From positions 1-28,091 of the IMG/VR virus record IMGVR_UViG_3300036835_000524: 28,091 nucleotides of DNA; one strand, 5' to 3'. The stretch's first letter is position 1. Every line of letters begins with the position of its first letter. Shown piece by piece: positions 1-28,091 of the stretch. The notes below the pieces were generated by a model, which worked only from the letters and a program-made list of their open reading frames with translations, searched no databases and had not been told where the DNA came from. Source of the DNA: a virus. The position numbers and the translations under genes were made by a program.

Positions 1-343
1 GGTGAGTGATGACGAGCCAGAAGCGGTGATCGTCCGAGTCCTGCTTGTGAACGATGAGGCAGCCGTCGTCACGGCGCGTGGATCGGACTTGGATATCTGT
101 CCCGACGTCGGCCGGGATCGTGTCGAGCGACCCGTTCGCGAGCGGGACTGTCCAGTGGCGGTCGACGTATTTCGCGACGGCTAGCTCAGCTGCGCATCCC
201 TCGATGTCAGTCGCCCAAGGATCCGTCCCGCGGTATCCATAGGCAGCTGGCCGTTCGCGTCGTAGGCCGTCGATGCGTCGGAGCACGCCGACGATCGCCG
301 CCAGCGACAGCTCCTGAGACGTGAGCGTGACGACCTCGCTCAC
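1..343 (-). CDS. Partial hypothetical phage protein, possibly PD-(D/E)XK-like
   Basis: I translated this by hand from GTG at 341-343; it stays open for 114 codons and runs off the left edge, so the C-terminus is missing. The start overlaps the stop of the upstream methyltransferase (GTGA). The visible protein has a helical N-terminus (residues 1-35), then GCAAELAVAKY (about 54-64), then VGTDIQVRST followed by a strand ending LIVHKQD and a final FWLVITH. An early Glu in a helix followed by an Asp and a Q-V-R strand motif resembles the core of PD-(D/E)XK-fold nucleases, but no canonical (D/E)XK is visible and the end is absent. The protein-like composition contrasts with the scrambled shadows in other frames. 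Function is unproven; a DNA-processing or hypothetical phage early protein is the safe reading. Confidence 0.6.
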   Translation of the reverse strand, partial: MSEVVTLTSQELSLAAIVGVLRRIDGLRRERPAAYGYRGTDPWATDIEGCAAELAVAKYVDRHWTVPLANGSLDTIPADVGTDIQVRSTRRDDGCLIVHKQDSDDHRFWLVITH

Positions 344-1356
344 GTCGCAAGCCTCCCGGCCGCTCGGCGAGCGACAGCCTCGTCCTTCTCAACGCCGAGG
401 GTTCGCCGGCCGAGATTGCGAGCGGCGACGAGCGTGGTACCGGCACCGCAGAAGGGGTCGAGGACGAGCCCGTCGACCGGGGACAGCTCGCGGATCCATT
501 GCTCGGCCTCGGCGAGCGACTGCGACCAGTCGTGCCGACTCTTGTCGGGCTTCGGGAACGTCGCCCAGTCGTGCACGAACGCTGGAGCGGCGTTGTGGTC
601 TTTCACGAACCAGACGAGTGGTTTCCAACCGACGAACACGCGCTTGCCAGCGAGTGACCGCTGCTCGTGCGCGGACTGGTGCTGTGAGGAGAGCACCCAC
701 CAGAACCGGAGGTGCTCGCTCATTGCCTCGAGGATCTTCGGTAGGGCATGCTGGCCGCAGTAGGCGATCACGCTGGAGCCCGGGCTCAGAACGCGTGCGG
801 CCTGTTCGGCGAGGTCGCCGTAGAGGCCGATGCTGCCGGTGTCGTAGGGCGGGTCGGTGAAGATCAGGTCGACGGAGCGCGGGCTCAGCCGAGGGAGCAC
901 CTCGCGGAAGTCGCCGACGAGGATCTCGTCGGGCAGGTCGTCCTGGTGACCGTGCCTGTCGACGGGAAGCTGCTGCCGTACATGCTCGACGAGCCAACGC
1001 CGTGGCGTCTGCCACTCATCGTCCGCGAGTGGAACATCACCGGCCAGCGCGCGTGCGAGCACCCGGAATTCAGCGACCAGCTTGTTATTGATGCCGTGGT
1101 TACCGTGGTAACCAACGTCGGGGAGTTGTCCGATGCGTGCTTCGACACGCCGTTGCACGCCAAGCATTGGGCGATGGAGTCGCCGACGCCGCAGGTAACT
1201 GGCGAGCGCCTCAGCCTGGTCGCGCCACTCCTGCAGATGTTCAACATCCGTTACGGATGGAAGCCGCTCGGCTACATCTCGCTCGAGCTCCGCGAGATCC
1301 GGCAACGCGATCGGTGCGCCCTGTTCGGGCAGAGCCGGCAGCAGCTCCGCGCTCAT
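340..1356 (-). CDS. DNA methyltransferase, N4/N6 type (beta-class motif order)
   Basis: 338 residues from ATG at 1354-1356. It should transfer a methyl group from SAM to the exocyclic amine of adenine or cytosine in DNA. The catalytic motif TDPPYD lies at about 167-172 and the SAM-binding motif DPFCGAGTT at about 300-308, so the catalytic motif comes before the SAM motif as in beta-class enzymes. The N-terminal 130 residues carry a charged helical region (RMLGVQRR-like segment near 62-70, VEARIGQL at 71-78) that resembles a segment seen in phage ParB/methylase-type proteins. The start was chosen because it overlaps the previous stop (ATGA); a longer in-frame version would run through the small membrane gene. 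No cognate endonuclease is obvious, so protection from host restriction or an orphan role is likely. The target site cannot be read from the sequence. Confidence 0.88.
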   Translation of the reverse strand: MSAELLPALPEQGAPIALPDLAELERDVAERLPSVTDVEHLQEWRDQAEALASYLRRRRLHRPMLGVQRRVEARIGQLPDVGYHGNHGINNKLVAEFRVLARALAGDVPLADDEWQTPRRWLVEHVRQQLPVDRHGHQDDLPDEILVGDFREVLPRLSPRSVDLIFTDPPYDTGSIGLYGDLAEQAARVLSPGSSVIAYCGQHALPKILEAMSEHLRFWWVLSSQHQSAHEQRSLAGKRVFVGWKPLVWFVKDHNAAPAFVHDWATFPKPDKSRHDWSQSLAEAEQWIRELSPVDGLVLDPFCGAGTTLVAARNLGRRTLGVEKDEAVARRAAGRLAT

Positions 1357-1499
1357 TGCCGGCGTCCCCAGTCGCTTGAGTCGAGGTCGCGGCGGATCTG
1401 GTTCGCGCCGCGATGGACGATCACGACGACGCCGACGCAGAGCGCGACGTAGATCAGGCCGAGCGCGGCGACGAGCGGCCAGAGCTGAGCGACGCTCAT
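1353..1499 (-). CDS. Small single-pass membrane protein (48 aa)
   Basis: Found by reading between two larger genes. ATG at 1497-1499 overlaps the lysozyme-like stop, and the TGA overlaps the methyltransferase ATG, so it sits in a tightly coupled series. The first 28 residues are mostly hydrophobic (LWPLVAALGLIYVALCVGVV and onward), then a basic and acidic tail follows (RGANQIRRDLDSSDWGRRQ). This suggests a membrane helix with a cytosolic C-terminus by the positive-inside rule. It could be a holin-like or exclusion factor because it directly follows a muralytic gene, but nothing specific identifies it. Confidence 0.6.
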   Translation of the reverse strand: MSVAQLWPLVAALGLIYVALCVGVVVIVHRGANQIRRDLDSSDWGRRQ

Positions 1500-1972
1500 G
1501 GCTGGCACTGCCATTGCCGCCAGCCGCCGTCCTCACGGACGGTCAGCGCCGCCGAAAGGGCATTGGCGATCGGGTCGTAGGGTGAGAACCCGAACGGCGC
1601 CCAGCCGAGCTGGAAAATCCCCTTGAACCGTCCGTTCTCCGCGAAAGGCTCGTAGCGGCTTTCGCACCAGGAGACCGCCGACAGGTCCCGGTACGACACA
1701 CCCGTAACAGCCGAGGCCAACCGGAGGGCGTAGGTGACTGTCGGCCGCCACCGTTGCCGCAAATGCCTGTGCGCGACTTGGAGTTGTCTGCGCAGCCGGC
1801 GGACCTTCCGGATCGCATGCTGGTTGGTGACGGTGCGGGTGACCGTCACCGTCCGCGAGCTCGTCACCGTCATGGTCGCCGGCAGGGTCGGCTCGAGCGA
1901 GGTGGTGGCGATCGTCACCCCGGCGGTTGCCGGCAGCAGCGAGGCGAGGCTGATCGCGACTAGCCGGGCCAC
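1496..1972 (-). CDS. Membrane-anchored or secreted lysozyme/transglycosylase-like protein
   Basis: 158 residues from GTG at 1970-1972, overlapping the stop of the upstream methyltransferase. Residues 1-25 form a signal or anchor helix; 30-50 are a Thr/Val-rich stretch; 52-75 are strongly basic. The C-terminal domain (about 80-158) has the lysozyme-fold signature: AVSWCESRYEPFAENG with likely catalytic Glu104, then KGIFQLG, FGFSPYDPIANALSAA and WRQWQC. Cys103 and Cys156 could form a disulphide outside the cytoplasm. It resembles the transglycosylase/Rpf-like domains that cleave the glycan strand of peptidoglycan. It lies in the early/accessory operon, far from the amidase endolysin, so entry, superinfection exclusion or an alternative lysis role should be considered. 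Confidence 0.72.
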   Translation of the reverse strand: MARLVAISLASLLPATAGVTIATTSLEPTLPATMTVTSSRTVTVTRTVTNQHAIRKVRRLRRQLQVAHRHLRQRWRPTVTYALRLASAVTGVSYRDLSAVSWCESRYEPFAENGRFKGIFQLGWAPFGFSPYDPIANALSAALTVREDGGWRQWQCQP

Positions 1973-2634
1973 TAGAGCCGCTTCCTGGCGCTGCGGAAGA
2001 CGATCAGGTAGGAGTGGGCGCGGCGCGTTCGGTGTATCCGTGCGTGCCCGAAGTTGCCCGGTCCGGTGCCGCCCGCGTGGACGATCAGGTCGTGGACACG
2101 GAGACCAGCGGCCTGGCCGGCGGCGATCGCCGACACATGCCCGAGCACGAACGTTCGCTCGTTCTCGCTGTAGTCGCACGCCTTCGCGAGAACCCACATC
2201 CGAGCGACCCGCGCGCACTCGGCGAGGCCGTCGGCGATGAGTTGCTCGACGGCCGCTCGTGTCCGGGTCGTGTTGAGGCCGTAGGCGCCCCGGTGGTCGC
2301 CTCGCACCTTGGCGCTCATGGTCTCGGGCCTACGGCTCGGGATGTACGGCGGGTCGAAGCAGACTGTGTCCCAGGAGTCGTCCGCGTGCGGTAGGTCGCG
2401 GAAGTCGATCCCGTCGGCGAGGTCGCTGCCGTGGAACGCCTTCGGCTGGAAGCGTCGCCACCAGACGCCCTGGCCGTAGGTGACGTCGAGCACCGTGCCG
2501 GTGAGGTAGAGCGGCGCGACCGACGCGATCAAGGCGGCGTTGTCGCCGACGAAGAACGACTGGGGCAGCGGCCCGACCGGACGCTCGTCGACGATATCGA
2601 ACGCGGCCTGAACGTCACGGAACACACCGGCCAC
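1972..2634 (-). CDS. DNA methyltransferase-like protein (DPPY motif)
   Basis: 220 residues from GTG at 2632-2634. VLDVTYGQG (48-56) is a SAM-binding loop and FDPPYIPS (93-100) is the amino-methyltransferase catalytic motif, here in SAM-then-catalytic order, unlike the 340-1356 enzyme. The segment after DPPY contains a Ser/Arg-rich substrate loop; the C-terminal half (WVLAKACDYSENE and following) looks like the rest of a Rossmann fold. It probably methylates DNA bases. Two methyltransferases of different architecture in one operon suggest more than one protected sequence. The downstream stop TAG overlaps the next GTG. The target is unknown, and a tRNA or RNA substrate is not excluded. Confidence 0.78.
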   Translation of the reverse strand: MAGVFRDVQAAFDIVDERPVGPLPQSFFVGDNAALIASVAPLYLTGTVLDVTYGQGVWWRRFQPKAFHGSDLADGIDFRDLPHADDSWDTVCFDPPYIPSRRPETMSAKVRGDHRGAYGLNTTRTRAAVEQLIADGLAECARVARMWVLAKACDYSENERTFVLGHVSAIAAGQAAGLRVHDLIVHAGGTGPGNFGHARIHRTRRAHSYLIVFRSARKRL

Positions 2635-2637
2635 CGG

Positions 2638-2832
2638 TCAGCCGTCTTCCTGTCGGACGATCCGGACGTGTCGGCGGGCTCGGTCCAACCGTTCCGCGTC
2701 ACGAGCGGCGCGTTCGGCGAGCCTGTCATGGCGGCGGCGGCGGTCGCGGGCCCGCCAGCGCGCCCAGACGAGCAGGTAGAGCAGGCCGATGATCAGGCCG
2801 GCGGCGAGCAGGCTGACGGCGAGCACGCTCAC
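2638..2832 (-). CDS. Small single-pass membrane protein (64 aa)
   Basis: GTG at 2830-2832 overlaps the upstream stop (GTGA). Residues 1-24 (VSVLAVSLLAAGLIIGLLYL and on) form one hydrophobic helix, followed by a highly basic amphipathic tail of about 40 residues (WRARDRRRRHDRLAERAARD). By the positive-inside rule the N-terminus faces outside and the tail is cytosolic. No family is recognised. With the 1353-1499 gene it brackets the lysozyme-like gene and one methyltransferase. Confidence 0.6.
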   Translation of the reverse strand: MSVLAVSLLAAGLIIGLLYLLVWARWRARDRRRRHDRLAERAARDAERLDRARRHVRIVRQEDG

Positions 2833-3062
2833 GCCGCCGGTGCTCGCAGCGATTCGTAGGCGACCCGCCGCAGCACTTCGGTGCCGTCGTTCCGCAGAGC
2901 GGCAATCTGGACCCGCCCGTTTCCTTCTCGAACAACCCGGCAGGGGACTGCTATGAGGTACCCGTAGCCGTCGCACGGCTCGTGCAGCCAGCGCAGCGGG
3001 CCGGGGCCGCCGCCGGCGGGGTAACGCACGCTTTCACCCATTAGCGTGCGTTGGCCGCTCAC
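2829..3062 (-). CDS. Hypothetical protein (77 aa)
   Basis: GTG at 3060-3062 overlaps the stop of the gene upstream (GTGA). The protein is mostly beta-like with a short Gly/Pro-rich segment (RYPAGGGPGPLRWLHEP, about 13-29) and a core AVPCRVVREGNGRVQIAALR (about 38-57) that could form a small beta-barrel. No transmembrane segment or catalytic motif is seen. It is accepted because of its non-repetitive composition and its exact fit in the overlapping operon. Confidence 0.6.
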   Translation of the reverse strand: MSGQRTLMGESVRYPAGGGPGPLRWLHEPCDGYGYLIAVPCRVVREGNGRVQIAALRNDGTEVLRRVAYESLRAPAA

Positions 3063-3286
3063 GCTGCCGCCTCGTCGACGTCGGCCGCGGCGAGCTGCTG
3101 CTCGAGCTCGGCGACGAGGTCGCGGCCGCGGAGCTGCTCCAGCCGGTCGCGGACGGCGAGCATCGCCAACGTGGTCTGCTCGACCCAGCCGGTCAGGTCG
3201 GGGTCGGCGTGGTGGTCGGCGAGCCGTTCGATGTCGAGCCAGCGGGTGCGGGCGTCGGCGACGAGCAGCTCGAGCGCGGCGGTCAC
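3059..3286 (-). CDS. Hypothetical helical protein (75 aa)
   Basis: GTG at 3284-3286 overlaps the upstream stop. The sequence is almost entirely helical and acidic, with heptad-like leucines (LLVADARTRWLDIERLADHH, then LAMLAVRDRLEQLRGRDL), ending in an Ala/Asp-rich tail. A short coiled coil or four-helix dimer is plausible. No known function is recognised. It sits between a zinc-binding protein and another hypothetical in the early operon. Confidence 0.6.
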   Translation of the reverse strand: MTAALELLVADARTRWLDIERLADHHADPDLTGWVEQTTLAMLAVRDRLEQLRGRDLVAELEQQLAAADVDEAAA

Positions 3287-3498
3287 GCGCCGGCCTCTTC
3301 GCGCGGGAGGGCGAAGATCGGCAGGTTGTCGGGCTGCGTCCAGCCGCCGTCGGGGACGATCGCCCCGAAGCGCTTGTGTTTGTCGCAGAGTGTCCCGTCG
3401 ACGTGGCGGTAGGGGCAGCGCCGGCCAGCGAAGTTCATCGACTGGCAGCGCTCGCGGTCGGAGACGCCGTCGCCGCGTCTGCGGGCGGCGGCGGTCAC
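3283..3498 (-). CDS. Small Cys/His (zinc-binding) protein (71 aa)
   Basis: GTG at 3496-3498 is the first gene after the 3.5-3.7 kb non-coding region. Residues about 18-42 hold the pattern RCQSMNFAGRRCPYRH followed by DGTLCDKHKRF: two Cys nine apart, then C-x2-H. This resembles the short treble-clef-like module in which a peptide of the form C-x(7-9)-C plus C-x2-H binds one zinc. The remainder has no recognised fold. Nucleic-acid or protein binding is an inference. No clear promoter is seen upstream, so it may be read through from the integrase/HNH transcript. Confidence 0.62.
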   Translation of the reverse strand: MTAAARRRGDGVSDRERCQSMNFAGRRCPYRHVDGTLCDKHKRFGAIVPDGGWTQPDNLPIFALPREEAGA

Positions 3499-3511
3499 GC
3501 CGGCACCGGCT

Positions 3512-3530
3512 GGACAGGTTTTGGACGAAA
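3512..3530 (+). repeat. Arm-type direct repeat, copy 1
   Basis: GGACAGGTTTTGGACGAAA at 3512-3530; its partner is at 3745-3763. The two share GGACAGG, a 4-base spacer, GGAC and an A-rich end. Confidence 0.5.
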
Positions 3531-3593
3531 CGCCCCGCCCACGCCTGTCACGCGGTGGCGTGCGCTGTCATGGTTTGTCGCCTCTGGAAGGGC

Positions 3594-3619
3594 GAAACCC
3601 CCCGCAAGCGGAGGGTTTC
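3594..3619. terminator. Hairpin, probable intrinsic terminator
   Basis: GAAACCC (3594-3600) and CCGC (3602-3605) pair with GCGG (3608-3611) and GGGTTTC (3613-3619) around an AA loop, with one C/A mismatch: 11 pairs in a 26-base hairpin. A short T-run is part of the stem, so it could stop transcription either way. It lies downstream of the HNH gene and upstream of the 3283-3498 gene on the minus strand. Confidence 0.5.
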
Positions 3620-3727
3620 TGTCCTGCCGTGGCGCACCCTGGCGCGCTGTGTCGCTACCGGGGGGTAATGGTTCGAGCCCAGTACCGCCCATAGCCGTTT
3701 GTGGCTCAACCATGCGGGTTTGCGAGA

Positions 3728-4189
3728 TCATGCGCTTTCCGCCGGGACAGGCGCTGGACAAAAACGGCTTTCGCCGTGCCGTTTCCGATGCTCGCCAGGC
3801 GTCAACGGCTCAAGATGTGAAGGGTTCACGCAGCGGGTGTTGCGACAGGTGTGGTGGACGTGCAGGCCCTTGAGGTCGGCGCCAAGGAATTCCAGCAGCA
3901 GGCGATGGGCGTAGTGCTTGCGCCCGTTCGCTCTAAGGTGGCCGTAACCCTGGCGGCTGATGTAGCCGTGCCACTCCCAGCAGCCCGCTGGAGTGATCAC
4001 GATCTGGTCGAGCAGCGATGGGAACGACGTTGCTGCGCGGCGAAGTCTGAGCAGGTCGACCCAGGCTCGTGCGGCAGCCTCGGTCGTAAACGTGCGGGTA
4101 GTGGGTCTACCGTCGGCGTAGTAACGCGCTCGCCACTGGCGACCGTGGAGATCGACGTGGCCGCCGCCGGGCTTCGAGCTGCGATTCAC
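3728..4189 (-). CDS. HNH endonuclease with N-terminal AP2/integrase-arm-like domain
   Basis: 153 residues from GTG at 4187-4189, overlapping the upstream stop. Residues 11-50 (HGRQWRARYYADGRPTTRTF then a helix with RAWVDLL) resemble the three-strand/one-helix DNA-binding domain of AP2 proteins and of tyrosine-integrase arm domains. Residues 66-130 form an HNH_3-type nuclease: GCWEWHGYISRQGYG, HRLLLEFLG, VHHTCRNTRCVNPSHL with His112-His113, Cys115, Cys120 and the N-P-x-H-L helix. It should nick or cut DNA in a metal-dependent manner, as free-standing homing nucleases do. The last 15 residues overlap an att arm repeat and lack the usual C-terminal pattern of the family. Position next to integrase and attP suggests a mobile gene. 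Confidence 0.82.
   Translation of the reverse strand: MNRSSKPGGGHVDLHGRQWRARYYADGRPTTRTFTTEAAARAWVDLLRLRRAATSFPSLLDQIVITPAGCWEWHGYISRQGYGHLRANGRKHYAHRLLLEFLGADLKGLHVHHTCRNTRCVNPSHLEPLTPGEHRKRHGESRFCPAPVPAESA
3745..3763 (+). repeat. Arm-type direct repeat, copy 2
   Basis: GGACAGGCGCTGGACAAAA at 3745-3763 matches the copy at 3512-3530 outside the 4-base spacer. It lies inside the 3' end of the HNH gene, so the end of that gene may have been extended or trimmed by att evolution. Confidence 0.5.
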
Positions 4190-4371
4190 GACGCATGCTC
4201 CGTGTCGCGGCGGTCGTAGTGATCGAGCGCCGCGCGCACGTTTCGCACGAACGTGCGCACCGCTGGCTCGAGCTCGTGCTCGACGGCCTCGAGCTCGGCG
4301 AGCGGCTCGCGGATCCGATCGACGACCTCGTCGAAGGTGAGCTCGTGGATGTCGAATTCGTGATCGGTCAC
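4186..4371 (-). CDS. Hypothetical acidic helical protein (61 aa)
   Basis: GTG at 4369-4371 and a 4-base overlap with the HNH gene downstream. Highly acidic at the N-terminus (TDHEFDIHELTFDEVVDRIR) and helical throughout, without membrane segments. A Shine-Dalgarno-like GAGGGG lies about 6 bases upstream. No family is recognised; it could be a small regulator or partner of the HNH protein or integrase. Confidence 0.55.
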   Translation of the reverse strand: MTDHEFDIHELTFDEVVDRIREPLAELEAVEHELEPAVRTFVRNVRAALDHYDRRDTEHAS

Positions 4372-4400
4372 TTCGGCCCCTCGCCGCCCAGCTCGCTCAC
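4368..4400 (-). CDS. Possible 10-codon coupling ORF
   Basis: GTG at 4398-4400 overlaps the integrase TGA, reads VSELGGEGPK, and its TGA overlaps the next GTG at 4371. It exactly bridges the only gap in this operon segment. It may be a translational coupler or chance. Confidence 0.2.
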   Translation of the reverse strand: MSELGGEGPK

Positions 4401-5641
4401 GTCGTAGCCTTCCGGGTGTCGGTCGCGGGGGTTGAGGCCCGCCGGCCGGCCACGGCCGAGACGGCGGTCGCCGGGGTCAGAGCCGGCCCGCCGGGCTCGG
4501 CCTGCAAGGTCGCGCGGAGGCCTCGCGGCGCCTTGGCGGCGATCGCCCTGCGGGCGCGCGCGCCGCGGTCGCCCTGGTCGTAGATCCGGTCCAGGAGCTC
4601 GCCCGAGTCGACGTGGCCGAGCCGGTCGGCGGCCTCCTCGCGGGTGAAGCCGGCGGCGCGCATCAGCGTCGCCGCGGTCGAGCGGAGGTCATGCGGGGTG
4701 AGGTCGTCGAACGGCGTCGGGTCGGTCTCGTCGAGACCGTGCTGCTCGCGCCAGGCCTCGCCCGCGCGCCGGCAGGCCTTCGCCCAGACCAGCTTGTGGA
4801 ACTGCCCGTACCGCCAGCCGCGGCCTGTCCTGGTCGGGAAGACGAGCCGGGTGCCCGGGGCGCGGGCGAGCAGCTGTTCGCGCAGCAGCGCGATCTCCTC
4901 CATGTCGAGCGCGACCGCCTTCGCCAGCCGTTCCTTCGCCAACTCGGCGGTGACGGTCGCGGTGCCGGCCTTCAGGTCGAGCCGGTCGTCGGTGAGCGTG
5001 AACGCTTCGCCGATCCGCAGGCCGGTCGTGCCGAGCAGCAGCAGCATCCGGCGTGCGTACTCGGGGCTGCTGTCGGCGAGCAGTTCGAGCTCGTCGACGG
5101 TGAGCGCGCGGCGGGTGCGTGGATCGACGGCGATCGGCTCGATCGTGAGGATCGACTGGTCGACGTCCGGGTCGGCCGCGTAGCGCAGCACGGCTTTCAG
5201 CGCCTGCAGTTCGTTCCGGGCCGACGTCGGCGCCGCCGCGGCGCGGGTCAGGATCGTCGGCTCGATCGTCTGCCGTCGGAGCAGGGGCAGCGGGGTCGTC
5301 GCATGGTCGCCCTCGAGCCAGGGCTTGCACGCGCGCGTCCAGTGCTCGAGCCCGCGGGTGCGGAGCTTCCGGCCGCGGCCGCTCACACGCTTGCGCGCGA
5401 GGAAAGCTTCGGTCGCGTCGCCGAGGGTGCGGTCGCCGCCGGCGCCGGGCGCCGCCGGGCGCGGCTCGCCGCTGTCGCGCATCTCGCGCAGCACCAGGAT
5501 CCGGGCGTTCGCCTTCGCCGCCGTCGGCAGGCCGGTCTCGATGTACGGCTGGCCGTCCCAGGAGAGGCGGCACCGGTAGCCGGCACCGTGCTGGTCGATG
5601 CCGGGGAGTAGCTGCTGCGGCTTCGCGGTGGTCAGAGTCAC
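4397..5641 (-). CDS. int: Tyrosine site-specific recombinase (phage integrase)
   Basis: 414 residues from GTG at 5639-5641, overlapping the stop of the excisionase-like gene. The N-terminal 60 residues form a beta-rich arm-binding domain (YRCRLSWDGQPYIETGL); about 72-165 is the SAM-like core-binding domain; 175-375 is the catalytic domain. Catalytic residues can be placed: Arg209 in TTGLRIGE, a Lys at 236 or 241, His317 and Arg320 in TPHDLR, His343 in LGHVD and the nucleophile Tyr354 in DRIYDQ. A Pro/Ala/Thr-rich tail of about 40 residues follows. It should integrate the phage at a tRNA gene, and the two tRNA-half sites at 3.67 and 6.28 kb are its likely context. The set is complete, so it should be active. 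Confidence 0.95.
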   Translation of the reverse strand: MTLTTAKPQQLLPGIDQHGAGYRCRLSWDGQPYIETGLPTAAKANARILVLREMRDSGEPRPAAPGAGGDRTLGDATEAFLARKRVSGRGRKLRTRGLEHWTRACKPWLEGDHATTPLPLLRRQTIEPTILTRAAAAPTSARNELQALKAVLRYAADPDVDQSILTIEPIAVDPRTRRALTVDELELLADSSPEYARRMLLLLGTTGLRIGEAFTLTDDRLDLKAGTATVTAELAKERLAKAVALDMEEIALLREQLLARAPGTRLVFPTRTGRGWRYGQFHKLVWAKACRRAGEAWREQHGLDETDPTPFDDLTPHDLRSTAATLMRAAGFTREEAADRLGHVDSGELLDRIYDQGDRGARARRAIAAKAPRGLRATLQAEPGGPALTPATAVSAVAGRRASTPATDTRKATT

Positions 5642-5856
5642 CGTGAGCTCCTTTCGGTTGAGGTGTGCTCACGATAGCCCGCTGTTCCGAAGTCGGCAAT
5701 CCGGGCGGCGTCGACGACGCGGACGCGCTGCTGGCCGCCGATCGTGACGGTCGGGATCACGCCGGCGGCGGCCCAGCGTTGCACGGTGCGTTTCGAAACG
5801 TGCCAGAGCTGGGCGCACTCGGCGAGGGTGAGCAGCTCGAGCTCGTCGCGGGTCAC
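5638..5856 (-). CDS. xis: Excisionase-like HTH protein
   Basis: 72 residues from GTG at 5854-5856. LTLAECAQLWHVSKRTVQRW (9-28) is a winged-helix/MerR-type HTH of the excisionase family, followed by the wing TIGGQQRVRVV and a short basic tail. Such proteins bend att DNA and set the direction of integrase. Four-base overlaps with the integrase downstream and the small gene upstream show co-expression. A simple transcription regulator is the alternative. Confidence 0.82.
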   Translation of the reverse strand: MTRDELELLTLAECAQLWHVSKRTVQRWAAAGVIPTVTIGGQQRVRVVDAARIADFGTAGYREHTSTERSSR

Positions 5857-6089
5857 GGGATCAGCCTCGTGTGCCGGTGCGCGCGCTCGAGATGACCGCT
5901 GATCGCGGCGAGCCCGACCAGGGCGCGGCCGATGTCGAGCTCGACCAGGCCGCCGTACCGGATATCGCCGGCCCGGGTGCGGAGCGCGCCGAGGTCACGA
6001 CGCAACTCGACGACGCGCTCGACGGCCGCCTCGATGCCGTCGGCGAGCTCGACGGTGCCGGCCGGCCGGTAGGCAGACGAGCGGCTCAT
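5853..6089 (-). CDS. Hypothetical helical protein (78 aa)
   Basis: ATG at 6087-6089; first gene of the leftward operon. Two helices (LADGIEAAVERVVELRRDLG, about 15-34, and LVELDIGRALVGLAAISGHL) without a hydrophobic membrane segment, ending with a His/Arg-rich tail. No Shine-Dalgarno is obvious. It overlaps the excisionase start by 4 bases. Unknown function. Confidence 0.55.
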   Translation of the reverse strand: MSRSSAYRPAGTVELADGIEAAVERVVELRRDLGALRTRAGDIRYGGLVELDIGRALVGLAAISGHLERAHRHTRLIP

Positions 6090-6134
6090 GCTCGACGGTC
6101 GTAGGAGGCTGAGGCTCTTGTCATCGGGTGTCGC

Positions 6135-6163
6135 GTTCTATCGCAGCGGCGCGCACCTGTCAC
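6135..6163 (-). promoter_or_regulatory. Candidate promoter for the leftward integrase operon
   Basis: On the minus strand GTGACA (6158-6163) and TAGAAC (6135-6140) are separated by 17 bases, about 45 bases upstream of the first gene. The -35 element overlaps the GGCGCG-CCTGTC repeats, so an integrase or excisionase bound there could repress it. Confidence 0.4.
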
Positions 6164-6176
6164 GGCGCGTCCTGTC
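6148..6176 (+). repeat. Tandem GGCGCG/CCTGTC repeat pair
   Basis: GGCGCGCACCTGTC at 6148-6161 and GGCGCGTCCTGTC at 6164-6176, period about 16. Resembles clustered protein-binding sites; same CCTGTC motif occurs near attP-like site 1. Confidence 0.5.
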
Positions 6177-6194
6177 TCGGTTTGGCGGTCGTTT

Positions 6195-6228
6195 GCGCGC
6201 GCTGGCGTGGTCTGGCGCGCGCTGGCGT
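6195..6228 (+). repeat. Perfect 14-bp direct repeat, period 20
   Basis: GCGCGCGCTGGCGT at 6195-6208 and 6215-6228. Two turns of DNA apart, fitting cooperatively bound arm-type sites for integrase. A related CTGGCGCGCTG occurs in the 3.6-kb region. Confidence 0.55.
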
Positions 6229-6245
6229 ACTCTCGCGCGGTTCTG

Positions 6246-6270
6246 TTTTTGCCGCTCGTTGCGGCGAAAA
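6246..6270. terminator. Ten-pair hairpin next to tRNA half
   Basis: TTTTTGCCGC (6246-6255) pairs with GCGGCGAAAA (6261-6270) around TCGTT, with one G-T wobble. The A and T flanks make it terminator-like in either direction. It sits 9 bases before the tRNA-half. Confidence 0.5.
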
Positions 6271-6279
6271 CGGGACACA

Positions 6280-6301
6280 GGTTCGAATCCGCGTGCCTAC
6301 G
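6280..6301 (+). other. tRNA 3'-half (attP-like site 2)
   Basis: GGTTCGAATCC followed by GCGTGCCTACG reads like a tRNA T-loop, 3' T-stem and acceptor 3' strand. Upstream ACAGG cannot pair with the 3' T-stem CCGCG except for the last two bases, and no other tRNA arms are present, so this is a half-site rather than a gene. With the repeats at 6148-6228 it resembles an attP. It is different from the half-site at 3671-3691, which ends in another acceptor sequence. Confidence 0.45.
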
Positions 6302-6303
6302 AT

Positions 6304-6408
6304 CTGAGGAGGCGGGACGGCAGGGCTCCTCTCAGCGGAATTGAGGCTACGCCTGCCGGCCCGCCATGTCGTCGAGAGGAGCGGCGTGCCGCAGCCCCGC
6401 TCCTCTCG
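6304..6408 (+). promoter_or_regulatory. Attenuator-like leader with mutually exclusive hairpins
   Basis: Four segments are mutually complementary. Segment 1 CTGAGGAG (6304-6311) pairs with 2 CTCCTCTCAG (6326-6335) with a 2-base bulge. Segment 2 GCTCCTCTC (6325-6333) pairs perfectly with 3 GAGAGGAGC (6374-6382). Segment 3 CGAGAGGAGCGG (6373-6384) pairs perfectly over 12 bases with 4 CCGCTCCTCTCG (6397-6408), followed by GCTTTC. Thus 1:2 plus 3:4 excludes 2:3, the topology of an attenuator. The strand in use and any ligand are unknown; the same pairing exists on the minus strand. Confidence 0.4.
6373..6408. terminator. Strong 12-bp hairpin
   Basis: Perfect 12-bp stem, 12-base loop, followed by GCTTTCGG on the plus strand. 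It works as segments 3:4 of the leader described at 6304-6408 and may terminate transcription, although the U-tract is weak. Confidence 0.5.
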
Positions 6409-6569
6409 GCTTTCGGTCCCGTGGCTTTCTCGTTCTGGCGCGGAAATCAGGGTGCTCCGTTCCCGCCGCAGAATGATGTCGGGCGGTTTGACCGCTCTCC
6501 GCTGAGAGAGAGCCGGGGCGGAATCTAATGCCCGCCAGCGGCGATGTCTACGAGCCCGGCGAAGCCGTG
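6409..6569. other. Non-coding, structured spacer
   Basis: Together with the flanking elements, 6090-6662 has no convincing gene. This part holds two further small stem-loops: GCGGT-TTG-ACCGC near 6483-6496 and GCTCTC-CGCTGA-GAGAGAGC near 6494-6514, partly overlapping. The plus-strand frame starting at 6528 passes through a terminator and an operator, so I do not accept it as the gene start. A short plus-strand RNA ending at 6589 would fit, but no clear promoter is visible. Confidence 0.4.
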
Positions 6570-6589
6570 CCCGCTCCTAGCGGGTTTTT
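6570..6589 (+). terminator. Intrinsic terminator, plus strand
   Basis: CCCGCT (6570-6575), loop CCT, AGCGGG (6579-6584), then TTTTT (6585-6589). Six perfect pairs and five Ts: the clearest intrinsic terminator in the window. It ends a plus-strand transcript that must start upstream, and insulates the HTH gene. Confidence 0.8.
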
Positions 6590-6606
6590 CGTCTCGGACG
6601 CGCTCG

Positions 6607-6624
6607 TGTCCGAATTATCGGACA
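6607..6624. promoter_or_regulatory. Operator palindrome upstream of HTH gene
   Basis: TGTCCGA (6607-6613), ATTA, TCGGACA (6618-6624): perfect 7-base arms. A further half-site TGTCCG is at 6640-6645. A weak -10 element CATAGT (6635-6640) lies between them and the start at 6663. It is a plausible binding site for a dimeric repressor, perhaps the HTH protein itself. Confidence 0.55.
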
Positions 6625-6662
6625 ACTCTTCGGTCATAGTGTCCGCCGTGGAAAGTTCGAAT

Positions 6663-6869
6663 ATGGCCCAGAGCCACCTGCGCAAGGTGCAGCGGCGCGC
6701 CGCGCAAGCGCAACGCGCACGTGAGCAGCTCGCCGACGCGATCCTCGCCGCCCACGATGCCGGCGAGTCGACTCGTGGCATCGCCCCGTTCGCCGGGATG
6801 TCGCACTCCCGGGTTCACGATCTGCTCGTCGACGCTCGAGAGCGGGCCGGGCGGGCCCGTGACGGCTGA
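6663..6869 (+). CDS. Small HTH DNA-binding protein (68 aa), candidate lysogeny regulator
   Basis: ATG at 6663-6665 with GGAAAG 7 bases upstream. I rejected the longer frame starting at 6528 because it crosses an intrinsic terminator and a palindromic operator. The first 30 residues are a basic amphipathic helix (LRKVQRRAAQAQRAREQLAD); residues 34-60 form an HTH (AHDAGESTRGIAPFAGMSHS then RVHDLLVDAR), like the sigma-70 region 4-type helices common in small actinobacterial proteins. It is one of only two genes on the plus strand, facing away from the integrase operon, as repressor or immunity genes often do. Repressor function is an inference. Confidence 0.7.
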   Translation: MAQSHLRKVQRRAAQAQRAREQLADAILAAHDAGESTRGIAPFAGMSHSRVHDLLVDARERAGRARDG

Positions 6870-6966
6870 GCCTTCGAACCTGACCCAAAAGGGGGATTGC
6901 GAGCGGCCCGTTCGCGCCGATCATGGGAAGCAACTGTTCCGGCTACCCACGAAAGGGCTACCACAC

Positions 6967-7167
6967 ATGCTTCCGATCATTTTCCTCGTCGTGCTCGCCA
7001 CGATCATCTGGGCGGGCGTCGACGCTTCCCGCCGCGACTGGACGAACGGGAAATACATGACGAACAGCACAGCCGGCTGGGTGCTCGGCATGATCCTGCT
7101 CTGGATCGTCGTGTTCCCCGTCTACATCGCCCAGCGCGGACGGGCACCCTTCAAGACGCAGCCCTAG
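6967..7167 (+). CDS. Two-helix small membrane protein (66 aa)
   Basis: ATG at 6967-6969 with GAAAGGG about 10 bases upstream. Helix 1 spans about 2-18 (LPIIFLVVLATIIWAGV), then a polar loop (DASRRDWTNGKYMTNSTAG), and helix 2 about 38-57 (WVLGMILLWIVVFPVYIAQR) with a basic tail. Proteins of this shape are frequent beside repressor genes in actinobacterial prophages, where superinfection exclusion or membrane stress roles are proposed. Here that is an inference from position alone. It is about 100 bases downstream of the HTH gene, probably in the same transcript. Confidence 0.65.
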   Translation: MLPIIFLVVLATIIWAGVDASRRDWTNGKYMTNSTAGWVLGMILLWIVVFPVYIAQRGRAPFKTQP

Positions 7168-7181
7168 AACACGGGGCTTCG

Positions 7182-7224
7182 GGCGGCGGCGGGCGGCCAG
7201 CGTGGTAGCCCGCCGTCCGCCGCC
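7182..7224. terminator. Hairpin between convergent transcripts
   Basis: GGCGGCGG+CGGGC (7182-7194) pairs with GCCCG (7208-7212) and CCGCCGCC (7217-7224), with a 4-base bulge. It lies between the plus-strand membrane gene and the end of the late operon, where a bidirectional terminator is expected. Confidence 0.5.
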
Positions 7225-7246
7225 GAAACTGTTTCCGCCAACCGGC

Positions 7247-7546
7247 TTAGTCCTTGAGGCAGGTGTAGAGCGTGACCTGCCCGCCGGGATGGTTCACGAC
7301 GAGCTCGGCCGGTGAGAACCCGGCCGGGCACTCTTGGCCGGCGGGCCCGGGCGGGCCGGTGTCGCCTTTCGGCCCCGGCGGCCCCGGCGGGCCGGTGTCG
7401 CCTTTCGGGCCGGTCGCCAGGTTGATCGTCACCGTCCTGGCCGGTGTTTGCGTGCCGGCCCCCAGCACCTGTGAGGCGAGGAACCCCGACGTCGCCGCCA
7501 GGGTCAGGCTGGCCGCCAGCAGCAGCAGTGTCCGCCAGCGCGTCAC
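7247..7546 (-). CDS. Membrane-anchored collagen-like protein
   Basis: 99 residues from the ATG at 7544-7546, overlapping the previous stop (ATGA). Residues 1-29 form a signal or anchor helix (TRWRTLLLLAASLTLAATSG); about 47-71 are seven to eight collagen G-x-y triplets (GPKGDTGPPGPP repeated); the C-terminus has two Cys (ECPAGFSP and TLYTCLKD) that could pair. A 22-base DNA repeat at 7351-7372 and 7387-7408 (period 36) encodes the triplet block. It is the last gene of the late operon, after the amidase and membrane genes. A lysis-related (spanin-like or holin-like) or surface role is possible; no assignment is secure. Confidence 0.7.
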   Translation of the reverse strand: MTRWRTLLLLAASLTLAATSGFLASQVLGAGTQTPARTVTINLATGPKGDTGPPGPPGPKGDTGPPGPAGQECPAGFSPAELVVNHPGGQVTLYTCLKD

Positions 7547-7728
7547 TTCTCGAGCTCGTCTCTCACGCGCATCCCTTCGCGGAACGCCTCGAGGCGTTCC
7601 CGGCAGATTTTCTCGCCGCGGCGGCGTTCGTAGTGGATCGCGCCCAGGGCGGTGAGGATGCTACCGGCGCCGGAGAGGAACACCCCGACGGTGCCGAGGA
7701 TGTCACCGGTGGCCTCGACGGCGAGCAG
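7543..7728 (-). CDS. Small membrane protein, holin candidate (unusual CTG start)
   Basis: 61 residues. AGGAG (7736-7740) is 7 bases upstream of CTG (7726-7728), and no ATG, GTG or TTG lies in frame near it; the ATG at 7875 would read basic shadow sequence overlapping the previous gene. A GTG codon further in would cut the membrane helix. Residues 7-28 are hydrophobic (DILGTVGVFLSGAGSILTAL), followed by a charged cytosolic tail (HYERRRGEKICRERLEAFRE). The place after the endolysin and the single helix fit a holin or a similar lysis protein; homology is not claimed. Confidence 0.55.
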   Translation of the reverse strand: MLAVEATGDILGTVGVFLSGAGSILTALGAIHYERRRGEKICRERLEAFREGMRVRDELEK

Positions 7729-7729
7729 C

Positions 7730-7864
7730 TCAGCGCTCCTCCTCCCAGGCCGGGTGCGGCTTCCGCCTCGACTGGCCTGTGCGCGCCCACGGCTCCGACG
7801 GCTCCAGCTCCGGGTCGTCACGCGGCCGCGGCCACTGGCCTTCCTCGGCGAGCAGCCGCTCCAT
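7730..7864 (-). CDS. Small charged protein (44 aa)
   Basis: ATG at 7862-7864; stop overlaps the region just before the CTG-start gene. It is rich in Pro, Glu and Arg (QWPRPRDDPELEPSEPWART, ending HPAWEEER). Such short hydrophilic proteins with a Trp-Glu-Glu end are common in actinophage lysis regions. No function recognised; the start is 14 bases after the amidase stop. Confidence 0.45.
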   Translation of the reverse strand: MERLLAEEGQWPRPRDDPELEPSEPWARTGQSRRKPHPAWEEER

Positions 7865-7878
7865 CCGCTCGTCATGGC

Positions 7879-8820
7879 CTACAGGCTTCTTGCCCGCTCC
7901 AGAACGGAGTCGAGCGGAAATCCGCTGCCACAATCCCAATGTCCACCTCCCCACGCTCCGAGGTCGGCGTGCTGGCAGACTCCTCTGCCGGTCCCCTGCG
8001 CCTGTGAGGCGCTCAGCTTGCTGATCGGGAGGTCGAAGAAGTCGGCCTCCTCGGCGATCCAGCGGGCGCAGTTCTCCAGCATCTCCGGGTGTTTGTTCCA
8101 CTCCGCGGCCGACCATTTGGCGAAGCCGCACAGCTCGGCCGAAACGCTGACCGGGTTGGCGTTCGCCTGCGTCCACGCTTTGCCGTCGCGGCGTACGTAC
8201 TCGCCGATCACCCCCGCCTTGTCGTCGATCCCGACGTGGGAGGACGCGTCGACGGACGGGTTGGCGAAGTAGCTGCCGAGGCTTTCGATCGTCGTGGCCC
8301 CTTCGGCGGTGTGGACGACGATCAGCCTCACCCTGGCGCCGCCGCGGGAGCTGTAGTTGGGTGAGGGGAACGCCTTCCGCGTCAGCTTCGGCGTGGTGCC
8401 GCCGTGGAACATCTCGTACGCCTGGTTCAGCAGGTCGATCGCGGTCGTGTCGAAAGCCGGCTCGCCGCCGTGCGGGAGCTCGTCGGGGATCAGCGCGTAG
8501 GCGAGCGCGTTGTAGGTTTTCGCGCCCAGCCAGCCGGTCGCGTCGATCTTCTGCTGCCGTTGGAAGCCTGCGACACCGGAGCGTCCCACGTCCGAGGAGG
8601 GGTCGCCGAGCGAGAAGGCGTCCCAGTAGCCGTCGTCGAATTCCTGCCAGGGCCAGCGTCCTAGCCGGCTGACCGCACGCTTGTAGGCGATCACGTCCGG
8701 CCCTTTCGCCGACGGTGTCTTGCCCTTGTTCGCAGCGCTCGGCGGGTAGAGCGGACGTGGCAGCAGGGGAAGGTTCTTCGGCGGTGGGGCGCCCGGGTAC
8801 GGCTTCGTCGACCATTTCAT
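7879..8820 (-). CDS. lysA: Endolysin: peptidoglycan-binding domain plus N-acetylmuramoyl-L-alanine amidase
   Basis: 313 residues from ATG at 8818-8820, overlapping the fibre stop. Residues about 40-110 form a peptidoglycan-binding_1-like repeat ([31 protein letters not shown]). Residues 155-305 form an amidase_2/PGRP fold with probable zinc ligands His170 ([10 protein letters not shown]), His284 (VCQHADLG) and Cys297 (GHWDCG), plus SSHVGID at 193-199. It cleaves the bond between MurNAc and the peptide stem. No signal peptide is seen, so release needs a holin, and the membrane proteins encoded just downstream are candidates. The order binding domain first, then catalytic, is typical of actinophage lysins. 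Confidence 0.9.
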
Positions 8821-9914
8821 GAGAGCCCGTAGACGATCAGCCGTGAACCGGCGAACAGGTTGCTTGCGTCTATGATCGCTATGCGGCTGATTGCCGCTGT
8901 GCCACGCCAGGTGCCGCCGAGCGTCCAGGCGTCGGACTGGCTGGGGGCGGCACCGTCAGCGACCCCCGAGTATCCGCTGATCGATTTGCGGTTCGTGGTG
9001 TCGTCGTAGCCAACAATTGTCATCCGCAGCACCGAAAAGATCCCGGTCGTGTATACGCTCCGTGCGATCCTGATGGGAAACGAGGTGTCGGCCTGGGCGC
9101 TGTTGGTCGTAGCCGTGCCGGTGCTCGTGTTAGTGGTGATTCTGACCCAGTCGTAGTTGCTGGCGCTGTCATTGTTCAGTCGCATCAGCGACGGGTTGCT
9201 GGTACCGCGGAGGAACGCGAGGATGTCGAGTGCGGTGTAACCGGCGGGGATGGTGGCGAGGGTGTCGAGGGTGGTCGCGGCGGCGCCGAGCGTCGAGTCG
9301 AACAATTTCGTGATCGGGCTGGTGCCGGCAGAGGCCCATTTGATGCCGGTTGTCTGGCTTGAGTCGGCGGTCAGCACCTGGCCGTTCGAGCCGACCGTCA
9401 GCTTCGAGGCGGTGTCGGCGCCGGTTCCGACGGCCAGGTCGCCCTTGGCGTCCCAGATGGTGTCGACGGCGACGAGGCCGCCGCCGCCGCCCGGGGCCGC
9501 GGCCCACTTGACACCCAGGGTCTGGGTGCTGTCGGCGGTGAGAACCTGGGTGTCCGTGCCGACCGGGAGCCGGCCGACCGTGTTGTCCGCCGACGCGGCG
9601 AACAGGTCGCCTTTCGCGTCCGCCAGCGTTTGCATCAGCGCGGTCTTCGGCACCCACGCGGACGCGCCGCTGTCCCAGGCGAGTGTCTGCTGGTCGGATG
9701 GTGTGGGGGCGGTGACGTCGGCGAGGTCGTCCAGGTGGACGCTGCCCGCCGACGCGCCCAGCGTCGCGTAGGTCGGCCAGGCTGACCCGTCCGACTGGTA
9801 GATCAGCTGGTGGGTGGTGCAGGAGTACAAGGTGCCGACCGGGACGGTGTTCGCGGCGGGCCGGGCCGAGTGGACGCCGGTTAGGAGGTGGTCTGCGAAC
9901 CGTGTCGTCGCCAT
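8817..9914 (-). CDS. Tail fibre / minor tail protein with internal repeats
   Basis: 365 residues from ATG at 9912-9914 with AGGAG 6 bases upstream. The N-terminus (about 1-60) resembles a tail-attachment head with a short [13 protein letters not shown] motif found in phage fibres. Two copies of a 42-residue repeat occur at about 98-139 and 153-195 (AKGDL, then VLTADS-QT-G-KWA). The C-terminal 170 residues are beta-rich and end with a strand-like [20 protein letters not shown], as receptor-binding ends often do. It is the last structural gene before lysis. It probably binds the host surface; the receptor is unknown. Confidence 0.75.
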
Positions 9915-9923
9915 CAGCAGCTC

Positions 9924-10322
9924 CTAGAAGACGATGAGGGTCGGGATCAGCGAATGGTCGGCGTCGTAGACGAGCACGTCGTCGCCGCTCGAGTTGGTGG
10001 TGGTGAGCGGAAGCCAGCAGGCGGTGTCGGTCGGGCCCGCCCCTCCGCCGCCGCCTGACGGTGTTTGCCAGGCGGTCGCATAGTCGCTGCTCGAGGTTTT
10101 GGTGAGCACCTGGCCGGTCGTGCCGCCGGTCGGGACACCCGGCCCCGCAGGCCCGGTGGGGCCTGCCGCACCGTCGGCGCCGTCGGCGCCGGGTGGGCCC
10201 GCCGGGCCGGTCGCCCCGGCCGGGCCGCCGGTCCCGTCGACACGGATCACGTTCGGGTCGTCCACGTCGGGGGTGACTGTCAGCCCGTCGCCCCACTGGA
10301 TCTTCGAGAACTTGGCGGTCAT
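9924..10322 (-). CDS. Collagen-like minor tail/fibre protein
   Basis: 132 residues from ATG at 10320-10322, overlapping the upstream stop (ATGA). Residues 1-30 form a short fold (FSKIQWGDGLTVTPDVDDPN), about 31-62 are collagen triplets (GGPAGATGPAGPPGADGADG and on), then a linker with QVLTKTSSSDYATAWQTPSG and a Gly-rich stretch before a beta C-terminus (VLVYDADHSLIPTLIVF). The QVLTKTS...AWQ segment resembles the repeat unit of the neighbouring fibre. It is likely a trimeric fibre or tip component. Confidence 0.72.
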   Translation of the reverse strand: MTAKFSKIQWGDGLTVTPDVDDPNVIRVDGTGGPAGATGPAGPPGADGADGAAGPTGPAGPGVPTGGTTGQVLTKTSSSDYATAWQTPSGGGGGAGPTDTACWLPLTTTNSSGDDVLVYDADHSLIPTLIVF

Positions 10323-10873
10323 CCCGAGCTGACCTTGACGGTGCCGCTGTCGTTCCAGAGCGCACCCGCGATGTGAGGGTCGGCCGTGGTGGCGAGCAGC
10401 ACCGGTGAGCGGAGCAGGTTGTTGCCGGTGTCCGCGTACACGAAGACGAGGTTCAGGCTTCCGTGCTCGTCCTGGGCGTCGATCCCCGACTGGGAGATCA
10501 CCAGGCCGTCGGAGGCGGCCAGGATCATCCCGGGCCGGTCGGCGCCGGTCTCGAGCAGCGTACTGTCGAGGTCGGTGATCCGGCCGGTCGCGAACTGGCC
10601 GCTGCTCAGGATGACGACACCCTGGGCGCTGTTTTTCAGCCAGGTTGTGCCGCCGTTCGCGACCAGTGTCATCTGGCCGGCGTCCCATGCCGACCCTTCG
10701 CCGGTGGCGGTGACGACGAGGAAGTCGCCGGCCTGCGGGTCGGTGTCGAAGAAGATCCCGGTCGCGGTCGTGCCACCGTCGCCGCCGACGGTTTCGTAGT
10801 GGATCCGGGTGGGGTCGGCGCCGCCGTGCTCGTGGTCACGGCCGTGAACATGCGGTTTGGCCCGTTGCGGCAT
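10319..10873 (-). CDS. Minor tail protein
   Basis: 184 residues from ATG at 10871-10873. The N-terminal HGRDHEHGGADPTRI (about 10-24) is a His-rich motif found at the start of many siphovirus tail-tip proteins. The rest is beta-rich (GDFLVVTATGEGSAWDAGQM; SSGQFATGRITDLDSTLLET). It probably joins the tail tip to the fibres. The specific function is not determined by sequence. Confidence 0.68.
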   Translation of the reverse strand: MPQRAKPHVHGRDHEHGGADPTRIHYETVGGDGGTTATGIFFDTDPQAGDFLVVTATGEGSAWDAGQMTLVANGGTTWLKNSAQGVVILSSGQFATGRITDLDSTLLETGADRPGMILAASDGLVISQSGIDAQDEHGSLNLVFVYADTGNNLLRSPVLLATTADPHIAGALWNDSGTVKVSSG

Positions 10874-12813
10874 CAGTCGGGCCAGGGGTTCGACGCGAAG
10901 AAAGCCCTCGGGGACAGGTCGAGTGTCAGCGTGACGTCGTCATAGGCGGGGTCGAGCGGCCGCACCTGTTCGTGGATCCCTTCGACGAAATACTCGGCGT
11001 CGTCGAAGCCGCCGCCGCCGGGGCTGGTGACGGTCACCGTGACCGAGTCGGCGATGTCGACCCGGTTCAGGAACTGCCACAAGGGCCCGGCTCTCGGGTC
11101 GGACGGTGCGAGCGAACGGAACCCGATCAGGCTGATCCGGTTCTGCGGCTCGGCGTAGTTCGTAACGTAGTAGCTGGCGAACCTCTTCGTTTCGGTCAGG
11201 TCGTCGCTGCCGTCGAGCAGCGACGTTCTGGTCAGCAGGCTGTCGGCCGACCAGGAGCCGGGCCCGTAGCTGCCGAGCGACACGGTGTCGACGACGAGCT
11301 GGCCGGCGACCTGCTCGTCGGCGATGCCGGCCGGGGTCGCGGACGCGCTGTTGATGATCTTCGCCAGGCCATACTCGAACGCGAACTCGCGCAGCTGCAC
11401 GGTGTCCGACGGCGAGCTGTTGACAGCCGCCCCGTCACCGGCTTTCCAGGCGTGGTAGTCCCAGGCGTCCGGCCCCCACTCGGCCGCCACGGTCTCGGGG
11501 AAGAACCGTGCCAGCCGGCCGTGGAAGCAAACCCGGCCTTGCCGGTCACAGAACACGTTCGCGACGCCGGGGAACTCCCCGTCGGCGGCCTCCTGCACCG
11601 CGACGAGCGCCGACTCGCCGGGGCTGTAGACAGCAGCGTGCAGGGTGACGTCGCCGGCGAACACGACCCGGAGCGGTGTTGCCAGCCCGGCGGCGGCGAG
11701 CACGCTGATGATCCTGTCCTCGACCAGGTCGCCGTCGGGGAAGTACACCTGCCCTGCCGAGTCGGCCGGCGGCGGAACAGTCCCGAACAGGCCCGGTTGC
11801 ATCTGGGCGCCAGCAAGCACCTCGAACAGATCGACGAGCGAGATCGTCAGCCGGTTGACTCTCTGCGACGGGTCGAACTCGTAGCTGAAGTCCTCGACGA
11901 AGCCGCGGAACCGCCATTCCCAGCTGTCGCCGACCGGGTCGTGACGGCAGAGCGCCGCCTGCATCCGCGGTTTGATCTTGCCGTAGTAAGGGCCGTCCGG
12001 GTTGGTCGGGTCGAGTGTCCCGTCGACGTCGTTGACGGTCACCGTCGCCCGGCCGGTGTCGGTCCGGTCGAGCTCGTACTGGCGGCCACGGTCGATCGTG
12101 TACGAGCCGACGAGGTTCGGGATGCTGTCCAACCGGGTCCAGGTGGGGTACGGCTCCAGGGTCGGGTCGTCGAACGCGAGATGGAAGCGGCCTTCCGGCG
12201 GCGGCGGCGGCGTTGACGGGCCGGTGACGGTCAGAGTGACCGTGTCGGTGACGGTCGGCGGCGGCTCGGGGTAGTCGTATGTTCTGGCTTGCAGCTCGAC
12301 GGTGATCGTGCACGTGCCTGGTGTCCGGCCGGTCACGACCCCGCTCGACCAGAGGCCGCTGTTGACCGTCGCGACGGTCACGTCGCTCGATGACCACCAG
12401 CCGCCACCGTCCAGGTCGACGGTGCCGTCGTACAGGTAGTCGGCCGTGCCGGTCATTTGCGCCGTCCCGTCCGCCGCCACGGTGGCCGGGTCGGGGCTAA
12501 TCGTGACCGACTCGAAAACAGGGCCCCGGTAGAAGAACGTAGGCACGCTCGACCCGACCCCCCCGGGTGTCGTGACCCGCCAGGCACAGTACGAGTCGCC
12601 ATTGTCGAAATGCGGTGTGACCGCCGTGATCGTCGTGTCGTCCACGACCGTGAACGAAGGCGCGTCGGCCGGCACGTCGGGGAACACGTGCCCGGGGTCC
12701 GTCTGGACGAGCTCGACCCGGGTGGCACCGGTGAAATGGGCGCCGGCGATCGTGACCGTCCCCCCGGTCCAGGCGAACCCCGGGTTGACAGTGCTGACCG
12801 TCGGGGCGGCCAT
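10873..12813 (-). CDS. Minor tail protein with N-terminal Ig-like (IPT/TIG and Big_2-like) domains
   Basis: 646 residues from ATG at 12811-12813. About 1-95 is an IPT/TIG-like domain (PTVSTVNPGFAWTGGTVTIA). About 100-200 resembles a Big_2-type domain (VTISPDPATVAADGTAQMTG...TPGTCTITVE). A Pro linker (STPPPPPE, near 205) separates a C-terminal part of about 430 residues resembling a siphovirus tail-tip or baseplate protein (TVNDVDGTLDPTNPDGPYYG; WEWRFRGFVEDFSYEF). The Ig domains probably decorate the tail surface and may bind carbohydrate. It follows the tape measure directly, as distal-tail and tip proteins do. The gene is open throughout, so the fusion is not a frameshift artefact. Confidence 0.78.
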   Translation of the reverse strand: MAAPTVSTVNPGFAWTGGTVTIAGAHFTGATRVELVQTDPGHVFPDVPADAPSFTVVDDTTITAVTPHFDNGDSYCAWRVTTPGGVGSSVPTFFYRGPVFESVTISPDPATVAADGTAQMTGTADYLYDGTVDLDGGGWWSSSDVTVATVNSGLWSSGVVTGRTPGTCTITVELQARTYDYPEPPPTVTDTVTLTVTGPSTPPPPPEGRFHLAFDDPTLEPYPTWTRLDSIPNLVGSYTIDRGRQYELDRTDTGRATVTVNDVDGTLDPTNPDGPYYGKIKPRMQAALCRHDPVGDSWEWRFRGFVEDFSYEFDPSQRVNRLTISLVDLFEVLAGAQMQPGLFGTVPPPADSAGQVYFPDGDLVEDRIISVLAAAGLATPLRVVFAGDVTLHAAVYSPGESALVAVQEAADGEFPGVANVFCDRQGRVCFHGRLARFFPETVAAEWGPDAWDYHAWKAGDGAAVNSSPSDTVQLREFAFEYGLAKIINSASATPAGIADEQVAGQLVVDTVSLGSYGPGSWSADSLLTRTSLLDGSDDLTETKRFASYYVTNYAEPQNRISLIGFRSLAPSDPRAGPLWQFLNRVDIADSVTVTVTSPGGGGFDDAEYFVEGIHEQVRPLDPAYDDVTLTLDLSPRAFFASNPWPD

Positions 12814-12815
12814 CC

Positions 12816-15563
12816 CTAGACGGGACCTCTGCGCGGCTGCGGCCGTTGCGCGGCACGGGTGAGCAGCTCGTTCTCGAGCTGGGGGACGTTCTGTACCCCG
12901 TACAGGTTCAGGTTCTGGATGCTGTACCCGGCCGGTGCCGGTGCCAGCGAGCTCACCCCGCCAGCACCCTGGTAGATGTTCGTGCCCGTCCCCCAGCCGG
13001 CCCCGTAGAAGCGGGCCCAGCGGGCGCGGAACGCGGCCATCGGATCGGCCGTCTGTTTGGTGACCGGATGGTTCTGGAGCTCCTGCTGGATCCCGTCCAG
13101 CATCTGTTTGATCTGGTCACGGACGGCCCGGCTGATGTGCGACAGGTTCCCGGACAGCACCCTGGCGATCCGGTCGAGCAGAGCCTGGGTTTTCGACGTG
13201 TCGAGGAACGTGCCCTTGACGGCGTCTTCGATCTTGCCGAGCCGTTCCCGTAACGCTTTCCCTGTCGGGGTCAGCTCACCGCCGGAGGGGTCGAGGCCGA
13301 GTGCCCGGAACTGGGCGGCCTGCCGTCGGGCGACCGTACGCTGCTGCGCTGCGCGCAGCCGCTCCTCGGCTTTCTGGGCGGCCGCGGCGGCTTTCTCGGC
13401 GTCTTTGCGGGTCGCCTCGGCGGCCTTCTGGGCGGCGTCCCGCTGCCGCTGCCGCATCTCCGCCTGCAGCTGTTGTTTCTGGCCGATCGCCTGGACGATC
13501 TGGTTCTCGACGTCCAGCCGCTCCGCGACCGTCTTCGCCGCTGCGAGGCGCTTGTCCAGGAACAGGGCGTACTTGTTGAACGCCGCGACGTCGTCGCTGA
13601 GCGTGTGCGTGAGCGCGGCCCTGTCCATCCCGAGCTGCAACGTCTGCTGCGCCTGGTCGAGCAGCTGCTTGCGCACGTCGCGCATCTGCGCCTGCACCGC
13701 GAGCAGCTGATCCTCGAGGTTCAGCTTGCGGGTGATGTCCCGGGTCACCGCGATCCGCTGGGTGAGCAGCCCGGCGATCTTCTGCAGGCCGGGCAGCTGC
13801 GCTTCCAGGGGGGCATACTGCAACCGGCCCTGCTGCCGGCTGACGAACGCGTCGAAGATCGCGTTCTGAACCTTCCGCGACATCTTCGGCGCCTCCTGCT
13901 TGACGGTGTTCACGACGGTGTTCGTGCCCTGGTCGAGCGCCTGCCGGACCCGGGCCTGCAAGGCCGGGTTCTGCCCCGCCCTGAACTGGAACGCCTCCGC
14001 GATGATGTCGTCGGCTTTCAGGCTGCCACCGAGCTGGGCCTTCAGCCTGGGCAGGATCTCCGCCGCCGACATCCCTTTCGCCATCATCCGGCTGATCTGC
14101 TCCGCGATCTTCGGGACGAGGCTGGTCTCGAGCTTGGAGCCCTGGATCAGCCCGGCCGCGGCGGCTTTCTGCGCCTGCTCGGCGGCGTCCTGGGCGCTCT
14201 TCTGCATGTACAGGCCGGCAAGGCCGGCGCCGGCGATCAGCCCCGTCCCGGCGAGGCCGGACGCGCCGAGCAGCCCTATGGCACGGCCGAGCAGGCCGAC
14301 CTTCGCCGCCGAACCCTCGGCTTCGGTGCCGATCAGGCCGACCGCCGCAGCGGTTCCTTTCAGCCAGCCGATCAGCTGGGCGAACTTGAACGCGCCGAAC
14401 GCGGCCGCCAGCGCGTAGACAGCGTTCTTGGTGCCACCGACAATCATTTTCAGCGACTGGAACGCCTCCACGACCGGCCCCAATGCCGTCTTGGCGAGGC
14501 TGATCGCCTGAGCGAGGAACTTGGCGCTCGCGGCGACGTCCTTCTGCAGCTTCCCGGACTCGTTCATCCGGGTCAGCCACTGGCCGAGCGAGTCCAGGTA
14601 CTTGTTCAGGGTGGGTAACAGCGCCTGCCCGATGATCTTCTCGGTGTTGAACAGGGCTGCGCTGAAGTTCTCCGACGCTGTCGTCGACGCCGCGGCCTGG
14701 CCGGCCATCTTCTGCTGCGCCTGCCGGATCAGGTCCCAGCCGTGCGCGTTCTTCTCCAGCCCGGGAACCGCACGCCGCAGGGCGGACGTCTGGCCGCCGA
14801 ACACCTTCGCGACGACCTGGCCGGCCGCGGCCAGGGTGATCCCTTTCGCCCGGGCGATGTCGGCACTGAGCTGGAGCAGCTGCAGCGATTTCGTGACGTT
14901 GCCGGTGCCACGCTCGAGCACGACCAGCCCCTGCTCGACGTCCTCGCTGGTGAACCCGAGCTTCGAGTAGCTGTCCGCGACCTTCTCGATCTGCTCCCGG
15001 TTCGCGGCGAAGCTTTCCCCGGACGCTTTCATCTGCGCCGCGAGCTGCCGTTGCGACACGACACCTTCCCGGGCGGCGTTGATCGACTCGCGGATGAAAC
15101 CGGACACTTCGTGGAAGGCGATGAACCCGCCGGAGGCAAACGCGAGCGAACGGCCGAAGCTACGGAAGATCCCCGAGCCGGACAGGGCGCCGCGGGCGAA
15201 CCCGCCGAGCTCGCGTTCGGCGTTGTGCGCCTGCCGGCCGAAACTAGCGGTCTCGTGGGCGGTCGCCGCGGTCGACACTGCGAGTTTTCGTTCCGCGTCG
15301 GCGGCGAGCCTGGTCGCGGCGATCTGCTCCCGGCTGCCTTTCTCGGCCGCGGCGGCGATCTGCCGGTAGGCGGCAACCTGCTGGTGCAGCCGCTCCGTCG
15401 ATTTGACCGCCGCCCGCACCTGCGTCTCGGCGAGCTGGGCCGTGTTCACGTTCAGCTCCTTGACCTGCACGTCGAGCGTCGAGGTTGCCTTCGCCGACTC
15501 CGACAGCCCTCGCAGATACTGGGTGACGTCGGCGGCGACCTCGACAATGAGCTTGCGGGCCAC
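12816..15563 (-). CDS. Tape measure protein
   Basis: 915 residues from GTG at 15561-15563, directly after the tail chaperones and before the tail-tip genes. The N-terminus carries the usual start of tape measures (ARKLIVEVAADVTQYLRGLS). It is mainly helical with a hydrophobic segment near 430-460 (LLGRAIGLLGASGLAGTGLI), and long Gln/Arg/Ala-rich coiled coils around 690-760 (AEATRKDAEKAAAAAQKAEE). It sets tail length and is ejected with DNA. By the rule of about 0.15 nm per residue the tail would be near 137 nm, an estimate. No lysozyme or peptidase insert is obvious. Confidence 0.92.
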   Translation of the reverse strand: MARKLIVEVAADVTQYLRGLSESAKATSTLDVQVKELNVNTAQLAETQVRAAVKSTERLHQQVAAYRQIAAAAEKGSREQIAATRLAADAERKLAVSTAATAHETASFGRQAHNAERELGGFARGALSGSGIFRSFGRSLAFASGGFIAFHEVSGFIRESINAAREGVVSQRQLAAQMKASGESFAANREQIEKVADSYSKLGFTSEDVEQGLVVLERGTGNVTKSLQLLQLSADIARAKGITLAAAGQVVAKVFGGQTSALRRAVPGLEKNAHGWDLIRQAQQKMAGQAAASTTASENFSAALFNTEKIIGQALLPTLNKYLDSLGQWLTRMNESGKLQKDVAASAKFLAQAISLAKTALGPVVEAFQSLKMIVGGTKNAVYALAAAFGAFKFAQLIGWLKGTAAAVGLIGTEAEGSAAKVGLLGRAIGLLGASGLAGTGLIAGAGLAGLYMQKSAQDAAEQAQKAAAAGLIQGSKLETSLVPKIAEQISRMMAKGMSAAEILPRLKAQLGGSLKADDIIAEAFQFRAGQNPALQARVRQALDQGTNTVVNTVKQEAPKMSRKVQNAIFDAFVSRQQGRLQYAPLEAQLPGLQKIAGLLTQRIAVTRDITRKLNLEDQLLAVQAQMRDVRKQLLDQAQQTLQLGMDRAALTHTLSDDVAAFNKYALFLDKRLAAAKTVAERLDVENQIVQAIGQKQQLQAEMRQRQRDAAQKAAEATRKDAEKAAAAAQKAEERLRAAQQRTVARRQAAQFRALGLDPSGGELTPTGKALRERLGKIEDAVKGTFLDTSKTQALLDRIARVLSGNLSHISRAVRDQIKQMLDGIQQELQNHPVTKQTADPMAAFRARWARFYGAGWGTGTNIYQGAGGVSSLAPAPAGYSIQNLNLYGVQNVPQLENELLTRAAQRPQPRRGPV

Positions 15564-15565
15564 GG

Positions 15566-16143
15566 TCAGCCTTTCACGCTGTCACGGACAAAGTCGCCCA
15601 TCGCGACCCAGCCGGCCAGCGTCCACGATCCCTGTTCGAGCTGCTCGAGGGTGACACCGGGGAACCAGTGCGCGACCCACGGCTGGTACATCACACCGGG
15701 ATTCCGGACGATGTCTCGGAGGGCGAGCCGGCCGGTGGGGTCGACGAGGACGAGGAACCGTTGGACGGTGAGCTCGAGCTGTCGCCGTCGGACGGCGGGG
15801 CTGTCACCGTTCCGGCCGGGGGGAGCATCACGTCCGGCAGCTCGGTTTCCGCGTCGACGAGCTCGATGTCGCTGCTCAGGCTGAGGTTCGTGACCGTCCG
15901 GTAGATCCGTTCGACCGACCAGTCCGGATGGTGGTTCCGCAAGGAGGTCGCGATCAGCGTCAGCAGGATCGGCCCGCGCCCACGCTGGTCGGGGTCCTCG
16001 ACCACGGCGAAGAACTCGTCCATCGCCATCCCGGTGATCCGGTCGATCAGCATCAGGTTCTTGCCGATGTCGGAGACGTGCCAGCGGACGAACTCGCCCT
16101 GGTACTCGAACCCGTCCTCGTGCACGGCCGTGTCGTCTGTCAT
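15566..16143 (-). CDS. Tail assembly chaperone GT (product of -1 frameshift)
   Basis: The first 109 codons are shared with G; slipping one base back at CCCCCCG (15817-15823) continues in the -1 frame to TGA at 15566-15568, giving 192 residues. In that frame the DNA reads a coherent protein (QLELTVQRFLVLVDPTGRLA, then LRDIVRNPGVMYQPWVAHWF and MGDFVRDSVKG), whereas the zero frame becomes a Ser/Thr/Pro run. The two-product chaperone system directly upstream of the tape measure is a hallmark of siphoviruses. The frame usage is inference from composition. Confidence 0.75.
15691..16143 (-). CDS. Tail assembly chaperone G
   Basis: 150 residues from ATG at 16141-16143, overlapping the gp10-like stop. 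The part up to about 109 is a normal acidic protein (MDEFFAVVEDPDQRGRGPIL; DWSVERIYRTVTNLSLSS). After that the zero-frame tail is Ser/Thr/Pro-rich (DSSSSPSNGSSSSSTPPAGS) and looks like a shadow of the -1 frame that is really used by GT. The short form would act with GT on the tape measure protein. Confidence 0.78.
   Translation of the reverse strand: MTDDTAVHEDGFEYQGEFVRWHVSDIGKNLMLIDRITGMAMDEFFAVVEDPDQRGRGPILLTLIATSLRNHHPDWSVERIYRTVTNLSLSSDIELVDAETELPDVMLPPAGTVTAPPSDGDSSSSPSNGSSSSSTPPAGSPSETSSGIPV
15817..15823 (-). promoter_or_regulatory. -1 ribosomal frameshift site CCCCCCG
   Basis: Zero-frame codons CTC CCC CCG give the X-XXY-YYZ heptamer C-CCC-CCG, the classical tandem-slip pattern. The -1 frame after it is protein-like and runs to 15566, just before the tape measure GTG at 15563. 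I did not identify a definite downstream pseudoknot. Confidence 0.6.
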
Positions 16144-16532
16144 GAGCCTCCCCGGTTGAAGTCGGCTGTGACCCGGTCGAACAGCCGCTCGAACGTGTCG
16201 ACGACGGTCGTCTCGTTCTGGTCCAGTGCCGGCTGCATCGCGCGGCCCATCAGCAGGTCGGCGAACGCCGGCCGGCGGCGCGGGTCGGCGCCGCGGGTCT
16301 TGACGCCGCGTTCGCGTGGTGCGACGTAGACGAGCGTGCGGGTGACGCCGACGCGCATCTTCCACCAGTCCTTGCCGATCCGGCGGATCTTCGTCTGGGC
16401 GAGCTGCTCGGCGTCACGGCGGACCGGCTCGGCAGCTTCCCGCTCGGCGCCGCGGAGCCCGGCGCTCGCGTCGCGGCCCGCCTGCGCGAACGCGGCCGAC
16501 AGCTCGCGCATCCCGTGGACGACCGCCGTCAC
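16140..16532 (-). CDS. HK97-gp10-like tail completion / connector protein
   Basis: 130 residues from GTG at 16530-16532, 1 base after the tail-tube stop. N-terminal amphipathic helix (ELSAAFAQAGRDASAGLRGA) followed by a beta-rich core with RVGVTRTLVYVAPRERGVKT, the pattern of HK97 gp10-type proteins that join neck and tail. The C-terminal helix VDTFERLFDRVTADFNR closes it. Located between tail tube and chaperones; identity is family-level. Confidence 0.72.
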   Translation of the reverse strand: MTAVVHGMRELSAAFAQAGRDASAGLRGAEREAAEPVRRDAEQLAQTKIRRIGKDWWKMRVGVTRTLVYVAPRERGVKTRGADPRRRPAFADLLMGRAMQPALDQNETTVVDTFERLFDRVTADFNRGGS

Positions 16533-16533
16533 G

Positions 16534-16959
16534 TCAGGCGGTCCCCCATTGGAAGCCGCCGCCCGAGGCGGGGCGGAAGGTGGCGGTGATCTCGCCGCGG
16601 GCGTTCAGCTGGCCGGCGAGCCCGTTGTAGGTGTAGATGCTGGCGGTACCACCGAAGGTCGGGTTGCCGGGGCCGACGGCGGCGGTCGCGTCCGCCTGGA
16701 CGCTGAGCGGGAACGCCGACCCGCCCTCGTACAACGGCTCCAGAACCCGGTGCGGCTCGCCGGTGCCGAACCCTTGCAGGAACCCGATCGTGATCGTCTG
16801 CGACCGCTGCCCGGGCAGGAACTCCTGCGTGCCGGCCGGGTTGAACCCTGATACGTCGACCTGCTCCCGCTCGTCCGGGGTGTCCAGACTGAACGCGAAC
16901 CGGGAGAGGTCGGTGCCGGCGACCATCACCTTGGCGTTCGTCAACAGGTACTTAGACAT
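16534..16959 (-). CDS. Major tail tube protein
   Basis: 141 residues from ATG at 16957-16959, preceded by AAGGAGG. It starts with the tail-tube pattern KYLLTNAKVMVAGTDLSRFA and carries SLDTPDEREQVDVSGFNPAG, then a beta-rich C-terminal half (ITIGFLQGFGTGEPHRVLEP). Tube subunits stack as hexamers around the tape measure. The 5' end overlaps the 3' end of the glycosyltransferase upstream by 19 bases, so the two are tightly linked. Confidence 0.8.
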   Translation of the reverse strand: MSKYLLTNAKVMVAGTDLSRFAFSLDTPDEREQVDVSGFNPAGTQEFLPGQRSQTITIGFLQGFGTGEPHRVLEPLYEGGSAFPLSVQADATAAVGPGNPTFGGTASIYTYNGLAGQLNARGEITATFRPASGGGFQWGTA

Positions 16960-17612
16960 CGATCTCCTCCTTGTTCGAGCGCGAGCCCGTCCGCTCGCGC
17001 GAGGTGGTCGCGCATCACTTGCTCCCGCCAGTCGACGCTGCCGCAGGTCGCGTGCGCGAACCGCGGCCGCGGATGCCGGTCAGCCTGCTCGTGGCTGTTC
17101 CATTCCAGGCCCAGCCAGTGGGTGCGCCGGTACAGGTCTGTCGGCTCGGCCAGCCGCACCGGCCGGCTGCGGTGCCGGTAGCCGAGCAGGTCGAGCATCG
17201 CCGCCTGCTCCCACCAGGGGTGGTGGAGGTAGCGGCCCATCCGCCAGATCCGTAGCAGCGCCGGCCTGGCCGCCTGCCGGACGAGCCAGACACCGCAGTT
17301 CGGCACCTCACCGTCGGCGGTGTGGTGCCGGACGAGCGCCTGCACGTCGTGCTCGTCGAGCTCGTCGGCGACGTCGAGTTGCTGGTCGACGATCACGATG
17401 TCGCAGTCGAGCCAGAGCGCCTGCTCGTGCTCGCAGAGCGCGTCGAGGAGCGCGGCGACCTTCAGCCACGACGGCGGCCGGACGACGAGCCGCGGCGGCT
17501 GGGCGTGCAGCTCGTAGCCGTGCCGGTCGGCGTACTCGGCCATCCGGGGCAGCGACAGCCTGAGCAGCCGCTCGTGCTCGCCGAGCGCGAACGTGACCAG
17601 CGCCCGGCTCAT
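16941..17612 (-). CDS. Glycosyltransferase-like protein (DxD, GT-A type)
   Basis: 223 residues from ATG at 17610-17612, overlapping the upstream stop. WLKVAALLDALCEHEQALWL precedes the metal/nucleotide-sugar motif D69-C70-D71 in WLDCDIVIVD. Residues 100-180 contain ADGEVPNCGVWLVRQ and HHPWWEQAAMLDLLGY, resembling the acceptor region of galactosyltransferase-like GT-A enzymes (GMA12/MNN10-like fold). It should move a sugar from a nucleotide-sugar to an acceptor, possibly a virion protein because it is encoded between head and tail genes. The donor and acceptor cannot be read. Confidence 0.75.
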   Translation of the reverse strand: MSRALVTFALGEHERLLRLSLPRMAEYADRHGYELHAQPPRLVVRPPSWLKVAALLDALCEHEQALWLDCDIVIVDQQLDVADELDEHDVQALVRHHTADGEVPNCGVWLVRQAARPALLRIWRMGRYLHHPWWEQAAMLDLLGYRHRSRPVRLAEPTDLYRRTHWLGLEWNSHEQADRHPRPRFAHATCGSVDWREQVMRDHLARADGLALEQGGDRCLSTC

Positions 17613-18769
17613 GCGACCGCCTCGACCGGGTCCCGGGCGAGCAGCCTGTCGAGCGCCGGCCGCCAGTACCGGTCGGCGACCAGGTCGGCGTCGTAGCCGG
17701 CGGCGAACATGACCGCACGCTCGCGCAGCCCCCGGTCGTCGCGGTGCTCGTAGGCGTGCTCGAGCGCGTCGACGATCGAGCGGACGTGCGGGACGAGAAA
17801 AAAGCTCTCCTGCAGGGCGTCCCACCACGGGTCGCCCTGCACGAGCCAGCCGGCGCCGCACAGCTCCGTCATCGCCGAGTGGTCGGAGCAGACGACCGGC
17901 ACACCCGAGGCTTGCGCCTCGACGAGCGGGATCCCGAATCCCTCGCCCAGCGACGGCTGCAGGAGCACGTCGAACGCCTGGTAGGTGTAGGCGAGCGCCT
18001 GCGCGGGGATCCCGAGCTGGAACGCCTGCGCGTGCGGGAACCGGATCCGGCCGGGTGGGCAGCCGATCACCGTCGCCAGCGTGTCGAGCTTGATCCCGGT
18101 GTCCTGCGGCGTCGCGTTCGCGTGCACGTACATCCACACGTCCTGGTGGCGGCGGGCGAGCTCGTTGAAGGCCAGGAACGCCTGCGGGAACCCTTTCCGC
18201 GGCAGCGACGGGTTGCCGACGTTCGCGCCGACCATCCCGACCAGGAACACGTCCCGGGGGATGTCGAGCTCGTCACGGACGGCGTCGCGAAGCTCCGGCT
18301 GCGGCCGGAACATGGTGGTGTCGACGCCGTGCGGGACGTACAACGGGTCGAGCTCGAACGTTCGCATCAGGTCGAGCGCGAACCTGGACATCGCGATCGG
18401 CGTGATCCGCTCGTGCCGGAGCACGGCCAGCACCAGCGGCGGGATCGGCCAGTGGTCTACGGGCGCCCAGACCGCGGCGGTCAGCCCGTCCGGCCACACG
18501 TCGGGTTTCAGCACCCAGGCGTCGCAGAGGGCGAGCACCTGGTCGGCCCGGTGGTGGTCGGCGAACACGCCCAGGTTCAGGTTCCCCCAGTAGCCGTCGG
18601 AGGGGTAGCAGGTGATCCCGTCCCAGCGGGTCTCGCGGCCCTGCAGCCCGTAGTTCGCCAGCGCGGCGACGTGGTGGCCCTGCGCGGCGAGCCGCGGCAG
18701 GAACAGCGCCGCCTGCTCCCCGTAGCCGGACGGGCACCAGGGCGGATTCCCGAGCCAGAGAAGCCTCAT
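17609..18769 (-). CDS. Glycosyltransferase family 4-like (GT-B) protein
   Basis: 386 residues from ATG at 18767-18769. N-terminal Rossmann-like half begins MRLLWLGNPPWCPSGYGEQA with a G-x-G-type acceptor loop; PHGVDTTMF (146-154) is the usual hinge motif; the nucleotide-sugar domain has PSLGEGFGIPLVEAQASGVP (272-291) with the EX7E pair Glu276 and Glu284. These are classic GT4 features for retaining transfer onto glycans or proteins. Four-base overlaps with the tail-completion gene upstream and the second glycosyltransferase downstream place it in the structural operon; a role in glycosylating virion proteins is likely but not proven. Confidence 0.85.
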   Translation of the reverse strand: MRLLWLGNPPWCPSGYGEQAALFLPRLAAQGHHVAALANYGLQGRETRWDGITCYPSDGYWGNLNLGVFADHHRADQVLALCDAWVLKPDVWPDGLTAAVWAPVDHWPIPPLVLAVLRHERITPIAMSRFALDLMRTFELDPLYVPHGVDTTMFRPQPELRDAVRDELDIPRDVFLVGMVGANVGNPSLPRKGFPQAFLAFNELARRHQDVWMYVHANATPQDTGIKLDTLATVIGCPPGRIRFPHAQAFQLGIPAQALAYTYQAFDVLLQPSLGEGFGIPLVEAQASGVPVVCSDHSAMTELCGAGWLVQGDPWWDALQESFFLVPHVRSIVDALEHAYEHRDDRGLRERAVMFAAGYDADLVADRYWRPALDRLLARDPVEAVA

Positions 18770-19203
18770 AGGACGACCCGGAGCTGCCAGAAGCAGCCGA
18801 GCAGGTCGCCGACCGTCGCCTGGTCACGGTAGGCGACATAGCCGGACGGGCCCGCCTCGACCGTCGAATCGTCGACGATATTGCCGAACGTCGCGTCCGC
18901 GGCCAATGCGGCCCGCAGCGAGTACGGGCCGGAGGGGTCCATCAGGTCGAGCAGCAGTTGCTGGCCGCCCTGCTGGTCGGCGGTCGTCACCCGGGCACGG
19001 ACGATCCACAGCGCCGACCAGCCGCCGATCGCCTCCCGCTCCAGGAACGGGTCGCCGGGATAGACGTCGATCGACGGCGGCGTCGGGTTGTAGACGAGCT
19101 CCGAGCAGACCTGCAGACCCTCCAGCCCGGCGAGCTCGGTTTGCAGCTGCTCGACGATCGCCGCCATCACGTCGTTCAGCGACACGGTCGCCGGCACGCT
19201 CAC
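18766..19203 (-). CDS. Tail terminator/completion-like protein
   Basis: 145 residues from GTG at 19201-19203. A helical N-terminus (SLNDVMAAIVEQLQTELAGL) and a beta-rich middle (SIDVYPGDPFLEREAIGGWS, ALWIVRARVTTAD) match the general form of head-tail or tail-terminator proteins that follow the gp6-like connector in siphoviruses. The identity is by position and fold impression only. It overlaps the glycosyltransferase start by 4 bases. Confidence 0.6.
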   Translation of the reverse strand: MSVPATVSLNDVMAAIVEQLQTELAGLEGLQVCSELVYNPTPPSIDVYPGDPFLEREAIGGWSALWIVRARVTTADQQGGQQLLLDLMDPSGPYSLRAALAADATFGNIVDDSTVEAGPSGYVAYRDQATVGDLLGCFWQLRVVL

Positions 19204-19204
19204 C

Positions 19205-19603
19205 CTAGGAAACGCCCCAGCTGCGTTTCAGCGGGACGAGCTTGTTCGCGTGCCGGTCCCAGGTGTCTTTCGCGGTCACGGTCGGCACCGACTCGCCGAG
19301 GCCGATCACGCCGAACGGCGACTCCTGCTGCTGCCAGTGCTCGACCGCCCGCTCCAACGTCACCTCGGTCACGAGCGCCGCCGCCAGCGGGCTCGGCACG
19401 TCGACGTAGGCGCCGGTGTCGGGGTCGGTGCTGCCGGCGAACGGGAAGCTGGCCAGGTCGGCGGTCGCCCAGGCGGTGCCGATCTCCGAGTTGACCTCGG
19501 CGGTCGCCGTGTCGATCACACGCTGCATCGCCGTCCCCTGCGCCTCCGTCGGTGAACGGAGGCGCAGGACACGGGCGAGCTCGTCGACGCCGACGTACCC
19601 CAT
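19205..19603 (-). CDS. Head-tail connector (gp6-like)
   Basis: 132 residues from ATG at 19601-19603, 4 bases after the MCP stop. The helical pattern VGVDELARVLRLRSPTEAQG with MQRVIDTATAEVNSEIGTAW is typical of HK97 gp6-like adaptors, which form a ring between portal and tail. The C-terminal part is rich in Pro/Thr. Assignment rests on position immediately after the MCP and helix pattern. Confidence 0.7.
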   Translation of the reverse strand: MGYVGVDELARVLRLRSPTEAQGTAMQRVIDTATAEVNSEIGTAWATADLASFPFAGSTDPDTGAYVDVPSPLAAALVTEVTLERAVEHWQQQESPFGVIGLGESVPTVTAKDTWDRHANKLVPLKRSWGVS

Positions 19604-19607
19604 CGGC

Positions 19608-20861
19608 TCAGCTCAGGTGGATGAACCGGTTCGGGTCGAACACCTTCGCCTTGAACGCGCCGATCACACCGACCTCCATGCCGCCGATCGCCGGCTCGAC
19701 GGCGCGCATCTCGACCGGCGCGCTCGGCGTCTCGGCGGCCAGGAACGCGGACGCGTCACCGACGATCGCGGTGTTCGCGCCCGAGAACCCGTACGACCCG
19801 ACCACCCGCAGGCCGGCGTAGGTGCCGGTCATCGAGCCGATGTCGAGGTTCCCGACCGGGCTGATCTGCAAGGTCTGGTTCGTGCCGACACCGGCGAGGG
19901 CGAAGAACCGCTGCGCGGACAGGTAGAGCGTGTCGCTCGCCGCCCGGCCGCCGTTCGTGTTGTAGATCGACGAGATCCCGGACAGGATCGCGGCCCGCCA
20001 GGCGCCGAAATCCTCGGTGCCGGTCGTCCCCAACGGGGTGGAGATCGTGCCGCCGCCGGCGGTGCCGAGCTCCGAGCAGGCGGCCGTCTCGGTCGCCCGT
20101 GCGTACGCCTCCGCGGCAAGGTCGAACCACAGCTGCAGCGCGTCCGGGGTCGACCAGTTGATCGCCTGCCAGGACAGATCGCCGCCGCCGAGATACGTCT
20201 CGGCCGGGACGGTGTCCATCACGACGCTCATCTTCGCCGTGCCGGCCTCCGTCTTCTCCGCCGTCTGCTTCAACACCTGCGGACGGCCGGTGATCCGCGG
20301 GTAGGTCAGCTGGCCGCTCGTCAAAGCGACCTGCCGGGCCGACGAGACGACCGGCCGGCTGCCGTTGATGATGTCCATGATCTGCGCCAGGTGCGTCGGC
20401 GGCAGCAGCCCCGCCACGTCCGAGGTGAGCGTGTTCTGGACACGCTGCAGCCGGTCGGCCGCCTGCTCACGGATCTGCAAGGCCCGCGACTTGTCACCGG
20501 CGGCCGCCGACGCGATCAGCGGGTAGCGGCAGATCAGCTCGTCGCGGGCGTAGGCGGCGAACGTCCGGTAGACAATCGGGCCGTCGTCGCGCAACTCGAC
20601 CGTGTCGGGCTTCGTGCGCAGCAGCTCGCTCACGTCGAGCGACCCTTCGGCGCGCTGCAGGTCGGTCGCGAGGAACCCGATCTCCTGCTCGAGGTCGGCG
20701 GCGCGCTCCCGCCAGTTCGTCAGATGCTGCCGCTCGAGGTCGTTCGTGTCGCGCTGCTCGTCCTCGGCAAGCTTGAGCGTCTCCTCGATCTTGTCGTACA
20801 GGCGGGCGCGCTCGTCGCCGAGACGCTCCAGTCGCATACGGGTCGTGCTCAACGGGGGCAC
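19608..20861 (-). CDS. Major capsid protein, HK97 fold
   Basis: 417 residues from GTG at 20859-20861 with GGAGG 7-8 bases upstream. Residues 1-110 are a charged coiled-coil scaffold (delta) domain (RLERLGDERARLYDKIEETL...RAADLEQEIGFLATDLQRAE), normally removed by the prohead protease. The later part is beta-rich with SGQLTYPRITGRPQVLKQTA, TYLGGGDLSWQAINWSTP and a VIGAFKAKVFDPNRFIHL end, as in HK97-like capsids. It is the next large gene after the protease. It is preceded by a 198-base non-coding gap with a candidate promoter, consistent with high expression. Confidence 0.88.
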   Translation of the reverse strand: MPPLSTTRMRLERLGDERARLYDKIEETLKLAEDEQRDTNDLERQHLTNWRERAADLEQEIGFLATDLQRAEGSLDVSELLRTKPDTVELRDDGPIVYRTFAAYARDELICRYPLIASAAAGDKSRALQIREQAADRLQRVQNTLTSDVAGLLPPTHLAQIMDIINGSRPVVSSARQVALTSGQLTYPRITGRPQVLKQTAEKTEAGTAKMSVVMDTVPAETYLGGGDLSWQAINWSTPDALQLWFDLAAEAYARATETAACSELGTAGGGTISTPLGTTGTEDFGAWRAAILSGISSIYNTNGGRAASDTLYLSAQRFFALAGVGTNQTLQISPVGNLDIGSMTGTYAGLRVVGSYGFSGANTAIVGDASAFLAAETPSAPVEMRAVEPAIGGMEVGVIGAFKAKVFDPNRFIHLS

Positions 20862-21007
20862 AGGGTCACCTCCAGGGTCGGAAAAGCACTCGTCACAACC
20901 CGGCGGGTGATGCCAACGGTTCAGCCCGGTGCGGCGACGGTGACGGCCCGAGTGCTGCCGCGGTGATCGCCTAGGGGCCCGGCACGGGGCGCCGATCTAT
21001 GCCCGGG

Positions 21008-21037
21008 ATGCTAACGGTCAGGCCGGCGCGCTGACAA
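21008..21037 (-). promoter_or_regulatory. Candidate internal promoter for capsid gene
   Basis: On the minus strand TTGTCA (21032-21037) and TAGCAT (21008-21013) are 18 bases apart, within the 198-base gap 20862-21059 before the MCP. The -10 fits the TAnnnT pattern of actinobacterial housekeeping promoters. No other gene lies in this gap. Confidence 0.45.
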
Positions 21038-21059
21038 GAAGGTCATCGGCCCCGCCCGT

Positions 21060-21149
21060 TCACCCGAACCCGTGGAAGAGGGCGATCACGAGCACGACCG
21101 CGATCACGACCAGGGCGAGGCCGGGCAGGTTGATCCCGACGCCGTTCAC
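21060..21149 (-). CDS. 29-residue hydrophobic peptide
   Basis: GTG at 21147-21149 overlaps the protease stop (GTGA). It encodes one membrane helix (LPGLALVVIAVVLVIALFHG). A peptide of this kind next to the capsid genes could be a small membrane or virion component, but a conserved function is not known to me. Support is its exact coupling and pure hydrophobic composition. Confidence 0.5.
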   Translation of the reverse strand: MNGVGINLPGLALVVIAVVLVIALFHGFG

Positions 21150-22090
21150 GCCGACCCCGCCAGCTGCCGCAGCCCGGCCGGCGGCTCCAGCTGCGCCTGA
21201 GCGTAAAAGCGGATCAGCTTTCGCGCCGCCGCCGCCTTCATCGCCAGGCTGACGTTCACGAGCCCGCCGCGGCCGCCGGCGAGCGCCCCCGCCGCAGCAC
21301 CCAACGCGTTCACGTTCAGCGTCCCGTCCGGCTCCAGCACCGGCAGCGAACAGTCCGTCTTCGGCGCGTCCGACTTGCCCCGGCAGAGCAACGTCGAACG
21401 CTTGTACTGCTCGTCCGTGAACCGGGCCGGCGACCCGTCCCATGCTTTCGACGTCTTCGCCACCCTGAGCAGCGGCTCGAACGCGAGCGAGGCGAGCAGC
21501 TCGTCGACGTCGCTCGACCGGGCCAGCTCCGGCAGGGGCGCCGCCGGCGTCCCGGCGACGTCACCGGGCTCCTCGCGGACGGCGAGCACCTGCGCGCCCT
21601 GGTAGGCGGGATAGCGGCAGAGCGACACCTTGTCGAGCTGCGCCCGCAGCCGCCGCACGACGCCGTTGACACGCCGCGAGCTGAGCGCGGCGAACTCCAA
21701 AGACAGGCCGGTCAGCACCTTCTCACGGACGAGCAGCAGCGCCTTGTCGCCGTCCGCGTTCTCGTGCACGCCGAAGCTCGCGACGAGCCCATCGTCGCCG
21801 TCGGCGAACCGGAGCGAATGCCCGACGACACCGCGGATCCCCTGCTCGTGCTCGACGTTCAACAGCACCCGGTCCCGGCCCGGGGTCGTCAGCTGCCGCT
21901 CGAACGCGCCCGGCATGAACATCTCCTGGTAGGGGCGCCAGTCGGGCGGGTCGGCGACCGTCGCCGGCTGGTTGTAGGGGACAACCCGAATGTCGAGCGT
22001 CCTGCCGTCCCAGGCGTCCGCCAACGGCAGCTCGAAGCTGCGGACGAACGTTGCGCGCACAGCCGTCTCGGTTGTCTCGGTCGCGCTCAT
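21146..22090 (-). CDS. Prohead protease, HK97-type, with C-terminal extension
   Basis: 314 residues from ATG at 22088-22090, overlapping the portal stop. The catalytic domain (about 10-170) shows DIRVVPYNQPATV, His81 in VLLNVEHEQG, and Ser130 in LTGLSLEFAA, the His/Ser pair of the U35-type fold; LCRYPAYQGAQVLAV closes it. A second region (about 215-314, WDGSPARFTDEQYKRSTLLC...AARKLIRFYAQAQLEPPAGL) is an extra helical domain that is not needed for the protease fold. The extension may bind the scaffold or capsid. It cleaves the MCP delta domain. Confidence 0.87.
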   Translation of the reverse strand: MSATETTETAVRATFVRSFELPLADAWDGRTLDIRVVPYNQPATVADPPDWRPYQEMFMPGAFERQLTTPGRDRVLLNVEHEQGIRGVVGHSLRFADGDDGLVASFGVHENADGDKALLLVREKVLTGLSLEFAALSSRRVNGVVRRLRAQLDKVSLCRYPAYQGAQVLAVREEPGDVAGTPAAPLPELARSSDVDELLASLAFEPLLRVAKTSKAWDGSPARFTDEQYKRSTLLCRGKSDAPKTDCSLPVLEPDGTLNVNALGAAAGALAGGRGGLVNVSLAMKAAAARKLIRFYAQAQLEPPAGLRQLAGSA

Positions 22091-23322
22091 GAGCTCACCA
22101 CCGCCGTCGGCCGCAGCTCCTGCACGACCGCGGTCGGCCCGTCGTCGGCCGGGGACGCGGCCGCGGTCGGCGGCTCGGTCAGCTCGTCGAGCGCCTCGCC
22201 CTGCTCGAGCGGCGGCAGGTGGAGGATCGCCGCGCGCATCTCGTTCCTGGTCACGATTCCCTCCTTCACGAGTTGGGTCCAGGTGGCGACCTGCCCCTGG
22301 AACGTCGGCGCGAGCACCGCCCGCGCGTCGAACTCCACCCAGGAGCCGCGGGGGAGCATGTTCTGCGAAAGGGCCCGCTGCACCCGGCCAGCGACCGGCC
22401 TGAGCTCGGAACGCCACCAGACCTCGAACAGCGTCTCCGGGTTCTGGTAGGTGAGCCCACCGGTGAGCTCGAGGTTGAGCATGAACGCCGGCACGCTGAA
22501 CGCCGAGGCGATCACCTTCGCGTCGAACTGCTGCAAATCCAGCAGCGCCAGATCCTCGGCGTTGAACGACAGCTGCTCAAACGAGATCTCCGGCGGCAGC
22601 ACCGCCGGCGCGCCGACACCCGAACGAAGCCGGGCGTTCACCCACTGGCTCTGCAACGCGGCCGCCTGCTCCGACGTCAGCTTCCGCGTCGACTTCAACA
22701 CCGCGTTCGGGACGCCGCCGCCGGACACCATCGACCGGCCCAACTCGGAGGCGCCGACCATCCCCCACGCCGGCGACGCGTAACTCGACAGGGCGGAAGT
22801 GCCGCGGAGGCCTCCGCGCGGGTCACGGCTGATCTGCACCACCCGGTCCGGGTCGAGCTCCACCTGCCCTGATCGGAACGTGCGGCGGCCGCCCTCAACC
22901 TGGACGTTCATCGGCAGCGGGTCGAGCACCGTCCACGCGGACGGATACCCGGTCGCGAGGTAGTCGGTCACGTACAGGAACGCGTCGCCGTGGCCGAGCA
23001 TCGACCACGTCGTCGCGAACACCGCGTCCCCGATCCCGTTCGGAAACCAGACCGGGTCGGGATTCGCGACCCACTTCGGCTCGCTCGAGCTCGGCGAGCC
23101 GAAGAACCGCAGCGGCATCGACTGCAGCTGCTGCGCGCACAGCTGCAAACAGCGGTTCGCGACCCACACCCGGTCGGCCAGCCTCGGCGTCCAAGGGACG
23201 CCGAGCAGCGACGCCGTCTGCCCCCAGAGGCTGTCCCAGAACGCGCTGACCTGCGGCTGCAGCGCACCGTTGTCGGTCTGCTGCTCGGGCGGGCTCTCAC
23301 GCCGAAACGGGATCAGCCGCAT
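22087..23322 (-). CDS. Portal protein (HK97-like)
   Basis: 411 residues from ATG at 23320-23322, 1 base after the terminase stop. The core contains RVWVANRCLQLCAQQLQSMP, WSMLGHGDAFLYVTDYLATG, DRVVQISRDPRGGLRGTSAL and LTYQNPETLFEVWWRSELRP, characteristic of phage portals of the HK97/SPP1 type. The C-terminus is Ala/Pro-rich and flexible. It forms the dodecameric entry channel for DNA and contacts the terminase. A longer in-frame upstream ORF was rejected because it overlaps the terminase. Confidence 0.92.
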   Translation of the reverse strand: MRLIPFRRESPPEQQTDNGALQPQVSAFWDSLWGQTASLLGVPWTPRLADRVWVANRCLQLCAQQLQSMPLRFFGSPSSSEPKWVANPDPVWFPNGIGDAVFATTWSMLGHGDAFLYVTDYLATGYPSAWTVLDPLPMNVQVEGGRRTFRSGQVELDPDRVVQISRDPRGGLRGTSALSSYASPAWGMVGASELGRSMVSGGGVPNAVLKSTRKLTSEQAAALQSQWVNARLRSGVGAPAVLPPEISFEQLSFNAEDLALLDLQQFDAKVIASAFSVPAFMLNLELTGGLTYQNPETLFEVWWRSELRPVAGRVQRALSQNMLPRGSWVEFDARAVLAPTFQGQVATWTQLVKEGIVTRNEMRAAILHLPPLEQGEALDELTEPPTAAASPADDGPTAVVQELRPTAVVSS

Positions 23323-24761
23323 CAGTAGATCACCGGGTCCGACCCGTCGTCGCCGAGCGTCGCCTGCCCCCACAAGGCAAGCGTCGACGCGACGAGCGGC
23401 GAGATATCGACCGCCGAATGCTTCCGCGACCACAACCAGCCGTCACCGAACGGCCGGCGCGCCGCACCCTGCAGCGCCGCACGAACCTCGCCGCTGCCGA
23501 GATGGCGAAGCCCGCGCTCATCGACGAGCGACGCAAGCAGCGCGCACGCTTTCGCGTGATCACCGGTCGGGACGACATCGACCACCAGGCCGGCCTCCTC
23601 GAGCCGAAACACGAACGCCTCCGCCGGCGACGAAGCACCGCACAGCACCGCGACCGGCTCATGCCGGGCGCACAGCCGGACGAGCTCGTCGACCAGCCAG
23701 CGCGTCCCGCGCTGATGCCGCACCAGCTCCGCGAGCAACGGACCGTCATCACAGCGAAACCCGGCCGCGATCGACGCGAACGCACCGTCCGGCGAAACGT
23801 CGAACGCAAGACACGGCACGAGCAGATCGGAACGGAAGCCCGGCTCGGCGAGCGCATCCCACGCCCCCAGGTCGAGCACGGTCTCCACCGTCGAGCTCGT
23901 CGGCGGCCAGTCGCCGACACCGAGCCGCTCGACCGCGAACGTCCGCCGGTCGAGCGACCGCAACTCGTCCTCGACCGCATCCCGGCTGATCCGCACACCG
24001 AGACCAGGATTCGCCCGCGCCCACGCCTCCGGATCCGCCGCCGTCTCATCGTCGAGCCTGTCCGGCGTCTCCGCCTCGAGCGACCACTCGAAATAGGCGA
24101 GCCGCGGATCCTCGGCGGCGATCCCACGCTCCCGGACCCTCGCCAACACGACCCCGTCGTCCTGCACGAACTGATCGACCGCGCTGCCCGCATACCAGCG
24201 CTGCCGGTTCGGCATCGCCGCCTGCGTCGGCAGCAACGCTCCCAGCGCCGACTCCGGCAAGAACATCGCCTCGTTGAAGATCACCAGCGGCGCCGAGAAC
24301 CCACGGCCGCCGCCCTTCGTCCGCGTGAAGAACCGGATCCGCTGACCACCCCGGAGCGTGATCCCCTCCTCACCATGACCACGACGCACCGACCGCACCC
24401 GCCGCGAGAAGTCCGAGCAGCCCTCGACCAGCTGCACCAGCCGCTCGAAATGCTCGGCGACCGTCTTGAAGTGATGCGCCGAATGGATGATCAGCTCCTC
24501 ATCGAACCAGAACAGGCCGGCCAGCTCGCGCGCCTCCAACACCGCGTCCTTCCCGTTCTGCCTCGGCATCACAAGCCCGACCTCCGTCGCCGCCCACCGC
24601 TCCAGCCTCGCCTCGCCGAGCGACCGCTCCAGCACGAACCGCTGCCACGGGTCGAGCTCGAGCCCGGCCATCTCCGCCAGCTCGATCGCCTCCCGGCCGA
24701 GGCTCGACTCGTACTCCGGCACGTGCAAGATCCGCGGCCGGACAAGCTCGAGCGTGCTCAC
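23322..24761 (-). CDS. terL: Terminase large subunit
   Basis: 479 residues from GTG at 24759-24761. Walker A MPRQNGKD at 65-72, Walker B LVIFNEA with Glu164, and a nuclease domain starting LAFDVSPDG (319-327) with Asp321. SAHHFKTVAEHFERL (94-108) follows the ATPase strand. It pumps DNA into the prohead and cuts concatemers. The start overlaps the small-subunit stop (GTGA). The complete set of motifs suggests an active enzyme; cos or pac packaging is not shown, but the adjacent HNH gene is common in cos phages. Confidence 0.95.
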   Translation of the reverse strand: MSTLELVRPRILHVPEYESSLGREAIELAEMAGLELDPWQRFVLERSLGEARLERWAATEVGLVMPRQNGKDAVLEARELAGLFWFDEELIIHSAHHFKTVAEHFERLVQLVEGCSDFSRRVRSVRRGHGEEGITLRGGQRIRFFTRTKGGGRGFSAPLVIFNEAMFLPESALGALLPTQAAMPNRQRWYAGSAVDQFVQDDGVVLARVRERGIAAEDPRLAYFEWSLEAETPDRLDDETAADPEAWARANPGLGVRISRDAVEDELRSLDRRTFAVERLGVGDWPPTSSTVETVLDLGAWDALAEPGFRSDLLVPCLAFDVSPDGAFASIAAGFRCDDGPLLAELVRHQRGTRWLVDELVRLCARHEPVAVLCGASSPAEAFVFRLEEAGLVVDVVPTGDHAKACALLASLVDERGLRHLGSGEVRAALQGAARRPFGDGWLWSRKHSAVDISPLVASTLALWGQATLGDDGSDPVIY

Positions 24762-25009
24762 GCAGACCTCCGCGTCCCGCGCGCCGCCGCCAGCTCGTCG
24801 AGCCGATCAGCGCGCGGCGCCGCCGCCGCACGAGCGCGCAGCATCGCCAGCGTCTCCCGCAGCTCACGCGCCGCCGCCGGCCGCGCCGTATCCGCCGTCC
24901 CCGGATCATCGAGCATCCGCGCCAACACCAGCAGCTGCGCACCCTCCGGCCAGCCAGCCGCCTCGAGCGCACGCAGCTCACGCCGGATCGCCGTCGCGAC
25001 CCTCACCAC
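24758..25009 (-). CDS. Terminase small subunit-like protein (83 aa)
   Basis: GTG at 25007-25009 (a second GTG at 25004-25006 is equally close), overlapping the HNH stop. The protein is helical and Ala/Arg/Glu-rich ([56 protein letters not shown]). This form is seen in actinophages between an HNH gene and terL. DNA recognition for packaging is likely by position; no HTH is clear. Confidence 0.7.
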   Translation of the reverse strand: MVRVATAIRRELRALEAAGWPEGAQLLVLARMLDDPGTADTARPAAARELRETLAMLRARAAAAPRADRLDELAAARGTRRSA

Positions 25010-25290
25010 TGCCGCGACACCGCCCGACGCCGCCGGCCGGCCGTCGCCCGGTTGCAAGCCCGATGCTCCGGACCCGACCAGCGCGACCGGTCGCCGTCCA
25101 CATGGCCGAGATCCCACGGCGAGCCCGGGACGATCGGCTCGGCGCACCTGGCGCACCGTGCCAACCCCGCCGCCACCAAACGGGCAACAACCCGCCGCAT
25201 CTGCTGGTGCCGGCCTCCGTAGCCGCGCACCGTCGTCTTCCCGCGCCGATCCTTCGGCTTGGTCAGAGATCGCCTGACTTCGAGGGTCAA
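25003..25290 (-). CDS. HNH endonuclease next to terminase
   Basis: 95 residues from TTG at 25288-25290, overlapping the upstream stop. [20 protein letters not shown] followed by [26 protein letters not shown] shows the C-x2-C, GH-D and HRACNRA (near 75-81) pattern of terminase-associated HNH proteins. Such proteins act with the large terminase in cleaving DNA at cos. The start TTG is unusual but has no better candidate near. Confidence 0.85.
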
Positions 25291-25931
25291 GAGGCCAACT
25301 CCCCTCGAAAAGACGCCTGATTAACCCCGCCGTCGGCGCGTCCGTAGCGCTCGACGAGCTTGGTCGCCCAGCGGAGGATGTCTTCGAGCCGCTGCCCGTC
25401 AGGGTGACTGCGCGACCAGAGCTCAAGGTTCTCGATTCGGTTGTCATCGCGCACACCATTCCGGTGATGCACGAACTCGTCAGGATCGAGCGGCCGGCCG
25501 AGGTGTCGCGCCATGACGAGGCGGTGCTCCATGACGTACCGGTCACGGCGCGCCATCGTGATCAGCGGGTCGCTCGGCCGTAGCCTCACCTGGCGATAGC
25601 CACGGCCGTGCGAGGCATCGGTCTCGCGGTATCGACGGTATGCCTTGATCCCGATCTGATCCCGCCTCTGCGCGACCGCCTTCGCTGTCTTGCCGAGCAC
25701 GATGGCGACGACTCGGTCGTAGCCCTTGCCGAGCAACGCGTCCATTTCGGGCGTCCAGATAGGCGCGGGTTTCGGCTTCGGCCGCTTCCGCTTTCCGACG
25801 TTCCACTCGACCTTACGAGCTTCGCTCATCTTCGCCCTGGTCTCGGCCGAGCAGACGTAGCCCTTTGGCCGCCCCCGCTTGCCGCCGATCCGGATCGGCT
25901 CGCCGGTGTCGAACAGGCTCAGTTGGCTCAT
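25287..25931 (-). CDS. HNH homing-type endonuclease (NUMOD-like and HNH_3)
   Basis: 214 residues from ATG at 25929-25931. About 24-40 ([17 protein letters not shown]) resembles the NUMOD3 DNA-contact motif; 55-97 is a helix region ([20 protein letters not shown], then [13 protein letters not shown]) like a SANT/HTH; the nuclease is at about 130-180 with [39 protein letters not shown] (His155, His156). This is a free-standing homing-type nuclease. It is inserted between the methyltransferase module and the terminase-associated HNH gene, next to a duplicated gene end. Confidence 0.85.
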
Positions 25932-25966
25932 GCTGCCTCGAACGGCGGGTAGCTGAGCACGGTCAT
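25928..25966 (-). pseudogene. Twelve-codon remnant of methyltransferase C-terminus
   Basis: ATG at 25964-25966 overlaps the zinc-ribbon stop; it reads [12 protein letters not shown] and its TGA overlaps the next ATG (25931). The complete methyltransferase 26166-26714 ends FSYPPFEAV, and the DNA at 25935-25961 and 26173-26199 is identical apart from one base. It is a copy of the gene end kept in a translation-coupled position. Confidence 0.6.
25935..25961 (+). repeat. 27-bp direct repeat, copy 1
   Basis: GCCTCGAACGGCGGGTAGCT then GAGCACG; partner at 26173-26199 with one mismatch (G against A at position 23). It flanks the zinc-ribbon gene. Confidence 0.8.
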
Positions 25967-26169
25967 CGGCCCTCCTCGCATCTAACCGGCCCGATCGACG
26001 GCCAGCTCTGACGCGCCGTGGAGCCGCAGCACGGGCACGGCGTGAGCGTGCTGCCGACCGGCGCGACGCCGAGCTCGAACCCGCAGCCGCTGCACCACCA
26101 GTGAACCACGCTCGGGCTCATGCTCGAGCCCACGATGACCTTCGGGAACTGGATCAGCTTGCCGCTCAC
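25963..26169 (-). CDS. Small zinc-ribbon protein (68 aa)
   Basis: GTG at 26167-26169 overlaps the methyltransferase stop (GTGA). Two knuckles, [11 protein letters not shown] (about 25-35) and [10 protein letters not shown] (about 42-51), provide four Cys for one zinc. The first 20 residues are [17 protein letters not shown]. Such ribbons bind nucleic acids or proteins; no specific partner is visible. It is enclosed by the 27-bp repeat. Confidence 0.7.
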
Positions 26170-26714
26170 ACGGCCTCGAACGGCGGGTAGCTGAACACGA
26201 CGCCGATCCCGGGCCCGCCGTGCACCCGGTACTCGACGGTTGAGTGCTGGTGTGCGAGCTCGAACCAGAGCTGGTCGACGTGGATCGTCGGGTCGTCCGA
26301 CGGGGCGATGTCGTGCAACGCGATCGCCGCGTCATGGGATGTCATGGCGCTGAAGTGGCGCCAGTCCTGCCGGACGGCGTGGTCGTGGTGGTCGGCGTCG
26401 AGGAAGATCCAGTCGTAGGGGCGGTGCTCGGCGGCGTCGACGATCACGTCGGGGTCGTGTGAGCTGCCGATGATCGTGACGAGCTCGACACCGGCGGGCG
26501 TCCAGTCGGGGTAGGCGTCCTGGTTGCGGTGCCGGTCGTCGAGCGCGACGACGGTGGCGCCCTGGGGCGCATGTTGCAGCCAGTGCCAGAGCGTGCCGCC
26601 CTCGCCGACGCCGACCTCGAGCACCCGGCCGGGCCGGCGTTCGTGGTAGAGGTCGAGCAGCGCCTGGAACTCGACCGGGTTCTGCAGCATCGGCGGCGCA
26701 AGGGTGGTGCTCAT
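26166..26714 (-). CDS. SAM-dependent class I methyltransferase (non-DNA type)
   Basis: 182 residues from ATG at 26712-26714, overlapping the stop of the fibre-like gene. Motif I is RVLEVGVGEGGTLWHWLQ (about 30-47), an acidic residue LDD at about 59-60 ends strand 2, and YDWIFLDADHHDHAVRQDW (about 99-117) is the region following it, as in CmcI/methyltransf_24-like enzymes. There is no DPPY motif, so DNA amine methylation is unlikely. Substrates could be a sugar or small molecule; a link with the two virion glycosyltransferases is speculative. Confidence 0.75.
   Translation of the reverse strand: MSTTLAPPMLQNPVEFQALLDLYHERRPGRVLEVGVGEGGTLWHWLQHAPQGATVVALDDRHRNQDAYPDWTPAGVELVTIIGSSHDPDVIVDAAEHRPYDWIFLDADHHDHAVRQDWRHFSAMTSHDAAIALHDIAPSDDPTIHVDQLWFELAHQHSTVEYRVHGGPGIGVVFSYPPFEAV
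26173..26199 (+). repeat. 27-bp direct repeat, copy 2
   Basis: Encodes the C-terminus of the methyltransferase. With the copy at 25935-25961 it brackets the zinc-ribbon gene (25963-26169). Confidence 0.8.
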
Positions 26715-27472
26715 CGTCTCGCCTCGAGCGCCGCGGCGAGCATCGGCGCCGGGCCGGTCGTCGACCAGGAGAGGAAGTTCAGCGGCAGCCGGCCGACCGG
26801 GTCGGTGGGCATGCTGCCGCTGGTGTTGACGTAGCCGCCCCAGATCACGTCGCCGGTGTCCCAGATGTACAGCTTCGAGAACGCGGTGTCGTTGGTGAGC
26901 GCGCAGAACTCGAGGCTGTAGTCCGGGGCGACCGCGGCGGGCAGGGTGAAGATCGGCACCCAGGTCGAGCTGCCGATCGTCTGGTCGTCGCAGCAGACGG
27001 TGCCTTGCATCCGGACGGTGCTGTTCGCGAGCACCCGGTAGCGCAGGGGCGACCAGGGGTCGCCGATGTTGCGGAACTCGGACAGGAACGGCGGCTCGCC
27101 GGGGTCGCCGATGTTGTGCCAGCTGACGGCCGCGACCTCGGCGAGCACGGCGTCGAGGTCGTCCTGGGTGGTGACGGGCACGAGCGGGAACATGCCGCTG
27201 TTGTCGCCGACGGGGCTCTTGCCGGGGCCGGGTTCGCCGGTGACGTCGCTGAGCCCGGCGAGCGAGCCGCCGCCGCTGCTGTCACCGGCGGTCTCTTCGA
27301 TGTACTCGGTCAGCTCGACGTCGCCGCCGATCGGCACGTGCTCGCGCACCGCCGGCGCCTCCTGCGGCTCGACGGCCGCCGCGCGAGCCTCGAGCTCGGC
27401 GGCGCGTTCGGCGGCCATCTGGTCGTAGACGCCGGCGCGGCGGCGCTCCCAGTAGGTGATCGGCTCGCTCAC
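26711..27472 (-). CDS. Fibre-like structural protein encoded before terminase
   Basis: 253 residues from GTG at 27470-27472. The N-terminus is acidic and helical (SEPITYWERRRAGVYDQMAA; AELEARAAAVEPQEAPAVRE), then a linker with GEPGPGKSPVGDNSG. About 125-250 is a beta-rich domain (WHNIGDPGEPPFLSEFRNIG, SPLRYRVLANSTVRMQGTV, YIWDTGDVIWGGYVNTSGSM) like the C-terminal domain of phage tail or receptor-binding proteins. It is odd that it lies upstream of the terminase and not in the tail-tip cluster. A head fibre or decoration protein is the main alternative. Confidence 0.65.
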   Translation of the reverse strand: MSEPITYWERRRAGVYDQMAAERAAELEARAAAVEPQEAPAVREHVPIGGDVELTEYIEETAGDSSGGGSLAGLSDVTGEPGPGKSPVGDNSGMFPLVPVTTQDDLDAVLAEVAAVSWHNIGDPGEPPFLSEFRNIGDPWSPLRYRVLANSTVRMQGTVCCDDQTIGSSTWVPIFTLPAAVAPDYSLEFCALTNDTAFSKLYIWDTGDVIWGGYVNTSGSMPTDPVGRLPLNFLSWSTTGPAPMLAAALEARR

Positions 27473-27624
27473 TCGCCTTCGTCGTCGCCGGTGCCGTCGT
27501 CGGGGTCCGGGTCGGGTTCGGGCGGCTCGGGTGTGCTCGAGCGGCGGCGCCGGCGCGTCGCGACGCTCGTCTGCTCGTCTGATGCGTACTCGCCTGCGGC
27601 GAGACGCTCGCGGTAGGGGGTCAT
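27469..27624 (-). CDS. Small acidic protein (51 aa)
   Basis: ATG at 27622-27624; TTG at 27628-27630 is better spaced (5 bases) from AGGAGG, so it may start 2 codons earlier. The protein has a basic middle (SVATRRRRRSSTPEPPEPDP) and an acidic tail (DPDDGTGDDEGE), typical of disordered phage proteins. It is the first gene after the candidate late promoter and overlaps the fibre-like gene. Confidence 0.55.
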   Translation of the reverse strand: MTPYRERLAAGEYASDEQTSVATRRRRRSSTPEPPEPDPDPDDGTGDDEGE

Positions 27625-27721
27625 CTGCAAGTCGTCCTCCTGGGCTCGAAGGGGCGTGCAACAGCCGAACGTGCAGCGTGCGGCCCCGGGCCCGGGATGC
27701 GGCGTTCCTGCAGCAGCGCGG

Positions 27722-27750
27722 AGTTTACGCGCACCGGTGGCCGTCGGCAA
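27722..27750 (-). promoter_or_regulatory. Candidate late-operon promoter
   Basis: TTGCCG (27745-27750) and TAAACT (27722-27727) on the minus strand, 17-base spacing, in the 125-base gap between RusA and the 27469-27624 gene. A late promoter is expected here; a strong hexamer pair in such GC-rich DNA is notable. Confidence 0.55.
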
Positions 27751-27755
27751 TCGAG

Positions 27756-28091
27756 TCACCGCTCGACCTCGCCGGCGCGGTCCTCGTCGAGCGCGAGCTC
27801 GTCGACGACGACATGCGCGCACGGCGGCGTGCCGTAGTGCTTCTCGGCGTGCGCGATCACGATGCAGCGGTCGTCGGTGATCGCGACCTGCGTCAGCGCG
27901 TCGCCGATCGCGCGGAGCAGCTTGTCGACGTCGGGGTTCGTCTGGACGTAGAGCGGCGCCGACGGCTTCAGCCGGCCGGCGTTGCGGCCGGTGCCGAAGT
28001 GACCCTTCGGCCGACCGAACACGAACGTCGCCGTCAGCCGGAGCGGTGGGGCGGGGGGGACCGGGGGGGCCCGGCCGCGGGGGCCCCCCGC
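27756..28091 (-). CDS. rusA: RusA-like Holliday junction resolvase, 5' end missing
   Basis: The frame is open from 27756 to the right edge; GTG at 28020-28022 is an internal codon because the preceding residues (PLRLTATFVF) belong to the RusA fold. Visible motifs are RPKGHFGTGRNAG, SAPLYVQTNPDVDKLLRAIG and DALTQVAITDDRCIV, with acidic residues in VDKL and in ITDD that match the metal-binding Asp set of RusA. It cleaves four-way junctions before packaging. The N-terminal bases are in the low-complexity contig end and may be unreliable. Confidence 0.82.
   Translation of the reverse strand, partial: AGGPRGRAPPVPPAPPLRLTATFVFGRPKGHFGTGRNAGRLKPSAPLYVQTNPDVDKLLRAIGDALTQVAITDDRCIVIAHAEKHYGTPPCAHVVVDELALDEDRAGEVER
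28041..28091. other. G/C homopolymer contig end
   Basis: The last 51 bases consist of runs of G or C (seven G, seven G, five G, six C). This overlaps the expected start of RusA and looks like assembly or sequencing decay at a contig edge, so frame there should not be trusted. Confidence 0.6.

Follow-up and report, generated by a model that had tools for sequence, protein, structure and literature searches.

A predicted tRNA-Val attachment site and a probable excisionase operator at two tRNA-like sites around a phage integrase module

The integrase module of the phage studied here is flanked by two strings that resemble the 3' half of a tRNA gene, and this raises the question of whether one integrase serves two attachment sites or whether the two strings are different things. 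The window, by which we mean the whole stretch of 28,091 bases that was analysed, is an IMG/VR virus record, and we refer to the virus as a soil phage. Site 1 is the string GGTTCGAGCC, which begins at 3670, not at 3671 as first described, and is directly followed by CAGTACCGCCCA; from 3670 the window reads GGTTCGAGCCCAGTACCGCCCAT. Site 2 is the string GGTTCGAATCC, which begins at 6280 as described and is directly followed by GCGTGCCTAC; from 6280 the window reads GGTTCGAATCCGCGTGCCTAC. Neither is a complete tRNA, as the preliminary description had held: ARAGORN finds none at either site, and an Rfam scan of 3400-6700 gave nothing above noise and a tRNA-like element at neither site. Elsewhere, ARAGORN reports a tRNA-Asp at 10147-10229, inside the structural-gene region, which we judged to be a false hit.

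The same description had pointed to repeats and a hairpin beside each site, and to acceptor sequences too different to be attL and attR of one event. All of these are there. GGACAGG-N4-GGAC occurs near 3513-3526 and again at 3744-3759, GCGCGCGCTGGCGT occurs twice, at 6195 and 6215 (20 bp apart), a hairpin stands near each site, and the acceptor sequences do not come from one event. It was further proposed that the phage carries two attP sites for different host tRNAs, or one attP and the relic of another, and that both cores should be sought in host tRNA genes and in related phages. The two tRNA-like sites are different things, and this first interpretation is supported in part: it stands for site 1 as an attachment site, and is not supported for site 2 as a second attP or a recognisable relic.

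The region of site 1 is made up as follows.
3511-3759, minus strand: attP as a whole, with two arm pairs, a core, and two repeat arrays with a hairpin between them (delimited by the arm pairs, with a core spacing that is repeated in relatives)
3744-3759, minus strand: int-proximal arm-type pair, GTCCAGCGCCTGTCCC, overlapping the 3' end of the HNH reading frame
3658-3692, minus strand: attP core, ATGGGCGGTACTGG-GCTCGAA-CCATTACCCCCCGG, with a 23-mer found in six other phages and a 22-mer equal to a tRNA-Val 3' end
3616-3655, minus strand: 10-bp repeat array A (GCGACA/GCGCCA/GCGCCA/AGGACA), from its repeats and a weight matrix
3594-3619, no strand: hairpin between the two attP arrays, read from the sequence and found at the same place in relatives L007, L133, L148 and L132
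3542-3581, minus strand: 10-bp repeat array B (GCGACA/ATGACA/ACGCCA/GTGACA), from its repeats and the matrix
3511-3526, minus strand: distal arm-type pair, GTCCAAAACCTGTCCA, a GTCCA-type pair

The core carries the tRNA-Val 3' end on the plus strand, reading from 3670. Its 23-mer, ATGGGCGGTACTGGGCTCGAACC, is unchanged in six other viral contigs, each of which has a relative of the window integrase (36-72% identity). On the other strand, the 22-base tRNA part of this 23-mer is a tRNA-Val 3' end, and 105 of its 126 matches in GTDB contigs fall in a tRNA-Val called by ARAGORN. With up to two mismatches allowed, the core is found in 40 of 61 class genomes. On either side of the T-loop stand inverted half-sites, 10 of whose 14 positions agree, and the T-loop itself, 3672-3678, is likely the 7-bp overlap of the attP core. 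Many of the GTDB tRNA-Val matches come from Thermoleophilia.

A relative was found in its integrated state via the tRNA-Val pattern. In L044, a Thermoleophilia MAG, an intact tRNA-Val(GAC) lies at 577-650, and about 60 bases past it is the end of a gene whose product is an integrase relative (about 40% identity). A search of GTDB contigs with a single integrase sequence gave no match.

The arms of the site follow a pattern that extends well past the window. Ten phages of the integrase family have a GTCCA-type tandem pair with 11-bp spacing on each side of the core, the repeat being GTCCA, GTCCC or GTCTA depending on the phage. The pairs in the window, GTCCA-N6-GTCC at 3759 and 3526 on the minus strand, have only one weak match elsewhere in it, on the plus strand at 16210. 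In eight of the ten phages the pairs lie at -79 and +154/155 bp from the core (-79/+154 in the window), and the exceptions, L129 at -91 and L148 at +144, are off by about one helical turn. In attP, the two short-repeat arrays with the hairpin between them separate the core from the distal pair. The tRNA targets differ among these relatives and include tRNA-Val of the GAC/TAC type, tRNA-Val of the CAC type and tRNA-Glu CTC; the core of L129, with one mismatch allowed, is found in 17 of 61 class genomes and is the 3' end of tRNA-Glu(CTC).

Site 1 combines a tRNA core, arms on both sides, a conserved position adjoining int, and an integrated relative at an intact target. By these comparisons, it is a genuine attP, probably the single one of this phage, with the host tRNA-Val gene as its target.

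Site 2 lies on the other side of the integrase module, among the following features.
3728-4189, minus strand: HNH endonuclease gene between int and attP (Pfam HNH_3; PHROG HNH endonuclease, 1e-22)
4397-5641, minus strand: tyrosine integrase, 414 aa (Pfam PF00589, 1e-17; PHROG integrase, 7e-40)
5638-5856, minus strand: excisionase-like small HTH protein (xis), 72 aa (Pfam HTH_17, 7e-9; PHROG excisionase, 2e-7)
5853-6089, minus strand: small ORF in the interval from the site 2 array to xis (ORF list, with Pfam and PHROG searches)
6169-6238, minus strand: site 2 repeat array, about seven units at 10 bp with the motif of arrays A and B (from the weight matrix), a proposed xis-int operator
6246-6270, no strand: hairpin beside the site 2 array, read from the sequence
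6280-6290, plus strand: T-loop look-alike, GGTTCGAATCC, probably coincidental
6528-6869, plus strand: divergent HTH gene beyond the site 2 array (HTH_58, 1.5e-4, just below the Pfam cut-off)

The integrase residues R209, H317, R320, H343 and Y354, which are catalytic, are invariant in an alignment across relatives. A phmmer search places a relative of xis directly upstream of int in ten relatives. The PDB sequence nearest to the window Xis is BldC (6ama, 7e-6), and from its sequence only we take Xis to be a small MerR-like/BldC-like protein, that is, a small directionality factor of the HTH type that the element itself encodes. Direct repeats at about one helical turn, as in systems of the Apl/Cox/RdfS type, are present in attP.

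The repeats beside the two sites, which had been put forward as meaningful, are indeed related, and what connects them is a 10-bp array common to both. In the window the motif [AG][CT]G[AC]CA recurs every 10 bp and seldom deviates, and at site 2 a weaker in-phase continuation runs from 6154 to 6115. The attP-arm repeats of five other phages were the sole source of the position weight matrix. When the boundaries of the motif were first set, both sites were in view, though the window was left out of this test matrix. Along the 28-kb window the matrix picks out three places, namely 3655 (score 28.1) and 3581 (21.4), both in attP, and 6228 (27.8) at site 2, with the next score at 7.9. None of 200 shuffles reaches the 27.8 of site 2 (largest 27.7, mean 12.2). 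Third arrays in relatives were scored with each relative's own attP matrix against 100 shuffles. Upstream of xis, L007 (28.3) and L133 (32.1) exceed all 100 shuffles, whereas L132 (22.2) stays below its largest shuffle (24.5). In L148 an upstream repeat at 5219, of the variant CGTCAT, is visible but is not singled out by its own matrix, and in the stretches fetched for L003 and L129 a third array was not seen. Neither context is a matter of chance, that of site 1 because it is conserved in relatives and that of site 2 because it lies beside a repeat array common to site 1.

These features lead to an explanation that we consider likely, in which site 1 is the single tRNA-Val attP and site 2 is a third Xis array that controls xis-int. 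The N-terminal domain of the integrase would sit on the two GTCCA-N6-GTCC arm pairs, and the integrase would recombine the core with the 3' half of the host tRNA-Val gene. Crossover would probably occur in the 7-bp T-loop, so that the tRNA is restored by phage DNA. The [AG][CT]G[AC]CA arrays of the distal arm, with their 10-11 bp spacing, would be Xis sites on which Xis polymerises head to tail, favouring excision. At the third array, 6169-6238, before xis-int, Xis (or, less likely, Int) would control xis-int transcription. Site 2 is thus most likely a row of binding sites for the excision protein that controls the phage's own genes, and binding of the excisionase to both attP arrays and to site 2 appears to be the best explanation of the common motif. 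What is observed is the site anatomy with its conservation, the match to tRNA-Val and the common motif; the pairing of proteins with repeats, a promoter at the array, the position of the crossover and the direction of control are inferred. Promoter prediction gave no sigma-70-like site at the array (6238-6169, upstream of xis-int).

The protein on the period-10 arrays could instead be the integrase itself, in which case these would be extra arm-type sites and site 2 would be where Int represses its own operon. Autoregulation by an integrase is known for IntS (PMC11963761) and for intS of KplE1 (PMC2951348). However, the GTCCA pairs with their fixed geometry already account for the arm sites of the integrase, and site 2 has none of them. 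One-turn arrays of direct repeats are, moreover, typical of excisionases (PMC7498355). We regard control by Int as unlikely.

The tRNA-like string itself is what suggests that site 2 might be a second attP, or a decayed former one, used by the same integrase with another host tRNA. The T-loop consensus GGTTCRANYCC has only two matches in the window, site 1 and site 2, and the match at 6280 is followed by an acceptor-like stretch. It is accompanied by a hairpin and an attP-type array in the order seen in attP (core, hairpin, array), and the tRNA target does vary among relatives. Chance would place the consensus within about 500 bases of the array with a probability of only about 0.005, a figure calculated after the fact. 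Over the whole window 0.29 matches are expected; two matches are reached in 4 of 100 shuffles, and site 1 plus one chance match is therefore not improbable.

The comparisons that succeed for site 1 nevertheless fail here. The site 2 21-mer, with up to two mismatches, was found in none of the genomes sampled from the class (399) and the phylum (296) to which the L044 host belongs, two samples that overlap slightly and together make 695 genome look-ups, whereas the true cores of the window and L129 were recovered in the 61-genome searches given above. The exact site 2 core is in no IMG/VR contig, and the best of 162 tRNAs compared with site 2 agrees at 17 of 22 positions. A GTCCA arm pair is missing within 600 bp, and the half-sites match each other at 4 of 14 positions, compared with 10 at site 1. 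Just upstream of int, every relative lacks a T-loop core, though several have the array. A LexA-type box, TCGAAC-N4-GTTCGA, was also considered at site 2 and rejected, being merely a three-mismatch match and one of 52 in the window.

Because the tRNA match, the arm pair and all but a little of the core symmetry are missing, site 2 is by these comparisons not a second attP of the window integrase, and the 11-bp look-alike at 6280 is best read, for the same reasons, as probably a coincidence. The reading as a second or decayed attP for another tRNA is very improbable. So are its narrower forms, both the one in which site 2 is simply a decayed second attP and the one in which a single integrase serves two attachment sites, with site 2 as an attP, still working or lost not long ago, for an unsampled tRNA. 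If that two-attP reading were true, the xis-int control region would double as a second attachment site.

We give next to no weight to the notion that GC-rich repeats unrelated to attP came together at site 2 by chance. The region is rich in GC, a plain local alignment of the two neighbourhoods falls short of significance (32 of 300 shuffles), and the relationship is visible only via the periodic matrix. But a matrix from other phages singles site 2 out within the 28 kb, at a score on a par with that of the attP arms, and a like array stands at the same place in relatives.

The preferred reading, a tRNA-Val attP with a third Xis array before xis-int, has several partial precedents. Apl of coliphage 186 has six-bp operators spaced at 10-11 bp, of which five are at attP and seven lie between pR and pL (PMC7498355); in phages such as 186 it is the excisionase, not the integrase, that occupies an array of this kind. 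The window resembles it in having six-bp direct repeats at that spacing, some of them at attP and others in a presumed promoter region; it differs in that the second array lies before xis-int rather than between the pR and pL lysis-lysogeny promoters, and in that the protein is MerR-like/BldC-like, an assignment known from sequence alone. RdfS of ICEMlSym(R7A), a winged-HTH directionality factor, binds attP and its own promoter (PMC11963761), much as is proposed for the window Xis, but rdfS lies apart from its integrase gene, whereas xis in the window adjoins int. BldC of Streptomyces (PDB 6ama/6amk), the closest solved relative of the window Xis, forms a head-to-tail oligomer on direct repeats and has an Xis-like structure (PMC5859096). 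Unlike Xis, it is a developmental regulator and not an excisionase, and its consensus is AT-rich. For the core, the counterpart in site anatomy is mycobacteriophage Ms6, for which a T-loop crossover has been argued and whose attP lies at the T-loop of tRNA-Ala (PMC1762012). Both have a core, about 26 bp long, that reproduces a tRNA 3' end exactly, with exchange probably in the 7-bp T-loop, and the tyrosine integrase of an Actinomycetota phage; the target in the window is tRNA-Val, and the arm repeats and host class differ.

An attP for tRNA-Val is ordinary but here well documented, and site 2 is probably an excisionase operator. The target tRNA of these phages points to Thermoleophilia hosts. 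The points most worth keeping are the attP geometry, which stays nearly constant across ten phages, and the switch of target between tRNA-Val and tRNA-Glu at this geometry. The comparative view also points to an excisionase that would act on attP as well as on the operon it belongs to. The module and this excisionase could aid integration vectors for hosts with few genetic tools.

The site 2 array might also govern the divergent HTH gene beyond it. A search of IMG/VR found no relatives of the gene at 6528-6869; in L133 and L132, too, there is an HTH gene beyond the array.

The relatives of the window integrase do not share a uniform target tRNA, as seen in the loci listed here:

L129, 7377: target tRNA-Glu(CTC)
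L130, 7310: target of the tRNA-Val(CAC) type
L131, 7328: target of the tRNA-Val(CAC) type
L144, 8226-8297: target of the tRNA-Val(CAC) type

L144 looks like a provirus plus host flank, because an intact tRNA-Val(CAC) is present there. L131 has, about 99 bases beyond its integrase match, a second sequence that resembles a T-loop, GGTTCAATCCC; it sits in a hairpin next to the real attP core.

The otherwise fixed geometry of attP, in which pairs of arm repeats flank the core, is broken in two phages by a shift of about one helical turn:

L148, 9975: distal pair at +144
L129, 7285: proximal pair at -91

The distal arm of a further relative, L007 (5449-5475), carries GGGTCCA three times in tandem rather than the usual two. 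Between attP and the integrase gene, the window has an HNH gene (3728-4189) whose 3' end extends over the integrase-proximal arm pair (3744-3759). The corresponding space is too small for an HNH gene in L003 and L005. The contig to which L004 and L005 belong, IMGVR_UViG_3300045120_000203, has part of the integrase gene at each of its two ends, as expected for a circular genome whose putative terminal repeat would span roughly 990 bases.

The tRNA-Val 3' end also occurs in GTDB contigs outside any tRNA called by ARAGORN (21 of 126 copies, for example in L045, L052, L059 and L090). Of these 21, a few are truncated at a contig end, but many resemble the scars or termini of other integrated elements. 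Within a structural-gene region of the window, ARAGORN called a tRNA-Asp(GTC) at 10147-10229, which is probably a false hit.
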